Source: Mageeibacillus indolicus UPII9-5
GTDB lineage: Bacteria; Bacillota; Clostridia; Saccharofermentanales; Fastidiosipilaceae
Length of the DNA: 64,000 nt
Assembly: GCF_000025225.2 (NCBI RefSeq)
Contig: NC_013895.2
Span: 1,364,001 to 1,428,000 of the forward strand
Reading direction: 5' to 3'
The notes under the pieces are model-generated. The model was given only the letters and a program-made list of their open reading frames with translations. It had not been told where the DNA came from and did no database searches. The first letter of the stretch is position 1; each line of letters opens with the position of its first letter. A program made the position numbers and the translations under genes. Shown piece by piece: positions 1 through 64,000 of this stretch.

Positions 1-33
1 TGCAGTACCTTGATAAGGTAAATTATTGTTCAT
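1..33 (-). CDS. 5' end of a gene running off the left edge
   Basis: The first 11 codons (MNNNLPYQGTA) read leftward from an ATG at 33. A GGAAGG ribosome-binding site lies 7 nt upstream on the minus strand. Too little is present to name the product. The leader resembles a Mn2+ riboswitch, and such leaders often precede cation-transporting P-type ATPases or other Mn exporters, so an exporter is a guess from context only. Confidence 0.5.
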   Translation of the reverse strand, partial: MNNNLPYQGTA

Positions 34-51
34 GATGACAACCTTCCTTTT

Positions 52-181
52 TTGACTGACGGTAAAAAAAAAGACCCGTCAGCACCAGTGTGCGTCCGTA
101 GTCTCACTCTATCACGGCAGAACCAGGCTTGCGCCGGCTGTTGATCCTGCCCCCGTAAACGGTGGTTACTCCCTCTTTCGC
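52..181 (-). ncRNA. candidate yybP-ykoY (Mn2+) riboswitch with terminator
   Basis: On the minus strand the leader starts near 181. It shows in order AAAGAGGGAGTAACC, GATCAACAGCC, GGCGCAAGCCTGGTT and GTGAGAC, which resemble the conserved loop segments of the yybP-ykoY family (GGGGAGTAGC, GTCAACA, GCCTGGTT, AGACC). The AGAC stretch can pair with a GTCT that is followed by nine U residues at about 63-73, which would form an intrinsic terminator. A second inverted repeat, CTGACGG/CCGTCAG (56-62/76-82), spans the U tract and could be the competing structure. Family assignment is from memory of the consensus; the terminator geometry is seen directly. Confidence 0.55.
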
Positions 182-188
182 TTCGTCT

Positions 189-217
189 AGTATAGCTGAA
201 TTGACCATGTTGTGCAA
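189..217 (-). promoter_or_regulatory. sigma-A promoter for the riboswitch transcript
   Basis: On the minus strand TTGCAC and TATACT are separated by exactly 17 nt. Transcription would start near 182, just upstream of the riboswitch-like leader. Confidence 0.7.
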
Positions 218-247
218 GCACGGCAACAAATCGTCCGGATATTTTTT

Positions 248-276
248 TTGTTATGGGCCGAATAAATTGCTATAAT
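248..276 (+). promoter_or_regulatory. sigma-A promoter of the femABX-like pair
   Basis: TTGTTA and a perfect TATAAT are separated by 17 nt. The start site would fall near 283, leaving a leader of about 24 nt before the TTG start codon at 307. It is divergent from the promoter at 189-217. Confidence 0.75.
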
Positions 277-306
277 GTTCAAGGTCTATGACAGGAGGAC
301 AAATTA

Positions 307-1539
307 TTGCTTACAGTTCAAGAAATTGCTCCGGCCGCCTACGCGGCCATATTGAATACCTCTGATAGCCGGTATTTTTTTAATCAGATGGTTGAATACG
401 GTCACGGCAAAGAGTCGGACGGAAACAAAGTTGATTATCTCGTTTTTCGCGACAAGGCCGGGGAACCGCAAGCCGTAGCCTTAGTTGTCTACTACCGATA
501 TCATTATTTCTTCCGCTATGCCAACTGCATTTTCGGGCCGACAATGTTTCATACCGAACCGGAGCTTTTTGCTGAAGTTTTGGGTGTCTTACGAGATTTT
601 TGTCTTAGAAAATTTAACGTTCGTTATATTCGTTGCAATCCGCTTTTGCCAGCCAATTTGTATGACGATATAATCAAAACAGAAACGGATGTCAGCGCCG
701 ATTACGTCGCTCTGCTGTCCCGACTTGGCTTTAAACGAGTGGCCGGAGAATGGTACAGCAATCAAACCCTGCATGTGCGCTTCATTTACAGCAAAAAAAT
801 CTCGGGTATGACCTATGATCAGATTTTAGCCACCGTAGATCCCGTGCTGCGGGTAAATTTGCGCAAATCAGAAAATGAAGACTTAAAATTTCGGTACCTA
901 AACTATGACGAGTTGGATATTTTCGATGACTTGCTGCAAAAAACTTATGATCGTATGAACACGATAACCACTGTACGCCCCGAAATGAACCGCAATTTGT
1001 ATCGCTGCTTCGGCGATAAAATATATTTTCCGGTTGTATATATTGATTGCGCAGAAGCTTTGCAAAGATATGAAACTTTGCGCAGAGCGGTTTTGGCTGA
1101 TCAAGCCAAGCTTGATGAACGATATGCAGCAAAGCCGTCCACTAAGTATCGGAATTTAAGCCGGGATAACGCTGACCGACTGAATCGTCTGCAAAATTTA
1201 ACCGCCAAAGTAACTGAATTGCAAGCTGATCGGGGCAATTTGATCTACTTGTGCGGCGGGTGTTTCATTGAATCCGGACACGATTTTATTCACCTCTTGG
1301 GTGGCGGTGAAAAATCATTGATGAATCTGCACGGTATTCAGCTTTTGCACAGCCGTATGTTGCAATTGGCGGTCAGCAAAGGTTTCGAATATTATAATCT
1401 GTATGGATGCTCAGGCCTGCTCACGCCGGAAGATAACCAGGTCGATTATGGGGTGCTGCAGTTTAAACGTGCTTTTAGAGGCAATCTTGAAGAATTTATA
1501 GGGACTTATGAATATTGTAAGCCGACCGGAAAGTTTTAA
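307..1539 (+). CDS. FemABX-family peptidyltransferase (first copy)
   Basis: A 410-residue protein of the Fem family, which uses aminoacyl-tRNA to add cross-bridge residues to peptidoglycan precursors at the cytoplasmic face of the membrane. Seen: a GNAT-like N-terminal half, a long charged helical segment at about 248-310 that fits the FemA antiparallel coiled-coil arm, then the C-terminal block with YLCGGCFIESG, YNLYG and FKRAFRGNLEEFIGTYEY. Length matches FemA/FemX (about 420). The TTG start is chosen because AGGAGG sits 8 nt upstream. It is followed after 47 nt by a paralogue, so the pair probably adds two residues of one bridge or the same bridge from different tRNAs. Which amino acid is added cannot be read from the sequence. 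Confidence 0.85.
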   Translation: MLTVQEIAPAAYAAILNTSDSRYFFNQMVEYGHGKESDGNKVDYLVFRDKAGEPQAVALVVYYRYHYFFRYANCIFGPTMFHTEPELFAEVLGVLRDFCLRKFNVRYIRCNPLLPANLYDDIIKTETDVSADYVALLSRLGFKRVAGEWYSNQTLHVRFIYSKKISGMTYDQILATVDPVLRVNLRKSENEDLKFRYLNYDELDIFDDLLQKTYDRMNTITTVRPEMNRNLYRCFGDKIYFPVVYIDCAEALQRYETLRRAVLADQAKLDERYAAKPSTKYRNLSRDNADRLNRLQNLTAKVTELQADRGNLIYLCGGCFIESGHDFIHLLGGGEKSLMNLHGIQLLHSRMLQLAVSKGFEYYNLYGCSGLLTPEDNQVDYGVLQFKRAFRGNLEEFIGTYEYCKPTGKF

Positions 1540-1586
1540 AAGTTTAGAAGTTTTAGAAGTTTTAAGGCTCACGCAAGGAGAATATC

Positions 1587-2819
1587 ATGCTAAAGGTAAA
1601 CAAACTTGATAGCACAACTTATAAACAATTGCTGGCCGCCTCTAAAGTACGCTATTTTTTCAACCAAATGGGCGAGTTCGGCGAAAGCAAGATGGCAGAA
1701 GGAAACAAAGTTGACTACCTCTCTTTTTCCGACAGCTCAGGTGAAACACAAGCTTTAGCCCTGGTGGTCTACTATCAATACAAGAAAATTTTACATTATG
1801 GCAACTGTATTTTCGGGCCTACTTTGCTAAACCCCTCACCGAAATTGCTGGACGAGGTTTTACAAACGCTAAAAAAGACAGTTTTGCGGCATGCCGACGT
1901 GCGCTTCCTTCGCTGTAATCCGCTTATTCCGGCCAATTTGTATGAAGATGTCACCATGATCGCGGAAAATGTAGGTGACGACTACCGATCAATTTTCCGA
2001 CGCAATGGTTTCGCCCATATCAATCGTGAATGGTATCAGGACCCCAACATAAACTTGCGCTGCATTTATAATAAGCCGATAGCGGGCATGAGTTATCCGG
2101 AAATTTTGGCTTCGCTCACCCCGAATTTGAAAATGCGTATGCGCAAAGCCGAACAGTCAGGGATTAAAGTACGTATGCTTAATCTGGATGAACTGGATAT
2201 TTTTGATCATATTCTGGAAGAAACATATGCACGTATGGATACCAACATCGCAGTTCGGCCGGCCTTTCACCGGAGTCTGTGGCGACATTTCGGCAGCAAA
2301 ATATATTTTCCGGTCGCTTACATCAACTGTGACGAAGCCCTCAACACCTATAAAACTTTAGTCGAATCGATTAATCTGGCGCAAGCCGAACTTGATGCTC
2401 AATACGGGGAAAATCGCGGCAAAAAATATCAGAATTTAAGCAGGGACAATACCGATCAACTTAACCGGCTGCACAATCTGACGGCCAAAGTCGCTGCCCT
2501 CAGAAAGGAACGGGGCGAGATCGTCTACCTTTGCGCCGGTTGTTTCATCGAATCCGGCCAAGACTTCATCCATCTACTCGGCGGCGGTGAAAAAGCTTTG
2601 ATGAACTTTGACGGGGTTTTGGCGATGCACGCCCATATGTTGCAATTGGCTGTACAGGGAGGCTTTGCCAACTATAATCTTTACGGCTGTTCCGATTTGC
2701 TGGATGAAGCCACCAATAATGTTGACTACGGTGTTTTACAGTTTAAGCGAACATTCCGTGGGAATTTTGAAGAATTCATCGGAACATACGAATTTCGTAA
2801 AAGTTGGTTGGCTTTGTAG
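1587..2819 (+). CDS. FemABX-family peptidyltransferase (second copy)
   Basis: Also 410 residues and collinear with the preceding gene: identical length, same coiled-coil region (about 248-310) and the same C-terminal landmarks (YLCAGCFIESGQDFIHLLGGG, NLYGCSDLL, FKRTFRGNFEEFIGTYEF). It has its own AAGGAG at 1575-1580 and an ATG start. The 47-nt gap contains a short slipped repeat of AGTTTTAGA. No terminator is visible between the genes, so they form one transcript from the promoter at 248. Tandem duplication followed by divergence is the simplest origin. The gene converges on the VWA gene with only 37 nt between stops. Confidence 0.85.
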   Translation: MLKVNKLDSTTYKQLLAASKVRYFFNQMGEFGESKMAEGNKVDYLSFSDSSGETQALALVVYYQYKKILHYGNCIFGPTLLNPSPKLLDEVLQTLKKTVLRHADVRFLRCNPLIPANLYEDVTMIAENVGDDYRSIFRRNGFAHINREWYQDPNINLRCIYNKPIAGMSYPEILASLTPNLKMRMRKAEQSGIKVRMLNLDELDIFDHILEETYARMDTNIAVRPAFHRSLWRHFGSKIYFPVAYINCDEALNTYKTLVESINLAQAELDAQYGENRGKKYQNLSRDNTDQLNRLHNLTAKVAALRKERGEIVYLCAGCFIESGQDFIHLLGGGEKALMNFDGVLAMHAHMLQLAVQGGFANYNLYGCSDLLDEATNNVDYGVLQFKRTFRGNFEEFIGTYEFRKSWLAL

Positions 2820-2856
2820 TTGTTACAGTCAGAAACTGCACGCAGGTAAAAATTCG

Positions 2857-4575
2857 CTATTTACAAGCCGCCGTATCTGGCACTTCATCTAACAACTCGA
2901 TTCTGGCTTTTCGGTTCACTTCCGGGTCAGGCGTGAACGGAAACGGTGATGGATCGGGATTGTCAAAATTACCACCTTCGACCTTATAGGTAACCTGCGG
3001 TTGCGGGAAATCAACCGGCGTGCCCTTATTATCATTGGCATCAACTGGATACAGAGTTGCTTTTTCGTTGGTATCCAATTTATAAATGCCGGGGGCAGTC
3101 GGTTTTTTGACGAGTTTTTCTTGATATTCAAGGACCACGGGTATCCTGGGGTACACGGTTTCGTTAATTTTTAAGGTGAGGGTTTCTTTATTTGCCGCAT
3201 CAGCATCAACTTTTTTGTAAATCAATTCAAATCGGTAAGTGTTGTCGTTATTTTTGCCGAAGCCGTAATGGGCATCGGATCCAGCAAGTGCCCGATCTTT
3301 TATTTCTTCAGCCTGCAACATAGCGGTGCCAACTTTGAGGCTGATTTTTCCTACATCATTGACAAAATCAAAATCTTTGCCAATATAGTCGACAACAGTT
3401 GAACCTTTTGCTACTTTTTCAAGCACTTCCTTCTTGAGCTGTTGAAAATCTTTATTAAGCTTGCCATCATTGGAATTACGCGCAAGATACTTCAAGAACA
3501 GTGAGCCATTAAAATCAGCCTTATTCTTGTAATACACGTTCATTTGGTAACCGGCGTTTACCATTTCTTGAAATACGTCATCGGCCTTCATGAACGCAAT
3601 GTCGATATTTGCTGGAGCGTTATTCTCGATTGGAACAACACCATTCTTGCCGCCACCTTTTCTACGAGAAAAGAACGTGTAGGCATAGTCATATTGTGCC
3701 CAGTTTTTGCTTGTATCTTGCTCTTGTTGGCGATAATAATCGAGATATTCGCCAAGGTATTTAATACTTGGCTTAGGTTTATCCTTGTTTTCCGGTTTAT
3801 TCGGATCCCACGGCCAAGAACCACCCATGGCATACGAGAAGATGAAGTTTACATCAGTACCGTTAAACTTCTTCCAATCAATTTTCAGATTATAATCACG
3901 ACTTTGGTACTCCCAAATGCCACCTTGCAAGTCTCGCCTATCATTATATACATTTGGATCTTTTTGCTTTGTCGGATTAAAGGAACGTGTATAAGCTGTT
4001 GTAAAATCATTATTTTTTGAATAAAGATAGGTAGCTCCATCACTAATTAGGATAATATGTTTGTTCTTAGCAGCAACCGCGGTATCATCATCCAGCATTT
4101 TCTTCGCTGCCAAAAGACCGGCATGCATATTCGTGCCAAACCCAAGTACAGATGATTTTAATTTATTCTGTATATCATTATAATTTTTCACCACATCAGT
4201 AAGCTCTTGACGGACTTTACCGGCGTAATAAAAATTAACAATGCCGATTTTAATATTCAACCCTTTTTCATCAGCCTGCTGCTTGATATCATCTAAAAAT
4301 TGTCGAGCTTGGGAATCTATGCCTTTTTGATCACTCGCCCCACTCTTATCCAGCACAAACACTATATCTTGCGCTAAGACATCTTCGCTTCCGGGAAAAC
4401 TGAGCGTGACCTTTGTTTCTAAATTATTATCCAATGGGCTAGCCGTTTTATTATTCTTTTCTAATATGCTATTCGAAACTTCGACAGCCGATACAAAATT
4501 GGGGTAAATTGCACTACCCAAAGCCAATAAACCTGCTGATAATATGCTTATCGTGTTTTTTACCAAAGGTTTCAT
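2857..4575 (-). CDS. secreted von Willebrand factor A domain protein
   Basis: The start is placed at ATG 4575, with GGAGG 5 nt upstream, giving 572 residues; an upstream in-frame start lacks a ribosome-binding site. Residues 1-30 (MKPLVKNTISILSAGLLALG...VSA) are a signal peptide. A VWA domain follows, with a metal-site-like DIVFVLDKSGAS, a GTNMHAGL threonine segment and ISDGATYL. The canonical DxSxS reads DKSGA, so one metal-coordinating serine is an alanine. The middle resembles the tip subunits of Gram-positive pili, but there is no Cna-B tail, LPxTG or C-terminal membrane anchor; the protein ends ...PDTAACK. It may be a released adhesin or a C-terminally shortened pilus-tip relative. It has its own promoter. 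Confidence 0.75.
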   Translation of the reverse strand: MKPLVKNTISILSAGLLALGSAIYPNFVSAVEVSNSILEKNNKTASPLDNNLETKVTLSFPGSEDVLAQDIVFVLDKSGASDQKGIDSQARQFLDDIKQQADEKGLNIKIGIVNFYYAGKVRQELTDVVKNYNDIQNKLKSSVLGFGTNMHAGLLAAKKMLDDDTAVAAKNKHIILISDGATYLYSKNNDFTTAYTRSFNPTKQKDPNVYNDRRDLQGGIWEYQSRDYNLKIDWKKFNGTDVNFIFSYAMGGSWPWDPNKPENKDKPKPSIKYLGEYLDYYRQQEQDTSKNWAQYDYAYTFFSRRKGGGKNGVVPIENNAPANIDIAFMKADDVFQEMVNAGYQMNVYYKNKADFNGSLFLKYLARNSNDGKLNKDFQQLKKEVLEKVAKGSTVVDYIGKDFDFVNDVGKISLKVGTAMLQAEEIKDRALAGSDAHYGFGKNNDNTYRFELIYKKVDADAANKETLTLKINETVYPRIPVVLEYQEKLVKKPTAPGIYKLDTNEKATLYPVDANDNKGTPVDFPQPQVTYKVEGGNFDNPDPSPFPFTPDPEVNRKARIELLDEVPDTAACK

Positions 4576-4670
4576 ATTCGCCTCCGTTACATAAGAATTA
4601 CTTGTTGGCCAAAACATTTATTTGTTCAGAGTTTTCGCTTCCTATAAGCATTAAAAAGTATGATAAATAA

Positions 4671-4699
4671 AGTATATACATTGTATCCTATGAATTCAA
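4671..4699 (-). promoter_or_regulatory. sigma-A promoter of the VWA gene
   Basis: On the minus strand TTGAAT and TATACT are 17 nt apart, about 95 nt upstream of the start codon and downstream of the proS terminator. Confidence 0.6.
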
Positions 4700-4744
4700 T
4701 CTTTTTTATTAAAAACACATTGCTTACGCATTAAATTGAAGTTT

Positions 4745-4790
4745 TAGCAAAATAAAACTGCCACCTAGGCATATCAGACTAAGTGGCAGT
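4745..4790 (-). terminator. intrinsic terminator of proS
   Basis: An inverted repeat with arms ACTGCCACCTA and TAAGTGGCAGT around a 12-nt loop is followed on the minus strand by TTTTATTTTGC. It lies about 125 nt past the proS stop codon. Confidence 0.8.
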
Positions 4791-4913
4791 ATCGACTGCA
4801 GCGAAAACTTATCGACAATTAGCTTAATTTAAATTATTGTACATTACGATTATTGTACGTTATGACCAACTTTCGCGTAGTTTCATTCAGAGCACATTTC
4901 GGGGTGGCACTGA

Positions 4914-6365
4914 TCAGTAAGCCTTTCCCCAATATACATTGTGCTTGGCTGGGCGGCCGCAACAGACGCAAAACGCGCCTTCATCCGGCTTTTCTTTGCT
5001 GAACGGCATACAGCGCGAAGTCGCGCCGGTATCAGCTTTAATCTGTTCCTCGCAGCCGACATCACCGCACCACGCCGCCTCAATAAATCCGGGACGGTTG
5101 GCAACTGTATCTTTAAATTCATCGTATGTGGTTACTTTGTAGCAATGTTCCGCCAGATGCTTTTCAGCTCGCGCCAGCATATCGGCATGAATTTCATCCA
5201 ATAACTTTGCTAAAGCATCCTCGATACCTTCCAGAGGTAAGATGGTCTTAGCTCCGGTGTCACGACGTACAGCCACGACGGAACCTTGTTCAATGTCACG
5301 TGGGCCCATTTCAAGACGCAAAGGAATACCGCGCATTTCCTGTTCACTGAATTTCCAACCGGGCATTTTGTCCGAAGCATCTACCTTCACCCGGAATCCG
5401 TAAGAAGCCTTTTGCAAACGATCACGCAGGGCAAATACCGCCGGCAAAACACCGTCTTTATGCATAGCAATAGGGATAAGCATGATCTGCACCGGTGCGA
5501 CCCGCGGCGGCAAAACCAATCCGGAGTCATCGCTGTGCACCATGATCATCGCCCCGATAACTCGTGTGCTCATACCCCAAGAAGTCTCATGGCAATACTG
5601 CAGTTTATTCTCACGGTCGCTGAACTGAATACCAAAGGCACGGGCAAATCCGTCACCAAAATAATGCGATGTACCAGACTGTAAAGCTTTACCGTCGTGC
5701 ATCAAAGCTTCCACCGTGTAAGTCATTTCCGCGCCGGCAAATTTTTCTTTGTCGGTCTTACGTCCCTTAATTACCGGTATTGCCAGCACTTCACGCAGAA
5801 AATCGGCATAAACATTCAGCATTCTTTCGGTTTCGGCAATCGCTTCTTCAGCCGTCTCATGCACAGTATGGCCTTCTTGCCAAAAGAACTCCATTGTACG
5901 CAGGAACGGGCGAGTCGTTTTTTCCCATCTGACTACGGAACACCATTGGTTATAAAGTTTGGGCAAATCTCGATAAGATTGAATTATTCTGGCATAGTGA
6001 TCACAGAACAAGGTTTCCGAAGTCGGACGAACGCAAAGCCTTTCCGGCAACAGTGCATCGCCGCCGTGGGTAACCCAGGCCACTTCCGGAGCGAAACCTT
6101 GAACATGATCTTTTTCTTTTTGTAACAAACTTTCCGGAATGAACATCGGCATAGCCACATTTTCATGTCCGGTAGCCTTAAAACGTCGATCAAGATCCTG
6201 TTTCATGTTTTCCCAAATCGCATAACCATAAGGGCGGATAACCATGCAGCCGCGCACGCAGGAATAGTCCGCCAGTTCGGCTTTGGTCACTATATCGGTA
6301 TACCACTGAGCAAAGTCTACATCTCTAGCTGTAATCTGCTCCACTAACTTTTTATCTTTGGCCAT
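4914..6365 (-). CDS. proS: prolyl-tRNA synthetase, archaeal/eukaryotic type
   Basis: Charges tRNA-Pro in the cytoplasm. The 483-residue protein is of the short class found in archaea, eukaryotes and some Bacillota and Mycoplasma, without the roughly 180-residue editing insertion of the E. coli type. Seen: class II motif 1 region ([11 protein letters not shown]), RPTSE, motif 2 ([17 protein letters not shown]) and a C-terminal zinc-like domain with CGDVGCEEQ and FCVCCGRPA, ending in the family-typical aromatic KAY. ATG 6365 follows AGGAGA by 6 nt. It is monocistronic, with a promoter at 6485-6513 and a terminator at 4745-4790. Confidence 0.95.
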
Positions 6366-6484
6366 AATTCATCTCCTAAAACTTATAAACCTTGCAGTTC
6401 CGAACTTATTGCACCAGCGCGATCGCCCTCGCCGTCCCGAACTTGCAGCACTTGCAGTTATGACCTCTCGGCCACAGTGTATTA

Positions 6485-6513
6485 AATATAGACGAATTTT
6501 CCCGTCTTAGCAA
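6485..6513 (-). promoter_or_regulatory. sigma-A promoter of proS
   Basis: On the minus strand TTGCTA and TATATT are 17 nt apart. The 110-nt leader is GC-rich; I saw no T-box signature (AGGGTGGNACCGCG) in it. The promoter lies just inside the left flank of the IS element. Confidence 0.6.
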
Positions 6514-6536
6514 GATTATTCATGATTGGTGAACTA

Positions 6537-6558
6537 CCCATAGTCTAAAGCCTATGGG
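6537..6558. repeat. IS605-type end hairpin (tnpB side)
   Basis: A perfect 7-bp stem, CCCATAG/CTATGGG, closes the 8-nt loop TCTAAAGC. This is the right-end foldback of the element; transcripts from the tnpB 3' end through it would be the expected omega-RNA scaffold. Confidence 0.75.
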
Positions 6559-6634
6559 CTTCCTGCTTCACTGACCTCGTAACCTACTATCTCCACAGGC
6601 GTTAATTCGGATAGTCCTTACCCTATATTTTTTA

Positions 6635-7738
6635 TTACGCTATTTGTCTTAATCCTTCTGCTAATATATTCTTTGCGGCATTGACATCTCTATCGTGTAT
6701 TTCCCCGCAATTTGGACATTTCCATTGCCTTACGGATAAATCTTTTATGTTCTTATTTTGGCAACCACAACAAGAACATAACTGACTACTTGCGTAAAAA
6801 CTATCTACCTTAACATATATTCTATTGTTCCACTTTGCTTTATACTCTAGCTGTCTTGTGAGCTCATACCATGAAACGTCACTTATAGACTTAGCCAATT
6901 TATGGTTTTTTATCATATTTTTTATCTGCAAGTTTTCTGAAACAATCACTTGGTTTTCGCTTATTATTTCACTTGAAATCTTATGAAGATAATCTTTTCT
7001 GGTATTTGTTATTTTCTCATGGCATAATGCTATTTGCTTTCTTTTTTTCTGATAGTTCCTGCTCCCTTTTATTTTATGTGCAAGCTGTCTTTGCAATTTT
7101 GTAAGATTTCTCTCATAATTCTTTATTGTCTTTGAATTTTCGTATTTTCTCCCATCTGATGTAATACACAAATCCTTTATCCCCAAATCTAAACCTATTT
7201 TACCTCTTGTCTCCTGCTTTTTTACATTCTCTGTTTCTACTAAGATTGCTACATAATACTTTCCACTCGGCAGTTGTGATATAGTTGCCGATTTTATTTG
7301 CCCTGCAAAATTCCTATGAATTTTTGCTTTTATCTCTTTTAACTTTGGCAACTTTATTCTTTCTCTATCAAAATCTACAGTTATATTCCCATTTGTAAAA
7401 TTAGTTGTGTAGGATTTATGCCTATCGTGTTTACTCTTAAACTTTGGGCAACCTGCATGCTCTTTGAAAAACTTTTGATAAGCACTATCCATATGATAAA
7501 TTGCATTTGTTAAAGCAAATTTGTCTACTTCTTTCAGCCATTTATAAACTTTTTTCAGCTCTCTATTGCAATAATTATTACAGTCTGTTTTACTGATAGA
7601 GTTTTTTTCTTTTTCATAAGCATCTTTCCTGTATGCAAGGGTCTGATTATATACAAAACGGCAACAGCCAAATGTCTTTGCCAACTGTATTTCTTGCTCT
7701 TTACTTGGATAAATCCGATATTTATATGCTTTTAACAT
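6635..7738 (-). CDS. tnpB: TnpB RNA-guided endonuclease (IS605 OrfB)
   Basis: A complete 367-residue TnpB, the RNA-guided DNA nuclease ancestral to Cas12. Seen: N-terminal [15 protein letters not shown] with CCRFVYNQ, RuvC-I aspartate in GLDLGIKDL (D184), RuvC-II glutamate in IVSENLQ (E268), a zinc ribbon with CSCCGC (321-326) and CPNC (341-344), and RuvC-III in [11 protein letters not shown] (349 or 351). All catalytic positions are present, so the nuclease looks active. It normally uses an omega-RNA made from the 3' end of its own gene and the adjacent element end to retain the insertion site. It is 17 nt downstream of the tnpA remnant. Base composition is more AT-rich than the flanking genes. 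Confidence 0.93.
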
Positions 7739-7755
7739 TCAGCTTACCTACCTTT

Positions 7756-8160
7756 CTACCCTTGATTTTCTATGTATTGCTTTAATATTTCTTCAGAAAC
7801 ATTGCCTACGCTACAAGCAAAATATCCATCAGTCCAAAATGTATGTTCTTTCCAAAAAGGTTTCTTAAGATATTCTGTATGCTTTTTCCATATATGATAT
7901 GTTGTATAGCTCTTAATTAGATTAACCACTTTGCTTATTGATATAGTAGGCTCAGTTTCTATCATATAGTGTATATGGTCTTTGTCTGTTTCCATATGTT
8001 TATGATTATATTATGCTTCTTGCATATCTCATAAGAAAACTGCTTGATATTATCCGACATTGATTTCGGCACTAATAATTTCTTTCTATACTTGCATACA
8101 AAAATAATGTGATACTGCAATAAATACTTATGCCTATTCTTTGATTTCCACGTTCCTATA
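7756..8160 (-). pseudogene. tnpA: frameshifted TnpA (Y1 transposase of IS200/IS605)
   Basis: The N-terminal part reads GTWKSKNRHKYLLQYHI and continues to KKHNI in one frame, at about 8155 down to 8000. The rest (METDKDHIHYMIETEP ... YFACSVGNVSEEIL) is in another frame from 7995 to 7756, so a one-base indel near 7990-8005 splits the gene. No ATG, GTG or TTG precedes GTWKSK in frame; an ATA sits where a start would be expected. The HIHYM segment is the usual HUH metal motif region, and the Y of DGYFACSVG is the likely catalytic tyrosine, so the parts are recognisable but the protein cannot be made intact. Confidence 0.85.
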
Positions 8161-8194
8161 ATGCCAATTATTATACCACTAAATCATAATTTTT

Positions 8195-8237
8195 GCTACC
8201 TTAACCCACCGTCTAAAGCCAGTGGGATTGCGGTAGC
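8195..8237. repeat. IS605-type end hairpin (tnpA side)
   Basis: Nested stems GCTACC/GGTAGC and CCCAC/GTGGG enclose a loop with TCTAAAGC. This is the left end of the element, just downstream of the stop codon at 8245-8247 of the neighbouring gene. Confidence 0.7.
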
Positions 8238-8244
8238 TTTAATT

Positions 8245-8709
8245 TCAAGTAAAAATAGCTACTAGGCCGCTGCCAACCACGCTCATGATAACTCCGGCCC
8301 CCAAAACACCGAGCATGACTGCCCCTATACCGGTTCGCGGGTCCAAATCGAGGCAAGCTGCCGCCAAAGTGCCCGTCCAAGCGCCCGTACCCGGCAAAGG
8401 TAGGGCCACAAATAGGAATAGGGCCATGAAAATGCCACCGCGCCCAGCTCCAGCCTCCAATTTACGGCCTGCCTTTTCACCTTTTTCGACGCAATAGGTA
8501 AAAAATTTGCCTATATATGCTTTATCTTTACCCCAAACTAGAACACGGCGGGCAAAAAAATAAATCAGCGGCACCGGCAACATATTGGCGACTATAGCGA
8601 TGATATAAGCTATCGGTAGCGGCACTCCCTGCAACTGAGCATAGGGAATGGCTCCACGCAATTCAATCAACGGCAGCATGGCTATCATAAAAGTTATAAT
8701 ATATTTCAT
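8245..8709 (-). CDS. small multidrug export family membrane protein (COG2426-like)
   Basis: A 154-residue integral membrane protein with four or five hydrophobic segments. It contains IELRGAIPYA near the N-terminus, NMLPVPLIYFFARR, and LPLPGTGAWTGTLAA, which are hallmarks of the COG2426 / Sm_multidrug_ex family. Length is typical. The family name comes from weak experimental evidence, so transport of drugs should not be assumed; it is related in outline to DedA-like membrane proteins. ATG 8709 is preceded by a weak GGTGT. The IS element abuts its 3' end but leaves the coding sequence whole. Confidence 0.75.
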   Translation of the reverse strand: MKYIITFMIAMLPLIELRGAIPYAQLQGVPLPIAYIIAIVANMLPVPLIYFFARRVLVWGKDKAYIGKFFTYCVEKGEKAGRKLEAGAGRGGIFMALFLFVALPLPGTGAWTGTLAAACLDLDPRTGIGAVMLGVLGAGVIMSVVGSGLVAIFT

Positions 8710-8757
8710 AAATGTACACCATCAGTTAAATTCATTTAATTTGGACCAGATTAGTGT

Positions 8758-8767
8758 ATTATACCAT
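8758..8767 (-). promoter_or_regulatory. extended -10 promoter of the export-family gene
   Basis: On the minus strand TGGTATAAT forms an extended -10 box with no convincing -35. Just upstream (8788-8815) a short imperfect repeat of ATAATGAGC occurs. Confidence 0.55.
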
Positions 8768-8866
8768 TTTTGTGTGCTATCCTGAAATGAGTACAATAAT
8801 GAGCGATAATGAGCAATAAGCACAAAAAAACGTTACTGCTGAAATTGGATCAGAAATGAGGAAACC

Positions 8867-10054
8867 ATGCCTAAAGAAACTAATTTAAGCCTAAACAATG
8901 TGAAAGAAAGCCCTATCCGCGTGATTACCAGGCTGGCGACTCAAACCCCCGGCTGCCAGATTCTGACTATTGGGGAACCTGATTTTATCACTCCGCCAGC
9001 AATCCAAGCTGCCGCTATAGCCGGCTTGCAGGCCGGAAATACTCACTACCCACCCTTCAACGGGCGCCGTGATTTATTAGAAAATTTGAGTGAATTTGTT
9101 GCTGAAAATTATGGTTTTGACTATAGTCCAGAAGAAATCATCGTCACCAACGGCGCAACCGAAGGTATTTTCGCAACACTTTTAGCTCTGCTTAATCCGG
9201 GTGATGAAGTTATCATTCCTTTACCGGCCTTCGGGCTTTATGCCGCAGCCACAAATATCTTACGGGGACAAGCGGTTCCGTTGCTTACGACAGGTTTGGC
9301 CGGCGAAACGGAGGCTGACAATACCGCACGTCCTTTTCAAATAACCGAGGCCGCACTGGCAGCGACCGTCACCTCGCGTACGAAAGCCATAATAATAACC
9401 TCGCCCAACAACCCTACCGGCAGTATTTACGACCGCCGTTCAATTGCGGCTGTCGCCACAGCAGCTGCTCGCGAAGGTTTTTACATTATTTGTGATGAAG
9501 TTTACCGCGATTTGATATATGAAACAGCAGAATTTATCAGCAATAACAAATCTTTGCGGCAGCAGTTGATCGTAATCCAGAGCTTTTCCAAACCGTGGGC
9601 AATGACCGGCTGGCGTCTGGGCTATCTGATGGCTGATCGCAGTTTGCAGCCTAAAATAGCCTTGGCGCATCAAAATATGATTACTTCGGCCGCTAATTTC
9701 ACGCAAGATGGAGGTATGGCCGCACTCAAAACACCTACTACTGCCATGCGTGAAGCCTACCGCCAACGCCGTGATTATGTCATTCGCGAATTACGATCAA
9801 TGGGTTTCAAGCTGCCTGTACCGGCCGGAGCGTTCTATGCTTATCCTAATTTAGCTGATATTTCATCGGCATTCGCCGGGAAAGGCTCGGAGGATTTCTG
9901 CCGGACGTTGATCCAGCGTCACCTTCTGGCCGTAGTCCCCGGCACCGCCTTCGGCACTGACGGCTTTGTACGTATTTCTTTCTGTTACGGGCAGGAAGCT
10001 CTGAAAGTCGGCATGGCAAGACTGCATGCTTGCATTGATTCCTTACGAAAATGA
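8867..10054 (+). CDS. class I/II pyridoxal-phosphate aminotransferase
   Basis: A 395-residue fold-type I aminotransferase of the aspartate/aromatic group (AspC/PatA-like), expected to move the amino group between an amino acid and a 2-oxo acid in the cytoplasm. Seen: GEPDFITP near residue 36, NGATEGIF, SPNNPTG, CDEVYRDLIY and the lysine-bearing SFSKPWAMTGWRLGY that holds the cofactor, plus a C-terminal arginine region FVRISFCYG. ATG 8867 follows AGGAAA. Exact substrate is not readable; aspartate is the default guess. It sits alone, between a divergent membrane gene and fda. Confidence 0.88.
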   Translation: MPKETNLSLNNVKESPIRVITRLATQTPGCQILTIGEPDFITPPAIQAAAIAGLQAGNTHYPPFNGRRDLLENLSEFVAENYGFDYSPEEIIVTNGATEGIFATLLALLNPGDEVIIPLPAFGLYAAATNILRGQAVPLLTTGLAGETEADNTARPFQITEAALAATVTSRTKAIIITSPNNPTGSIYDRRSIAAVATAAAREGFYIICDEVYRDLIYETAEFISNNKSLRQQLIVIQSFSKPWAMTGWRLGYLMADRSLQPKIALAHQNMITSAANFTQDGGMAALKTPTTAMREAYRQRRDYVIRELRSMGFKLPVPAGAFYAYPNLADISSAFAGKGSEDFCRTLIQRHLLAVVPGTAFGTDGFVRISFCYGQEALKVGMARLHACIDSLRK

Positions 10055-10091
10055 AATTTTCACAGATTTAATACGGACGAAATTTTACATC

Positions 10092-10120
10092 GCGACAAAT
10101 TGTACTAAATATGTTAGAAT
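10092..10120 (+). promoter_or_regulatory. promoter of fda
   Basis: GCGACA and TAGAAT are 17 nt apart, and the -10 carries an extended TGT. Confidence 0.55.
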
Positions 10121-10166
10121 TGGAATGTTGAGAGTTGGATAACAGATTCGCACAGGAGGTATTATT

Positions 10167-11054
10167 ATGAATAACAAGCAACTGTCTCAGATGCATGAAG
10201 CAAAAGGTTTTATTGCAGCCCTCGATCAGAGCGGCGGTAGCACACCTAAGGCCCTGGCCGCATACGGTGTCAGCAGCGATGCTTACAAGAACGACGCTGA
10301 AATGTTCGATATGGTTCACGCCATGCGTACTCGTATCATTAAAGCCAAAGCGTTCAACAACAGCAAAATCATCGGAGCCATTCTCTTCGAGCAAACCATG
10401 GATCGTGAAATCGACGGTCTTCCCACCGCTACATATCTGTGGGAAAAGAAAGGCGTTGTACCCTTCCTCAAGGTGGATAAAGGCCTTATGCCGGAAGAGA
10501 ACGGCGTTCAAATGCTCAAGCCCATCCCCGGTTTGGTTGACTTGCTGAAGCGTGCCGCCAAATACCCTGTTTTCGGTACAAAAATGCGTTCGGTCATTAA
10601 ATCGGCCAATACTGAAGGTATCAAAAACATCGTAGCCCAACAATTTGACTTGGCCAAAGTGATCATCGAGCAAGGTTTCGTACCCATTATTGAGCCTGAA
10701 GTAGACATTCACGCTGCCGATAAGGTTAAATGCGAAGAACTTTTGAAAGCCGAGCTTATTGAACAAGCCAACAAATTGCCCAAAGATGCTTACATCATCT
10801 TCAAGCTCTCCATTCCTACCAAAGAAAATTTCTATGCCGATTTGATCAAACTGCCTAATGTTGTACGGGTAGTCGCCCTCTCCGGCGGTTATGAACGTGA
10901 TGAAGCCAACAAACTCTTGGCTAAAAACAAGGGCGTCATCGCCAGCTTCTCACGTGCTTTGGCGGAAGGCCTGAGCTATCAACAAACAGATGCCGAATTT
11001 GAAAAAACTTTGGCTGACAGTGTTGAAAGCATTTATCAAGCCAGCATCGACTAA
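10167..11054 (+). CDS. fda: fructose-bisphosphate aldolase, class I
   Basis: A 295-residue class I aldolase of the bacterial Fda type (about 296 residues in staphylococci and lactococci). It splits fructose 1,6-bisphosphate to DHAP and glyceraldehyde 3-phosphate through a Schiff-base lysine and needs no metal. Seen: N-terminal [20 protein letters not shown] followed by [10 protein letters not shown], the [10 protein letters not shown] strand, FGTKMRSVI and [12 protein letters not shown], then FKLSIPT, whose lysine is the expected Schiff-base residue. AGGAGG ends 8 nt before ATG. Codon use is strongly biased, fitting a highly expressed glycolytic gene. It is monocistronic, followed by tRNA-Gln with its own promoter. 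Confidence 0.95.
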
Positions 11055-11069
11055 GCATCCGCTTAAAGC

Positions 11070-11098
11070 TTGATATTTTTTCTGTCCTGTGCTATCAT
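11070..11098 (+). promoter_or_regulatory. promoter of tRNA-Gln
   Basis: TTGATA and TATCAT are 17 nt apart, ending 15 nt before the tRNA. Confidence 0.7.
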
Positions 11099-11113
11099 AT
11101 GCCTCAGTCTATT

Positions 11114-11187
11114 GGCCGAATGGTGTAAAGGTAGCACAACAGATTCTGGCTCTGTCGGTGAGGGTTCGAATCCTTCTTCGGCTGCCA
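11114..11187 (+). tRNA. tRNA-Gln (anticodon CTG)
   Basis: A full cloverleaf can be drawn: acceptor GGCCGAA/TTCGGCT, D stem GTGT/GCAC, anticodon stem ACAGA/TCTGT around TTCTGGC, T arm GAGGG-TTCGAAT-CCTTC, discriminator G and an encoded CCA. The anticodon CTG reads CAG codons. Confidence 0.93.
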
Positions 11188-11193
11188 CATGAC

Positions 11194-11230
11194 ATAGAAC
11201 TCATAGTAACCACTATGAGTTCTATCTTTA
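11194..11230 (+). terminator. hairpin terminator after tRNA-Gln
   Basis: A near-perfect inverted repeat (ATAGAACTCATAGT / ACTATGAGTTCTAT) begins 6 nt after the tRNA and is followed by CTTTAT. The U run is poor but the stem is very stable. Confidence 0.7.
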
Positions 11231-11274
11231 TAGGTGGATAACATCCTTAACTGCCAAATGGAGGGTAGAATACC

Positions 11275-12012
11275 GTGGAAATAACTGGGACCGATTCACC
11301 AAATGTCGAATTGGTGATTAAAGATATTCACAAAAGCTTCAAGGATAAAAAAGTGTTGTGTGGCTGCACCGCCACTCTTAAACGCGGCACCATTTATGGT
11401 CTTCTCGGACGTAATGGCGCCGGAAAAACTACACTTTTGTCAATTTTGGCCGGCAATCTCGCCGCCGACAGCGGGGAATTTTATTTACAGCAAGACGGCC
11501 AGCCCCCACGCCTAGTAACCGACGAAGATATTTTCCTCATGGTTGCCGAGCCCAAGTTCCCCAATTTTTTGACCGGAGAAGAATTCATTCAATTTTTTTA
11601 TGACATCAACAAGTCCCATATCGCGGCTCCTCAATCGATCGACGCTTACTTTGAAGCAGTTGATTTCGCGGCTGAAGATCGTTGCCGGCTGATTCAAGGC
11701 TATTCAACCGGTATGAAAAACAAATTACAAATGATCATGTTTCTAATTTTGCGACCGCTGATTATTTTGATGGACGAGCCGCTTACTTCACTCGACATCT
11801 TGGTTCAGTTGCAGATAAAAAAGCTTATTCGACAAATTCAATCTGAACATATAATCATTTTATCCACCCATATTTTGCAATTGGCCGAAGATCTGTGTGA
11901 CTCGATAGTTTTTCTCAAAGAAGGGCAGATTCAAGCACAAGGCTTGCCGGCGAGCACAGCAGGACTGGAAGACATGATCATGTCGACCTTGAAAGATGAG
12001 GGCCGCGAGTAA
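11275..12012 (+). CDS. ABC transporter ATP-binding protein
   Basis: A 245-residue ABC ATPase. Seen: Walker A GRNGAGKTT (about residue 45), signature YSTGMKNKLQM, Walker B LIILMDEPLTSLD and a switch histidine in LSTHILQL. The STGM rather than SGGQ signature is typical of ABC-2 exporters. It starts at GTG 11275 behind GGAGGG. Only 3 nt separate its stop from the next ATG, and that gene encodes a large membrane protein, so the two form an ABC exporter of unknown substrate, possibly a peptide, antibiotic or lipid. Confidence 0.88.
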   Translation: MEITGTDSPNVELVIKDIHKSFKDKKVLCGCTATLKRGTIYGLLGRNGAGKTTLLSILAGNLAADSGEFYLQQDGQPPRLVTDEDIFLMVAEPKFPNFLTGEEFIQFFYDINKSHIAAPQSIDAYFEAVDFAAEDRCRLIQGYSTGMKNKLQMIMFLILRPLIILMDEPLTSLDILVQLQIKKLIRQIQSEHIIILSTHILQLAEDLCDSIVFLKEGQIQAQGLPASTAGLEDMIMSTLKDEGRE

Positions 12013-12015
12013 AGT

Positions 12016-13701
12016 ATGATTACAATTTATAAATACCTCAAATTTATCGTTCAAACTAAAGCCATAGCCGATATCAACATGATTATCCGCGGCTGGCGCA
12101 ACCTGCCGTTACTGAAAATTTTGACCGGGAAATCTGACGTTTATGCTTTCCCACGCCTAAAAAAATTCGCGCTATTTTTTACGTGGCCATATTTCATGAT
12201 AAAAAAATTTTTCGCTTCATTGCTTCTATGGGCGATTATTTTCAATATTTTTATGCATGGGCTTATTTGGCTACAACTGAAAGGGATTTGGCCGGCCCTG
12301 CAAACCTCAGTCGATCGGGGGGGGATTTATCACCTTACTTGGCTTGTAGTCGGAATATGCTTTTTATTTATGGCGACCACTACCGACCCGGCCAGAGAAA
12401 ATTGTCAGGAAATTTTCAGTTACGCTAAATACTATCACTTGCCTTCTGTTGCTTTGGGCAAAATAAACCTTTTCATCTATCCTCTCCTTAAAAGTGTTTT
12501 CAGCTGTCTGGCGATGCTTACGCTCAGTCTATTTTGGCCAGCACTAACCGCTCTCGAAATATTCACCATAAATCTTGTCCATTTAGCTGTTTCTATGCTT
12601 TCGATTTATTTGAGGTTGAAGTTTAAGTGGAACCGCAATCTTCCTTGGTCGCTCGCTCTCGTTAAGTTGGCGGTGATAGCAGCCGTATTATGGTGCGCAA
12701 TTAAATTTACGCCGCCGGTTTTCTCTTGGCTCTGCTATCTAGCCCCTCTCTTCGCAATTTTATATCTATATTTGGCTCACCATTTTTTACGGTGGAACGG
12801 GTATGCCGCATTTGTCGAACTAGCCGTCCAAAATAATCAAGAAGTAGAATATTTTATCGCCACCTCCTCTGACACCGGGCTAAAGCTCACAGATACTGAT
12901 CGTAAAAATACCTGCAGCAGCAACTTCAACGCAGGCACCGATTCCATTCGTGATGTAAAAAGCCAAAAGCGCGGCTATGCTCTATTGAACAGCCTTTTCT
13001 TTCAACGACATTTTCGCTTGCTCTTTAGGCCTTGGATAATCAAAAACGCCTTACTGGCAGTTGTCGCCACATTAGTTTTGACAGCAGGATATTTGGACAC
13101 TCGAAAAGTTGCCGCAATCGGTATCGGCTCGGGGTTTACAGCTGACCTTCCTAAATTACTCGTTTTATTACCAAACATATATATTTTTGTCAGCTATGTT
13201 ATCAGCAATAATAAAAATATAACCAAAGCTATGTTCGTGAACTGCGATGCCGCCTTGCTTAATTACGGCTTTTATCGGCAAAAAAATGCGGTATTCACAA
13301 TGCTTTGTCAGCGTTTACGCCGCTTTTTCTTTATGAACTGTGTTACGGCAACCATTTTGTCCATCTTCACTTTAGCCATATACTCCTTCAGGCTTCCATA
13401 TAATTTTAAAATGGTCGGGTCGATCGTCCTTTTCACCTACATACTGGGGCTGTTCTTTGCCGTATACCAAGTTGCGATCTATTATGTGATTCAGCCTTAT
13501 GACGAGAGAGGCAAGATAACGAATCCCATTGTCAATTTTACCAACATGTTTCTGTATATGATTTGTGTCATCAATTTTAGGTCACTCAAGTTCACCCCAC
13601 CAACTTTGCTGTTGACCATCGCCGCGTTAGTGGTACTGGTAATTGTCGCCCTTTTATCACTTTACAAACTCGCGCCCAAAACTTTCCGACTACGTTATTA
13701 G
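12016..13701 (+). CDS. membrane subunit of the ABC pair (ABC-2-like permease)
   Basis: A 561-residue protein with about 12 hydrophobic segments in two halves, separated by a hydrophilic linker at roughly residues 275-330 (SSDTGLKLTDTDRKNTCSSN onward). I do not recognise a named family; the architecture is that of an ABC-2 export permease with duplicated 6-TM halves. Translation is probably coupled to the upstream ATPase, whose stop is 3 nt away and whose end contains GAGGG. Basic residues flank many hydrophobic stretches. Confidence 0.7.
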   Translation: MITIYKYLKFIVQTKAIADINMIIRGWRNLPLLKILTGKSDVYAFPRLKKFALFFTWPYFMIKKFFASLLLWAIIFNIFMHGLIWLQLKGIWPALQTSVDRGGIYHLTWLVVGICFLFMATTTDPARENCQEIFSYAKYYHLPSVALGKINLFIYPLLKSVFSCLAMLTLSLFWPALTALEIFTINLVHLAVSMLSIYLRLKFKWNRNLPWSLALVKLAVIAAVLWCAIKFTPPVFSWLCYLAPLFAILYLYLAHHFLRWNGYAAFVELAVQNNQEVEYFIATSSDTGLKLTDTDRKNTCSSNFNAGTDSIRDVKSQKRGYALLNSLFFQRHFRLLFRPWIIKNALLAVVATLVLTAGYLDTRKVAAIGIGSGFTADLPKLLVLLPNIYIFVSYVISNNKNITKAMFVNCDAALLNYGFYRQKNAVFTMLCQRLRRFFFMNCVTATILSIFTLAIYSFRLPYNFKMVGSIVLFTYILGLFFAVYQVAIYYVIQPYDERGKITNPIVNFTNMFLYMICVINFRSLKFTPPTLLLTIAALVVLVIVALLSLYKLAPKTFRLRY

Positions 13702-13796
13702 TGTAACATTTGTGCTGTTTTAATACTGGCGGAGAAGGTAGAATATAGACAAGCTAAATCTAACATTAGCAAATATTATTTTGAAGGAGTGATTCG

Positions 13797-14360
13797 ATGT
13801 CTTTAATTAATAAGCAAGTCAGCAATTTCAAAGTGCAAGCCTATCATAATGATGAATTTAAAGAAGTTTCTTTGAACGATGTTCTCGGCAAATGGAGTAT
13901 TTTCTTTTTCTATCCAGCCGATTTCACCTTTGTCTGCCCGACCGAATTAGAGGATTTGGCCGCTAACTACGAAGCATTCAAGAAAGCCGGTGCTGAAATT
14001 TACAGTGTTTCTACCGACACCCACTTTGTTCACAAGGCTTGGCATGATGCCTCTTCCACTATCTCTGCCATCAAGTTCCCGATGTTGGCCGATCCTACCC
14101 ACGTTCTCTGCCGTGATTTTGATGTTCTGATCGAAGAAGCCGGTATTGCCGAACGTGGCACTTTCATCGTCAACCCGGCCGGTAGAATCGTTGCTTACGA
14201 AGTAAATGCCGGAAACATCGGCCGTAATGCCACAGAATTGTTGCGCAAGCTGCAAGCCTGCCAATTTGTTGCCGAACACGGCGATCTGGCTTGCCCTGCC
14301 AAATGGCATCCGGGTGAAAAGACCTTGAAACCTGGTATCGATTTGGTCGGAAAAATTTAA
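13797..14360 (+). CDS. ahpC: typical 2-Cys peroxiredoxin (AhpC type)
   Basis: Reduces hydrogen peroxide and organic peroxides in the cytoplasm. At 187 residues it matches bacterial AhpC exactly. Seen: the peroxidatic cysteine in FYPADFTFVCPTE (about C47), the conserved STDTHFVHKAWHD loop, RGTFIVNPAG and the resolving cysteine in ACPAKWHPGEKTL (about C166). GAAGGAG lies 8 nt upstream of the ATG. No ahpF or other reductase gene adjoins it, so an external thioredoxin- or AhpF-like partner is implied. A strong terminator follows. Confidence 0.95.
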   Translation: MSLINKQVSNFKVQAYHNDEFKEVSLNDVLGKWSIFFFYPADFTFVCPTELEDLAANYEAFKKAGAEIYSVSTDTHFVHKAWHDASSTISAIKFPMLADPTHVLCRDFDVLIEEAGIAERGTFIVNPAGRIVAYEVNAGNIGRNATELLRKLQACQFVAEHGDLACPAKWHPGEKTLKPGIDLVGKI

Positions 14361-14397
14361 TCAGAAGTTACACTCATTACCACCTCTTACTGATAAG

Positions 14398-14429
14398 CGG
14401 CTGCTGCCTTAACGGCACGGCCGTTTTAT
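14398..14429 (+). terminator. intrinsic terminator of ahpC
   Basis: A GC-rich hairpin (CGGCTGCTGCC, loop TTAAC, GGCACGGCCG) is followed by TTTTAT. Confidence 0.85.
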
Positions 14430-14524
14430 CGTGGTGGCTAAAGCCATTTTACCTTTTAACGGAAAAACCATAGCCGTACCCGATAATTGAACCGCTAATT
14501 TAATCGCCAATTTTAGGATACCAA

Positions 14525-14553
14525 TTGAATAAGGAAAAACATTATGCTAGAAT
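14525..14553 (+). promoter_or_regulatory. promoter of the ECF S component
   Basis: TTGAAT and TAGAAT are 17 nt apart, with an extended TGC before the -10. A leader of about 75 nt separates it from the ATG; I could not match the leader to a known folate riboswitch. Confidence 0.65.
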
Positions 14554-14632
14554 GGCTATCGTTTTGAGGTCAGCACGATGCTAAGATCGGCACATTCGAC
14601 CATTTTATATTCCAAAATAATCGGGAGGTACT

Positions 14633-15214
14633 ATGTTAAAAAACTTTAGCTACGATCGTCAATGGATTTTGCCACGCGGCACCCGTTCTATCAACTTTTA
14701 CTTGGCAGCGACAGCTTCGCTGGTCGCCCTTTCAATTGTGCTTACCCGCTATTTTTCCGTGCTATTATTCGGCAATGCCATGCGGCTCAGCATCGGCACT
14801 TTGCCAATAGTTGTTGCCGGTTTCACATTGGGTCCGGTTTTTGGTGGGATTACCGGTTTATTGGCCGATATTTTAGGGCAAGTAATTCGCTCCATGGGCG
14901 CACCCCATTACGGGATTTTACTGAATAACGTTCTTTATGGTGTAATTCCCGGGTTGATGGTGTTCGTATGGCATAAGCTTGATCGGAAAATCATAAGTAT
15001 TACGGTGATTATTCAAATCGTTTTGCTCTCGGCCGTTTTACAAACCCGTTGGTCCATCGACTTTGCCCATATACCGTATACGCTGATGTTCATTAAGCGG
15101 CTGCCGGGGATTGTGTTTAACGGGGTGGCGTTGTTGGTCTGCAGCAATCTTTTGTTGCCGACAATGCAAAAAATCCAAGCCATTGTAGCCGGGCAGCTTA
15201 AGCGCACCGAATAA
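14633..15214 (+). CDS. folT: ECF transporter S component, folate type
   Basis: A 193-residue integral membrane protein with six hydrophobic segments. The block MRLSIGTLPIVVAGFTLGP followed by VFGGITGLLADILGQ is characteristic of the FolT-type substrate-capture subunits, which bind a vitamin (here probably folate) and dock with a shared EcfAA'T energising module encoded elsewhere. GGAGGT lies 7 nt upstream of ATG. The absence of ATPase genes next to it is normal for group II ECF systems. Substrate is inferred from sequence resemblance only. Confidence 0.75.
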   Translation: MLKNFSYDRQWILPRGTRSINFYLAATASLVALSIVLTRYFSVLLFGNAMRLSIGTLPIVVAGFTLGPVFGGITGLLADILGQVIRSMGAPHYGILLNNVLYGVIPGLMVFVWHKLDRKIISITVIIQIVLLSAVLQTRWSIDFAHIPYTLMFIKRLPGIVFNGVALLVCSNLLLPTMQKIQAIVAGQLKRTE

Positions 15215-15278
15215 AATTTTGTGTAATCACTGCAGTTAGCGGTGCCGCCGTACTTGGCAGGACTGCCGCATCGAACAT

Positions 15279-16886
15279 TTAAATTATACCAATAAGTTCC
15301 AAACTGAGAGCCTCCCACAATTCTGTGTAGGGGTTCTTTTTTTGTTCAACCGCTCCCCGGCCCGCGGCAGTCGCGGCGTTTGCGGCAGTCGCGGAAAATT
15401 CGCCGACCCCATCTCCAGCGGATCGGTTCATTGCCAACTGCTGCCAAAGAATTTGCCCCTGAACATAATCAGCTCGGCCGCCACCCTTGGCATCAAACCG
15501 CCGTTTCAGCACCTTTTGCCACTCCGTAAAATCAATTTTTGCTGTTGCATCGCCATTACCGCCGGCAATACTGTAAACCAAGGTCTGCGCATCAGGATGG
15601 CAACCGGCCAACACAAATTCAAAGCCTGCAGCGGAAAAAATATTAATGGCACGGCGCAAATCGCCCGGTGCGACTCCTGTCGGCAAAATAACCGCTGCGC
15701 CACAGCTACCACCGCTACCTCGGCGGGTCAGCAAAAAAATTCGTGGCTTTTCATTTACCACCTCATTTGTAGTTTCTCCCACAACCGACCTTGCCTCAGC
15801 CGCAGCCGCTCGCAGCACCGCAACCGCCTGCCGCCGGCTTACTTGCGCCAGAGTTTCCAGCTCACGTTCTTTTATTTGTACCAGCTGCTTCTCCGCCGTT
15901 TCCCCCTTAATTGCTACGGCAGCCAGCTTATCTTTTAAGTTCGTCAGATTAGCCGAATATTGACGACAGATTTCCGCCAAAATTTCATGTTCTCTGCTCA
16001 AATGGTCGTAAAGCCGTTGTCCGGCCGCCAAAAACACCCTTATCCCACCACGATGTTTTTCCGCGCTCAAGACTTTCACCATACCGATTTCCACAGTGTT
16101 GGCGACATGCAGTCCACAACAGGCACAACAGTCGGCTCCGGGAATTTCCAAAATGCGAACTTTACCCGGCAAGGCCTTTTTTTGACGGAAATCAATTTCA
16201 ATCACATCTACACTCGGATAAACAGTTGCTTTTGTAGCTCGGCGTTCCCAAACTATGGCATTAGCCGCTCTTTCTAATTTCTGCAAGTCTTTTTCGCCCA
16301 AATTTTTGTTCAGGTCCATGGTCATCACCGTTTCACTCAAGTGAAAACCGACGTTATCACAACCGAATTCGCGCTTGGCTAAACCGGAAAAAAGATGTTC
16401 AGCACTGTGTTGCTGCATAAAGTCATAGCGTCGTTGCCAATCAATCTCCAAATCAACCGCGCGGCCTAGCAAACTCTTTTCACTTGTTACGCCTAATTCC
16501 GTCAAAAAGCTCTGTGGCAAAAGGTACGCCGTAGTCAAATCATTTTCGGCTGGATCAAGTTTTTCGCAGTCAGAGCCGTTGGCGGGGGCGTTGTCCCTAT
16601 CATAACTGCAGCTGCTATCAGTGGAGCAATTATCCCTGCCCAGCCGAACCGACTCAGCCGCTAGGATTTTAATTTTCTTATCATCGAAGCAAAGCCATCC
16701 CCGATCCGCCGGCTGCCCTCCGCCGCCCGGGAAAAAATTAGTCCGCGTAAGCAGAACATACCAGCCGTTTAACCTGTTTTCCCCCCTCGCAGCGACCTCA
16801 TATGCCGGAACTATCCAAGATATTTCAGTTTTTATTTTCGCACAATAAGGATCAGTGTAATACACTTCCGAAAAATTCAGCGGCAT
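15279..16886 (-). CDS. AlaX-type alanyl-tRNA editing protein with DHHA1 tail
   Basis: A 535-residue free-standing relative of the editing half of AlaRS. It should hydrolyse mischarged Ser- or Gly-tRNA-Ala in the cytoplasm. Seen: a beta-barrel start with FFPGGGGQPADRGWL, the zinc-binding HSAEHLFSGL motif (HxxxH) and the second metal pair in DCCACCGLHVANT (CxxxH), then a helical linker (about 300-360) and a glycine-rich C-terminal DHHA1-like domain (GGSCGAAVILPTG, KGGGRADYVQGQ). This is the long AlaX form. GGGAG precedes the ATG. It converges on folT and is followed upstream by the cadA 3' end on the same strand. Confidence 0.88.
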   Translation of the reverse strand: MPLNFSEVYYTDPYCAKIKTEISWIVPAYEVAARGENRLNGWYVLLTRTNFFPGGGGQPADRGWLCFDDKKIKILAAESVRLGRDNCSTDSSCSYDRDNAPANGSDCEKLDPAENDLTTAYLLPQSFLTELGVTSEKSLLGRAVDLEIDWQRRYDFMQQHSAEHLFSGLAKREFGCDNVGFHLSETVMTMDLNKNLGEKDLQKLERAANAIVWERRATKATVYPSVDVIEIDFRQKKALPGKVRILEIPGADCCACCGLHVANTVEIGMVKVLSAEKHRGGIRVFLAAGQRLYDHLSREHEILAEICRQYSANLTNLKDKLAAVAIKGETAEKQLVQIKERELETLAQVSRRQAVAVLRAAAAEARSVVGETTNEVVNEKPRIFLLTRRGSGGSCGAAVILPTGVAPGDLRRAINIFSAAGFEFVLAGCHPDAQTLVYSIAGGNGDATAKIDFTEWQKVLKRRFDAKGGGRADYVQGQILWQQLAMNRSAGDGVGEFSATAANAATAAGRGAVEQKKNPYTELWEALSLELIGII

Positions 16887-16930
16887 GAGAACAACTCCCA
16901 GATATCAGAAATTTGAACCGTAAATTACGT

Positions 16931-19411
16931 TCATTCAGCCCTTTCAGCGTAACTTAGCCGTACGGAATTGGCAATAGCCGCCAAGGCCATCCCGACATCG
17001 CCAATGATCGCTAACCACAAAGGCAGCGGGGCAAAAAAGCCGTAAACGAAGAGGATAAGTTTCATGCCTAAGCTCAAAATGATATTTTGCCATGCGATTT
17101 TCTTAACACGTCCGGCCAGTTTTATCAAAAACGGCAACTTGACCAATTTATCCTGCATAAAAACCACATCGGCCGCTTCAGTGGCCGCATCGGTCGCCCC
17201 TGGCCCCATTGCTATTCCTACCTGCGCCAGAGCTAAGGCCGGAGCATCATTTATACCGTCACCGAGATAAATGACTTTGGCCTCTTCCCGTAACTTGTTA
17301 CGCAAAAGCTCCGTCTTTCCTTCCGGCAACAGCTGAGCATGCCATTCGTCAACCGCTAAATCTTTCGCAACTTTACGTACCGCAGACGAACGGTCACCGC
17401 TCATAATACACACTTTTTTTATACCTGACTTATGCAACTGTTCAATCACCGGCTTCGCATCCGGACGAACCTCATCTGTCAAATTGAAGGCAGCTATCGG
17501 CTCTTTGTCCCGGGTGAGCAGCAAAACCGTGTCTCCACTTTCCGTGTAACTCAACATACGAGTTTTGAGGCCATGACGTTCGGCACTACCCAGTTGCCAT
17601 TCCGCCCCTTCCCAGACCCCGCTTACACCAATGCCAGCCACTTCGCGCACGCTGATAGCATCTTCCGGCTGAGGAGCAACGCCCGCCTTTCCGGCAGCAA
17701 CCATTATCGGATTGGCCAGCGGATGGGTCGAATACTGTTCAAGTAACGCAGCAACCCGCAAAACAGTTTTTCCATCAACCACACCATGTGCTATCGCCTT
17801 GGCCGGATCAGTCAGCATGGTAATATTTCTAATGACAAATTTTCCGGTCGTCAATGTTCCCGTTTTATCAAACAACACCGTATCAGCGCGTCTTAGTGCA
17901 TCTAGAAATTTGCCACCCTTAACTAAAACCCCAGTCTTGGCCGCACGGCCTATCGCCGCAACATAGGCTAACGGCACCGAAATAACAATGGCACACGGGC
18001 AAGCCAATACCAAGATCGTCAACGCTTGATGGATCCAGTAAGAAAAGTTGCCACCAGTAAACAGCGGTGGGACAACCGCCAATATCACCGCCAATATCAC
18101 CGCAATCGGGGTGTAATAGTTTGCAAAAGAAGTTATCAAACGTTCAGTCGGGGCTTTGGCGAGACGGTTGCGCTCGGTCAGTGCAATCAGGCGGCTTATC
18201 GCTGATTCGGCATCAGGAGCTACCACCTTCAGCCATAAGCTCTCGTTTTGCACGATACTTCCGGCCGCCACTACTTGGCCGGCGGGGATATTTTGCGGTC
18301 GGCTTTCACCGGTTAACGCTTGCTGATCCACCAAACTTTCGGTTTCCTGATTGATCGCGTCCAACGGTACTGACTCACCGACATGCACTTCAATAATTGA
18401 TCCGACTTCAACGGATGCGGTCGGACAAAGCACCGTCGTACCGTCATCTTTAACTAGTCGCGTTAAATTAGGGCGCAGCGAACGCACAGCCTGCATGGCC
18501 ATACCGGCCTTACGTACGGCCCGTCCTTGCAACAATTCGCCGATTTCATAGAAGAAAAGTACGGCAACCGCTTCCAACCTCTCGTTCAGAATCATCGCTC
18601 CGAGCGAGGCAATTGACATCAGAGAAATTTCATCAAAAAAATAGCCATGCCGCCATTGTTTAAGCATTTTTTTGGCTAAAGGCAACGCAGAAAACAACCA
18701 AGCCGCTAAGGAAAAAATCTGGTAGGCCGGGGAAAAAGCATGGGCGATTATCAAGAGCAGGGCTACAGTAATCAGGCGAGGCCAGGCCCCCAACGACCAA
18801 TATTCCCGCCAAGCTTGTGGAAATTTGCGCAGTTGTGCCGCCAACTTCGCCGATTTTCCACTGGAGCTAAGTTCTGCTGCCGTGCCCGCGTTCTCAGCCG
18901 AATCGTTTCGAGTACTGCGAAGTGCTGTCTCGCCGTCGACTGGATTTTTCGATTTGACTGTGGTGGCAGAAATTTTGCTGGGTAAATGAAGCTTGTGGTT
19001 CGTCGGCCAAAGTTTGGCGGCATGATTTGTACGCCACGTCAATTTTCGAGCCGCACAGAATTCAGCGAATTTGTGCCGATCGAGACGTATGTACCCTACT
19101 CGTTCCATCACACGCGCCATGACTGCAGCGGAGATGGCTCCGCTTTCGTCGTCCTCGGGGTTCGCCAAGCGCACCGTTATGCCGTCCTCAAAAATTTCCG
19201 CTGTAGACTGGCATATTTGTAGCCAATCCTCGTCACCTGCCACTTCGAGATGCAGCCGAAATTCCGGAATCGTAATGAATGCCGTTATAACATCTTTCCT
19301 GTTCAGCAAAGCATGTTGAATTTTGCCGGCGCATTCCGCGCAGTTTAAACCGTCCAGTTTAAAAACAAAATGTTTTTTCCCACCGGTAGATAATTTAAAT
19401 TGTTTGCTCAT
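16931..19411 (-). CDS. cadA: heavy-metal P1B-type ATPase (Cd/Zn/Pb class)
   Basis: An 826-residue membrane pump that exports divalent soft metals using ATP. Seen in order: an N-terminal metal-binding domain with LNCAECAGK (CxxC), a long hydrophilic linker (about 130-210) that makes it longer than the usual 700 residues, then TM helices, the phosphatase TGES loop (LTGESRP), the ion channel CPC (LACPCAIVIS), the phosphorylation site FDKTGTLTTGK, HPLANPI, and the hinge GDGINDAPALA. The CPC plus HP set assigns the P1B class. GGAGG lies 5 nt before ATG. It is preceded by the cadC-like repressor 138 nt upstream on the same strand. Confidence 0.93.
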   Translation of the reverse strand: MSKQFKLSTGGKKHFVFKLDGLNCAECAGKIQHALLNRKDVITAFITIPEFRLHLEVAGDEDWLQICQSTAEIFEDGITVRLANPEDDESGAISAAVMARVMERVGYIRLDRHKFAEFCAARKLTWRTNHAAKLWPTNHKLHLPSKISATTVKSKNPVDGETALRSTRNDSAENAGTAAELSSSGKSAKLAAQLRKFPQAWREYWSLGAWPRLITVALLLIIAHAFSPAYQIFSLAAWLFSALPLAKKMLKQWRHGYFFDEISLMSIASLGAMILNERLEAVAVLFFYEIGELLQGRAVRKAGMAMQAVRSLRPNLTRLVKDDGTTVLCPTASVEVGSIIEVHVGESVPLDAINQETESLVDQQALTGESRPQNIPAGQVVAAGSIVQNESLWLKVVAPDAESAISRLIALTERNRLAKAPTERLITSFANYYTPIAVILAVILAVVPPLFTGGNFSYWIHQALTILVLACPCAIVISVPLAYVAAIGRAAKTGVLVKGGKFLDALRRADTVLFDKTGTLTTGKFVIRNITMLTDPAKAIAHGVVDGKTVLRVAALLEQYSTHPLANPIMVAAGKAGVAPQPEDAISVREVAGIGVSGVWEGAEWQLGSAERHGLKTRMLSYTESGDTVLLLTRDKEPIAAFNLTDEVRPDAKPVIEQLHKSGIKKVCIMSGDRSSAVRKVAKDLAVDEWHAQLLPEGKTELLRNKLREEAKVIYLGDGINDAPALALAQVGIAMGPGATDAATEAADVVFMQDKLVKLPFLIKLAGRVKKIAWQNIILSLGMKLILFVYGFFAPLPLWLAIIGDVGMALAAIANSVRLSYAERAE

Positions 19412-19549
19412 TGTTCCTCCATATTGCTGCCGAATTTCAGTTCGCCAAGATGTTCCGGCCGCACGTTGACAAAATTTCCCTTCATATCAGTACCAGTGGC
19501 GGATCTGTTTCAATTTCCGCCTTACCGGCAAGCTCTCAAAGCTATTACT

Positions 19550-19990
19550 TCAATTGCCAAACTCATTGATGTGATCGGCACCTTGATCTAGTATGCCTTG
19601 AATATGAGCGTCCGACAGCCTGTAAAATACGCTGCGGCCCAATTTTTTGAAATTAACCAATTCTGTTTGACGTAATATTTTCAGCTGATGTGAAACGGCC
19701 GACTTGGTCATTTGTAGAATTTGTGCCAAATCGCAGACACAAAGTTCACGACTTTCCAAAGCGAACAAAATTTTTAAACGAGTAGGATCACCAAAAACTT
19801 TATAAAAGTCGCTTAGGCGGATCACCATCTGTTCCTCCGGCAAATTTGCTTTCGCCGCCGCTACCGCAATGTTGTGGGTATCGTGCGAGCCACACGTCGC
19901 TATGTGTGCTTTGGGGTGGGATGTATTTGCTGCCTGGCCTTTGTTTCTTGCCTGCAGCGTCTTTGCATTATTTTCTACTTTTGTAGCCAT
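19550..19990 (-). CDS. cadC: ArsR/SmtB/CadC-family metal-sensing repressor
   Basis: A 146-residue winged-helix repressor that releases DNA when it binds metal. Seen: the alpha-3 metal motif ELCVCDLA (CxC with following D), the recognition helix TKSAVSHQLKILRQ, and a C-terminal alpha-5 zinc motif with D/H...H/E spacing (SDAHIQGILDQGADHINE). Both metal sites therefore look complete. The first 45 residues are a polar extension, as in CadC proteins. The next gene is the cadA pump, and a palindromic operator overlaps the promoter, so it controls its own operon. Confidence 0.9.
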   Translation of the reverse strand: MATKVENNAKTLQARNKGQAANTSHPKAHIATCGSHDTHNIAVAAAKANLPEEQMVIRLSDFYKVFGDPTRLKILFALESRELCVCDLAQILQMTKSAVSHQLKILRQTELVNFKKLGRSVFYRLSDAHIQGILDQGADHINEFGN

Positions 19991-20025
19991 AAGGCACCTG
20001 CTTTCCTTTTTGTCGCTCTATTCAT

Positions 20026-20055
20026 AGAATAGTTGAACAACTATTCAACTGTCAA
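20026..20055 (-). promoter_or_regulatory. cad promoter with overlapping palindromic operator
   Basis: On the minus strand a perfect TTGACA (20050-20055) and TATTCT (20026-20031) are 18 nt apart. A perfect palindrome with arms GAATAGTTG and CAACTATTC around AA (20027-20046) covers the spacer and -10. This matches the style of SmtB/CadC operators (TGAACA core), so bound repressor would occlude polymerase. Confidence 0.8.
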
Positions 20056-20121
20056 GAGCTTCCTGATTATTTTTTTACACATACCGGGCTGCTCGTTTCG
20101 GCCGACTACTACGACCGTTGC

Positions 20122-20615
20122 TTCAGACGTCTAGTTCAGACGGCCAGTTCAGACGGCCAGTTCAAGCGGCTGGTTCAGACGGCTAGGTAAGACGGCCAGT
20201 TCAAGCGGCTAGTTCAGACGGCTGGTTCAGACGGCCAGTTCAATCGGCTAGTTCAGACGGCCAGTTCAGACGGCCAGTTCAATCGGCTAGTTCAGACGGC
20301 TAGTTCAAGCGGCTAGTTCAGACGGCCAGTTCAAGTGGCTATTTCAGACGGCCAGTTCAGACGGCCAGTTCAAGCGTCTAGTTCAGACGGCCAGTTCAGA
20401 CGGCCAGTTCAATCGGCTAGTTCAGACGGCTAGTTCAAGCGGCTAGTTCAGACGGCCAGTTCAGACGGCCAGCTCAGACGGCTGGTTCAGACGGCTGGTT
20501 CAGACGGCTAGGTCAGACGGCCAGTTCAGACGGCCAGCTCAGACGGCTGGTTCAGACGGCTAGGTCAGACGGCTAGTTCAGACGGCCAGTTCAGACGGCC
20601 AGTTCAGACGGCCAG
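20122..20615. repeat. 38-unit 13-bp minisatellite
   Basis: Consensus TTCAGACGGCCAG repeats 38 times with no indel at all: 494 bp equals 38 x 13. Variants fall into a few classes (TTCAAGCGGCTAG, TTCAATCGGCTAG, CTCAGACGGCTGG, GTCAGACGG...). A block of six units at 20252-20329 is repeated identically at 20382-20459, so a 130-bp (10-unit) higher-order duplication is visible. Adjacent units can pair GGCC with GGCC over 9-nt loops. CTAG-containing variants place stop codons in a reading frame, so it does not look coding. It occupies the gap between the cad promoter and tRNA-Arg. Confidence 0.95.
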
Positions 20616-20785
20616 TTCAAGTGAATGCCCCGTAAAATATATTTTCGCCTATCCAACCTGCCAATATGTCATCAAAGGAATATTATGGTTTAATACTTGT
20701 ACGGCCTTAAAAAAGAGCAAAAAATAGCTCATGAGTATTTAATGGTTGAAATATAAGAAAAAGAGCTGAATGACATTCTTTTTTC

Positions 20786-20872
20786 ATGAAACTATCAGAC
20801 TTTGAATTATCAAGCTTTGAACCATCAGGCTTTGAACTATCCGACTTTGAACCATCAAGCTTTGCTGCCTGA
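20786..20872 (+). CDS. tiny repetitive ORF made of five 15-bp repeats
   Basis: ATG at 20786 opens a 28-codon frame reading MK, then LSDFE, LSSFE, PSGFE, LSDFE, PSSFA, A, stop. The DNA (20791-20865) is five copies of a 15-bp unit, with the stop just after the array. No good ribosome-binding site is seen; AAGAGC lies about 20 nt away, so translation is doubtful. I do not recognise the peptide. The unit core alternates TCAGAC and TCAAGC, as in the neighbouring 13-bp array. The rest of 20616-20946 is AT-rich and holds a small hairpin GAGC/GCTC at about 20715-20731. Confidence 0.3.
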   Translation: MKLSDFELSSFEPSGFELSDFEPSSFAA

Positions 20873-20946
20873 TATAGGTTTATCTATCAGTTCTCAGGCT
20901 TCCAAAACCTTCAGTAATTTGACGTAGTCAAATCAATATTTTTAGC

Positions 20947-20975
20947 TTGAGTGTTACATAGGTTCCGTGTATAAT
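20947..20975 (+). promoter_or_regulatory. promoter of tRNA-Arg
   Basis: TTGAGT and TATAAT are 17 nt apart, ending 10 nt before the tRNA. Confidence 0.75.
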
Positions 20976-20985
20976 AGAAACAGTT

Positions 20986-21060
20986 GCCTCGGTGGCCTAA
21001 TGGATAAGGCGACAGTTTCCGGAGCTGTTGATACGGGTTCGATTCCTGTCCGAGGCGCCA
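20986..21060 (+). tRNA. tRNA-Arg (anticodon CCG)
   Basis: Acceptor GCCTCGG/CCGAGGC, anticodon stem ACAGT/GCTGT around TTCCGGA, T arm ACGGG-TTCGATT-CCTGT, discriminator G and encoded CCA. The anticodon CCG reads CGG codons. Confidence 0.93.
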
Positions 21061-21063
21061 TAA

Positions 21064-21088
21064 AAGTCTTGTTTACAAGGCTTTTTTT
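21064..21088 (+). terminator. intrinsic terminator of tRNA-Arg
   Basis: Stem AAGTCTTG/CAAGGCTT with a TTTA loop runs into a T stretch of seven. Confidence 0.8.
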
Positions 21089-21128
21089 CTATCATCGGTT
21101 TTTACGCAAAATGATAAGGAGGGCAATT

Positions 21129-21491
21129 ATGCGTGTAAAACTTAATAATCGAATCTATGATACCGCCACCGCTCATGAAGTTGGACGCCAGACTGTAAGT
21201 TTTTTCGGCGATCCTTATGGCTTTGAAGAAATAATGTTTGAAAAGGGTGGCAAAATCAAGGAGTATTTTCTTCTTGTCAACGGAGGCGAATTGTCTCAAT
21301 ACCATGAAGAAACGATCATTCCGCTCAACTTAGCTGATGCCCATGAATGGCTCGCTCGCATAACCGGTAAGGCACATGCTGACCGTCTTATTCCGATGGA
21401 CATTTCTTCGGACGCTCCGGCCATTACGCCTAGCAAAAAGATTGTCACCAAATCCGGAACCGCCGGCAGGAAAAAGCCGCGCAAACAATAA
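21129..21491 (+). CDS. small conserved-looking protein of unknown function
   Basis: The start is ATG 21129, because AAGGAGGG lies 6 nt upstream; an open frame extending up through the tRNA is an artefact. The 120-residue product has no signal peptide or membrane segment. The first 90 residues look globular and acidic (VGRQTVSFFGDPYGFEEIMFEK, EYFLLVNGGELSQYHEETIIPL), and the C-terminal 30 are basic and disordered (KKIVTKSGTAGRKKPRKQ), which may touch nucleic acid. I recognise no family. A DMT transporter gene begins 53 nt later on the same strand. Confidence 0.6.
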   Translation: MRVKLNNRIYDTATAHEVGRQTVSFFGDPYGFEEIMFEKGGKIKEYFLLVNGGELSQYHEETIIPLNLADAHEWLARITGKAHADRLIPMDISSDAPAITPSKKIVTKSGTAGRKKPRKQ

Positions 21492-21544
21492 TAAACAATA
21501 ATTTTTATTGTAAAATAAACTAACCAAGAAAGAAGGCCAATTTA

Positions 21545-22510
21545 ATGACCAACCGTCGTATTATCGGCGCTGCCAAGCTGGGTTTACTTTTGGTAGCTTT
21601 TCTCTGGGGAACTTCCATGACTGTCGTCGGAAGTGCGACAGCCAGTTTCCCATCTGCATTTATTCTCGGATTTCGCTTTACCGTTGCCGCTGTTCTCTTG
21701 GCAATAATTTTTCACAAACGCTTGTTAGCAGTAAAAGCCGACACTTGGCGCAGTGGCATTATAATCGGCCTCTTTCTCTTCGGTGCCTATTTTCTCCAGA
21801 CCTTGGCGGTTAATTTTACCACCCCGGGGCGGAGCAGTATTCTCGCGGCCATTTACTGTGTTATTGTTCCTTTCTTAATGTGGGCCATAACACGAGTACG
21901 GCCGGATAAGTTTAATTTAGTTGCCGCTGTCATTTGCGTTGTCGGCGTGATTTTGGTTGGCCAAGCTGGCAGCGCGATTACCACAGCGAATAATATCCCG
22001 GCCGGAATCATGCTGATTGGCGACACGATTGCTGTGGCTAGCAGCTTCCTTTACGCGGCTCACATTGTGGCAATCAGTAAATTAAGCACGGATCGTGACC
22101 CGATTGCACTTACGATTATTCAGTTCAGTGTCGCCGGAATCCTGTCTTGGATTGTGACATTATGCTTTGAAGATCACAGCAAGCTGGTTTTTTCTACCTC
22201 ATCATTAGGGCAATTAATCTATTTGGCCGTTTTCTGCACCACCATCGCCTTGCTGTTGCAAAATGTTGGGCAAAAATATTGTCCGGCTTCACAAGCTGCT
22301 ATTATCTTGGGTTCAGAATCCGTTTTCGGCGTTGTGTTCCCAGTCATGTTGCGCATCGAGAGTTTGAATCTTACCGCCGCTATTGGCTGTATAGCGATTA
22401 TTGTCGCTATATTTATTTCTGAAACAAAATTAAAATGGTTCTTTAAGGATAAAACTGAGTTGCCGGTTGAAAAGTCAGTTGACAAGTCTGATTTGCCGAT
22501 TGACAAGTAG
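21545..22510 (+). CDS. EamA/DMT-superfamily transporter
   Basis: A 321-residue membrane protein with about ten hydrophobic helices in two homologous EamA repeats, the form of drug/metabolite exporters. Seen: LLLVAFLWGTSMTVVG at the start, FLFGAYFLQTLAVNFTTPGRSSIL at the end of repeat 1, and the repeat 2 copy CTTIALLLQNVGQKYCPASQAAIILGSESVFGVVF. The last 25 residues are polar with a PVEKSVDKSDLPIDK tail. GAAGG precedes the ATG. Substrate is unknown; members export amino acids, nucleotides or toxic compounds. A hairpin lies just past the stop. Confidence 0.85.
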   Translation: MTNRRIIGAAKLGLLLVAFLWGTSMTVVGSATASFPSAFILGFRFTVAAVLLAIIFHKRLLAVKADTWRSGIIIGLFLFGAYFLQTLAVNFTTPGRSSILAAIYCVIVPFLMWAITRVRPDKFNLVAAVICVVGVILVGQAGSAITTANNIPAGIMLIGDTIAVASSFLYAAHIVAISKLSTDRDPIALTIIQFSVAGILSWIVTLCFEDHSKLVFSTSSLGQLIYLAVFCTTIALLLQNVGQKYCPASQAAIILGSESVFGVVFPVMLRIESLNLTAAIGCIAIIVAIFISETKLKWFFKDKTELPVEKSVDKSDLPIDK

Positions 22511-22538
22511 ATCGCGACTCTTCCAATGCTTATAACCC

Positions 22539-22582
22539 AAGCCTATCTTCTGTTCAGCAGTCCGCCGAGCAAAGATAGGCTT
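22539..22582. terminator. convergent-gene hairpin
   Basis: A perfect 11-bp stem, AAGCCTATCTT/AAGATAGGCTT, with a 22-nt loop lies 29 nt beyond the EamA stop. It has no clear U run on either strand, so its role as terminator is inferred from position. Confidence 0.5.
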
Positions 22583-22686
22583 GCTTGCGTTCAACTCCAA
22601 ATTTGTCCCTTCACCCTTAGATCATGCACATTTCCAACTGAGCAAACGGCAACGATACACGCATAGAATTCGAAGCTTGTGCCTTA

Positions 22687-24147
22687 TCATTGCCGGCGTT
22701 TACCAGTCAGTAAAAAACTAATTAAGCCGTCACGAGTCACCAAAAGATATGCAGCGTAGACGACAACACAACTGACTACCACGCCCAGCAATCTCAGATA
22801 ATAGTTAAAGTCAATTCGCTGCCAGAAATAGTGCAAGGGGAAAAATGTCGCCGCCGCCAAACAATAGCCGACGGTCCGTTTCGTAAAAAGATGCCATTCC
22901 AGCTGCATTTCTTTTCTGATCAGACACTGCGCCGCACCGATATAAACCACTACCGCCGCCAACGTCGCCGCCATGGCCGTAAGCGGGGTAAGAGCCGATG
23001 TCATTATGAGGCCAGCTTTCAGTATAAGATTTAATATCCCACCTGCTAGCAACAGCAACGCCATCTTTTTTTCCTGCTTATGCAAATAAAGAATCAGGCT
23101 GGAAATAATAAATTGGCCCCCGTATATCAGCCGACCGAACGAGGCAAGAACCAATATCGGCCAACCATAGGTGTAAACGTCACCAGTATAAATACGCATC
23201 ACCTCTTCGGCTACCGCAGCCACCCCGAAACACAGCGGAACCAGCATGGCAAAAAAATACTCGGTTATATTTTGTAAAGTATAGGAATAACCGGCTTTAT
23301 CATTTTGCCCCAGCATATTTGACAACCGCGGCAAAGCAACCGACAGCAAAGCGGTGGGGACCGATGCCAACATTCCAATTAAGGTAAACGGCAAGGTATA
23401 CAAAGTGACCAGCACATCCCCTTTATTGCCCAAATAAGATCCGTACGGTGCAAGCAGGGTTCGATCGGCCTGTGCGTAAAGCACTTCAACATTTACGATA
23501 AGGAAAGATATAAATAAAGGCCAGAGATACTGCCGCAAATTCAGATTGCGCCAAATCAGCTTAACTTTTCGTCTGACATAAAAGTAGCTTGCCAAATTAT
23601 TTCCTAAAATCGTCCCCGAAATGACCAAAGCATACTTCACCCCGTCTTCGGCAGAACGTACGATGCCAAAAATCGCCAACATGTATAAAGCGCGTACTGC
23701 TATAGTCTTCCAAGTGATGAAAGTGTAGTTCTCCGTAGCCTCATTCATGAATTCAACGTAAAAAACATTGCTAAATATCTGCAAAAACAGAACCGAATAC
23801 ATGAGCCACTCATTTACGTTAGCTCGGGTCAAGAAAAACAGAGCATATAAAATTCCCGCCACTGCATTGGTGATTATACCCCATAGGAAAAGGGCCGAAT
23901 AAGTCCTGCGTACAGCCTCGGCATCGCCTCTGACCCGACTCAATTCCCGCACCCCGAAATTATAAATGCCAAAAGAACCAAGCAAATAAAAAATCTGACA
24001 CTCCGCCAAAGCGCGGTTATACAGCCCAAGTTGTTCAGGGGCCAGCAACGCATTTACATACGGGCCAACTAAAAGTGGAACCAATAAATTAAAAATATTC
24101 AATATCGCTTTAAGAGCCGCATTTTTATGCAAAGAAGATTGTTTCAC
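22687..24147 (-). CDS. oligosaccharide flippase-like membrane protein (Wzx/MOP superfamily)
   Basis: A roughly 486-residue protein with 12-14 membrane helices of the polysaccharide-exporter (Wzx/RfbX) type that moves lipid-linked sugars across the membrane. Seen: LKAILNIFNLLVPLLVGPYV, LGLYNRALAECQIFYLLGSFGIYNFGVRELS, and the helix-rich remainder. The start is placed at GTG 24147 because GGAGAG lies 7 nt upstream; an ATG five codons earlier has no ribosome-binding site. No sugar-transferase cluster surrounds it here, so it acts with genes elsewhere. It is divergent from nadE. Confidence 0.8.
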   Translation of the reverse strand: MKQSSLHKNAALKAILNIFNLLVPLLVGPYVNALLAPEQLGLYNRALAECQIFYLLGSFGIYNFGVRELSRVRGDAEAVRRTYSALFLWGIITNAVAGILYALFFLTRANVNEWLMYSVLFLQIFSNVFYVEFMNEATENYTFITWKTIAVRALYMLAIFGIVRSAEDGVKYALVISGTILGNNLASYFYVRRKVKLIWRNLNLRQYLWPLFISFLIVNVEVLYAQADRTLLAPYGSYLGNKGDVLVTLYTLPFTLIGMLASVPTALLSVALPRLSNMLGQNDKAGYSYTLQNITEYFFAMLVPLCFGVAAVAEEVMRIYTGDVYTYGWPILVLASFGRLIYGGQFIISSLILYLHKQEKKMALLLLAGGILNLILKAGLIMTSALTPLTAMAATLAAVVVYIGAAQCLIRKEMQLEWHLFTKRTVGYCLAAATFFPLHYFWQRIDFNYYLRLLGVVVSCVVVYAAYLLVTRDGLISFLLTGKRRQ

Positions 24148-24224
24148 GTGACTACTCTCCATGAACTTTTTGCGTTGATCGTCAATATTAATAGATTATA
24201 TGCTAAATCAACTACGTCATAAAG

Positions 24225-24233
24225 TGGTATAAT
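24225..24233 (+). promoter_or_regulatory. extended -10 promoter of the NAD synthase gene
   Basis: TGGTATAAT is a consensus extended -10 box about 55 nt upstream of ATG 24289. No good -35 is seen. Confidence 0.6.
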
Positions 24234-24288
24234 AAGTTGTCGTATAAAAGCAAGCCTTTCCATCAGGCTTCAGGTAAGCAGGTGATTT

Positions 24289-26532
24289 ATGTATTTTAAA
24301 AATTATGTTAACCTATTTTCCGCAACCCCCGGCTTTAAACTGGCAAATCCGGTTTATAACGCTCGCACTTTGATTGATTTAATGCGCTATGCCTATGACA
24401 CGGGGGCTGAAATTCTAGTCACACCGGAACTCGGCTTGACCGGAGTAACCTGCGGCGACTTGCTGACCCAAGATCGTTTGTTGTCCGGTTCAGCCGCGGC
24501 TCTGCAAGAAATCGCCCAAGCTTCGGTTGACTATCCGCAGCTGGTGACCTTAGTCGGAGCTCCGTTCTTGTTTAATGATGTTGTGTACAGCACTGCCTTC
24601 GTTATAAGTCGCGGGCAGATCTTAGGAGCTGTGCCTCAACTCAAAAACCCGTCCGCCGTTACCTCATTGGAGCCGGCAAGCTTGAACGGATATCATTTTC
24701 CCTTCGGCCAACAGCTCTTCCGTTTTTACACAAGTCACGGTGAGCCTTATCGTCTAGGCGTGATTGTCGGCCGGCAACCCTTGCTTACCGACAGTTTGGC
24801 TACACGACTGGCAGCTGAGGGGGCAACCGTTTTGGCCAATCTTTTGGCCATACCTGTATCTTCCGATCAAAGAAGCATCTCCGAGTTGATCTCCGCTCAA
24901 AGTGTGGCAACTTCGGCGATTTGTCTAGCTGCCAATGCCGGAAGCTATGAGTCGACAGCGGATAATCTCTTTATCGCTGAAACTTGCATCGCCTGTAACG
25001 GCGAAGTGATAAAGTCCTGTCGCCAAGCCGGAGTGCGTGGTTGGCCAAACCGCAGCGGATCTCAGGCCGATGTCGCCCTTGGTGAGTTTTATCATCTGGC
25101 TAAATCTTCGGCCTTGGTCAATCTTAAAGAACCGCTTTATTTGCGCTATGCCGCGGCAAAATCAACATTTTCACCGACGGCCGTTTCTTCGACAGCCACA
25201 CCGCGATCTGCCTCACTGTTTGTCAATGATACAACTGAGTTTTGGGATGATGAAAATGAGGGTTCCGGGAAAACAGACACAACCGGCCGTACCTCTACCA
25301 TGCAGCACCCTACTCACCGCCATGATCTAAGTAAAAATTATCCTGACCCCCGGCCATTCGTCCAAAGCAAGGAACTTTACGGCGGTGACGCCTTGCAGGC
25401 CGTAGAAAACCAGGCCGTGGCTTTGGCTGAACGGCTGCGCCGCCTGAAAGCGACCTCCGCCGTCCTCGGCATCTCAGGGGGTCTCGACTCCACCCTGTCC
25501 CTTTTGATCACAGCTCGTGCCTTTGACATGTTAGGTCTGCCTCGCCGACAAATAATTTGCCTGACTTTGCCCGGTTTCGGAACAAGCAATCAGACATATA
25601 AAAACGCTTGTGAATTAATCGAAACAGTCGGCGCAAGCTTTAAAGAAATCAACATTCAGGCAGCGGTAAAACAACATTTTGCTGATATCGACCTGCCGGA
25701 AGGTGATCGCGGTGTTACCTACGAAAATGCGCAGGCACGCGAACGCACCCAAATCTTGATGGATATTGCCAACATGCATAACGGCCCAGTTATCGGTACC
25801 GGAGACTTGAGCGAATTGGCTTTAGGTTGGTGTACCTATAATGGCGATCACATGAGCATGTACGGGGTAAACGGCTCTTTCACCAAAACCATGATCAGAT
25901 ATTTTCTGGCTTGCATCGCAGATCAGCCCGCAACCTCCCCCAAATTGGCCGATGTCCTCAAAGCCATTTTGGCTACTCCGGTAAGCCCGGAATTGCTGCC
26001 GCCTTCGGACGATGGAGCAATTGCGCAGCACACCGAAAAGCTGGCCGGCCCTTATGACTTGCACGACTATTTCTTGTATCACACCTTGAAGTACGGCACC
26101 GAACCGCAAGAACTTTATAACTTGGCCTGCGGCAGCTTCAGCGCCACTACGTTACAGGAACGCGGTTACCTTAAGCGAGCGAAAACTGCTGCCAATGCCC
26201 CTTGCCCCGTCACGCCAGAAACAGCAGATTTAGCCAGCTCCGCCGCCGATTCAGCTAACTCGAAGGATTCAGCGAATTCGGCAGTTTCAGCGGTTGAACA
26301 GTTCGTTCATAATGTCCAGCCTTACACACCTGAAGAAATTTTACACTGGTTAAATACATTTTATCGCCGCTTTTTGACCCAACAGTTTAAACGCAATTGC
26401 ATGCCCGACGGAGCAAAAACTGGCAACCTCTCGCTGTCGCCACGCGGGTCTTTCGCGATGCCGAGTGACCTCGATCCCGAAATATGGCAGCAAGATCTAG
26501 CCGAACTTAATGCCAGATGCGCAGCAAAATAA
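24289..26532 (+). CDS. nadE: NAD+ synthase with degenerate glutaminase domain
   Basis: Makes NAD+ from nicotinate adenine dinucleotide. The 747-residue protein has an N-terminal nitrilase-like domain (1-290) and a C-terminal synthetase domain. The latter is intact: the ATP loop GISGGLDSTLS (396-401 core), GTGDLSELALGW and NGSFTKTMIRYFL. In the nitrilase domain the family triad is Glu-Lys-Cys; only E47 (TPELGLTG) remains. The lysine of VPKTY reads VPQ (Q117), and the cysteine of GVEICED reads GVIVGRQ (G161). Use of glutamine is therefore doubtful, and free ammonia is likelier. Two low-complexity Ala/Ser-rich inserts (about 292-345 and 640-680) explain the extra length over the usual 640. Confidence 0.88.
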   Translation: MYFKNYVNLFSATPGFKLANPVYNARTLIDLMRYAYDTGAEILVTPELGLTGVTCGDLLTQDRLLSGSAAALQEIAQASVDYPQLVTLVGAPFLFNDVVYSTAFVISRGQILGAVPQLKNPSAVTSLEPASLNGYHFPFGQQLFRFYTSHGEPYRLGVIVGRQPLLTDSLATRLAAEGATVLANLLAIPVSSDQRSISELISAQSVATSAICLAANAGSYESTADNLFIAETCIACNGEVIKSCRQAGVRGWPNRSGSQADVALGEFYHLAKSSALVNLKEPLYLRYAAAKSTFSPTAVSSTATPRSASLFVNDTTEFWDDENEGSGKTDTTGRTSTMQHPTHRHDLSKNYPDPRPFVQSKELYGGDALQAVENQAVALAERLRRLKATSAVLGISGGLDSTLSLLITARAFDMLGLPRRQIICLTLPGFGTSNQTYKNACELIETVGASFKEINIQAAVKQHFADIDLPEGDRGVTYENAQARERTQILMDIANMHNGPVIGTGDLSELALGWCTYNGDHMSMYGVNGSFTKTMIRYFLACIADQPATSPKLADVLKAILATPVSPELLPPSDDGAIAQHTEKLAGPYDLHDYFLYHTLKYGTEPQELYNLACGSFSATTLQERGYLKRAKTAANAPCPVTPETADLASSAADSANSKDSANSAVSAVEQFVHNVQPYTPEEILHWLNTFYRRFLTQQFKRNCMPDGAKTGNLSLSPRGSFAMPSDLDPEIWQQDLAELNARCAAK

Positions 26533-26617
26533 AAAAACAGGCATGACCGAAGGAGTGTTCAGAAAGGGATTAAAAAAGAAAACCTACTGAAAGCCTTTAA
26601 GCGTGAACATAAGAAAT

Positions 26618-26657
26618 AACGACCATACAAGAGTAGAAATGCTCCTATGTGGTCGTT
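26618..26657. terminator. hairpin between nadE and the AT-rich island
   Basis: Arms AACGACCATA and TATGTGGTCGTT pair with a 2-nt bulge and are followed on the plus strand by TCCTTT. On the minus strand the hairpin overlaps the stop of the GNAT remnant. The 85 nt before it (26535-26620) contain an in-frame tail ending KENLLKAFKREHKK-stop, possibly a remnant of an unrecognised gene. Confidence 0.45.
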
Positions 26658-26975
26658 TCCTTTATGCATTTGAAATTAAAGTTTTTTACTAAATTAAGAG
26701 CCTTATAATTTTCATTATTTATATCTGCTTTAATTGAGGTAACATTCAATGAATTTTTAGCTAATTCAATTAAATCTTCAAGTATAAGCGTTCCCAAACC
26801 TTTGTTTCTATACTCAGGATTTAGAACTATACCCAACGAACAAACATTTTGTTCTAAGTTCGCATCATAAATCATACCCACTCCTATATTTACACCATAT
26901 ATAATCTAAACAGAAATTTAGCATGCATTTTTTCGCTTCATCATAGGTAATTTTTAATTTATTATTTCTCAACAT
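26645..26975 (-). pseudogene. frameshifted GNAT acetyltransferase remnant
   Basis: The C-terminal part is a clear GNAT fold: SLGIVLNPEYRNKGLGTLIL, the acetyl-CoA loop, then YKALNLVKNFNFKCI. The upstream piece, MLRNNKLKITYDEAKKCM to NFCLD, begins at ATG 26975 inside the MFS stop region with GAGGTG ahead of it, but it is in another frame. An indel in the TATATA run near 26910-26920 would join them. The total, about 105 residues, also lacks the normal first third of a GNAT. A short C-terminal piece could still be translated from ATG 26875, which has AGGAG 5 nt upstream. Confidence 0.7.
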
Positions 26976-28197
26976 CAAACACCTCGTGAAAATTACTTAC
27001 AGCAGGAAGTTTTCTGATATTTTTATTTAAAGCCCAGTAAATCGAAACTAAAAGGATAATTAAACTTGCTATTAGTATTGCCCTTGGACTTGATAAATAT
27101 TCTCCCAAGTATCCACCGAGTAAGGCTCCAAGTGGTGCCATAAAGGTCGAAATACCAACCATAGCACCCATGGCAGAACCGATTTTTTCACTTGGGACAA
27201 TCATCTGAACCATAGTTTGGGCATAAACATTAACTATGCCAACTACAAACCAACCAAGAGCATACAATGCGGCCGCAACTTTAATATTTGTAGCAAAGTA
27301 GGAAACGGATATCCAAGCTAAGGATACTAAAATCATTCCACAAACATAAAGTTTACCTAATGATACTTCCTTTAGTTTTGGAAGACCTGCAAACAAAGAT
27401 CCTAAAAGGACTCCTGCACCCATGCCTGCTAGCATAAGACTATAAAAAATCTCATCTTTTGCAAAAGCTGGCAAGACTGCACTTATAGATGTGGCAGAAA
27501 AATTTATAAAATCTACTCCAAGGACAAGGGCAAAAATCCTAGAATCCTTAAATAGGTCCAGACCTTCTTTAAGTCCTTTGAAGTGATTTTTAATTATAGA
27601 CCCTTCTTTTTTATTTTCTCTTTCATTATAATGACTAAGCTTTATTGATAAGAGACAAAACAAAAGACCAGTCAAGATAAAACTTGCGCTATCAGCATAA
27701 AAAGCTGTCATAAAGCCAAATATAGATATGATAAAACCTGCCAAGGTGTCAAATATTGCATTAGATCCTTGATAAGCCATCGTCATAAAAGAATTTCCTG
27801 TGACAAGTTCTTCTTCTGAAAGAATCTTAGGCAGTAGAGATATCTGTCCAGGATAAACCAGCTGGTTAACCAAGGAAATTATTGGCATTAGAACCATAAT
27901 GTGGTAGACATTTAGTTTTTCAAAATAATACAAGGCTGGAATAATCAATATTAAGATAGCTTGTATAAGTTGGGAAAGAATCAAAAACTTCCTCATATTA
28001 ATCTTATCCAAGATTGGACTTAGAAGTAATTGAACAACGGCTGTTGATGAGGTTAGAAATAGGGTTATACCTGAATATACAGTAGACCCACTCATCTGGT
28101 AAACCAAGAGAGTAGAGGCAATAGCATAAAGGCTATCGCCAAAATTTGTAATAAGTCGTCCTAAAAGCAGAACATAAAAATCTTTACTTTTAATCAT
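26962..28197 (-). CDS. MFS exporter (macrolide-efflux-like, DHA3 group)
   Basis: About 411 residues and 12 helices. Seen: FYVLLLGRLITNFGDSLYAI at helix 1, the loop DKINMRKFLILSQ after helix 2, and helix pairs typical of MefA-like proton antiporters. I place the start at ATG 28197, 10 nt after AAGGAG; the earlier ATG at 28206 is only 1 nt from that site. The gene follows an ArsR-type regulator by about 84 nt and precedes a GNAT remnant with overlap, so they were one operon. It is clearly more AT-rich than genes outside 26.6-30.2 kb, pointing to transfer. Confidence 0.85.
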   Translation of the reverse strand: MIKSKDFYVLLLGRLITNFGDSLYAIASTLLVYQMSGSTVYSGITLFLTSSTAVVQLLLSPILDKINMRKFLILSQLIQAILILIIPALYYFEKLNVYHIMVLMPIISLVNQLVYPGQISLLPKILSEEELVTGNSFMTMAYQGSNAIFDTLAGFIISIFGFMTAFYADSASFILTGLLFCLLSIKLSHYNERENKKEGSIIKNHFKGLKEGLDLFKDSRIFALVLGVDFINFSATSISAVLPAFAKDEIFYSLMLAGMGAGVLLGSLFAGLPKLKEVSLGKLYVCGMILVSLAWISVSYFATNIKVAAALYALGWFVVGIVNVYAQTMVQMIVPSEKIGSAMGAMVGISTFMAPLGALLGGYLGEYLSSPRAILIASLIILLVSIYWALNKNIRKLPAVSNFHEVFDVEK

Positions 28198-28254
28198 TTT
28201 TAACATACTCCTTATATTTAACGTTTAGTTTTTATTGACAGTTGTTTATTTTTT

Positions 28255-28280
28255 AACCAGCAAGCTTCTGCTTACTGGTT
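28255..28280 (-). other. hairpin between the ArsR-type gene and MFS gene
   Basis: AACCAGTAAGC / GCTTGCTGGTT pair around AGAA immediately after the regulator stop codon. It is followed by A residues, not U, on the transcribed strand, so it is more likely an mRNA-processing or stability element than a terminator. Confidence 0.5.
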
Positions 28281-28709
28281 TTACGATAATTTATATATTT
28301 GTACTTGAAAGTTTTCGGAATTACCGTCATCCTTCTCATATTTTTTTATAAGTTCATTTAATTCTTCTTCAAAAGACTCGTAGTCTTTTCTCGGTATTTT
28401 GAAAGTGAATTGTTTTTCTTCCAAATTTTTATTAAATATTTCGCTATTTGGTATAAAAGCCTTGGCTACTGGTAGGAAATATTTTTGGGTAATTCCATTT
28501 ATTAGTTCTGTGTCTACAACCTCTATAATTCCATTTTGTTCCAATATTTTTAGGTGGTAGTGGATTTTTGATCTACTAACTCCTAAAGCATCTGACAAAT
28601 CCTGGGCTGTTTTAGGTGTAGCTCCTAATGTCATAATTATTTTAAGCCTTATGGGATCACTTACTATATTTATTTCTTCTAATGTATTTAAAATGTGAAC
28701 TTCCTTCAA
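28281..28709 (-). CDS. ArsR-type winged-helix regulator
   Basis: A winged-helix repressor of about 142 residues. Seen: ISDPIRLKIIMTLGA-like helix (VSDPIRLKIIMTLGATPKT), the recognition helix GVSRSKIHYHLKILEQNGII and a wing ending in QKYFLP. No cysteine metal motif is seen, so it senses something else, probably the MFS substrate. The longer open frame starts on the TTG of the promoter -35 itself. The real start is taken as TTG 28709, with AAAGGTG about 8 nt upstream; GTG 28718 is an alternative. It lies directly upstream of the exporter gene. Confidence 0.75.
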   Translation of the reverse strand: MKEVHILNTLEEINIVSDPIRLKIIMTLGATPKTAQDLSDALGVSRSKIHYHLKILEQNGIIEVVDTELINGITQKYFLPVAKAFIPNSEIFNKNLEEKQFTFKIPRKDYESFEEELNELIKKYEKDDGNSENFQVQIYKLS

Positions 28710-28740
28710 AGCTATCACACCTTTCTCTGTTTTGTTATTT

Positions 28741-28786
28741 ATACTAACACCATTTTTATATATTGTCAATTTTTTCTTAACGTTAA
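28741..28786 (-). promoter_or_regulatory. promoter and candidate operator of the ArsR-MFS operon
   Basis: On the minus strand TTGACA (28764-28769) and TAGTAT (28741-28746) are 17 nt apart. Just upstream lies the palindrome TTAACGTTAA (28777-28786); a related TTTAACGTTTA occurs at 28217-28227 ahead of the MFS gene. The shared motif is a good candidate binding site for the regulator. Confidence 0.65.
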
Positions 28787-28788
28787 AT

Positions 28789-28944
28789 TTATTGTTTGAC
28801 TGTTCTGCCTACTAGATCTTTTAGTGCCTCTTGAATTTCTTTTGCCGTTTGAATTTCGTATTCTTGGAGAAGTCCTTGGATGATTTTCCGCTTCCCTTCA
28901 GCCATTTTCACTTTGTGGATGTTTTCTTTTTTGCTTCTTGCCAT
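28789..28944 (-). pseudogene. N-terminal fragment of an IS256-family transposase
   Basis: Fifty-one codons (MARSKKENIHKVKMAEGKRK ... IQEALKDLVGRTVKQ-stop) match the start of Mutator/IS256-type transposases, with GGAGG in front of the ATG. The remaining 350 or so residues, including the DDE domain, are gone. The truncation point lies about 20 nt from the ArsR-type promoter, so the IS was probably cut when the resistance unit joined. Confidence 0.7.
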
Positions 28945-29050
28945 TTTTTCGGCCTCCTTTAATTAGTTTATATCGCAGGAGTACCTATTGGAATCTTTCA
29001 TCTGCTTTTTACAGAAATTATTTAATACTCTCAAGTTTTCTGGGTACATA

Positions 29051-29191
29051 TCATAATACTTGATGTATTCTTTTAAAAGCTGTTTTTTCTGTCCAACAGG
29101 ACTTTTCAATTTTATTATAATATTTAATGTACAGGTCAATAACTTTATTAATATCATTAATATCATTAATATTAATTTCTTTAATATTCAT
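29051..29191 (-). pseudogene. N-terminal fragment of a GNAT-like protein
   Basis: ATG 29191 follows GGAGAAAG and opens 46 codons: MNIKEININDINDINKVIDL, then YIKYYNKIEKSCWTEKTAFK, RIHQVL, stop. This pattern (xxINDxxxVxxLYxxxxN...WTxETAxKR) is the usual beginning of GNAT acetyltransferases. The frame is then broken by TGA; the following 29 codons (YDMYPENLRVL..., to 28963) are in a different frame. Identification is tentative. Confidence 0.4.
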
Positions 29192-29250
29192 TACTTTCTC
29201 CAGAAATATATATTTATTTGTTAACTGATGTGCTTTTTATTTGAAAATTA

Positions 29251-29814
29251 TTATTTCTTTCCTTCTGATTTTTTAATACTACTATCACCAAGTTTTTCAA
29301 GTGACATCAACTGTGTTCTAGCAAGTTTTCTAAGTTCTGTCATTCTTTCTTTTTGATCCATACCTTTACCGATAGGAACAGCATTATAGCTTTCCATATT
29401 TGCAAGCACTAATAACTCATTTATACTTGCATAGTCTCTCATATTCCCCTTCAAGTCTGGATTTTCTACACGCCACTCTTTAGCCTTTTGGTTAAATAAA
29501 GTAACATTTAGCATATCTGCTTCATTTGCGTATTTATTTGCTTGGTGTCATCGTAAATCTTTTATACCTGCTTCATTTCTAAATGTGTCGAATTGCACAC
29601 GGTTAAAATTTGGATTATTAAGTGCTTCCCATAATCCTATAAATTCAAGAGTGTTCCTATTTCTCATCCAGTTTTGAATAACGAATCTTGGATCATCTGT
29701 ATTTTTATATTTTGCTATATCAGTTAAACTTATATAATCATTTTTAAAATCTTCAGTATAAACTTGAATTGAAAATCCCTTAGCAGAAATTTGCTCTTTA
29801 TTGATTTTTGACAT
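29251..29814 (-). pseudogene. KilA-N domain protein with internal deletion and in-frame TGA
   Basis: The first 88 codons (MSKINKEQISAKGFSIQVYT, DYISLTDIAKYKNTDDPRFV, IQNWMRNRNTLEFIGLWEAL, FRNEAGIKDLR) are a KilA-N DNA-binding domain start. After a TGA at 29548, the same frame goes on as HQANKYANEADMLNVTLFNQ and then KGNMRDYASINELLVLANM, the well-conserved end of the same family. About 100 central residues are missing. KilA-N proteins are phage or mobile-element DNA-binding proteins, often beside restriction systems, which fits the HsdM piece next door. A downstream fragment could in theory be translated from ATG 29514. Confidence 0.75.
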
Positions 29815-29883
29815 TTTACTCCCTCATTATACTGGTCTACTCTTTACAATAATTATAATGTAATCATCACTCTAAGCAGCACA

Positions 29884-30240
29884 TCAACTATTTATTTTTT
29901 GAGTTTTAAACTTTGGTAGAAATCTTGAACTCCTTGTATTTACATAACTATTTGCCTCTATCACTATTATGACACGAAACCAACAGGCAGGATCATAAAC
30001 CTTATTAATTTCAGTTTTACCAACTGTACCAATTCTTGTAAGAAGTTCTGATACATCAGCAGGAGTAAAGAACTCACCACCTGATTTACCTGCATTTGAT
30101 GCATACATTGTCATGAGGTATTCATAAGCATCACCGAATGCATCAATATCATGGTTCTTAACGTCACCAAGATTCATATCAGCCACACCACGAAGTTCAT
30201 GTTTTTTATCTCCTGCAGCTATTTTATATAGTCGCCGGAG
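29884..30240 (-). pseudogene. hsdM: fragment of a type I restriction-modification methylase (HsdM)
   Basis: An open stretch from about 30240 reads LYKIAAGDKKHELRGVADMN, then DAFGDAYEYLMTMYASNAGK, SGGEFFTPADVSELLTRI, VYDPAC. This is the SAM-binding region of HsdM up to the first half of the DPACGSG motif. The sequence then switches to unrelated residues (WFRVIIVIEANSYVNTRSSR ... KINS-stop), so the gene is cut at both ends. No HsdS or HsdR is present in the window. Confidence 0.8.
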
Positions 30241-30380
30241 ATTTTTTCTAAAAGCGTCAGATTACAACCTCCGCCATGGCTAACAATCTGAAAAGGTATC
30301 AGGTACAAGAACAAAAAAACAAACCATATGTATACAGTGGAATTACATGGGTGCAGTTGATATTCACCCCCATAAGTAAA

Positions 30381-30425
30381 ATCAGCGTAATCGGTATTAC
30401 TACCCGACTACGCCGATAATTTTTT
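30381..30425. terminator. bidirectional-looking terminator at the right edge of the island
   Basis: ATCAGCGTA/TACGCCGAT with inner TCGG/CCGA forms a hairpin. It is followed on the plus strand by AATTTTTT and on the minus strand by TTTTACTT. It lies 63 nt past the stop of the 30488 gene, which it would terminate. The stretch 30241-30380 holds no gene I can support. Confidence 0.7.
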
Positions 30426-30487
30426 AGGAACTAAATCCCTAAGTGAATGCCCCTAAAGTCATACCTGTTTTATTTTTAACGAACTTT

Positions 30488-31189
30488 TTAACGAACTTCT
30501 TTAACTACCGTGGTGCCGTCCTGCTTACAAATTGAACCAGGTGCCACTACTTTGCGCACTGAGGTCAGAGGGTATACCGTGCTACCGGCACAAATAATTG
30601 AACCCGGATTAAGAACTGCGTTACAGCCTACTTCCACGCCATTACCCAACATTGCCCCGAATTTTTTACAGCCAGTGGGTATCTTTTCCCCAGAAGGCAA
30701 ATTTACCGTCACTAAGCTACGATCGGCCTTGACGTTGGAGGTTATGCTACCGGCCCCCATGTGAGATTTGTAGCCCAAAATCGAATCACCGACATAGTTG
30801 TAATGCGGGACTTGAACATTATTACTGATAATCACATTTTTCAGTTCAGTAGAGTTTCCTATAACACAATTTTCTCCGATCAACGCTTTGCCGCGAATAA
30901 ATGCGCCAGGGCGAACTTCGGTCGCCGCGCCGATGATGCAAGGAGCGGTTATATCGGCTGTGGGGGCGATTTTGCAAGTTTTATGCACCCATACTTCCGG
31001 TTTGATTTCTTGGTAATCATCGCCGAGCCCTCGGCCTGTTTCTCGAATAAAATCGCCAATTTCTGCTAATGCTGTCCAAGGGTATTCATGACGAGCCAAC
31101 AGGGAAGCTGCCAAAGTTTGAGAAAAGTCGAACAGCGAGGCTGTTTTTATTTCCGTATATTCTTTGCTCAATGTTTTATTTTCGCTCAT
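30488..31189 (-). CDS. left-handed beta-helix acyltransferase (GlmU C-terminal-like)
   Basis: A 233-residue protein built mainly of hexapeptide repeats: IAPTADITAPCIIGAATEVR, GKALIGENCVIGNSTELKNV, VGDSILGYKSHMGAGSITSN. This is the acetyltransferase half of the GlmU family without the uridylyltransferase half. The N-terminal 60 residues are helical (SLFDFSQTLAASLLARHEYP), as in a clostridial group often annotated as UDP-N-acetylglucosamine pyrophosphorylase. It probably acetylates or otherwise acylates a sugar or sugar nucleotide; the substrate cannot be told. AGGAAC lies 7 nt before ATG. Confidence 0.75.
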   Translation of the reverse strand: MSENKTLSKEYTEIKTASLFDFSQTLAASLLARHEYPWTALAEIGDFIRETGRGLGDDYQEIKPEVWVHKTCKIAPTADITAPCIIGAATEVRPGAFIRGKALIGENCVIGNSTELKNVIISNNVQVPHYNYVGDSILGYKSHMGAGSITSNVKADRSLVTVNLPSGEKIPTGCKKFGAMLGNGVEVGCNAVLNPGSIICAGSTVYPLTSVRKVVAPGSICKQDGTTVVKEVR

Positions 31190-31276
31190 AATATGTTCCT
31201 TTCACTTAAGCAAAATTACCGATATTGAAAAAGCTTGTTAATATTGCTATTTTATCACAATCAACGACATTCTTCA

Positions 31277-31285
31277 TGTTATAAT
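31277..31285 (+). promoter_or_regulatory. extended -10 promoter that decides the GT2 start
   Basis: TGTTATAAT would start transcription near 31292. This excludes the upstream TTG at 31235 as the start of the glycosyltransferase and supports GTG 31307. Confidence 0.6.
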
Positions 31286-31306
31286 TATGGCGAAAGGCGG
31301 TGTGCT

Positions 31307-32443
31307 GTGACAACTGAAATGTTTAATTCTTTCTCTTCCGATTCATTTTCCTCCGGCTCCGACTCCGGCTCCACCTCTTCCGATTCTTTACCAACCGAGA
31401 TTCAAGCCGCAATTAAACGGCCGGAGTTATCCTTGGTTATTCCAATTTATAACGAAAGTGAACAGTTATCAGCCACTTTGGCGGCATTGCAGCCCGTTTT
31501 GGCAAACGCAGTAGAAAGCTACGAGCTTATTTTGGTCGATGATGGTTCACAGGACGATACTTGGGCACGGGTCAAAGCGGCAGCGGCCAGTGACGCACGG
31601 ATCAAGGGCTTACGGTTTTCACGTAACTTCGGCAAAGAGGCTGCTTTGTGCGCCGGCTTGGACAAGGCCGAAGGAGAAGCAGTCTTGATCATGGATGCCG
31701 ATTTACAGCATCCGCCGCGCTATATTCCAGAATTTATCACTGCTTGGCGCAACGGGTTCGATGTTGTCGAAGGTGTCAAGTCTTCCCGGGGAAGCGAGTC
31801 GCTGCTCCATAAGCTCTCAGTCAAAACTTTTTATCGACTGTTCTCAAAATTGGCCAAAGTGGATCTAGCCGACGCTTCCGATTACAAGTTATTGGATCGA
31901 AAGGTACTTCTGGCGTGGCGTGAGCTAAATGAACGAACTACATTTTTTCGTGGGTTGGTTGAATGGCTCGGATTCAGTCGAGCGTTCGTCTACTTTCAGG
32001 TCGATCCGCGCAGCCACGGGCATAGTAAATGGACACCGGGCAGCTTAATAAAGCTGGCCATAACCGCCATCACTTCTTTTTCCACTAAACCTCTGCATCT
32101 GGTAACTTCTTTAGGGCTGATCTTTTTGATCGCCGCCGTTGTTATGGCGGTGGAAACCTTGGTGAATTTTTTGACTGGACGAGCTTTAGAAGGCTTTACA
32201 ACCGTAATTTTGTTGCAACTGATTATCGGCGGTATCATTACGACATCGCTGGGAATTATCGGTATATATATTGGCAAAATTTATGAAGAAATAAAAGGCC
32301 GGCCGCGCTACATTTTAGCGGCAAGCACTGCCTTTTCTCCAGAAAATACAGCGGAAAGTCCAGCTAAAAGCCCAACGAACCAGCCAAAAAGCGGAGCCGA
32401 AACCGAAAAATGTTCAGAAAAATATTCAGATGAGCGCAAATAG
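31307..32443 (+). CDS. membrane-bound GT2 glycosyltransferase (DPM1/GtrB type)
   Basis: About 378 residues from GTG 31307, with AAAGGCGG upstream. After a serine-rich N-terminus (30 residues), a GT-A domain starts at LSLVIPIYNESEQL and has DDGSQDDTW, FSRNFGKEAALCAGL and MDADLQHPP (the metal-binding DAD). Two C-terminal membrane helices (LHLVTSLGLIFLIAAVVMAV and TVILLQLIIGGIITTSLGII) and the GKIYEEIKGRPRY tail are typical of polyprenyl-phosphate sugar transferases, which load undecaprenyl phosphate with a single sugar for later transfer outside. The last 35 residues are low-complexity and polar. Confidence 0.87.
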   Translation: MTTEMFNSFSSDSFSSGSDSGSTSSDSLPTEIQAAIKRPELSLVIPIYNESEQLSATLAALQPVLANAVESYELILVDDGSQDDTWARVKAAAASDARIKGLRFSRNFGKEAALCAGLDKAEGEAVLIMDADLQHPPRYIPEFITAWRNGFDVVEGVKSSRGSESLLHKLSVKTFYRLFSKLAKVDLADASDYKLLDRKVLLAWRELNERTTFFRGLVEWLGFSRAFVYFQVDPRSHGHSKWTPGSLIKLAITAITSFSTKPLHLVTSLGLIFLIAAVVMAVETLVNFLTGRALEGFTTVILLQLIIGGIITTSLGIIGIYIGKIYEEIKGRPRYILAASTAFSPENTAESPAKSPTNQPKSGAETEKCSEKYSDERK

Positions 32444-32450
32444 CCAAAAC

Positions 32451-33407
32451 TCACAGTAGTAACCATCGGCTGAAATCTTGCCCATTCTTAAACATATCCG
32501 CCTTGGAACGATAATAACCGCTGTAACCGGAACCACAGGTAGCCATCAGACCGGCTTTTTTGGTCGAAACAGCAAGACGTTCCATATCTTTCTCCAGCAT
32601 CCCGCTAAAAACAACTTCCACACCTAAAAGACCGATCTGACGCAAATATATCAATTTATCTGTGATTTCGTCATCCGTCAAATCAAGCCAGTTGTATTTA
32701 TACGGCTTGGACAACACCGGAACACCGTTTGCCCCGCGAACCAAACGTATGCAGTCCTCAAGTCGCGGCAAGTCGTACGGAACATAGGCCGGCCGCCCTT
32801 CATCGAGCCATTCCGAAAAAGCTTCCGCTTGAGTCATAACTATTCCCTTGCGGATCAATAAATTGGCAGCATGCAGTCGCCCGACTACGTACGGTCCCTC
32901 AGCTTCCAATTCCTCAATCGTAATCGGCAAACCACAGGCTTGCAGTCTTTCGCACATACGAATATTGCGTGAACGCCGCCTTTGACGTTGATCCTCCAAG
33001 AAAGATTGGATCATTCCCGTACCTTCCAAAGGGAAATAGGCTAGCAAATTCTGTTTATGCTTATTCCAAGCCGAACTGATCTCAAGTCCGCGGATAAACC
33101 GCGGTATAGGCACGCCCATTTGCAGCATTTTGTCGACAATTATCATCATATTGTCCACTGCAGCCATGGTGTCATAGTCAGTAATGGAAAAGGCGCATAA
33201 CTCATTATGCATTGCCGTTTCCATAATTTCGCCAACACTGTCACTTCCGTCCGAACTGGAAGTGTGAATGTGCAAATCGCACGTTCCGGCCCGTAACGCG
33301 TTTTGTAGAATATCTCTAGCAGCTAAACTTAGGTCACGATATTCGTGCAAATCTTTTTCTAAAAAATCTAGATTATATTTAAGTTCGAGCTGATTGTTCA
33401 AGCTCAT
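32451..33407 (-). CDS. PHP-domain protein with degenerate metal site
   Basis: A 318-residue protein of the PHP phosphoesterase family (YciV/TrpH-like). The first motif is intact (CDLHIHTSSSDGS; H46, H48, D53) and E109 of GLEIS is present. Other expected ligands are changed: the ITDHDT motif reads ITDYDT (Y78), the late HP motif reads SKP (K234), and GSDFHG reads GSGYSG (G294, S296). At least four metal-site positions therefore differ, and catalysis by the usual trinuclear site is doubtful. It is expressed from an extended -10 TGCTATAAT (33445-33450 region) with AGGGA ahead of ATG. It converges with the GT2 gene, 7 nt apart. Confidence 0.8.
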   Translation of the reverse strand: MSLNNQLELKYNLDFLEKDLHEYRDLSLAARDILQNALRAGTCDLHIHTSSSDGSDSVGEIMETAMHNELCAFSITDYDTMAAVDNMMIIVDKMLQMGVPIPRFIRGLEISSAWNKHKQNLLAYFPLEGTGMIQSFLEDQRQRRRSRNIRMCERLQACGLPITIEELEAEGPYVVGRLHAANLLIRKGIVMTQAEAFSEWLDEGRPAYVPYDLPRLEDCIRLVRGANGVPVLSKPYKYNWLDLTDDEITDKLIYLRQIGLLGVEVVFSGMLEKDMERLAVSTKKAGLMATCGSGYSGYYRSKADMFKNGQDFSRWLLL

Positions 33408-33480
33408 TTTGTCCCTGCTTTCTGTACCGTGATTAATATACCTAATTATAGCAAAATCAACCCGCTAACGGTACGGGAAT

Positions 33481-33508
33481 GCGGGCCGACTATATAAAGC
33501 CGACCCGC
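33481..33508 (-). terminator. GC-rich hairpin after the EF-G-like gene
   Basis: GCGGG...CCCGC arms (33481-33508) with two mismatches and a TATATAAA loop lie about 50 nt past the stop. No U run follows, so the assignment rests on position. Confidence 0.35.
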
Positions 33509-33556
33509 ATCGCATTATGAAGTATATTATGACTTTAGGCTAATTATAGTAAACGT

Positions 33557-35632
33557 TTAATCATTTTCCTTCTGTTTAGCATCGGCGATTACTTTCTGGG
33601 CCACAATATCCGGAGCTTGTTCATAGCGTGCAAACTCCGCTCCGAACCACGCCCGACCTTGCGTCATTGAGCGCAAATCGGTGGCGTAATGGCTCAGCTC
33701 AGATGTCGGCACTTCCGCCGAAACGACCTGCATCTCCGACTTCGGTTCAATGCCCATTATCCGTCCGCGCCGTTTATTCAAATCACTCATGATATCGCCG
33801 AGGTAATTTTCCGGCACCCAAATTTTGACATTGGAAATAGGTTCGAGGATTACCGGCCCAGCTTTCGGCATAGCAGCCTTATATGCCAAGTTAGCAGCAA
33901 TTTTGAAGGCCATTTCCGATGAGTCGACATCATGATAAGAACCGTCGAGCAAAGTTGCTTTAACATGGACTACCGGGTAGCCGGCCAAAACACCGTGTTC
34001 CACGGCCTCCATCAAGCCCTTTTCTACCGCGGGGAAATAAGCCTTTGGCACTGAACCGCCAAAAACTTTTTCTTCAAAAATCAGCTTTTCGGCTTCTTCA
34101 CAGGGTTCAAATTCAATCCAGACATCGCCGTACTGACCGTGACCGCCGGATTGTTTCTTATGCTTACCTTGCGCCTTAAACTTTTTACGGATAGTTTCAC
34201 GATAAGGGACCTTGGCCTCTTCCAGCAAACAGTCAACCTTGAATTTATTCTTCAATTTGGCCTTGATAACATCAAGATGAATTTCGCCTACCCCAGATAA
34301 AATCATTTGTTTGGTTTCCGGATTGTTTTCAACAATAAATGACGGATCCTCATCTTGAATACGGCGCAATCCAGCCATTATTTTTTCTTCATCGCCTTTA
34401 GCGACCGGCAGAACAGCCATTGATAAGGCTGGCGGCGGGAATTCAACACCGGGCAGGGTTAATGGCTTGGCTTTGCTTGACAATGTATCGCCAGTTCTGG
34501 TGACTGTAAGTTTCGTAACTGCACCGATATCACCGGCTTTGATGCAATCGGTAGGCTTCGATTTTTGACCAAAAGCGGTGGCCAGGCCGGTTATCCGTTC
34601 TTCTTTGCCATATTTAGCATTATAAACACTCTCGTTGTTCTTAATTTCACCGGAATAGACGCGGAAGAAGGAAATTCGTCCCACGAACGGGTCGGCAATA
34701 GTTTTAAACACTACCGCCGCCAGCGGTCCTTTAGGATCAACTTTGAGTTCCACGCTGCCACCATTTTCCGTGACGGCTGTTTCGGGGCGAGCCTGCAGAG
34801 GCGATGGCATGTAATCGCCCAACTTTGACATCGTATAGCGTACACCCCAGTTACGCGCCGCCGAGCCACAGAAAACAGGATATACATCAGCGTTCTGAAC
34901 GGCTTCGAATATACCGCGATCAATTTCTGCCGGGGTAAACTCCTCACCGGCAAAATATTTTTCCATCAATGTTTCGGAACTTTCAGCGACGTGCTCCATC
35001 ATTCCATCAAAAATTTCCTTTAATGGAGCTTCCATGTCGGCAGGTAAATCTATATCTTCTAAATCACCGTTAGGGTGTAACTTATGTGCATGATTATTAA
35101 ATGAGTTGACAAAACCCATCATCTTATTATTTTCCAAAATCGGGACCATCATCGGCGTTACCCGAGTCCCGAAATGGGTACGCAAATCTTCCATTACTTT
35201 AGGATAGTTAGCATTTTCTTCATCCATTTTATTGATAAAAAACGCAAAAGGTATGCCGGCTTTGCGCAGGTAACGCACCGCTTTCTCAGCGCCGACGGTA
35301 ACCCCTGATTTAGCTGAAATAACTATTAATGCACTATCGGCTACACGTAATGCCGAAGCTACTTCACCCATGAAGTCGAAATCACCGGGGGTATCCAGCC
35401 AAGTAAATTTTTTGTTGTCCCACTCCAATGAAGCAACAGATGTATTTATAGAAATATGACGGCGCATTTCTTCCGGATCGAAATCCATTACCGTATTCCC
35501 GTCAGTCACCTTGCCTAAGCGTTCAACTAGCTTAGCGTTAAAAAAACAGGCCTCGGCAAAACTAGTCTTACCTGCTCCGCTGTGGCCCATAATGGCCAGA
35601 TTACGAATCTGAGATGCGGGATATTCTTTCAT
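33557..35632 (-). CDS. EF-G-like translational GTPase
   Basis: A 691-residue protein with all five EF-G domains. The G1 loop reads GHSGAGKTS (residues 16-24), where EF-G proper has AHIDAGKTT. G3 is DTPGDFDF, so the catalytic histidine of DTPGHVDF is an aspartate (D84). G4 is NKMD (134-137). Domain II-V landmarks include GVGEIHLDVI and GGHGQYGDVWIEFEP (domain IV). This is the EF-G paralogue group common in Clostridia, not the main fusA, which normally sits with rpsL-rpsG-tuf. A role in translation or ribosome rescue is likely but unproven. A TATAAT box at about 35687-35692 lies upstream; AAAGGGGG precedes ATG. Confidence 0.85.
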   Translation of the reverse strand: MKEYPASQIRNLAIMGHSGAGKTSFAEACFFNAKLVERLGKVTDGNTVMDFDPEEMRRHISINTSVASLEWDNKKFTWLDTPGDFDFMGEVASALRVADSALIVISAKSGVTVGAEKAVRYLRKAGIPFAFFINKMDEENANYPKVMEDLRTHFGTRVTPMMVPILENNKMMGFVNSFNNHAHKLHPNGDLEDIDLPADMEAPLKEIFDGMMEHVAESSETLMEKYFAGEEFTPAEIDRGIFEAVQNADVYPVFCGSAARNWGVRYTMSKLGDYMPSPLQARPETAVTENGGSVELKVDPKGPLAAVVFKTIADPFVGRISFFRVYSGEIKNNESVYNAKYGKEERITGLATAFGQKSKPTDCIKAGDIGAVTKLTVTRTGDTLSSKAKPLTLPGVEFPPPALSMAVLPVAKGDEEKIMAGLRRIQDEDPSFIVENNPETKQMILSGVGEIHLDVIKAKLKNKFKVDCLLEEAKVPYRETIRKKFKAQGKHKKQSGGHGQYGDVWIEFEPCEEAEKLIFEEKVFGGSVPKAYFPAVEKGLMEAVEHGVLAGYPVVHVKATLLDGSYHDVDSSEMAFKIAANLAYKAAMPKAGPVILEPISNVKIWVPENYLGDIMSDLNKRRGRIMGIEPKSEMQVVSAEVPTSELSHYATDLRSMTQGRAWFGAEFARYEQAPDIVAQKVIADAKQKEND

Positions 35633-35820
35633 ATCCTATTCCCCCTTTGTTAGTTTAGTTGACGGTTATCATCGTCACTTTATCATTATACACGGGGTTA
35701 AAGGGAAATAATATTGTGCAAAACGTCAAATATATTAGATTGTTTTTATGTATATAGCCGAGGCAATGGATTTGTCAATAGTATTCTTGTTCTTTTGCAG
35801 CTATTTTTTGCATTTACCAG

Positions 35821-35859
35821 GGATAGTGCGCAGGGATAGTGCGCAGTGGTAGTGTGCGG
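35821..35859. repeat. three 13-bp tandem repeats
   Basis: GGATAGTGCGCAG occurs twice exactly and a third time as TGGTAGTGTGCGG, just past the dus stop. Its period equals that of the large array at 20122, though the sequences differ. The rest of 35633-35820 is AT-rich and holds the EF-G-like promoter region. Confidence 0.85.
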
Positions 35860-35867
35860 TGAAAAAA

Positions 35868-36971
35868 TTAATGAGGTAGGAAACCACTCCACATTCTGAG
35901 CAGAGCGAGTACGTCATCACGGTTGCTGACACTTACAGCCAGGCGGCGCATTTCTACAGCCCCAGGCTGACCGCGCAGATACCAGCCGATGATTTTACGC
36001 AGTTCCTTGGTAGCGGTAGTTTCATCATAAAAAGAAAGATATGCTTGATATTGCCCCCAAATGGCAGCAGCTATTTCTTGCCGAGTTGGGGCTTCCGGTT
36101 TAGGGAGACCCTGGAGGTAATTAGCAATTTCACGGAAAATCCACGGATGCCCCAAAGCCGCTCGGCCAATCATGACTCCATCCGCCCCAGTTGTTTCTAA
36201 CGCTTTTCGTGCCGTCGGACCATCAATGATATCGCCGTTGGCAATAACCGGAATAGGTGAATACCGGTGTCGGGCGAGAAAACCATGCACCGCCTCAACC
36301 ACTTCTGCTATACATTCCCAATCGGCCGTACCACTATATCCCTGTTCACGAGTACGTCCATGTACGGTAATCATCGCTGCCCCCGCCTCTGCCATAGCCA
36401 AGGCAAACTCAGCGGCAATGTTACTGTCCTTATTGTAACCGCGGCGAAATTTGCATGTCACCAAAATATCGGTGCCGTTTAAGGTGTTTTTACAGGCCGA
36501 TATAATTTTGGCCGCAAGTTCCGGGCGTAGCATCAAAGCTGACCCGGCCCCCGTCTTGGTTACTTTAGGGACGGGGCAACCCATATTTATGTCGATAATA
36601 TCCGGGCGCGGTAATTCCGCAGTCTTTAATATCAGTTCAATTGCGGCGGCAAAGTCTGTCGGATCATAGCCGAAAAGCTGAATAGCTCGTGGAGTTTCAT
36701 CCTCACCCAAGCGCAGGTAACGCCAAGATTTGGCCACGCCGGCATAGTGCAGTCCTCGGGCCGAAACCAGTTCCGTGCAGGTTAGCCCCGCCCCATATGT
36801 CTGGCAAAGATGGCGAAAGGGTAAGTCAGACGCACCGGCCAGAGGAGCCAGTAAAATGTTGCTCGGCAAAGAAAGAACAGGATTGCTCGTGTTGTCAATC
36901 CTGTCCCTTAATTCATTTGCATACAATTGAATCGGATGCAGCCAAGTTTTGTTCTCAACAAACCCGTTCAT
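35868..36971 (-). CDS. dusB: tRNA-dihydrouridine synthase
   Basis: Reduces specific uridines in tRNA using FMN and NADPH. A 367-residue protein with the family opening LLAPLAGASDLPFRHLCQTY, the ELVSARGL segment, the catalytic cysteine in NMGCPVPKVTKTGAGSALM, VHGRTREQGYSG, and IANGDI...TGADGVMIGRAALGHPW. The C-terminal helical domain has KELRKIIGWYLRGQPGA. The start is ATG 36971 behind AGGTG. The DusB label rests on general resemblance; the position modified is not inferable. It stands alone, in the same direction as the EF-G-like gene. Confidence 0.9.
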   Translation of the reverse strand: MNGFVENKTWLHPIQLYANELRDRIDNTSNPVLSLPSNILLAPLAGASDLPFRHLCQTYGAGLTCTELVSARGLHYAGVAKSWRYLRLGEDETPRAIQLFGYDPTDFAAAIELILKTAELPRPDIIDINMGCPVPKVTKTGAGSALMLRPELAAKIISACKNTLNGTDILVTCKFRRGYNKDSNIAAEFALAMAEAGAAMITVHGRTREQGYSGTADWECIAEVVEAVHGFLARHRYSPIPVIANGDIIDGPTARKALETTGADGVMIGRAALGHPWIFREIANYLQGLPKPEAPTRQEIAAAIWGQYQAYLSFYDETTATKELRKIIGWYLRGQPGAVEMRRLAVSVSNRDDVLALLRMWSGFLPH

Positions 36972-37057
36972 CAATACACCTAACTCGCTTTACTTGTGTT
37001 AAGCCCAGCCGTCAGTGGGTATTGCGGCGGCCGAGTTGAATTTGCATCATACCAAAA

Positions 37058-38431
37058 TTAAATGCGGCGGATCGAAGGTGGAAGTTCCGAATCGTTTGGG
37101 TTAGTGTTAGTATTGCCTGACAGACCGGACTCAAAACCGGCAGACGCGGCATTGGGATTAGAACCCTGCGCTTGGTTGGAAACGGCAGTGGCACCACCAG
37201 CTTGACCTGCACCGACGGTTTTATCAGTTTCTTCGTCAACACGGTTTAATAGCGGCCGCTCGGCATAGTCTTCCGAAGTCGGAGCATTATTATTGTTCCA
37301 GGTATAATAGTTGCTATGCCACCCATCATCAAGTGGGTTAGGCTGAGTCTTCACATCATCACGACCAATTTCGTCAACCGGCGTATAAGCCGCCCGTTCA
37401 TTTAATCCGTATCCGGCATGATCCGCTGCTTGATTAGCTGCATAAGGATCGACGGAAGCGTCATCGACCGTATTAGGAACTGATAAACTTTCTTCAGCCT
37501 GCATATTTGGCTCATCATGGCTAACGGACGGCAGCGGTTGATTCTGCTCCCGCGGGTCTCCACTAGTTCCATCCTTCCCCCCGAACTGACCGAAGATGTC
37601 GGAAATTTTAACCTGACAATTAAGCATTAAATAAGCCGGCAAAATAAAGCTTGCCGCGAGTATACCCTTGGCAAGGGTAGCAATGAAAAGTAATAACGGC
37701 GAAATACCTGTGTCTTTCAGAACAATGGCGCTGATAATTCCATCCAACAGGGAAAAGAACAAGATCAAGCCCAAAGCAATCGGAGGTGCAAGGAATTTAA
37801 GCGACTTACCAAAACTTACCCGATCGAACACTCCGTTGATGAAAGCCAACATCACTACCGAAGACAACAGGACAATCAAATTTTGCAAGTTGTAGTAGTT
37901 ATCAGTTATGTTTATAAAAAACACTACAACAGCGATTATCATTTCCACAATCAGTAAAAACGAAATAATCAGCTTGAAAACCGGTCGAATTTTTTTCATT
38001 AAGACCTGAGTCTTAGCATGGCGTGGCAAATAAATCAGCGTGAGGAAATATAAAACTATGAACAGGCGGTAGATTTCTATGAGATAGCTGCTCCAACCAT
38101 GGCCGTCTATCGCCACATAAAAGTAGTAGAATTCGTAAAGCCAAAATAACCCCGTAAAACTCAGCGCGAGGCGATCAGATACCTTAACGAAACTGTAAAC
38201 CGTCAAGCAGGCCGTAATCAGCTGGAAAAGGTTTACCCAAACCATAGAAGTTGACGGCACTACGAGGTTTACCACCCTGTTGATACACCAAATGATTATC
38301 GGCAAAAGTAAGCTGAGCCTGATCAAAGCCGAATTTGATGAAGTTCCGTTCGGGGTCAGTCCTCGCGCGAGAGATTCAGCCATCTCAGGTAGCTTGCCAT
38401 AAGCAGTGCGATTGTTACCTGTATTTTTCAT
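37058..38431 (-). CDS. polytopic membrane protein with long disordered C-terminal tail, unknown function
   Basis: The 457-residue product has seven or eight hydrophobic helices between residues 40 and 285 (LIRLSLLLPIIIWCINRVV, FLLIVEMIIAVVVFFINI, LLLFIATLAKGILAASFILP and others). A hydrophilic tail of about 170 residues follows, rich in N, D, E, P and Q. I recognise no family. The topology could suit a sensor or scaffold whose tail lies in the cytoplasm. It has its own promoter (38490-38518) and no same-strand partner closer than dus, whose start is 86 nt downstream. Confidence 0.6.
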   Translation of the reverse strand: MKNTGNNRTAYGKLPEMAESLARGLTPNGTSSNSALIRLSLLLPIIIWCINRVVNLVVPSTSMVWVNLFQLITACLTVYSFVKVSDRLALSFTGLFWLYEFYYFYVAIDGHGWSSYLIEIYRLFIVLYFLTLIYLPRHAKTQVLMKKIRPVFKLIISFLLIVEMIIAVVVFFINITDNYYNLQNLIVLLSSVVMLAFINGVFDRVSFGKSLKFLAPPIALGLILFFSLLDGIISAIVLKDTGISPLLLFIATLAKGILAASFILPAYLMLNCQVKISDIFGQFGGKDGTSGDPREQNQPLPSVSHDEPNMQAEESLSVPNTVDDASVDPYAANQAADHAGYGLNERAAYTPVDEIGRDDVKTQPNPLDDGWHSNYYTWNNNNAPTSEDYAERPLLNRVDEETDKTVGAGQAGGATAVSNQAQGSNPNAASAGFESGLSGNTNTNPNDSELPPSIRRI

Positions 38432-38489
38432 AAATTATCATCCCTTACATATTTCAGTTTATTTACGAACAGATTAAAATACAGATTAC

Positions 38490-38518
38490 ATTATAATAAA
38501 AATATCTCGCATAATCAA
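38490..38518 (-). promoter_or_regulatory. promoter of the unknown membrane gene
   Basis: On the minus strand TTGATT and TATAAT are 17 nt apart. Confidence 0.7.
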
Positions 38519-38525
38519 TGATATG

Positions 38526-38561
38526 TACCCTCTTTACTGGACAAAACCAGTAAGGAGGGTA
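38526..38561 (-). terminator. terminator hairpin of the opp operon
   Basis: A 15-bp stem with one wobble (TACCCTCCTTACTGG / CCAGTAAAGAGGGTA, read on the minus strand) begins 7 nt after the oppF stop. The U run is weak. Confidence 0.65.
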
Positions 38562-38568
38562 TTCTTAT

Positions 38569-39528
38569 TCAGCCGCTAACTTTATGGCAGGCGACGAAAT
38601 GCTGCGGCTCAATTTCGTGCAATGAAGGGTTGCTTTGGCGACAGGATTCACAGGTGAAATCGCAACGCGCTCCGAAGCGGCATGCATCCGGCAAGTTGAC
38701 CGGTGAAGTGATTTCCCCTTTTATTAACTGTCGGTGCGGCTTTTCCTTGCCTACGATCGGCAAAGGAATTGCTGACAGCAGGGCTTTGGTATAAGGATGC
38801 AGCGGATTACTAAACAGTATGTCCGAAGGTGCTTTTTCCACCAGCTGCCCCAAATACATAACCCCGATTTCGTCGGAAAAATACCGTACCACAGACAAAT
38901 CATGGGTAATAAAAATATAAGTAAGGCCAAATTTTTCCTGAAGTTCACGCAACAAATTTAAAATTTGCGCCTGAATCGAAACGTCAAGAGCCGAAACCGG
39001 TTCATCGCAAATGATCAGTTTAGGGCGCACTGCCAAGGCGCGGGCAATCCCGATTCGCTGGCGACGCCCACCGTCCAATTCGTGTGGATAAACATTGACG
39101 TACCGCTCCGCCAAGCCAACGGTTTCCATCAGTTCGCGCGTCCGTTTTTCTATTGCCGACTTTCCGTGCAACAACTTATGTTCTATAATCGGCTCGCTGA
39201 TCAACTGCATTACAGTCTGGCGTGGGTCAAGGGACGAAAACGGATCTTGGAAAATCATTTGCATCTCTTGTCGCAGTGGCCGCATTTTGCGCCGAGATAG
39301 TTTCGTTATGTCCTGTCCGTCAAAAATAATTCGTCCTGCCGTCGGTTCAATCAGTTTTAAAATTGTGCGCCCGGTGGTAGACTTGCCGCAACCGGATTCA
39401 CCGACAATGCCTAGCGTCTTGCCTTCCTCAATGTTGAAGCTTACCCCGTCAACTGCGTGCAGCAAGCCGGACGGAGTCGCGAAAAATTTTGTCAATCCCT
39501 TAACTTCCAGTATGTTCTTTTTAGACAT
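38569..39528 (-). CDS. oppF: oligopeptide ABC transporter ATPase (OppF/DppF type)
   Basis: A 319-residue ATPase of the peptide importer. ATG 39528 is chosen because GGAGG lies 7 nt upstream; it overlaps the oppD stop by 8 nt, so translation is coupled. Seen: Walker [28 protein letters not shown] (Q-loop), a signature region that reads [15 protein letters not shown] (LDGGRRQR instead of LSGGQRQR), Walker [17 protein letters not shown], and a C-terminal Opp tail with cysteines ([14 protein letters not shown]) that resembles the Fe-S or metal cluster of Dpp/Opp ATPases. It works as a heterodimer with OppD. Confidence 0.92.
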
Positions 39529-40534
39529 TGCGATTCCTCCTGAGGGCAAATTCGGCATTCTCATAGGCTCGGCAAGCAACACGATGCGTTTTGCTGTCGC
39601 CCACCGAGGTCAAAGCAGGTATCGCTTCATCGCAAGCGGCAGTTGCGTACGGACACCGCGGAGCAAAGGCGCAGCCCGGCGGCAAATCTGAAGGGTCAGG
39701 CATCAGCCCACGGATGGAATAAAGCTTTTCGCCACGTTTTTTTAAGTTCGGCAAAGATTCGAACAGACCTTCGGTGTATGGATGGCGCATGTGATTAAAA
39801 ACGTCGTCCGCCGTGCCTATTTCCACAACGTGTCCGGCATACACAACCGCAACGTCTTCGCAGACTTCGGCCACAACCCCCAGATCATGAGTTATTAGCA
39901 ACATCGACATTTCTTTTTCTTTTATCAGTTTTTTCATCAATTCGAGGACTTGAGCCTGAATCGTAACGTCTAACGCCGTAGTCGGTTCATCAGCGATTAA
40001 AAGTTTGGGGTTGCAGGCCAATGCTATGGCAATTATTACCCGTTGTTTCATTCCACCGGAAAATTGGTGCGGATAATCGCCGGCACGGCTTTCCGCAATA
40101 CCGACCAATTTCAGCATTTCTTTGGCCTGTTCAAAAGCCTCTTTTTTACTGATATTCTGGTGCAGCATCAAACTTTCCCCGATTTGCTCGCCTACGGACA
40201 TAACCGGGTTTAGAGCGGTCATCGGGTCCTGAAAAATCATGGCTACATCATTGCCGCGCATTTTTTCAAGTTCTTCCTTGGACATTTTCAGAACGTCAAC
40301 GCCGTCCAAAAATATTTCGCCGTGTTTTATTTTCCCCGGCGGATCAGGCACCAAGTTGAGAATAGATAAAGCGGTTGTGGTCTTGCCGGCACCCGTTTCG
40401 CCAACCAAACCGAGGGTCCTTTTTTTGGCAATTGAAAGGCTTATGCCATTAACCGCCTGTACGGTCGCATCTTCGGTTTCATAGTGAACGACCAAGTCTT
40501 TTACTTGTAAAACTAAGTTTGTTTCCGAATTCAC
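39521..40534 (-). CDS. oppD: oligopeptide ABC transporter ATPase (OppD/DppD type)
   Basis: A 337-residue partner ATPase. Seen: Walker [29 protein letters not shown], signature [15 protein letters not shown], Walker [18 protein letters not shown]-loop ITHDLGVV and the C-terminal cysteine cluster ([14 protein letters not shown]). The start is GTG 40534 with GGGGGA about 10 nt upstream; the oppC stop is 15 nt before it. The 3' end overlaps oppF. Confidence 0.92.
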
Positions 40535-40549
40535 TTGTATCTTGTCCCC

Positions 40550-41533
40550 CTACTTTTTCATCTTTGGATCCAAGGCGTCACGCAAACCGTCACCCAAAAG
40601 GTTAAGTGCCAAAACGGTCGCCATTATCGCTAAACCGGGAATTATGCACATATGGCTGGCGTCGCGGATATGGCCGCGGCCGGCTGAAAGCAAAGCCCCC
40701 CATTCCGGAGCCGGCGCTGGAACTCCGATACCAAGAAAGCTGAGCGATGAGGCCGAAATAATTGTTGTACCGATCAGCAAGGTGACCTGAACGATTATAG
40801 GGGATAGACAGTTAGGCAAAATGTGTTTAAGGATTATTTTCCAAGTCGGAAGTCCCATCGCGTATGAGGATTCGACAAATTCCTGCCCACGAATCGTCAT
40901 AACCGAGGCACGCACGATACGGGAAAAACTGCTGGCGCAGGCAAAAGCTAGGGCAATCATGAGGTTGACCGTGCTAGTGCCAAGTAGGGAGACAATAACT
41001 ACTGCCGTCATAATATTAGGAATGGAATAAAAAATATCGACACCGCGCATAATTATTGAGTCGATAATTCCGCCTTTGAAACCGGCTTGCGCTCCGAGAA
41101 AAGTACCGACGACTAGGCCAAGCAAAACGGCTCCGACACCTATAATTAGCGAATAGCGCGCCCCATAGATAACTCTAGCAAACAAATCACGGCCATACTC
41201 ATCCGTTCCGAACCAATGTTGCCAAGACGGAGCTTTGAGCTTTTCCGCCATATTTTGGCCGATAATATCTGTTTTATAATCAAAGATGAGTGGTGCCGCC
41301 AAGGCAGCCACTACCAAAACAACCAAAAAAACCATTCCGATAACAGAGCCTTTATTCTTTATCAGTCTGCGCCATGTCTCTTGAAAAAGGCTGCGGCTCT
41401 TTACTGTTTTTGACGTTTTGGCCAGTTTGCCAGGTTTGCCATTCTTAGCCGGGTTGGCCTGGTTGGCCGGTTTGGGCGTTTCACCACATTTTGCGCCTTG
41501 TTCAGCCTCTCGGCCCTTAATCATTCCCGCCAT
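40550..41533 (-). CDS. oppC: oligopeptide ABC transporter permease (OppC/DppC type)
   Basis: A 327-residue inner permease with six helices. The start is ATG 41533, behind AGAGGTGAG and 4 nt after the oppB stop, not the longer upstream frame. The first 65 residues are unusually long and basic (repeats of KPAN/NPAK/KPGKLAK), ahead of the OppC_N helix (NKGSVIGMVFLVVLVVAALA). Seen: HWFGTDEYGRDLFARVIYGA, the EAA loop (FVESSYAMGLPTWKIILKHILPN) and the terminal LGDGLRDALDPKMK typical of DppC. Confidence 0.92.
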   Translation of the reverse strand: MAGMIKGREAEQGAKCGETPKPANQANPAKNGKPGKLAKTSKTVKSRSLFQETWRRLIKNKGSVIGMVFLVVLVVAALAAPLIFDYKTDIIGQNMAEKLKAPSWQHWFGTDEYGRDLFARVIYGARYSLIIGVGAVLLGLVVGTFLGAQAGFKGGIIDSIIMRGVDIFYSIPNIMTAVVIVSLLGTSTVNLMIALAFACASSFSRIVRASVMTIRGQEFVESSYAMGLPTWKIILKHILPNCLSPIIVQVTLLIGTTIISASSLSFLGIGVPAPAPEWGALLSAGRGHIRDASHMCIIPGLAIMATVLALNLLGDGLRDALDPKMKK

Positions 41534-41537
41534 AAGC

Positions 41538-42473
41538 TCACCTCTTCCTGCTATACTGGGCTTTGATCCGAGGATCAAAGAAAGCATATACCAAATCGAC
41601 AACCAAATTGATGATCAGCATCAGCACGGAACTCATAATAATGGCACCGGTTACCATCGGAGTATCACGTTTGGAAATCGAATCGTACACCAATCGACCG
41701 ATGCCCGGCCACGAAAAGACTGTTTCGGCCAAAACCGATCCAGTAATTACCAACGACATTTGTAAGCCAATTGCCGTAATAATCGGGATCAGAGCATTTT
41801 TCAGCGCATGAACCAATATAGCCCGTTTCTCCGAACACCCTTTAGCTCGAGCGGTCACCATGTAGTCTTGCCGCAACACATCCAGCATTGACGACCTTGT
41901 CGTGCGGGTGATCAGCGCGGCCAAACCAAAGCCTACGGTTATCGCAGGCAAAATAAGACTCGCAAGACCGGATTTGCCGCCGCTCGGCAATATTTTTAAG
42001 TTCAATGCGAAAATGATGATCAGCATCAATCCGAGCCAGAAGTTCGGCATTGAAGTTCCGAACAGGGCGAAGACCATGCCGGCCGTATCTTTGAAAGTAT
42101 TTTGGTGAATGGCTGTATAGATGCCTAGCGGAATAGACACGATAATAGCGATAAGAACCGCGGCACCACCCAACGCCAAAGTATTCGGCAGCTTTTGCAT
42201 GAAGGTTTTGAAAACGTCTTTTTTGGTAATATAAGACTTGCCCATATTACCCGTAACCATACCCTTCATATACCTACCGTACTGAACGATAAAAGGATCA
42301 TTCAATCCCAGTTCTTCGCGGATTTCTTCCACTTTTTCCGGCGAAGCTTTGTCGCCCGCCAAGATAAGGGCTGGATCTCCCTCAGTCAGACTCATCGCCC
42401 AAAAAATCAGCAAGGATGTGATCAAAATAACCGGGATCAGCATCGCCAGCCGTTTCAAAATATATCTACTCAT
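41538..42473 (-). CDS. oppB: oligopeptide ABC transporter permease (OppB/DppB type)
   Basis: A 311-residue permease with six helices that pairs with OppC to form the channel. Seen: N-terminal YILKRLAMLIPVILITSLLI, EGDPALILAG, ELGLNDPFIVQYGRYMKG, the EAA motif (DYMVTARAKGCSEKRAILVH) and LAETVFSWPGIGRLVYDSI, which are signature DppB segments. GAGGTG lies 9 nt before ATG. It follows the binding-protein gene after a 244-nt gap with an attenuator hairpin. Confidence 0.93.
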   Translation of the reverse strand: MSRYILKRLAMLIPVILITSLLIFWAMSLTEGDPALILAGDKASPEKVEEIREELGLNDPFIVQYGRYMKGMVTGNMGKSYITKKDVFKTFMQKLPNTLALGGAAVLIAIIVSIPLGIYTAIHQNTFKDTAGMVFALFGTSMPNFWLGLMLIIIFALNLKILPSGGKSGLASLILPAITVGFGLAALITRTTRSSMLDVLRQDYMVTARAKGCSEKRAILVHALKNALIPIITAIGLQMSLVITGSVLAETVFSWPGIGRLVYDSISKRDTPMVTGAIIMSSVLMLIINLVVDLVYAFFDPRIKAQYSRKR

Positions 42474-42635
42474 CTAGATATACACCTCAATTTTGATGTT
42501 TTGTTTATCTGTTTTCAATATGATTTTAAAGCCTTTGGGGCACGAGTTCAACCTTCATGGCAATTGCCGAACTTTCGTGCCATCTGAGTTATCAAATCTG
42601 CATCTCATTTGAGTCTTCATGATTACGGCTTTAAT

Positions 42636-42666
42636 TAATAAAAGGGGACTGCATTTAACAGTCCCG
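42636..42666 (-). terminator. attenuator between the binding protein and oppB
   Basis: On the minus strand GGGACTG-TTAAATG-CAGTCCC is followed by CTTTTATTAAT. Partial readthrough would give much more binding protein than permease, the usual ratio in such operons. The rest of the 244-nt gap (42474-42717) contains no gene. Confidence 0.7.
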
Positions 42667-42717
42667 CTTTCTGTTGTATTGCTTCGGCTCACTGTAAGTT
42701 CACCGTTTTTACCCAAT

Positions 42718-44322
42718 CTACTCGGCAATGTAAGCATGCCGCCAGTCATGGTTGCCGCCGCCGTAGAAATATTGGCCTTTTAAGTTCTTGTTAAACGCAA
42801 TTACCAAATTGGCAATATACAACGGAACTTGTGGGCAGGCCTCGACCAAATACTCCTGCAATTCTTTAGCCGCTGCCAATCTCTTATCTTGATCTTTTTC
42901 AGTGGCTACGGTGTCAGTCAAGCTATCAGCCTTAGGATCGGAATAGTGGTGATAGTTAGAGCCTGATCCAGTGTAGAACAGGTCACGATAGACGAAATCT
43001 ACTTTTGAGTCTTCATTCCAACGCCACAGGAAGAGTTCCTGTTTGCCGTCAACACAGTTTGATTTTAAGGTTGCCGTTTCCATCGGGGATAAGGTGACTT
43101 TGATGCCGATTTTGTCCAAATTTGCTTGGATAACTGTAGCAATCTGTTCATAAGGCGTACCGGAAGCGTAAGTCAAGGTGGTTGTCAAGCCGCCGTTTTC
43201 GTAGCCGGCCTCTTTCATCAACTTTTTCGCGCGTTCAAGGTTATATTCAAAGCCCGGCATTTCATCGTAAAATCCCCATAAGCCGCGATTCAAAATGGTC
43301 TTTTGCGGCGTGCCTTTGCCATAAACGGCAGCATCCAGCACCGCCTTGCGATCAATGGCACAGGCTACAGCCTGACGCAGCTTTTGGTTGTCCCACGGTT
43401 TTTTGGTTACATTGAACGCAAAGTAAAACAGTCGCGTTCCAGGTTGCTCATAAACGGTAAGATTTTTGTCTTCTTGTAAGAACTTCAATTCATTGATCGG
43501 CGGGTTAACACAGACATCAATTTCACCGGATTGCAGAGCGATAACCCGAGCTGAAGCTTCAATATATGGTCGGAATTCAATTGTTTCGGCCACCCCGGCG
43601 GAAAGGTTGTCTTCTGCCGGCAAATTTTTGCCCCAGTAATCTTCAACTTTTTTCAAGCGAACATACTCACCTTCAACCCATTCATCGAACTTGTACGGTC
43701 CGGTGCCGATTAAATACGGCTTTTCCATGCCACTTTCATAAGCCTTTTTGGATTGGATCGAGAGCGGAACCGAAGAAAGTGACTGTACGAATTCGTTGTT
43801 GTACTTGTCTATTTCGATTTCAATGGTGTGTTTGTCGATTACCTTGCAGCTTTTATAACCTTTCAAGGTTGAAGCTACCATTTTAGTGATGGCCGTGTCC
43901 AGCGTGAATTTGACGTCATCGGCGGTCATTTCGGTTTTGTCGTCGTCATTGAAATGGACATCGTCACGCAAGTTCATCTTAATATGTGTATCGTCGGTAA
44001 ATTCCCATGATTTGGCTAAGCAAGGTACAAAGCGGTCTTTGCCGGCCGAGCCGTTATTGAAAAAAACCAGAGTTTGGTGGGTGTTTTTCAATACAATGTT
44101 GTTAATCTGGTCCTGCTGCTCTTGCAAATCAAGATTGTTAATATCGGCGTCCGTTCCGATAATAAGGCTAGATTTGTGTTTGATGTTGGCGGTTTCACCG
44201 CTGTTCGCCTGTTTTCCGCCCTGTTTGGAGCCAGCTTTGGTGTCGGAATCATTTCCGCCGCAACCCGTCAATACTCCGGTAAGCATGGCTAAGCTTAGCA
44301 ATACGGCCAGTAGCTTCTTCAT
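42718..44322 (-). CDS. oppA: oligopeptide/dipeptide-binding lipoprotein
   Basis: A 534-residue family 5 solute-binding protein, tethered to the outer face of the membrane. Residues 1-21 are a lipoprotein signal (LLAVLLSLAMLTGVLTGCGG), with the lipobox cysteine at about 21. Then come a polar linker and the SBP_bac_5 fold (FNDDDKTEMTADDVKFTLDT, LIGTGPYKFDEWVEGEYVRL, RQAVACAIDRKAVLD). Charged and aromatic pocket residues suggest peptides, but nickel or sugar ligands exist in the family. GGAGG lies 7 nt upstream. It is first in the operon oppA-B-C-D-F. Confidence 0.92.
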   Translation of the reverse strand: MKKLLAVLLSLAMLTGVLTGCGGNDSDTKAGSKQGGKQANSGETANIKHKSSLIIGTDADINNLDLQEQQDQINNIVLKNTHQTLVFFNNGSAGKDRFVPCLAKSWEFTDDTHIKMNLRDDVHFNDDDKTEMTADDVKFTLDTAITKMVASTLKGYKSCKVIDKHTIEIEIDKYNNEFVQSLSSVPLSIQSKKAYESGMEKPYLIGTGPYKFDEWVEGEYVRLKKVEDYWGKNLPAEDNLSAGVAETIEFRPYIEASARVIALQSGEIDVCVNPPINELKFLQEDKNLTVYEQPGTRLFYFAFNVTKKPWDNQKLRQAVACAIDRKAVLDAAVYGKGTPQKTILNRGLWGFYDEMPGFEYNLERAKKLMKEAGYENGGLTTTLTYASGTPYEQIATVIQANLDKIGIKVTLSPMETATLKSNCVDGKQELFLWRWNEDSKVDFVYRDLFYTGSGSNYHHYSDPKADSLTDTVATEKDQDKRLAAAKELQEYLVEACPQVPLYIANLVIAFNKNLKGQYFYGGGNHDWRHAYIAE

Positions 44323-44397
44323 AGTATTTCCTCCATTACTAGATGTCTTAATTAACTATCGTCATCAAAAATTCACGGTATGTTAACCACACTTAGG

Positions 44398-44426
44398 ATT
44401 TTATCATCATAATGCACACTCTGCAA
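44398..44426 (-). promoter_or_regulatory. promoter of the opp operon
   Basis: On the minus strand TTGCAG and TAAAAT are 17 nt apart. The leader of about 70 nt shows no obvious riboswitch. The flanking 44427-44562 is AT-rich without genes. Confidence 0.55.
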
Positions 44427-44562
44427 TCGTTTTACCACGCAGTTTATTTGTCAGTTTTACACAAATCGAGTTCATTTTTTGAATATAGAAGCCATAACGA
44501 GTGTACATATAGGTACATGTAAATTTTGCGGCGGCTCTTGTCTACATAAATAGCGGGAACTC

Positions 44563-47500
44563 TTATTTTTGGTCGTTAAACGCTTTTTCCGCATTCATAA
44601 ATAATTTCCGCAACTTTTCCACCGCCTCGGCCGGTTTCAACGCCCCAATCCGGTATTCAATGTATGGCTTGGCACCCGCTGCAAAATTCATTTCACCTGA
44701 ATAGCTTTGCTGGGCCATAATCGCCGCAATCAAAGGCATGTTGACCTTTTGCCCAGCCGGCAGACGCATTATAATCCGATCATCCTGACGGGAAACGCGT
44801 TCAATACCGGCTTTGGACGCCATATGACGAATATAGCTGATCGCCGCCAGCACCGTAACTTCCGGAGGCAGCTCACCGAAACGATCCAACAATTCATCTA
44901 TGACATCATGATAATCCCGGTCAGACTCAATCGCCGTCAGCCGTTTATACATGTCCATTCGCTGCCCTTCATCAGCAATGAACTCCCGCGGTAAATATGC
45001 ATCAACCGGAATATCAACTATCGTCTCGACCGCCGGCAGAGAATTTTTCGGCTTGCTGCCCGCTTCGCCGTTAAGCTCCGTCTCCGCTTTGGCAATTTCT
45101 TCATCCAACATGCGGCAATACATATCGTAACCTACCGCCGCCATCTGTCCATGCTGCTCGCCGCCTAGGATATTCCCAGCTCCACGTACTTCCAGATCCT
45201 TCATGGCAATTTTAAAGCCGGAACCAAGTTCCGTAAAGTCACGGATCGCTGTCAACCGCTTTTCCGCCACTTCCGTCAAAACTTTGTCGCGGCGATAGGT
45301 TATGTACGCATAAGCTTGACGCCCGGAGCGCCCGACACGACCGCGCAGTTGATACAGCTGAGCCAACCCCAGACGGTCGGCATTTTCAACGATTAGTGTA
45401 TTGACATTGGGCATATCTATACCGGATTCAATTATAGTGGTACAAACCAATATATCGGTCTCTCCAGCGTAAAAATCGTTAATCACCTGTTCTAGTTGTT
45501 TTTCACTCATTTTTCCGTGGCCGGCAGCGATTCGCGCACCGGGCAAAGCCTCCTGCAGCTCGTTCACTTTTGCATCTATACCGGCCGTGTTGTTATACAA
45601 ATAAAAAACTTGCCCGTGTCGGCTGAACTCACGATTGATGGCATCAATGACAATCGCTGGATCGTACTCCATGACGTAGGTCAACACAGAACGTCGATCG
45701 AGAGGTGCCTCTTCGATCACGCTTATATCCCTGATACCAGACAAAGCCATGTGCAAAGTGCGTGGAATCGGGGTCGCGGACAAGGTTAAAACGTCAACGC
45801 CCTGATAGTTTACTTTCAATTTCTCTTTATGCTCGACCCCAAAGCGTTGTTCCTCGTCAATTATCAGCAAGCCAAGTTTTTTAAACTTTACATCTTTGGA
45901 AAGCAAACGGTGAGTACCGATAACAACGTCGATATTACCCGTGGCCAAGCCGCTCAAAGTTTTGTGTTGCATGGCATCATTGGCAAAGCGGCTGAGCAAC
46001 CCTACCCGAATTGGGAAACCATTGATTCTGTTCATAAAATTCTCGTAATGCTGTTGGGCCAAAACTGTGGTTGGAGCCAGCAATGCCGCTTGTTTTCCGC
46101 CCATGACCGCCTTGAAAAGTGCCCGAAAAGCGACCTCCGTCTTGCCGAAACCTACATCACCGCAAAGCAAACGGTCCATGACTTTGTCGGATTCCATATC
46201 CGCGCTCACTTCCTTAATGCAACGCAGCTGATCGTCGGTTTCTTCAAAGGGAAAGCTCTCGGCGAACTCTCGTTCCCAAGTTGTTTCCGGCGGAAATTTA
46301 TACCCCTTAATCTTTCTTCTTTCGGCGTAAAGTTTAACCAAGTCAAAGGCCAGTTTTTTAACGGAATCACGGGCCTTATTTTTGAGTTTCTGCCAGTCGG
46401 TGCCGCCAAGACGGCTGAGTTTGGGATTTTGCTGTTCGGAAACACCAATGTATTTTTGCAACTGATCCAATGCTTCCATAGGTAGATAAAGTTCGTCATT
46501 GTTAGCATAAGAAAGCCAAATATAGTCGCGGCGAACTCCGTCAACTTCAACTGAACGCAGGCCTTTGTAAATTCCAATACCGTGAATGTCGTGTACAACC
46601 AAATCACCGGGACGTAAATCGCTGAACAAATCCAGAGCGACTCCGGTTGTCGAACCGCGGTTGCGGCGACGTTTGGCCTTGCCGGCAAAAATTTCCTGCT
46701 CGCCTAAGACCCACATATCAGCAGCCGGATAAACAAAACCGCGCGGTAAAGGCAGATCAATAATTTTCGCCTGCTCGGTAGTAACCCCTTCGGTGCGCAG
46801 TAAATCAGCTAACTTTTGCCGGCGGACTTCGCCGACCGCACACAGCGTACATGGTGGGAATGAGGGATCTTTTAAATCTGCTGTCAGTTTGGCATCTTTG
46901 CCGCAATAGCTGTCGCTTTCACGCCCCCGGATGACAAATTCGGCAATGGCTGGAAAGCCGTTCGCACCTCCGATGACGGCCAATGTGATGACGTTCATTT
47001 CCTTGTCCAAACGGCGCATGCAATCCAGGCGAGTATATTGGGCCAATCCCGCCGTCAGAAAATTCTGGCCCTTCAAAAAGCCTTCTTTTATCCGTTCTTG
47101 CCATGCTGCCTGTGCCGTGTCCAATGCTTTAGTCAAACGCAGCGGTTCATCCAAAACAACCGGGAGTTTGGGGCCTGGTGTTTCCTGCCAATAGTCCCAA
47201 AACATTGTATCTTCAGGATAAATCAAGGACAACCATTTGTCGGCGGGGGCGGTCGTAAGTCCTTCTGTAAGCTTGGCGATATCAGCAGCAAGTGACTTGT
47301 TAAGCTCGGCCGTCACCTTGGCAGAAGCATTGTTTTCTTTCAGGCTCAGGATTTCTCGCTTGCCGGCCGCATCTATTTTTGCCGCCAAATTTTCCGCATT
47401 AATGTTTGAATCAGCAAGACTATCAGCACACGAACCGGCATCAAGACGGTCGACATCAAGCAGAACTTCTTTTACCGGAGAAATCAGAACCGACTTACGG

Positions 47501-48288
47501 CAGTTTCCAACCGAGCGCTGGCTGATCAAAGAGTAATAAGTAAAACTATCTATCTCATCATCAAAAAATGATATCCGCAGGCCGCAGTCCGGCTTGCTTT
47601 GACGCAAATCCGGTGGTACAACATCGACTATATCGCCGCGGCGAGAAAATTGGCCGAAAGCTTCGGCTTGGCTGACCTTTTCGTAACCGGCGGCCAGCAA
47701 AAAATGTTCCAACGTTTCCGGCTGTATACGTTCCGTTCCTTGGAGTATGAGCAAGTGCCGTCGCAAAAAATCCGGGTCAGGTAAGCGTTGCAGCAGAGCC
47801 GTCGCGCTGATCAAGACATGACGGACACGGCCGGTGAGCAAACCAGCCAAGGTTAGCAGGCGATCTTGTTCCTGACGGCGGGAGCCGGCATCGGCATTAA
47901 TCAGATTTATCTCACGCGGGCGCAAAATTTGTAAATCTGGCAGCAGCGGCTGTAAAGCAGCTTGGGTCTCACGGATTTGTAATTCGTCCGGCTCAATCAA
48001 GCACATCGCTGCTCCTAGGTTCCGGCTGGTCTCTTCACCCCGTTCCGCCGTCCATCCTCTCACCTGCCCGGCCTTCTGTTTGACTGCCTGTGAATTCGTG
48101 GCGGCGTCCTGTCGGTTGCTGAAATGATCGGTCAATGCCGCGACTATATATGATTTCTGCGTCGGACTCAAGCCAGTGACATTAATATGCCTGCCACAAG
48201 CCCCAGCCGTAGTTTCAACCGCCTCGGTCAACGCGACAAAATTTTTGTCACGGCTGGCCCGGGCAAGAAATGTATCAATATTAGTCAT
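44563..48288 (-). CDS. mfd: transcription-repair coupling factor
   Basis: A roughly 1241-residue ATPase that pushes RNA polymerase off DNA lesions and recruits UvrA. Seen in order: a UvrB-like N-terminal module (GQFSRRGDIVDVVPPD), the CarD-like RNAP-interaction domain (DLVVHDIHGIGIYKGLRSVE), and the RecG-like helicase with Walker A (MDRLLCGDVGFGKTEVAFRA), DEEQ box (IIDEEQRFG), TLSATPIPRTL and QLRGRVGRSGRQAYAY, then the TRCF C-terminal domain (DAYLPREFIADEGQRMDMYK). Start ATG 48288 is preferred over the adjoining GTG. The gene is last in a likely operon orf133-dtd-pth-mfd; the pth stop is 39 nt upstream. Confidence 0.95.
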   Translation of the reverse strand: MTNIDTFLARASRDKNFVALTEAVETTAGACGRHINVTGLSPTQKSYIVAALTDHFSNRQDAATNSQAVKQKAGQVRGWTAERGEETSRNLGAAMCLIEPDELQIRETQAALQPLLPDLQILRPREINLINADAGSRRQEQDRLLTLAGLLTGRVRHVLISATALLQRLPDPDFLRRHLLILQGTERIQPETLEHFLLAAGYEKVSQAEAFGQFSRRGDIVDVVPPDLRQSKPDCGLRISFFDDEIDSFTYYSLISQRSVGNCRKSVLISPVKEVLLDVDRLDAGSCADSLADSNINAENLAAKIDAAGKREILSLKENNASAKVTAELNKSLAADIAKLTEGLTTAPADKWLSLIYPEDTMFWDYWQETPGPKLPVVLDEPLRLTKALDTAQAAWQERIKEGFLKGQNFLTAGLAQYTRLDCMRRLDKEMNVITLAVIGGANGFPAIAEFVIRGRESDSYCGKDAKLTADLKDPSFPPCTLCAVGEVRRQKLADLLRTEGVTTEQAKIIDLPLPRGFVYPAADMWVLGEQEIFAGKAKRRRNRGSTTGVALDLFSDLRPGDLVVHDIHGIGIYKGLRSVEVDGVRRDYIWLSYANNDELYLPMEALDQLQKYIGVSEQQNPKLSRLGGTDWQKLKNKARDSVKKLAFDLVKLYAERRKIKGYKFPPETTWEREFAESFPFEETDDQLRCIKEVSADMESDKVMDRLLCGDVGFGKTEVAFRALFKAVMGGKQAALLAPTTVLAQQHYENFMNRINGFPIRVGLLSRFANDAMQHKTLSGLATGNIDVVIGTHRLLSKDVKFKKLGLLIIDEEQRFGVEHKEKLKVNYQGVDVLTLSATPIPRTLHMALSGIRDISVIEEAPLDRRSVLTYVMEYDPAIVIDAINREFSRHGQVFYLYNNTAGIDAKVNELQEALPGARIAAGHGKMSEKQLEQVINDFYAGETDILVCTTIIESGIDMPNVNTLIVENADRLGLAQLYQLRGRVGRSGRQAYAYITYRRDKVLTEVAEKRLTAIRDFTELGSGFKIAMKDLEVRGAGNILGGEQHGQMAAVGYDMYCRMLDEEIAKAETELNGEAGSKPKNSLPAVETIVDIPVDAYLPREFIADEGQRMDMYKRLTAIESDRDYHDVIDELLDRFGELPPEVTVLAAISYIRHMASKAGIERVSRQDDRIIMRLPAGQKVNMPLIAAIMAQQSYSGEMNFAAGAKPYIEYRIGALKPAEAVEKLRKLFMNAEKAFNDQK

Positions 48289-48327
48289 CACCGTTATAGC
48301 CTCACCTTCACATCCACTTACCTGTTT

Positions 48328-48906
48328 TCACATCCACTTACCGTTGGACAGCCGCATTGCTGAATCAATGTCACCGCTCAGCCACGCTTCAAGGCCGGCC
48401 GCCGCATGCTCAATTGCAGCAAACAGCGGTTTCTCCTGTGCTTTGCCAACCTTGCTCAAAACATAATCGACCAGAGGCAGGTATTCCGGTTTGGGGCCGA
48501 TTCCAAGCCGCATCCGCGGAAAGTCGCCGGAGCCAAGTTGCTGTACAATTGAACGCATACCGTTGTGGGTGCCAGCACTTCCTTGCAACCGCAGCCGTGT
48601 AGCGCCGACTGGTAAATCCAAATCATCATATACGATCATAATTTTATCTAACGGTAATTTATAAAAATCACGAATTGCCCGTACTGCTTCGCCGCTGAGG
48701 TTCATAAAAGTTTGTGGGCAAACAAGCAGCGTCGGTTTGCCGACAATTATTCCTTTGCCAATCAGCGACTTATGTTTGGCCGTGCGAATGGGAATATCAT
48801 ATTTTTGAGCCAGATACTCTAAGGCCATAAAGCCGCAATTATGCCAAGTACGACAGTATTTCGGCCCCGGATTTCCGAGGCCGACGATTACATTTAAACT
48901 ATCCAT
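48328..48906 (-). CDS. pth: peptidyl-tRNA hydrolase
   Basis: Releases peptides from prematurely dropped peptidyl-tRNA. From ATG 48906 it has 192 residues, the normal length. Seen: NVIVGLGNPGPKYCRTWHNCGF with the catalytic histidine (RTWHNCGF), LLVCPQTFMNLSGEAV with the conserved Asn, and MIVYDDLDLPVG with the essential Asp. An earlier in-frame TTG would overlap dtd, but pth proteins start close to the VIVGLGNPG strand, so I use the ATG, 8 nt after the dtd stop. Confidence 0.93.
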   Translation of the reverse strand: MDSLNVIVGLGNPGPKYCRTWHNCGFMALEYLAQKYDIPIRTAKHKSLIGKGIIVGKPTLLVCPQTFMNLSGEAVRAIRDFYKLPLDKIMIVYDDLDLPVGATRLRLQGSAGTHNGMRSIVQQLGSGDFPRMRLGIGPKPEYLPLVDYVLSKVGKAQEKPLFAAIEHAAAGLEAWLSGDIDSAMRLSNGKWM

Positions 48907-48914
48907 TATTTTCA

Positions 48915-49364
48915 CTATTTCCAATCATCGGTATCCAGCCACAAAGTAAATGGGCCGTCATTGATCAGGTGAACTTGCATGTCAGCTCCGAATTCTCCGG
49001 TAGCGACCTTTTGCACATCTTGTTTCGCATTTTCCACAAACTGCAAGTAAAGTTCTTTGGCCGGCTCAGGTTTGGCTGAATTGGTAAATCCCGGACGATT
49101 GCCGTGTTTGGTATCCGCCCACAAAGTAAATTGTGAAACTATCAACACTTCCCCGTTTACGGCTGCCAGATTAAGATTGGTTTTGCCGTTCTCGTCCTCA
49201 AAAATACGCAGTTTGTTTATTTTATCCCACAACCGTTTTCCGGTCGCCGCGTCATCTTCATGCCCGACGCCTAAAAAAATTAAATAGCCACGGTTGATCG
49301 CGCCGACGGTTTCTCCGGCGATTTCAACTTTGGCCTCCAATACTCGTTGAACTAAAGCTCGCAT
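48915..49364 (-). CDS. dtd: D-aminoacyl-tRNA deacylase
   Basis: Removes D-amino acids (and Gly from tRNA-Ala) from tRNA. The start is ATG 49364, with AAGGAG 6 nt upstream, giving 149 residues, exactly the usual length. Seen: MRALVQRVLEAKVEI, the SQFTLWAD motif (catalytic Thr loop) and the NSAKPEPAKELY plus NDGPFTLWLDT segments with the trans/cis Gly-Pro region (NDGPFT). It is upstream of pth by 8 nt, placing two tRNA-salvage enzymes together. Confidence 0.95.
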   Translation of the reverse strand: MRALVQRVLEAKVEIAGETVGAINRGYLIFLGVGHEDDAATGKRLWDKINKLRIFEDENGKTNLNLAAVNGEVLIVSQFTLWADTKHGNRPGFTNSAKPEPAKELYLQFVENAKQDVQKVATGEFGADMQVHLINDGPFTLWLDTDDWK

Positions 49365-49427
49365 ATATATCTCCTTGTACTTCACACTTTATGCCCGGCG
49401 CAGAACGAACATCGGGCGCGGCGACTA

Positions 49428-49829
49428 TCATTTTAAGATCGTCAGCCAAACCAAGTATACCAACAATCCGGCAATCAGCAAAAGAATAATTCCGGTAACG
49501 ACTCGCTGTCCGTAAGGGATATGATCATTTTCATCTGGGCTGTATCTTTCATATGCTTCGTCATATTTACCACGTGGACTCGGGGTGCGACGGCGGTTAG
49601 CGATTTCTGTTTGACGCGGCATGGAGGTTGTCGTATCGGTTTCCGGGGCATGTTCCTCATTTAACGTTTTATTTGTCACGGCCGCGGCACTAGTTTCTTT
49701 TGAACAAGGTTTAGACGGAGTGTTGCCGGTTTTCTTTTTTTGCGTATTTCTCATGGAAGAAAAAATTGATATCGCCATTATCACTATCATCATAGCGAAT
49801 GCCCTGTCACTGAATATCATGCCGCCCAT
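49428..49829 (-). CDS. small bitopic membrane protein of unknown function
   Basis: A 133-residue product with a hydrophobic helix near the N-terminus (AFAMMIVIMAISIFSSM), a basic and polar middle of about 75 residues, and a second helix at the C-terminus (VVTGIILLLIAGLLVYLVWL). The middle would be on one side of the membrane as a loop. AGAGGTGAC precedes ATG. It lies 63 nt upstream of dtd on the same strand with a strong promoter ahead, so it heads the operon. I recognise no family. Confidence 0.65.
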   Translation of the reverse strand: MGGMIFSDRAFAMMIVIMAISIFSSMRNTQKKKTGNTPSKPCSKETSAAAVTNKTLNEEHAPETDTTTSMPRQTEIANRRRTPSPRGKYDEAYERYSPDENDHIPYGQRVVTGIILLLIAGLLVYLVWLTILK

Positions 49830-49906
49830 TTGTCACCTCTTCATATTCCGTTAATTTTGTCACATTAACTGCCGGATTAGCCCGTTAAATTAAATTTCAC
49901 CTGTTA

Positions 49907-49936
49907 ATTATAGTAAATTTACCGCAGCTGCCGCAA
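49907..49936 (-). promoter_or_regulatory. promoter of orf133-dtd-pth-mfd
   Basis: On the minus strand TTGCGG and TATAAT are 18 nt apart, about 80 nt upstream of the first start codon. Confidence 0.65.
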
Positions 49937-50069
49937 GCGATTCCGCGCTAGCACGCTCCAGCTCCGGCGTCGCAACCATTTCGGTCTGGCGGGCTCCTTG
50001 GCAGCCCCCCTGTTATCCACGGACGAAATTTAGTAAAATACTGCCAGAAAAATTTTCGGAGGTCTGCCA

Positions 50070-51209
50070 ATGCCTTTAACTGATATGACCGCGCCGAGCT
50101 ATCGGCAGGAAACAGAAAATCGGTTCGCCGTGTCAAATTCGCGGCCAGGTGGGGTTATTTTGCCGGTTCACACCGCTTCCCACCAGCCTCACATATTGAT
50201 CATCAATACTGGCGGAACAATCGGTATGAAGCGGACGATACACGGCTATGCCCCTTTTCCGGGCCAAATCGGAGCATTCATTGATCTTTTGAAGGCCAAT
50301 ATGGCCGACCAATTGCCACATATAGACTTAATTGAATACAATCCACTGCTCGATTCCTCGGATATTTCAGCCAAAGACTGGGTGCGCATCGCGGCCGATG
50401 TAGCAGCACATGAAAGCTTGTATGACGGATTTGTAATTTTGCACGGTACCGACACCATGGCTTATACCGCCTCAGCCCTGTCATTTATGTTACGCGGACT
50501 GAACAAACCCGTTGTCATAACCGGTTCGCAACTGCCGCTCAGTCGCCTGCGTAGTGACGGTCAGGAAAATTTAACCACCGCCATGCTTTTGGCGGCTTTC
50601 AGCCGTATCCCTGAGGTATGTCTTTATTTCGGTGGCAAGCTACTCCGCGGTAACCGGGCAACCAAGGTCAGTGCCGATAATTTACAAGCCTTCGATTCAC
50701 CTAACTATCCTCCTTTGGCCGAAGCCGGTGTCGATTTGCGCTACTTTCCCAATCGTTGTCGTCCGGCCGGCGACGGAATAGTTTTGCAGCCTTTTCATGA
50801 GCAACGTATAGGCGTGTTAAAAATTTTTCCGGGTTTGCAGTTTTCTTTGTTTGATAATCTCATCGACAAAGGGTTGAACGGCTTGATTTTAGAAGCTTTC
50901 GGGGTAGGAAATATTCCTTTCGGCAACACCGCTCTAATTAATCTATTGCACTCTTGTGCCGAGCATAACATCGTAACCGTTGTATGTACGCAATGTCATC
51001 AAGGGCGAGCAAGATTGGGCGAGTACGCAGCTAGTTCAGAATTATGTGCGCTGGGGGCAGTCAGTGGATTGGATTTGACTGTCGAAGCGGCCGTGACCAA
51101 GCTGACGTATTTGTTAAGTAAAGAGACCGATTACGAAAAAATTTGCTCGTTTATGGGACAGGATCTGGCCGGGGAATTAAGTGCCGACTATGCTGCCGCG
51201 CGTGAATGA
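50070..51209 (+). CDS. ansA: L-asparaginase, type I
   Basis: Hydrolyses asparagine to aspartate and ammonia in the cytoplasm. Seen: the first catalytic threonine region ILIINTGGTIGMKR, the second in GFVILHGTDTMAYTASAL, and TGSQLPLSRLRSDGQEN. The 379-residue length exceeds the usual 330-340 by an N-terminal extension of about 43 polar residues, which has no signal features; GGAGGT sits 8 nt before the ATG at 50070, so the extension seems real. The enzyme feeds aspA, which lies convergent 138 nt away. Confidence 0.92.
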   Translation: MPLTDMTAPSYRQETENRFAVSNSRPGGVILPVHTASHQPHILIINTGGTIGMKRTIHGYAPFPGQIGAFIDLLKANMADQLPHIDLIEYNPLLDSSDISAKDWVRIAADVAAHESLYDGFVILHGTDTMAYTASALSFMLRGLNKPVVITGSQLPLSRLRSDGQENLTTAMLLAAFSRIPEVCLYFGGKLLRGNRATKVSADNLQAFDSPNYPPLAEAGVDLRYFPNRCRPAGDGIVLQPFHEQRIGVLKIFPGLQFSLFDNLIDKGLNGLILEAFGVGNIPFGNTALINLLHSCAEHNIVTVVCTQCHQGRARLGEYAASSELCALGAVSGLDLTVEAAVTKLTYLLSKETDYEKICSFMGQDLAGELSADYAAARE

Positions 51210-51307
51210 CTGATGAATGCAGGACGAACAGCTCCGGGAACAAATTCCGGAGCGTTGTGACAAAGCATCTGAAAAATGTATATGAAAGCGGTGAATTGCC
51301 CGAAGAT

Positions 51308-51336
51308 GCAACTTGTGCAAATTTTGCACAAGTTGC
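51308..51336. repeat. perfect palindrome between ansA and aspA
   Basis: Two 13-nt arms, GCAACTTGTGCAA and TTGCACAAGTTGC, are separated by ATT. It lies midway between the convergent stops and probably stops transcription from both sides, though a U run is missing on both strands. Confidence 0.85.
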
Positions 51337-51347
51337 GGATAAGCGAC

Positions 51348-52769
51348 TTATTTTGCCTTTAACTTCACCTCATCCGGCACCACTTCGAACGGATGCGGAT
51401 GTGTCAGCACCTGCGGATCAAGAATTTTTTCCAAATACGCATCATCAATTGAGCCGTCTTCCCGGATAAGATCGCGAATCGGCCGGTTCAGACGCAAGGC
51501 TTCATTGGCCAGCCAAGCAGCTTTTTTGTAGCCGATGTATGGACAAAGCGCAGTGACCACGACCAAACTTTGTTCCAAAAGTTCCTTACAATGTTCACGG
51601 TTGGCCGTAATACCGGTAACACAGTTATCGGTAAATGTAGCCGCCGCCCGGCCCAAAGTTTCGATTGATTCAAACAAATTATAAAACAGTACAGGTTCAA
51701 AAGCGTTTAATTCCAGCTGCCCTGCCTCGGCACAAAGCGTCACCGTGACATCGTTGCCAATAATATTAAACGCCACCTGCGAAACGACCTCCGGAATAAC
51801 CGGATTTACTTTGCCGGGCATAATCGAAGATCCGTTTTGCTTGGCCGGCAGTTTTATTTCCGCCACACCGGTCTTTGGTCCGCTCGACAATAGGCGCAAG
51901 TCATTGGCAATTTTTGACATATTGACCGCACAAGTCCTAATAATGCCGCTCACCAGTACAAAACAGTCAAGGTTTTGCGTCGCGTCAATCAAATTCGGTG
52001 CTGACTCAACTTTAAATCCGCATACTTGTGAAAGAGCATCGGCAATGTGCTCGATATAATACGGTGAAGCGTTGATACCGGTACCGATGGCCGTACCGCC
52101 CATGTTCAAAACCGTAATCTCTTTTTTAATATAGTCGATTCGATCAATATCTCGAGTTATTGCTGATGCATAGGCCTGGAAAGACTGTCCTAGCCGCATC
52201 GGCACGGCATCTTGTAACTGGGTTCGACCGACTTTGATAATATCGTCGAATTCTACCGCCTTAGCCTGAAAAGCATCACGCAGACGGATCAATTCTTTTT
52301 GTGCGGCTTGCAGTAGCTCGTAAATAGCTATCTTGCCCGCGCTTGGGAAAACGTCATTAGTTGACTGCGCCATATTTACGTGGTCATTCGGATGTACTTT
52401 ATCGTAAGACCCCAATTTGCTGCCCAAAATTTCACCAGCGCGGTTGGCAATCACTTCATTGGCATTCATATTGGCTGAAGTTCCCGCCCCACCTTGGATC
52501 GGATCAAGGATGAATTGGTCATGCAGCTTTCCGGCAATAATTTCGTCACAAGCCTGCTCAATCGCTTCAGCAATCCCCCGCGGCAAAAGGCCGGCCGCCG
52601 CATTGGTGATCGCCGCCGCTTTCTTTATTTTGGCTAAACTTAAAATTAGCTGTGGATGTAAAGTTGAGTTGGTAATGGTAAAATTGCGTCGTCCTCTTAA
52701 AGTCTGCACTCCATAATAAGCTTCGGACGGTACCTCTAAACTTCCTACAGAGTCTGATTCTATGCGCAT
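51348..52769 (-). CDS. aspA: aspartate ammonia-lyase (fumarase/aspartase family)
   Basis: Converts aspartate to fumarate and ammonia. The 473-residue protein has the superfamily landmarks RIESDSVGSLEVPSEAYYGV (N-terminus), GGAGTSANMNANEV, NDHVNMAQSTNDVFP, GRTQLQDAVPMRLGQ, and the flexible catalytic loop GSSIMPGKVNPVIPEVVSQV, which resembles aspartase more than fumarase (VNPTQ). GGGGAGG precedes ATG by 6 nt. Class II fumarase is the alternative, but the PVIPEVV context and the neighbouring asparaginase favour aspartase. Confidence 0.88.
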   Translation of the reverse strand: MRIESDSVGSLEVPSEAYYGVQTLRGRRNFTITNSTLHPQLILSLAKIKKAAAITNAAAGLLPRGIAEAIEQACDEIIAGKLHDQFILDPIQGGAGTSANMNANEVIANRAGEILGSKLGSYDKVHPNDHVNMAQSTNDVFPSAGKIAIYELLQAAQKELIRLRDAFQAKAVEFDDIIKVGRTQLQDAVPMRLGQSFQAYASAITRDIDRIDYIKKEITVLNMGGTAIGTGINASPYYIEHIADALSQVCGFKVESAPNLIDATQNLDCFVLVSGIIRTCAVNMSKIANDLRLLSSGPKTGVAEIKLPAKQNGSSIMPGKVNPVIPEVVSQVAFNIIGNDVTVTLCAEAGQLELNAFEPVLFYNLFESIETLGRAAATFTDNCVTGITANREHCKELLEQSLVVVTALCPYIGYKKAAWLANEALRLNRPIRDLIREDGSIDDAYLEKILDPQVLTHPHPFEVVPDEVKLKAK

Positions 52770-52823
52770 AGCTATGCCTCCCCAAATGTTAATTTACTCC
52801 GGTTGTGTTTCTGATATTTTGTA

Positions 52824-52832
52824 ATTATACCA
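52824..52832 (-). promoter_or_regulatory. extended -10 promoter of aspA
   Basis: On the minus strand TGGTATAAT sits about 55 nt upstream of the start codon; no convincing -35 is seen. Confidence 0.6.
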
Positions 52833-53014
52833 CCTAAAACTTTTTTTCCTAGACATTTTGTCCAAATACTGTTTAATTTTGTAGTACATTTTGTGAATAT
52901 TTTCACAGATACTTATTTTTTATTGCTGAATTTCCCCAAAAGCATTTCCGATATGTGCTAAAATTATTATTACGCATGTATAAAAAACAAATTAAATATA
53001 ACGAGGTAATTTTA

Positions 53015-53953
53015 ATGAATATTTATGTCATAGGAGCCGGTGCCATGGGAAGCCTTTTCGCGGCCAAATTGGCCCATGCCGGGCTGGCAATAAATTTAGT
53101 TGATGAATGGAAAACTCAGATCGAAGCAGTACGCAGCAACGGTATTCACGGGCAAATCGGAGAAAATTCCATAACTGCCAAGCCGCCCGTTTACTTACCA
53201 CACGAAGCACAGGAGCCGGCAGATTTAATGATACTTTTTGTTAAATCGATGCAACTTGAGCATTATCTGCAAAAAGTCAGGCACCTAATTAAGCCGAACA
53301 CGGCCGTCATTTGTCTATTGAACGGTCTAGGTCACGAAATGATTTTGGAAAAATATTTGCCGCGCGAAAACATTTTTTTAGGTATCACTATTTGGGCGGC
53401 CGGCCTTGACCGTCCGGGGGTTTTTCACAGCAGCCCGACCGGTAATATTGAATTGCAAAATTTGGTTGACTCGGCTGAAGCGAAACACAAGGCGCATGAT
53501 TTGGTCGATTTGCTTAACCGTGGCGATCTAAATGCTGTTTACAGCGAAAATGTAAAATTTTCCATCTGGCGTAAGGCCTGTGTCAACGGTACCAGCAACA
53601 CCCTCTGCACCCTTTTGGAAACCAATGTCGCCGGGCTGAACAATTCCGAACATCACCAAAAAATACTGCGGCCGATAGTTGAGGAATTTGCCACGGCAGC
53701 GAAATTGAGCGGGGTCGACTTGGATGCCGCAAATATTTTGCAATATTTAGATAAAGTTTTCCACAACCCGGCACTCATGCATCATTATCCCTCCATGTAC
53801 CAAGATTTGATTAAGAATCATCGACCAACGGAGATTGACTACCTAAACGGGGCGGTTGCCAAAATTTTGCAGGCGCACGGTATGGCTGCACCGGTTTGTC
53901 AACTGTTAACCGACTTGATACATGCCAAAGAGGACTTGCTGATCATTAAATAA
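53015..53953 (+). CDS. panE: ketopantoate reductase family (PanE/ApbA)
   Basis: An NADPH-dependent reductase, expected to turn 2-dehydropantoate into pantoate for coenzyme A. From ATG 53015 (GAGGT 7 nt upstream) it has 312 residues. Seen: Rossmann start NIYVIGAGAMGSLFAAKLA, ILFVKSMQLEHYL, CLLNGLGHEMIL, catalytic lysine region WRKACVNGTSNTLCTL (K about 190) and the C-terminal PSMYQDLIKNHRPTEIDYLNG motif. No panB or panC adjoins, so other 2-oxo acids are possible. The promoter is an extended -10 TGCTAAAAT at 52956-52964. Confidence 0.88.
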   Translation: MNIYVIGAGAMGSLFAAKLAHAGLAINLVDEWKTQIEAVRSNGIHGQIGENSITAKPPVYLPHEAQEPADLMILFVKSMQLEHYLQKVRHLIKPNTAVICLLNGLGHEMILEKYLPRENIFLGITIWAAGLDRPGVFHSSPTGNIELQNLVDSAEAKHKAHDLVDLLNRGDLNAVYSENVKFSIWRKACVNGTSNTLCTLLETNVAGLNNSEHHQKILRPIVEEFATAAKLSGVDLDAANILQYLDKVFHNPALMHHYPSMYQDLIKNHRPTEIDYLNGAVAKILQAHGMAAPVCQLLTDLIHAKEDLLIIK

Positions 53954-54009
53954 TCCGGCAGATTGAGCCAATCCGGCAAATCCGGCAATTGGGCGCGAAA
54001 TTAAAATAC

Positions 54010-54040
54010 GGCCTTCCCACCTACGGGGAGGCCTTTGTTT
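54010..54040 (+). terminator. intrinsic terminator of panE
   Basis: GGCCTTCCC/GGGGAGGCC with a 6-nt loop, all paired with one wobble, followed by TTTGTTT. Confidence 0.85.
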
Positions 54041-54170
54041 CACACTTCAGCCAAACAGGTCATAATTCAAAAGCCTTGCTGCCGGAATCCTTGCGGTCAA
54101 AAGCCTTGCTACCAAACGTCAGCATCACACTTGACACGGCAAAATCAAAGTTCACGCCCCGTATTCGTAA

Positions 54171-55013
54171 TCACAGGAAGCTTAAGCATAAAACCAAGAT
54201 TCCCAATATCAGTCGATAGTAGGCAAACGGCTTAAAATCATGTCTTTTTATATAACTGATGAAGTAATGTATTACTGGAAGCGATACGGCAAGAGCCAAA
54301 AGAAAACCGACGGCTAAAATCAGCAGTTCTGCCGGAGTAAACGCGCCCTTGAAGCGCAACAGCTTAAGCAAAGATGCCCCCGCCATCGCCGGAATAGCTA
54401 GATAGAAAGTGAACTCGGCCGCTGCCGCCCGACTGACTCCAATCAACAAAGCTCCGACAATTGTCGCCCCCGATCTAGAAGTACCAGGAAAAGCTGCTGC
54501 GACCACCTGCCAACAACCAATAATAAACGCCGCTTTGTACGTCAGTTCTTCCACCGTTTTATAACGCCCTGCTGCCGACAGTTTGCGCGATGAACGTTCA
54601 ACCCACAGAAAAAGAAGCCCAAAAACAATCAGCATGATACCGATAGTATATTGATTATAAAAATAAGCCTCAAAGAAGTCATCAAAAGCTATGCCGATCA
54701 CCGCTGCCGGAACCGAGGCAACGACGATTTTTAGCCATAAGCCAAATCTTTCCGGCCGCCATTTAAAACCTTCCCTGCCGTTCTGCCAGGGGACCAATTT
54801 TTTGAAATAATATATGACAACCGCTAAAATTGCGCCCAGTTGAATAAAAACTAAGAACAACGACTTAAACGCCGATGAGCCATGCAACTGTACCAATTTG
54901 TCAACCAACAACAAGTGGGCGGTGCTGGACACTGGCAACCATTCGGTAATGCCTTCCACCACAGCCAAAAGCAACGTTTTCAAAAGTTCCAAGCCGATAT
55001 TAATCTGTTCCAT
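54171..55013 (-). CDS. uppP: undecaprenyl-diphosphatase (UppP/BacA)
   Basis: Recycles the lipid carrier of cell-wall synthesis by dephosphorylating undecaprenyl diphosphate. An eight-helix membrane protein. Seen: the conserved VVEGITEWLPVSSTAHLLL (catalytic Glu and Ser region) and the second motif PGTSRSGATIVGALLIGVSR with the essential Arg. ATG 55013 gives 280 residues, the usual size, but its ribosome-binding site is weak; TTG 55031, with GAGGTG 7 nt upstream, is a real alternative. It is convergent with panE, ending about 130 nt after its terminator; two copies of AAAAGCCTTGCT lie between (54070-54120). Confidence 0.93.
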   Translation of the reverse strand: MEQINIGLELLKTLLLAVVEGITEWLPVSSTAHLLLVDKLVQLHGSSAFKSLFLVFIQLGAILAVVIYYFKKLVPWQNGREGFKWRPERFGLWLKIVVASVPAAVIGIAFDDFFEAYFYNQYTIGIMLIVFGLLFLWVERSSRKLSAAGRYKTVEELTYKAAFIIGCWQVVAAAFPGTSRSGATIVGALLIGVSRAAAAEFTFYLAIPAMAGASLLKLLRFKGAFTPAELLILAVGFLLALAVSLPVIHYFISYIKRHDFKPFAYYRLILGILVLCLSFL

Positions 55014-55178
55014 GGGTAGATGATACCACAAATCTATCCACCTCGGGGAGATCAATTTCCCTGTTTCAATTTTATTTTTCTCAGGGCTTGAATGAGTGCG
55101 TCTTTATTTAAACGACCCGCCATTTCAGCATTTTACACAAAATATTTATTATTTATTTGCTTTTTATTGAACGTCTGC

Positions 55179-55208
55179 CTTACATTGAGCAAATTATAGG
55201 GCTATACT
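55179..55208 (+). promoter_or_regulatory. promoter of relQ
   Basis: CTTACA and TATACT are 18 nt apart, about 50 nt before the start codon. Confidence 0.5.
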
Positions 55209-55257
55209 GAAGATGTAAATCACATTCCGGTTTCATTACAGATGGTGAGGTAACTTT

Positions 55258-56004
55258 ATGATAAATACAGTTAATGTTTGTCAGCCTTGTTGTGAACTTA
55301 ACGACATCCCTTCCGCACAAAAACTGGCCTCCACGGCCGACCGTTCAACTGTTATCAACGAACTTTCGCCAGATATTCATCGGGTAGAAGAAATTTTAAA
55401 TAATGTTGAATCGTATAACCGTTCTTTAATGGAGTACGGCTGCGCCCTCAGGGCCTTAGAATCCCGTTTACGTTCGATAAACGATGAATTTGCCCACTGC
55501 CGTTCCGTCAACCCGATTGAGCATATTGAAACTCGCATAAAAACCACGCACAGTCTGGTCAAAAAAATGTTGCGCCGACAAATCCCTATATCAGTGCAAA
55601 ATATGGAGGAGAAAATCTTTGATATTGCCGGGCTTCGAGTTGTTTGCAGTTTCATTAAAGATGTATATGATTTAACTGCCTCACTGAAGGCTCAGGAAGA
55701 TTTGGAAATTTTGCAAATCAAAGATTACATCAGGTCGCCCAAGGCTAACGGTTACCGCAGTTATCATATGATCATCGCCGTGCCATTCTACATCGCCGAT
55801 CGCAAAATTAAAAAAATCGTCGAATTACAATTTCGCACTATCGCCATGGACTTCTGGGCCAGTCTGGAACATAAAATGCGCTACAAAAAAGATTATTCAG
55901 CCAGTCCGGAAATTCATCAGCGCCTGCACGATTGCGCCGAGATAAGCGCCGCCCTCGATTTTGAAATGCAGGAAATTGCCGCCATGATACACAGCCTGAA
56001 TTAA
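55258..56004 (+). CDS. relQ: small alarmone synthetase (RelQ type)
   Basis: Makes ppGpp or pppGpp from GTP/GDP and ATP. The 248-residue protein has the synthetase domain without hydrolase or TGS domains. Seen: an N-terminal helical region, KKMLRRQIPISVQNMEEKIF, DIAGLRVVCSFIKDVYDL (substrate-binding strand), KDYIRSPKANGYRSYHMI (G-loop with the stacking Tyr) and VELQFRTIAMDFWASLEHKM (catalytic Glu). GGTGAGGT precedes ATG. Compared with YjbM it has about 40 extra residues at the N-terminus (CQPCCELNDIPSAQKLASTA). It is monocistronic. Confidence 0.93.
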   Translation: MINTVNVCQPCCELNDIPSAQKLASTADRSTVINELSPDIHRVEEILNNVESYNRSLMEYGCALRALESRLRSINDEFAHCRSVNPIEHIETRIKTTHSLVKKMLRRQIPISVQNMEEKIFDIAGLRVVCSFIKDVYDLTASLKAQEDLEILQIKDYIRSPKANGYRSYHMIIAVPFYIADRKIKKIVELQFRTIAMDFWASLEHKMRYKKDYSASPEIHQRLHDCAEISAALDFEMQEIAAMIHSLN

Positions 56005-56039
56005 ACGCTGTGCATCATATTCGCCTAACTCATGGCCGA

Positions 56040-56936
56040 TCATTTTTGCGGCATAACTAGCTCCCGATCCCGCCTGCGTTCCAGCAACCATTTTCCGACG
56101 GCGGTGGCAATGATGATCACATAGCCGATGATGCTGTATCGATCCGGAATTTCCCCCAAAAAGGTGAAACCGAGCAATGCAGCAAATAAAACCTGGGTAT
56201 AATCGAACACAGATATCGCCTTGGCCGGAGCGAACGTATATGCTTTAGTTACGAAAACCTGCCCGACGACCGAGCACAGGCCGGCCAGGAACAAAAAACC
56301 AATCTGCCTTGGCGTCATCGGCCGATACTGCCAAATCGCCACCGGCAAGATCGCAATTACAGAAGAGGCGGAAAAAGAAAATATGATTAATGGGCCTTTA
56401 ACGCCGCCGAGCCCCAACCGCCTGACGAAAGTATAAGCAGAACCAGCACCAAGTCCCCCTAAGACACCGATCAAAGCAGGCAGACTTACCAGTCCACCCG
56501 TTGGTTTAACCACGAACACTGCGCCTATCAAGGCCAGAATAACGCTACCGACCGCCAAACGATTAGGTTTTTCCCGCAAAATAAAAATCGACATAATTAT
56601 AGCGAAAAAAGGCGATAACTTTTGCAAAATATTCGCATCACCCAGCGGCAGCTTTTCTATAGCGATAAAATTGGACACAAAACCTATGGTGCCGCAAACG
56701 CAGCGCCCCACCATAGGCCAACGATTGCGCGGTTCAATGTAAAACTTTTCTTTTGCCTTGATTAACATAAAAAATGCGAACAGCGCCGTGACCAAATTTC
56801 TAAACACAGCTTTCTGCATTGTCGGGACATCACCGGAGAGCTTGACGAAAAAAGCCATCCCGGCGAACCCTAAGGCGGAAATAACAATCGCCGTTATGCC
56901 TTTAGTATAAGATCTATTTGCACTGAAATTTTCCAT
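56040..56936 (-). CDS. EamA/DMT-superfamily transporter (second)
   Basis: The start is ATG 56936 behind AGAGGAATGTT; the longer frame upstream has no signal. The 298-residue protein has ten helices in two EamA repeats: ALGFAGMAFFVKLSGDVPTM, NFIAIEKLPLGDANILQKLSPFF and in the second half ILPVAIW...GQVFVTKAYTFAPAKAIS. It resembles RarD/YdcZ-like and S-adenosylmethionine carriers only in outline; the substrate is unknown. It converges with relQ, 35 nt between stops, and is not closely similar to the EamA protein at 21545. Confidence 0.83.
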   Translation of the reverse strand: MENFSANRSYTKGITAIVISALGFAGMAFFVKLSGDVPTMQKAVFRNLVTALFAFFMLIKAKEKFYIEPRNRWPMVGRCVCGTIGFVSNFIAIEKLPLGDANILQKLSPFFAIIMSIFILREKPNRLAVGSVILALIGAVFVVKPTGGLVSLPALIGVLGGLGAGSAYTFVRRLGLGGVKGPLIIFSFSASSVIAILPVAIWQYRPMTPRQIGFLFLAGLCSVVGQVFVTKAYTFAPAKAISVFDYTQVLFAALLGFTFLGEIPDRYSIIGYVIIIATAVGKWLLERRRDRELVMPQK

Positions 56937-57060
56937 AACATTCCTCTTTGTCATTAACACCAAATATCTATCTGCCGTATCCCCTGTCGGCTGTAACCTA
57001 ACAATTATAGCTGAAAATACCACAAATAGCACGGTGGCCGCTAAGTTTGCTACGACTAGC

Positions 57061-57093
57061 CACGTCGAGAGTGTTGTATTGATGCCAAGGGCT
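57061..57093. repeat. left 33-bp direct repeat of the AbiF cassette
   Basis: Identical over 33 bp to 58713-58745 and in the same orientation. It begins CACGTCGAGAGTG and ends GCCAAGGGCT; the bases beyond it differ on both sides. The two copies are 1652 bp apart. Confidence 0.95.
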
Positions 57094-57136
57094 TACCGCG
57101 TAACGTTTTTGTAGGTTTTGGAAAAAGATAAAACAA

Positions 57137-57206
57137 AAGAGAGCCCAAGAACCTTATACTGGTTAAAGTACACGTAAGTATAAGAAAAAATAGAAAGAAC
57201 TCTCTT
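57137..57206 (+). other. nested inverted repeats before the 57207 gene
   Basis: An outer AAGAGAG/CTCTCTT (57137-57143/57200-57206) encloses CTTATACT/AGTATAAG (57153-57160/57177-57184). The right outer arm touches the ATG at 57207 and occupies the ribosome-binding-site position, where no AGGAGG is present. It may be an operator or a translation-limiting structure. Confidence 0.6.
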
Positions 57207-57641
57207 ATGGAAAACATTATACACGAATTTTTGCTAGATTTTGCTAAGCAAAGAATAAAAGAGATGGACGAGATGCTTTTTGAAAATAAAGCTATCAGGC
57301 CAGGGTACCAAGTTGTGACGAAAAATGACATAAGAACAATGGTCGATCGCGGTTTGGATGATGTGTCTAGGCTACGAGTACACTTGCTTAACGGAGGTGA
57401 AATTAAGCCGTCAGAATTTGATTTTCTGATTGAGACTGACATACCTATAGAAAATTTGGTAGAAATACGGCAAAATAAAAGGCAAGAAAGCAAAAAGAAT
57501 TTGAGTTTTCTCCTCTTGCTACCGCCGTTTTTCAAAGGAGTAAGCGGGATTCTTTGTATAGATTCGTCAATCTATAACAGACGGTGGTTACAAGTATTGA
57601 CTTTATATCGGTTTTGGTTACCGAAACCTACAATAAATTGA
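57207..57641 (+). CDS. unknown 144-residue protein inside the AbiF cassette
   Basis: I do not recognise it. The first 95 residues (MENIIHEFLLDFAKQRIKEM, KAIRPGYQVVTKNDIRTMVD, GGEIKPSEFDFLIETDIPIE) look globular and charged; after residue 98 the character changes to a hydrophobic LSFLLLLPPFFKGV and a basic tail, as if the frame ran into non-native sequence. No Shine-Dalgarno is seen. It may be a truncated gene or a spurious frame. It lies between the left direct repeat and the AbiF promoter, in the same direction. Confidence 0.35.
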   Translation: MENIIHEFLLDFAKQRIKEMDEMLFENKAIRPGYQVVTKNDIRTMVDRGLDDVSRLRVHLLNGGEIKPSEFDFLIETDIPIENLVEIRQNKRQESKKNLSFLLLLPPFFKGVSGILCIDSSIYNRRWLQVLTLYRFWLPKPTIN

Positions 57642-57664
57642 CGCGGTCCATTATTTCATTAAAA

Positions 57665-57693
57665 TTGACAAATAACCGCTAATGGTATATTAT
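57665..57693 (+). promoter_or_regulatory. promoter of the abiF RNA and gene
   Basis: A perfect TTGACA and TATTAT are 17 nt apart. Transcription would start near 57700, at the 5' end of the structured RNA. Confidence 0.8.
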
Positions 57694-57697
57694 ATTA

Positions 57698-57756
57698 CCC
57701 AACAGTACCCGACGCGCCTCTTAACAATGCGGACCAAGTCGGGTCTTTTAATTTTT
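57698..57756 (+). ncRNA. abiF-type structured RNA upstream of the Abi gene
   Basis: The predicted transcript starts CCCAACAGT and then forms a hairpin with ACCCGAC (57707-57713) and GTCGGGT (57738-57744), around a 24-nt internal segment containing GCG...CGG, followed by CTTTTAATTTTT. It resembles the abiF RNA motif described from comparative genomics upstream of Abi_2 genes, and the terminator-like end would yield a short RNA of about 55-60 nt. The Abi ribosome-binding site (GAGGAG) begins directly after the U tract. The class assignment is by recollection; promoter, stem and U tract are seen directly. Confidence 0.7.
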
Positions 57757-57768
57757 GAGGAGAGAAAT

Positions 57769-58623
57769 ATGAAGAAATCCTATCAACCTCCTATAAGCAT
57801 TGATAAGCAAATAGAAAATTTAGTGTCTTTGGGATTAGAGATAGAAGATACAAGTTATGCTAAAGATGTACTTAACAGGGTTTCTTACTATCGCCTCATT
57901 AAAGCATATAGTATAACTCTAAAAGAAGATGGTAGATACATAGAAGGTACTACTTTTGAGAATATAGTCGAGTTATATCTATTTGATATGGAGTTTCGTC
58001 ATATTTTATTTTCGTTGATAGAGCATATAGAAGTTTATTTAAGAGCTGTAATCACAAATTATTATTCTTTAGAATATGGGAATTTTGGTTATAAGAATCT
58101 TAATAACTATGGGAAAAATAATTATCAGAAGAATACTTTAGATGAGTTAGAAAGAGAAATTAATAGGAATAGGAAATCGCCTTTTATACGCAATTTTAAG
58201 GATAATTATGAGGGAGGAGAGATTCCTTTATATGCTGCTATTGAAGTAGCGAGTTTAGGTACCCTTTCTAAAATGTATAAGAATATGAAGAATGATGATA
58301 AAAAAGCAATTTCAACAACATTTGGCGTTGATTACGTTTATTTAGAGTCATGGATTGAAAATTTAGCTTATGTTAGAAATATTTGTGCTCACCACGGTAG
58401 ATTATATGGTTCAAAATTAACTAAGACACCAAAATTATATAAAGAGTATTTAAAGAAAGGTGTATCGAATAATACTATTTTTGCTAGTAGTCTTAATCTT
58501 AAAGTATTAGCTGAAAATAAACATTATAATGAATTTTATAGTAAGTTATCAAAGATAATCGATAAATATCCGTTAGTAGATTTGCAGCATTTGGGATTTG
58601 TTAATAATTGGCAAACCTTTTAA
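57769..58623 (+). CDS. abiF: AbiF/AbiD (Abi_2) family HEPN protein
   Basis: The start is ATG 57769, 7 nt after GAGGAG; a longer frame would begin inside the promoter. The 284-residue product has the Abi_2 opening IDKQIENLVSLGL, DVLNRVSYYRLIKAYS (residues 35-48), a helical middle (ELYLFDMEFRHILFSLIEHI EVY) and a HEPN RNase motif YVRNICAHHGRLYG (R203 to H208, RxxxxH). The family causes abortive infection in lactococci, and AbiF-like HEPN proteins have been proposed as relatives of Cas13. Here it would be the toxin or effector held by the adjacent RNA. The gene is far more AT-rich than its neighbours, showing transfer. Confidence 0.88.
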   Translation: MKKSYQPPISIDKQIENLVSLGLEIEDTSYAKDVLNRVSYYRLIKAYSITLKEDGRYIEGTTFENIVELYLFDMEFRHILFSLIEHIEVYLRAVITNYYSLEYGNFGYKNLNNYGKNNYQKNTLDELEREINRNRKSPFIRNFKDNYEGGEIPLYAAIEVASLGTLSKMYKNMKNDDKKAISTTFGVDYVYLESWIENLAYVRNICAHHGRLYGSKLTKTPKLYKEYLKKGVSNNTIFASSLNLKVLAENKHYNEFYSKLSKIIDKYPLVDLQHLGFVNNWQTF

Positions 58624-58677
58624 CGATAGCCTTGTTCTATCGTTAAAAAGTGCACCCACTATCCAATAGTGTGCACT
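58619..58677. terminator. two hairpins after abiF
   Basis: Hairpin 1 (TTTAACGATAG/CTATCGTTAAA, 58619-58647) includes the abiF stop codon. Hairpin 2 (AGTGCACCCACTAT / ATAGTGTGCACT, 58649-58677) follows after 1 nt. On the minus strand hairpin 2 is followed by TTTTTAACG and could terminate leftward transcripts; on the plus strand A residues follow. Confidence 0.7.
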
Positions 58678-58712
58678 CAAAAAGTGTAGCTATACTAGGG
58701 GTTCTCTCAATA

Positions 58713-58745
58713 CACGTCGAGAGTGTTGTATTGATGCCAAGGGCT
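58713..58745. repeat. right 33-bp direct repeat of the AbiF cassette
   Basis: A perfect copy of 57061-57093. The headless RelB-like remnant begins 30 nt to its right. Confidence 0.95.
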
Positions 58746-58774
58746 GATTAGGTGGGTGCAGATTTGCCCTTTTA

Positions 58775-59029
58775 AATATCAGAACAGATAAGGAAATTAA
58801 AGAACAAGCTGATAAGATTTTTTCAGAACTCGGGCTCAATATGACGACAGCGATAAATATATTTTTGCGAACAACGATTCGTGAGAACGGGATTCCTTTT
58901 TCTCTTAAATTAGAGGTTCCGAATGATACAACGATTGCTGCCATTGAGGAAGGAAGACGGATTGCATCTGATCCTCATGTAAATGGTTATCGAAATATGG
59001 AAGATCTTAAAGCGGCACTTGATTTATGA
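58775..59029 (+). pseudogene. RelB/DinJ-type antitoxin lacking its start
   Basis: An open stretch reads NIRTDKEIKEQADKIFSELG, LNMTTAINIFLRTTIREN, GIPFSLKLEVPNDTTIAAIE and ends DLKAALDL-stop at 59029. This is a nearly complete ribbon-helix-helix RelB/DinJ antitoxin, but the normal first residues (MxxTNL) are replaced by sequence from the repeat side, with a stop codon just upstream in frame. No RelE/YafQ-type toxin follows; the next gene is pyrB. A shorter product from ATG 58841 would lack the DNA-binding strand. Confidence 0.8.
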
Positions 59030-59063
59030 AAAAGGGGACATTTGTCGTTTTTTGTACTACCTC

Positions 59064-59092
59064 TTGACTTTGCTTCAAAAAACCGAGATAAT
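59064..59092 (+). promoter_or_regulatory. promoter of pyrBI
   Basis: TTGACT and GATAAT are 17 nt apart, with a 70-nt leader. I saw neither a PyrR-binding loop nor a pyrimidine-rich attenuator in it. Confidence 0.65.
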
Positions 59093-59167
59093 GTTGAAAG
59101 TTTAGGCCAAATCAACGTATCGGCCATAACCGGTGCATAGAGTAACAAGAAAGGTGGTAGTAAATTT

Positions 59168-60100
59168 ATGCTCAAGGGGCGAAATTTGCTCGGGGCTGAC
59201 GACTTCAGCCGCGAAGAAATTCTCGAAATAATTCAGTTCGGTACTCAAATCCAACAGAGTCCAGAGAAGTTTTCACATTTAGGTGACGGAAAAATTCTCG
59301 GGACTCTTTTTTTTGAACCCTCGACCCGGACCAGACTCAGCTTTGAAGCCGCAATGGAACGTTTGGGTGGTAAAGTCATCGGATTCAGTGCCGCTAACAA
59401 CTCCTCAACCAGCAAAGGAGAAAGCGTTCAGGATACGGTACGAACCGTTTCTCAGTACGCAGATATCATAGCAATGCGCCATCCTCGCGAAGGTGCAGCC
59501 AGATTGGCCTCCGAAACCTGCGAAGTCCCTCTTATTAATGCAGGAGATGGCGGACACCAGCATCCTACTCAAACATTGACCGATTTGCTTACCATGCAAA
59601 TCTACAAAGGACGCCTCGACAACCTGAATATAGGCCTTTGCGGGGACCTAAAATACGGACGCACAGTTCATTCACTAATCAAAGTAATGTCTCTCTTCCC
59701 CAACAACCGCTTCACTCTAATTTCTCCGGCCGAGTTGAAATTGCCCGGCTATTTCAAACGTTCCGTTATCGAAGCAGGAAATATCAGTTATACAGAAACC
59801 GGCTCGTTAGAAGAAAGCATTCCTGATTTAGATATTTTATATATGACGCGCATTCAAAAAGAACGGTTCTATTCCGAGGCTGACTATATTCGATTAAAGG
59901 ATTCCTACATTTTAACCGCCGCCATGTTGCAACAAGCCAAACCGGACCTTGCCATCCTCCATCCCCTGCCACGGGTAAACGAAATCAGCAAAGATGTCGA
60001 CAGTGACCCGCGAGCACTTTATTTCAAACAAGTTCGCTGCGGTATGTACGTACGGATGGCTTTAATTGCCAAATTATTGGGGGTAGATAAAAATGCTTGA
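59168..60100 (+). CDS. pyrB: aspartate carbamoyltransferase, catalytic chain
   Basis: Condenses carbamoyl phosphate and aspartate, the first committed step of pyrimidine synthesis. The 310-residue protein has the carbamoyl-phosphate loop [29 protein letters not shown], the aspartate-side [11 protein letters not shown], the [17 protein letters not shown] signature and [15 protein letters not shown] lies about 10 nt before ATG. The gene overlaps pyrI by 8 nt, so the two chains are co-translated and form an allosteric E. coli-type holoenzyme rather than the unregulated trimer of Bacillus. Confidence 0.96.
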
Positions 60101-60518
60101 AATCACCAGTTTAAAAAAAGGGATCGTCATTGATCATATTCATGCCGGGCTAGGACACAAGATCTTTCAAATGCTCAAACTTGACGACCAGAAAGTTGAA
60201 GTGGCTTTGATTATCAATGCTCAAAGCAAAAAATATGGTCATAAAGATATCATAAAAATCGAAAATGAGCTTGATTTGAATTTGGATATAATCGGACTTT
60301 TGGATCCTCACATAACTGTTAACATTATTGAGGACGGCAAAATAAGCCGCAAGATTCACCTCTCTTTGCCGCAACACGTTTCAGGGCCGATCAAATGCAG
60401 CAATCCGGTTTGCATAAGTGTCACAGAGCGAGATGTTCCGGGTAAATTCACCTTAATCAATGCAGATGAAGCAATTTATCGTTGCGACTACTGTGACCAC
60501 TTCTATAATTTTGAATGA
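60093..60518 (+). CDS. pyrI: aspartate carbamoyltransferase, regulatory chain
   Basis: A 141-residue regulatory chain that binds CTP/ATP and transmits feedback to PyrB. Seen: N-terminal nucleotide-binding domain ([20 protein letters not shown], with the His and Lys of the allosteric site region) and the C-terminal zinc domain with CSNPVC and CDYC, four cysteines in all. It is about 12 residues shorter than the E. coli chain at the N-terminus. It overlaps pyrB; a strong terminator follows. Confidence 0.94.
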
Positions 60519-60542
60519 TTTTTATCAAGCATAAGGAAATAA

Positions 60543-60579
60543 TAAGCCGCCCCGGAATCCCGAGGCGGCTTGTTTGTTT
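60543..60579. terminator. bidirectional terminator between pyrI and the CofE-like gene
   Basis: AAGCCGCC/GGCGGCTT with an inner CGG/CCG is followed by TGTTTGTTT on the plus strand and ATTATTTCC on the minus strand. It lies 18 nt from the convergent stop at 60597. Confidence 0.8.
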
Positions 60580-60596
60580 ACGTATAACAGATCAGA

Positions 60597-61790
60597 TCAA
60601 TCGTTGGCGTAAGTATCGAAATAGCCTTGAACATAGACGAACGGTGTTCCCTTGTCACCGCTGCCGGAAGTCAAATCGAACAACGAACCCAACAAGTCGG
60701 TCAGACGACGCGGGGTCGTGCCTTGCCCGGCCATACCAGCCGTTTCTTCGTTGGTCTTGCTTTTGATCTTGGCTACGATAGCTTCTTTTTGTGCTTCCGC
60801 CGACATGCCACCAAAATCATTATCGGCCAGATATTTCAGTTTAAGTTCATGCGGAGTTCCATTCAATCCTTTAGTATAGGCGGGAGAAACTACCGGATCA
60901 GCCAGTTCCCAAATCTTGCCGACAGGATCTTTGAACGCGCCGTCACCGTAAACCATAACTTCGATATGTTTGCCGGTGGCTGCCAAAATGTTCTTTTGTA
61001 CCTGCTCTACCATTCCTTGGCAATCGCGCGGGAACAGTTTAACTTTTTCTTCAGTAGATTTATTCGAACCGAGCAGGCCATAAGAGGAATTGTAACCACT
61101 GCCGTTGATCGGTTCAGCCATGATCTCAAACATGCCGTAAACGACTTTAGCACCGGCAGCACGTACTAGGTCTCTGGTACGAACGCGGTTATGAATGTCG
61201 CAGGTCAGAACTTCATCAGTATATTGCAGAATTGATGCCGGCTGATTGCTCAACACAACTTCACACGCGCAATTTTCCTCGGCGCACAGATCCTTATAGA
61301 ATTGGACATAGTCAACTCCGGTGAACGGGTGCTTGGGATCGCCGTATTTTTTGCGGAATTCAGCCTCTTCCATAGTGGTTGTGTAGATGTTTACTCCAGC
61401 TTTAACCAATGTATCTTCAGCAATCAAATAGTTGCCGACCTCATCGGTAGGATAGCTGAGCAAGAGCACCAACTTTTTCTTGGCGCGAGCAAAAGCGCGC
61501 AGACAGATGGAAAAACGGTTACGGCTCAAAATAGGGAAAACAATGCCCAGGGTATCGCCCGGGAACTTCTTATTTACGTAAGCGGCGATTTGATCTACCG
61601 TTACATAATTTCCTTGGGAACGTGCCACTACCGATTCGGTTATTCCGAGAACATCACGATCGCGAATGCTCAAGTCACCGTTCTTATCAGCAGCCAGCAA
61701 AGTCTCCGTTACAATTGTCGCCACATCATCACCTTGGTTAATGATAGGACCACGTAAGCCACGTACAACAGTTCCAACCAGTCGATTCAT
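60597..61790 (-). CDS. coenzyme F420-0:L-glutamate ligase-like protein (CofE family)
   Basis: A 397-residue protein with N-terminal VRGLRGPIINQGDD, VVARSQGNYVTVDQIAAYVN, and the middle block LSRNRFSICLRAFARAKKKL. It belongs to the F420_ligase family, common in Clostridia that lack the rest of the F420 pathway. It could ligate glutamate to another acceptor. The C-terminal 60 residues (GTTPRRLTDLLGSLFDLTSG, FVYVQGYFDTYAND) look conserved. GAGGTAA precedes ATG. It is monocistronic, from the extended -10 promoter at 61866. Confidence 0.75.
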   Translation of the reverse strand: MNRLVGTVVRGLRGPIINQGDDVATIVTETLLAADKNGDLSIRDRDVLGITESVVARSQGNYVTVDQIAAYVNKKFPGDTLGIVFPILSRNRFSICLRAFARAKKKLVLLLSYPTDEVGNYLIAEDTLVKAGVNIYTTTMEEAEFRKKYGDPKHPFTGVDYVQFYKDLCAEENCACEVVLSNQPASILQYTDEVLTCDIHNRVRTRDLVRAAGAKVVYGMFEIMAEPINGSGYNSSYGLLGSNKSTEEKVKLFPRDCQGMVEQVQKNILAATGKHIEVMVYGDGAFKDPVGKIWELADPVVSPAYTKGLNGTPHELKLKYLADNDFGGMSAEAQKEAIVAKIKSKTNEETAGMAGQGTTPRRLTDLLGSLFDLTSGSGDKGTPFVYVQGYFDTYAND

Positions 61791-61865
61791 TTCAATTACC
61801 TCATTCTAATATTGAATCAATTCCTCGCGTCGATTCCGTTGGCGGCTTCGACGCACAACTCAGTC

Positions 61866-61874
61866 ATTATAGCA
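61866..61874 (-). promoter_or_regulatory. extended -10 promoter of the CofE-like gene
   Basis: On the minus strand TGCTATAAT with a weak TTTACT about 16 nt further upstream. Confidence 0.6.
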
Positions 61875-61966
61875 ATTTTTACGGCAAAGTAAATATTTTT
61901 AGCCAGTTTTTTCGCTTTGTTCGGAAAATTCATGCTTATTTCTGTTTTATATCGTCAATTAGCATA

Positions 61967-62040
61967 AATATTCGGTAGATACTGATAATATTCGGTAGAT
62001 GCTAGGCAATATTCAGTAATACTCGGTAAGTACTCGTACG
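61967..62040. repeat. imperfect 20-bp tandem repeats in a gene-free gap
   Basis: AATATTCGGTAGATACTGAT is followed by AATATTCGGTAGATGCTAGGC and two decayed copies (ATTCAGTAATACT, CTCGGTAAGTACT). The gap 61791-62219 otherwise holds only the two divergent promoters and a structured leader. Confidence 0.7.
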
Positions 62041-62084
62041 GACGACCGCCCCTTGGCAGAACTTCAAAAACTGGCAGAAAAGTC

Positions 62085-62113
62085 TTGTTCCACCTGAAAG
62101 CATGGTTTATTAT
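62085..62113 (+). promoter_or_regulatory. promoter of the acyl-CoA synthetase gene
   Basis: TTGTTC and TATTAT are 17 nt apart. The transcript would start near 62120. Confidence 0.65.
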
Positions 62114-62119
62114 TAAAGG

Positions 62120-62219
62120 GATGTTGGAAACATCAGATAACTCTCAGGAATAGGCTACGGCAAGCGGTTCTACCGTGTGCCTGCATTGTATCGTTGAATC
62201 AAGGTATGTAGAGGTAAAT
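62120..62219 (+). other. structured 5' leader of the acyl-CoA synthetase gene
   Basis: About 100 nt with hairpins GATGTT-GGA-AACATC and, inside AGGC...GCCT, CGGT-TCT-ACCG. No known riboswitch class could be matched, and no U-run terminator follows, so any control would be at translation. Confidence 0.35.
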
Positions 62220-63989
62220 ATGAATAATCATTCCAATGTAATCGCGCCTTATGCGTCAACCGTTATTAAAGATTTGAAAGACATGCTAAACATCAGCCGT
62301 AAGCAGTTTGCCGATCGAACGGCTTTCTTAACTAAGCCGGTCAAGGAACAGCCTTATGTTCCAGTTACTTATCGACAATATGCCGACGATGTCGATGCTT
62401 TTGGGACCGCTTTGCTTAACGACCTGCACTTGGATGAAAATACGGCGACCGGTATCATCGGCGAATCCCGCTATGAATGGTATGTTTCCTACTTAGCAAT
62501 CGTCAATGGTGCTTCTGTAGTAGTTCCACTGGATAAAGAATTACCGCCGCATGAACTCGCCAATTTGCTTTGCCGCAGTCATATTGATGCCTTGATAATT
62601 TCGCCATCATACTTCCAAAAACTACATGACGCTTTACAAATAATCGCTGAGAAAAAGCTCGACGGATTGCGTCTAAAGCACATAATCAGCATGGGTGACG
62701 CGGCCGAAGCGGCCATGTTCGCTCCTGCCCGGTATGATTTGCACACTTTTAACGCCCTGCTTGCTGCCGGTAAAACCGAACTTGCCAACGGAAACCGCTC
62801 CTTTGTCGATTACGTTATCGACCCTAATCGGATGCGCATTTTGCTCTTCACTTCCGGCACTACAGCGGCCGCCAAGGCAGTAATGCACAGCCATGCTACC
62901 GTAGCCACCAACCTAATGGCTATGTGCAAAATGGTGTATATAGCTAAGGAAGATGTGTTCTTCTCCGTCCTACCTCTACACCACACTTATGAATGTACTT
63001 GCGGCTTCCTCTGCCCCATTTACCGTGGCTCCTGCATCGCGCAATGCGAAGGTTTACGCTATATTCTGGCTAATCTGAAAGAAGCGCGTGCCACCGTAAT
63101 GTTGGTCGTGCCTTTGATTGCCGAAACCTTCTACAAAAAAATCAACAAGGGAATTCGGGTGAACAAAATGACTTTGGCTAAAGTTAATTTTGCCCTCACC
63201 GTAACCAAAGCCCTGCGCAAAGTTGGGGTGGACAAGCGGCGCGATTTCTTCAAGCCGATTTTGGATCAATTCGGTGGTGCCTTGCGCTTACTTATCATCG
63301 GAGGAGCAAAGGTGAAGCCGGAAATAATTGACGCGCTCAATGCTTTCGGCTTGCTGACTCTGCAAGGCTACGGGTTAACTGAATGTGCGCCAATCATCGC
63401 CCTTAACTGCGATAAAAATCCTAAATCCAGTTCGGCTGGTCAGGCTCTGCCGGGAGTTGAAATCGAAGTAGCTAACCCGGACGAAAATGGAATCGGCGAG
63501 TTCATTGCTCGCGGCAAAAATGTCATGCTCGGCTATTACAATGATCCAGCCGCCACCGCCGCCGCCATTGACAAAGACGGCTTCTTCCACACTGGCGACT
63601 TGGGCTACATCGACTCGGAAAATTTTGTCATCATCACCGGGCGCAAGAAGAACGTCATCGTCACTACAAACGGCAAAAACATTTATCCGGAAGAAATTGA
63701 AGGCCTGTTGGCCGACAGCCCGCTGATTCAGGAGGTAGTGGTCAGCGGCAGCCTTAATCAAAAGGGCGAAACGGTAATCACCGCCGAAATTTTCCCCGAC
63801 CTTGAAGAGGTTAAGGCGGCGTTAAATGTGGCCAAAGCTGAGATGCCGGATCAAGCGGCGATGCAACACTTATTGGAACAGACCGTGCATGAAATCAACC
63901 ACCGTCTGCCAACTTATAAAGCGGTGCGGCAAGTTGTTTTGCGCGATACGGAGTTTCCCAAAAACACGTCCAAAAAAATCAAGCGTTAA
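62220..63989 (+). CDS. AMP-forming long-chain acyl-CoA synthetase
   Basis: Activates fatty or other carboxylic acids to acyl-CoA via an acyl-AMP. The start is ATG 62220 with AGAGGT 5 nt upstream, giving 589 residues. Seen: the P-loop-like ILLFTSGTTAAAKAVMHSH, LPLHHTYECTCGF, GYGLTECAPIIALN, the hinge HTGDLGYID and GRKKNVIVTTNGKNIYPEEI, and near the end the catalytic lysine in FPKNTSKKIKR. It is of the bacterial FadD15/long-chain type. No acyl-carrier or beta-oxidation genes adjoin. The gene is complete, ending 11 nt before the right edge. Confidence 0.92.
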   Translation: MNNHSNVIAPYASTVIKDLKDMLNISRKQFADRTAFLTKPVKEQPYVPVTYRQYADDVDAFGTALLNDLHLDENTATGIIGESRYEWYVSYLAIVNGASVVVPLDKELPPHELANLLCRSHIDALIISPSYFQKLHDALQIIAEKKLDGLRLKHIISMGDAAEAAMFAPARYDLHTFNALLAAGKTELANGNRSFVDYVIDPNRMRILLFTSGTTAAAKAVMHSHATVATNLMAMCKMVYIAKEDVFFSVLPLHHTYECTCGFLCPIYRGSCIAQCEGLRYILANLKEARATVMLVVPLIAETFYKKINKGIRVNKMTLAKVNFALTVTKALRKVGVDKRRDFFKPILDQFGGALRLLIIGGAKVKPEIIDALNAFGLLTLQGYGLTECAPIIALNCDKNPKSSSAGQALPGVEIEVANPDENGIGEFIARGKNVMLGYYNDPAATAAAIDKDGFFHTGDLGYIDSENFVIITGRKKNVIVTTNGKNIYPEEIEGLLADSPLIQEVVVSGSLNQKGETVITAEIFPDLEEVKAALNVAKAEMPDQAAMQHLLEQTVHEINHRLPTYKAVRQVVLRDTEFPKNTSKKIKR

Positions 63990-64000
63990 CGCCAGTCGTT

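Follow-up and report, generated by a model that had tools for sequence, protein, structure and literature searches.

A private 38-copy, 13-bp noncoding tandem array beside the cad-type metal-resistance genes of Mageeibacillus indolicus UPII9-5

In a 64,000-nucleotide stretch of the Mageeibacillus indolicus UPII9-5 chromosome (the window, positions 1364001-1428000) there is a head-to-tail array of 38 units of 13 bp, which is most probably a neutral noncoding minisatellite of the VNTR type, private to this lineage and sitting in a permissive spacer. We place the probability of this reading at roughly 0.8; the neutrality of the array and a copy number that varies between strains are the parts of it that we infer. 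Minisatellites and VNTRs are recognized as head-to-tail repeats of about 10-60 bp in several copies that grow by units and blocks, and the array shows both traits, with its 38 x 13 bp and with a six-unit block and an excess of identical units ten places apart.

The array comprises 494 bp with all units in phase. It had been claimed in an earlier note on this DNA that the 38 copies contain no indel and form neither a gene nor a CRISPR, and these descriptions hold. The TRF call (20122-20619, period 13, 38.3 copies, indels 0%, score 639) and the unit decomposition agree on the copy number and on the absence of indels, and an alternative TRF reading gives a 65-bp period with a score of 716. Stops interrupt six of the six reading frames within the array, which rules out a coding or peptide repeat, and the units abut with zero spacers between them, which rules out a CRISPR array with unique spacers between its repeats. 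The commonest unit, TTCAGACGGCCAG, is found 16 times among the 38 units; altogether there are 13 distinct unit types, seven of them singletons. Columns 2, 4, 8, and 10 of the unit are free of any variation, while columns 1, 5, 6, 11, and 12 hold 46 of the 51 off-majority cells. The units fall into two linked classes, one with GA at columns 5-6 (29 units) and the other with A and then G or T (9 units). In all nine units of the latter class, column 11 is T (Fisher p 0.0013, uncorrected for 78 column pairs).

The order of the unit variants points to the way in which the array grew. Units 11-16 are identical to units 21-26 at a lag of 10 units or 130 bp, just as the note had stated, and the longest exact internal repeat of the array is 86 bp (starts at 20248 and 20378). 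When the unit order was shuffled 2000 times, 12 shuffles contained a six-unit repeat. At lag 10, exact-unit identity was 0.43 vs 0.20 in the shuffles, a level reached by none of the 2000 (20 lags were looked at); at lag 5, which the 65-bp TRF period suggests, identity was not above the shuffles and 976 of 2000 reached it. The lag-10 excess and the 86-bp repeat bear out the proposal that the array grew partly by duplication of blocks. We suggest that replication slippage and/or unequal recombination multiplied one 13-bp word between the divergent cad operon and the tRNA-Arg gene, by single units and at least once by a block of about ten units, and that point mutations would have marked individual units in the meantime.

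The genes and sites around the array are collected in Table 1. The spacer is bordered by a divergent metal-resistance pair on one side and by the tRNA-Arg gene on the other side. The array begins 67 bp upstream of the -35 element of the regulator promoter and 76 bp from the perfect inverted repeat; the note rightly places it a short way upstream of the cad promoter, the regulator being on the minus strand (19550-19990) with its promoter-like site at 20055-20026. The promoter sites are consensus matches only, with 5 in the region vs 2.1 in shuffles. Neither the predicted promoters on the two flanks nor the probable operator overlap the array, and because these elements all lie outside it, the spacer would tolerate an array of this size. 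The gene at 21545 has matches in 33 of 58 genomes.

Table 1. The tandem array and neighbouring features (window positions).
Feature	Position	Strand	Basis or remark
Cadmium-family heavy-metal P-type ATPase (CadA-like)	16931..19411	-	TIGR01525, TIGR01512 over cut-offs
ArsR/SmtB-family metalloregulator (CadC-like)	19550..19990	-	PF01022 E 2.3e-19; NF033788 over cut-off
Predicted sigma-70-like promoter (TTGACA-18-TATTCT) for the regulator and ATPase genes	20026..20055	-	Consensus scan
Perfect 9-2-9 inverted repeat, probably the operator for the ArsR/SmtB-type regulator	20027..20046	.	Role inferred from position within the promoter-like site
13-bp tandem array, 38 units, commonest TTCAGACGGCCAG, noncoding	20122..20615	+	TRF, unit decomposition
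Six-unit block, first copy (units 11-16)	20252..20329	+	Same sequence as units 21-26
Six-unit block, second copy (units 21-26)	20382..20459	+	130 bp downstream of first copy
Shorter array, inverted relative to the first and weakly similar to it; units of ~15 bp that read about TTCAAAGYCTGATRG on the minus strand; membership uncertain	20790..20864	-	TRF, similarity tests
Sigma-70-like promoter site ahead of tRNA-Arg	20947..20975	+	Consensus scan
tRNA-Arg (CCG), divergent neighbour	20986..21060	+	ARAGORN; Rfam RF00005 at 20986-21057

Among the genomes searched, the array is confined to this one. A DNA search (E up to 10) of the 1.81-Mb genome (1,809,746 bp, single contig) returned this single locus and no second copy, which also removes an interspersed repeat family such as STAR from the candidates. 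A two-unit pattern with at most 2 mismatches was run against 188 genomes of the order. It matched 32 times in the own genome and, among the 187 others, once at an isolated site in G182; no comparable array was present in these 187 genomes at that tolerance, and the array pattern at 0 mismatches was not found in 57 other relatives. An exact scan of the GTDB-220 species genomes, which may leave out records of the window's own genome, returned only a locus of the actinobacterium Microbispora hainanensis (L009:3252-3292), where a 13-bp word one position off the commonest unit stands in 3.2 copies. This short repeat is probably independent of the Mageeibacillus array. Viral contigs gave 0 exact matches to the array, and the spacer found only short weak matches in plasmids (8 records) and phages (2 records), with a best E of 0.3 in each. 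The search for CadC homologues gave some match in 55 of 58 genomes and returned 15 loci, one of them the own locus; the other 14 (~3 kb each) contain no comparable array, their longest run of a unit of at least 6 bp being 3.9 copies of a 9-bp unit, besides one 102-bp duplication. In the open PMC literature, Mageeibacillus and tandem repeat were not found together and 13-bp intergenic minisatellites gave no match. Four 13-mers were also tried there: one is printed in a single paper, about an osteoporosis microRNA, and the other three are absent.

As sampled, this genome is somewhat richer in tandem arrays than one genome of the same family. TRF was run on 20 stretches plus the window, together 464 kb or 25.6% of the genome, and called 72 distinct arrays; in 28 of these there is no open frame of 100 codons. 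A same-family genome (G001; GC 0.336 vs 0.441 in the own genome) gave 40 arrays in 400 kb, of which 19 lack a 100-codon open frame, and the longest of these 19 is 72 bp. The larger number of arrays in the own genome would fit a general tendency to slippage better than it would fit a role peculiar to this site. The 13-bp array (498 bp by TRF) exceeds in length every other array in the sample that lacks an open frame; next come one of 406 bp (177-bp unit, 2.3 copies) and one of 160 bp, which is truncated where its stretch ends. The 406-bp array (L011:8492-8897) lies near the contig start and includes three exact TGTTTCACGTGAAACA palindromes, which we take to be parS-type sites.

Several further repeats were noticed in the course of this survey. 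At least five TGTC copies were found in three places. A minus-strand gene of 433 aa that resembles type I restriction specificity genes, hsdS-like in our reading, has a perfect (TGTC)21 tract (377163-377246; L015:17163-17246) within its 3' end and also a 12-bp repeat read as TAEL; the TGTC tract is likely a slippage (phase-variation) switch. A repeat-rich, surface-protein-like gene (L020:4465-6741) with an LPxTG-like end (IPKTG) has a perfect (GACA)14 tract (814249-814304; L020:4249-4304) ~160 bp upstream of it, and phase variation by promoter spacing is possible at this site. The last, (TGTC)12 (1558166-1558213; L125:2166-2213), lies ~160 bp past the stop of a minus-strand surface-protein-like gene (L125:2374-3975) that has an LPKTG end. 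After the surface-protein-like gene ending at 6741 there are also 21-22-bp units rich in AGTTTCAG/GTTCA (L020:6828-7007), and just past them a reading frame that to us resembles a DNA methyltransferase fragment. Kinship of the 13-bp array with this 22-bp repeat was rejected, with scores of 10-20 where other repeat stretches reach 22.

A plain minisatellite leaves some features to be accounted for: the 498-bp length of the array, the zero indels together with the crowding of variation into five columns, a known functional motif inside the unit (the decamer of the Neisseria DUS), and a weakly similar inverted array nearby. The earlier note had offered a protein-binding array, a structured RNA, or a fast-evolving spacer. 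The spacer is the best fit of these three, with the array missing from the 187 other genomes of the order, and its fast evolution is presumed. Nothing found here supports the protein-binding reading: there is one locus with no copies elsewhere, and the palindrome that probably serves as the operator lies outside the array and has no good match inside it.

The half-site core of ArsR/SmtB repressors is TTCA, and the array might act in cis on the cad genes, either with its units as degenerate half-sites, titrating the repressor or letting it spread, or through a copy number that tunes the promoter. The short distance to the promoter and the inverted repeat is consistent with such a role. So is a 13-mer, TTCAACTGTCAAG at 20044-20056, which shares 10 of its 13 positions with the unit variant TTCAAGCGTCTAG, stands in exact 13-bp register with the array and overlaps the inverted repeat. 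PMC5179023 credits tandem repeats adjacent to promoters with modulating expression. However, matches of at least 10/13 to some unit type occur at a fraction of 0.00087 of the position-strands in the window outside the array, and with ~1000 position-strands in the flanks, a single such match near the operator is unremarkable, its register aside. The 20-bp operator finds a best match of 9/20 in the array but 14/20 elsewhere in the window, TGAA is absent from the plus strand of the array, and perfect inverted repeats in the array have no arms over 5 (gap 0-8). An array of ArsR/SmtB operators was thus rejected, as the palindromic operator is not repeated inside. The other CadC loci examined, 14 in number, lack such an array, and a period of 13 bp would not hold sites on one helical face. 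On this balance we regard a cis-regulatory role as unlikely.

The shorter array of ~15-bp units, separated from the 13-bp array by about 170 bp, would allow another arrangement in which the two make up one element, with protein-binding repeats flanking a 170-bp core, or in which one array was inverted and has diverged. The two arrays have a GTTCARR core in common. The spaced pair GTTCARR-N5-9-GTTCARR has 21 forward and 3 reverse matches in the whole genome (reversed control, 1 and 0), and 3 lie outside both arrays. The gapped local score between the arrays is 25, which was reached by 12 of 1000 same-permutation shuffles, and the best of nine other repeat stretches scored 22; in the ungapped comparison, 3 of 150 were as good. 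Against this, the same score of 25 was reached by 13 of 12,330 ordinary 75-bp segment-strands, the GTTCARR core was picked after the sequence was seen, and recombinase, Rep, and Par families were matched by none of the eight neighbouring proteins scanned. The similarity of the inverted array is suggestive at best, and a single composite element seems quite improbable.

The resemblance to the Neisseria DNA uptake signal rests on an exact match. The decamer GCCGTCTGAA is found on the minus strand of 23 of the 38 units, and PMC3388099 describes it as the canonical DUS, a decamer that is functional by itself in meningococcal transformation. The repeat could then be derived from Neisseria DNA, or could attract the Neisseria ComP protein. 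It is true that the decamer has a low probability of arising by chance in one repeat word: the chance is ~2.5e-5 for a random 13-mer, and 164 of 1,000,000 permutations of the commonest unit contain it. The window has 23 matches, all within the array, with 0.09 expected. Of the 28 occurrences of TTCAGACGGC in the whole genome, however, 23 lie in the array and only 5 outside it, and the reversed control also gives 5. The two bases preceding the decamer are TG (16), TA (5), or CA (2), vs AT in the extended dodecamer; the exact GTDB scan, presumed to include Neisseria, returned no Neisseria locus with such spacing, and the plasmid and phage matches of the spacer are weak. Because the rest of the genome holds the decamer at background level, we read its presence in the unit as an uncommon coincidence. 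A functional or ancestral link of the array to the Neisseria DUS is unlikely on these counts, and descent from Neisseria DNA or attraction of ComP has very little in its favour as a specific account. A Neisseria-type uptake system was rejected, as the decamer shows no genome-wide over-representation. The competence family PF03772, presumably of the ComEC type, was matched in the own genome and in 10 of 14 control genomes and has no bearing on the DUS. It is hardly credible that the array would be a functional DUS mimic beside a metal-resistance operon, biasing DNA uptake by naturally competent Neisseria that would share the habitat. A famous motif may sit in a repeat word without the genome using the corresponding system, and the counts outside the array argue for this.

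A structured noncoding RNA or repeat transcript is very unlikely: the plus strand does fold slightly better than dinucleotide shuffles (z -1.85, 4/100 as good), but its MFE of -169.8 was equalled or bettered by 56 of 60 unit-order shuffles and 46 of 60 column permutations, minus-strand folding was equalled by 35/60 and 58/60, respectively, and stood at z +2.64 against dinucleotide shuffles (100/100 as good), and no Rfam family reached its gathering score in the array (the window yields two tRNAs only). The unit and column controls do not support the RNA proposal on either strand, and since the predicted divergent promoters enclose the array, no read-through into it would be expected.

We therefore return to the neutral minisatellite and compare it with known repeat systems. 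Iteron and partition-site arrays are short direct repeats, as is the array described here; the present one is chromosomal, beside a tRNA and cad genes, and the eight scanned neighbour proteins include no Rep or ParA/ParM-like family. The Neisseria DUS and 23 of the 38 units have a decamer in common, but there are about 2000 DUS copies per Neisseria genome according to PMC3388099, whereas the excess here is tandem and confined to one array. Staphylococcal STAR elements, as described in PMC3532100, are also intergenic direct repeats, locus-specific and able to expand and contract; they are interspersed with internal spacers, while the array has one locus and no spacers. The closest likeness is to the VNTRs of Burkholderia pseudomallei, which in PMC1853098 are likewise intergenic, noncoding, and head-to-tail, and were measured to gain and lose units, singly or several at a time. 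Those loci have 4 to 21 copies of 3-16-bp motifs, compared with 38 copies at a single locus in this genome, and degenerate arrays of 500-1000 bp were also screened in that study. The Mageeibacillus array is ordinary in kind yet unusually long, and a long noncoding array at a single locus of a one-contig genome is a candidate marker for strain discrimination.
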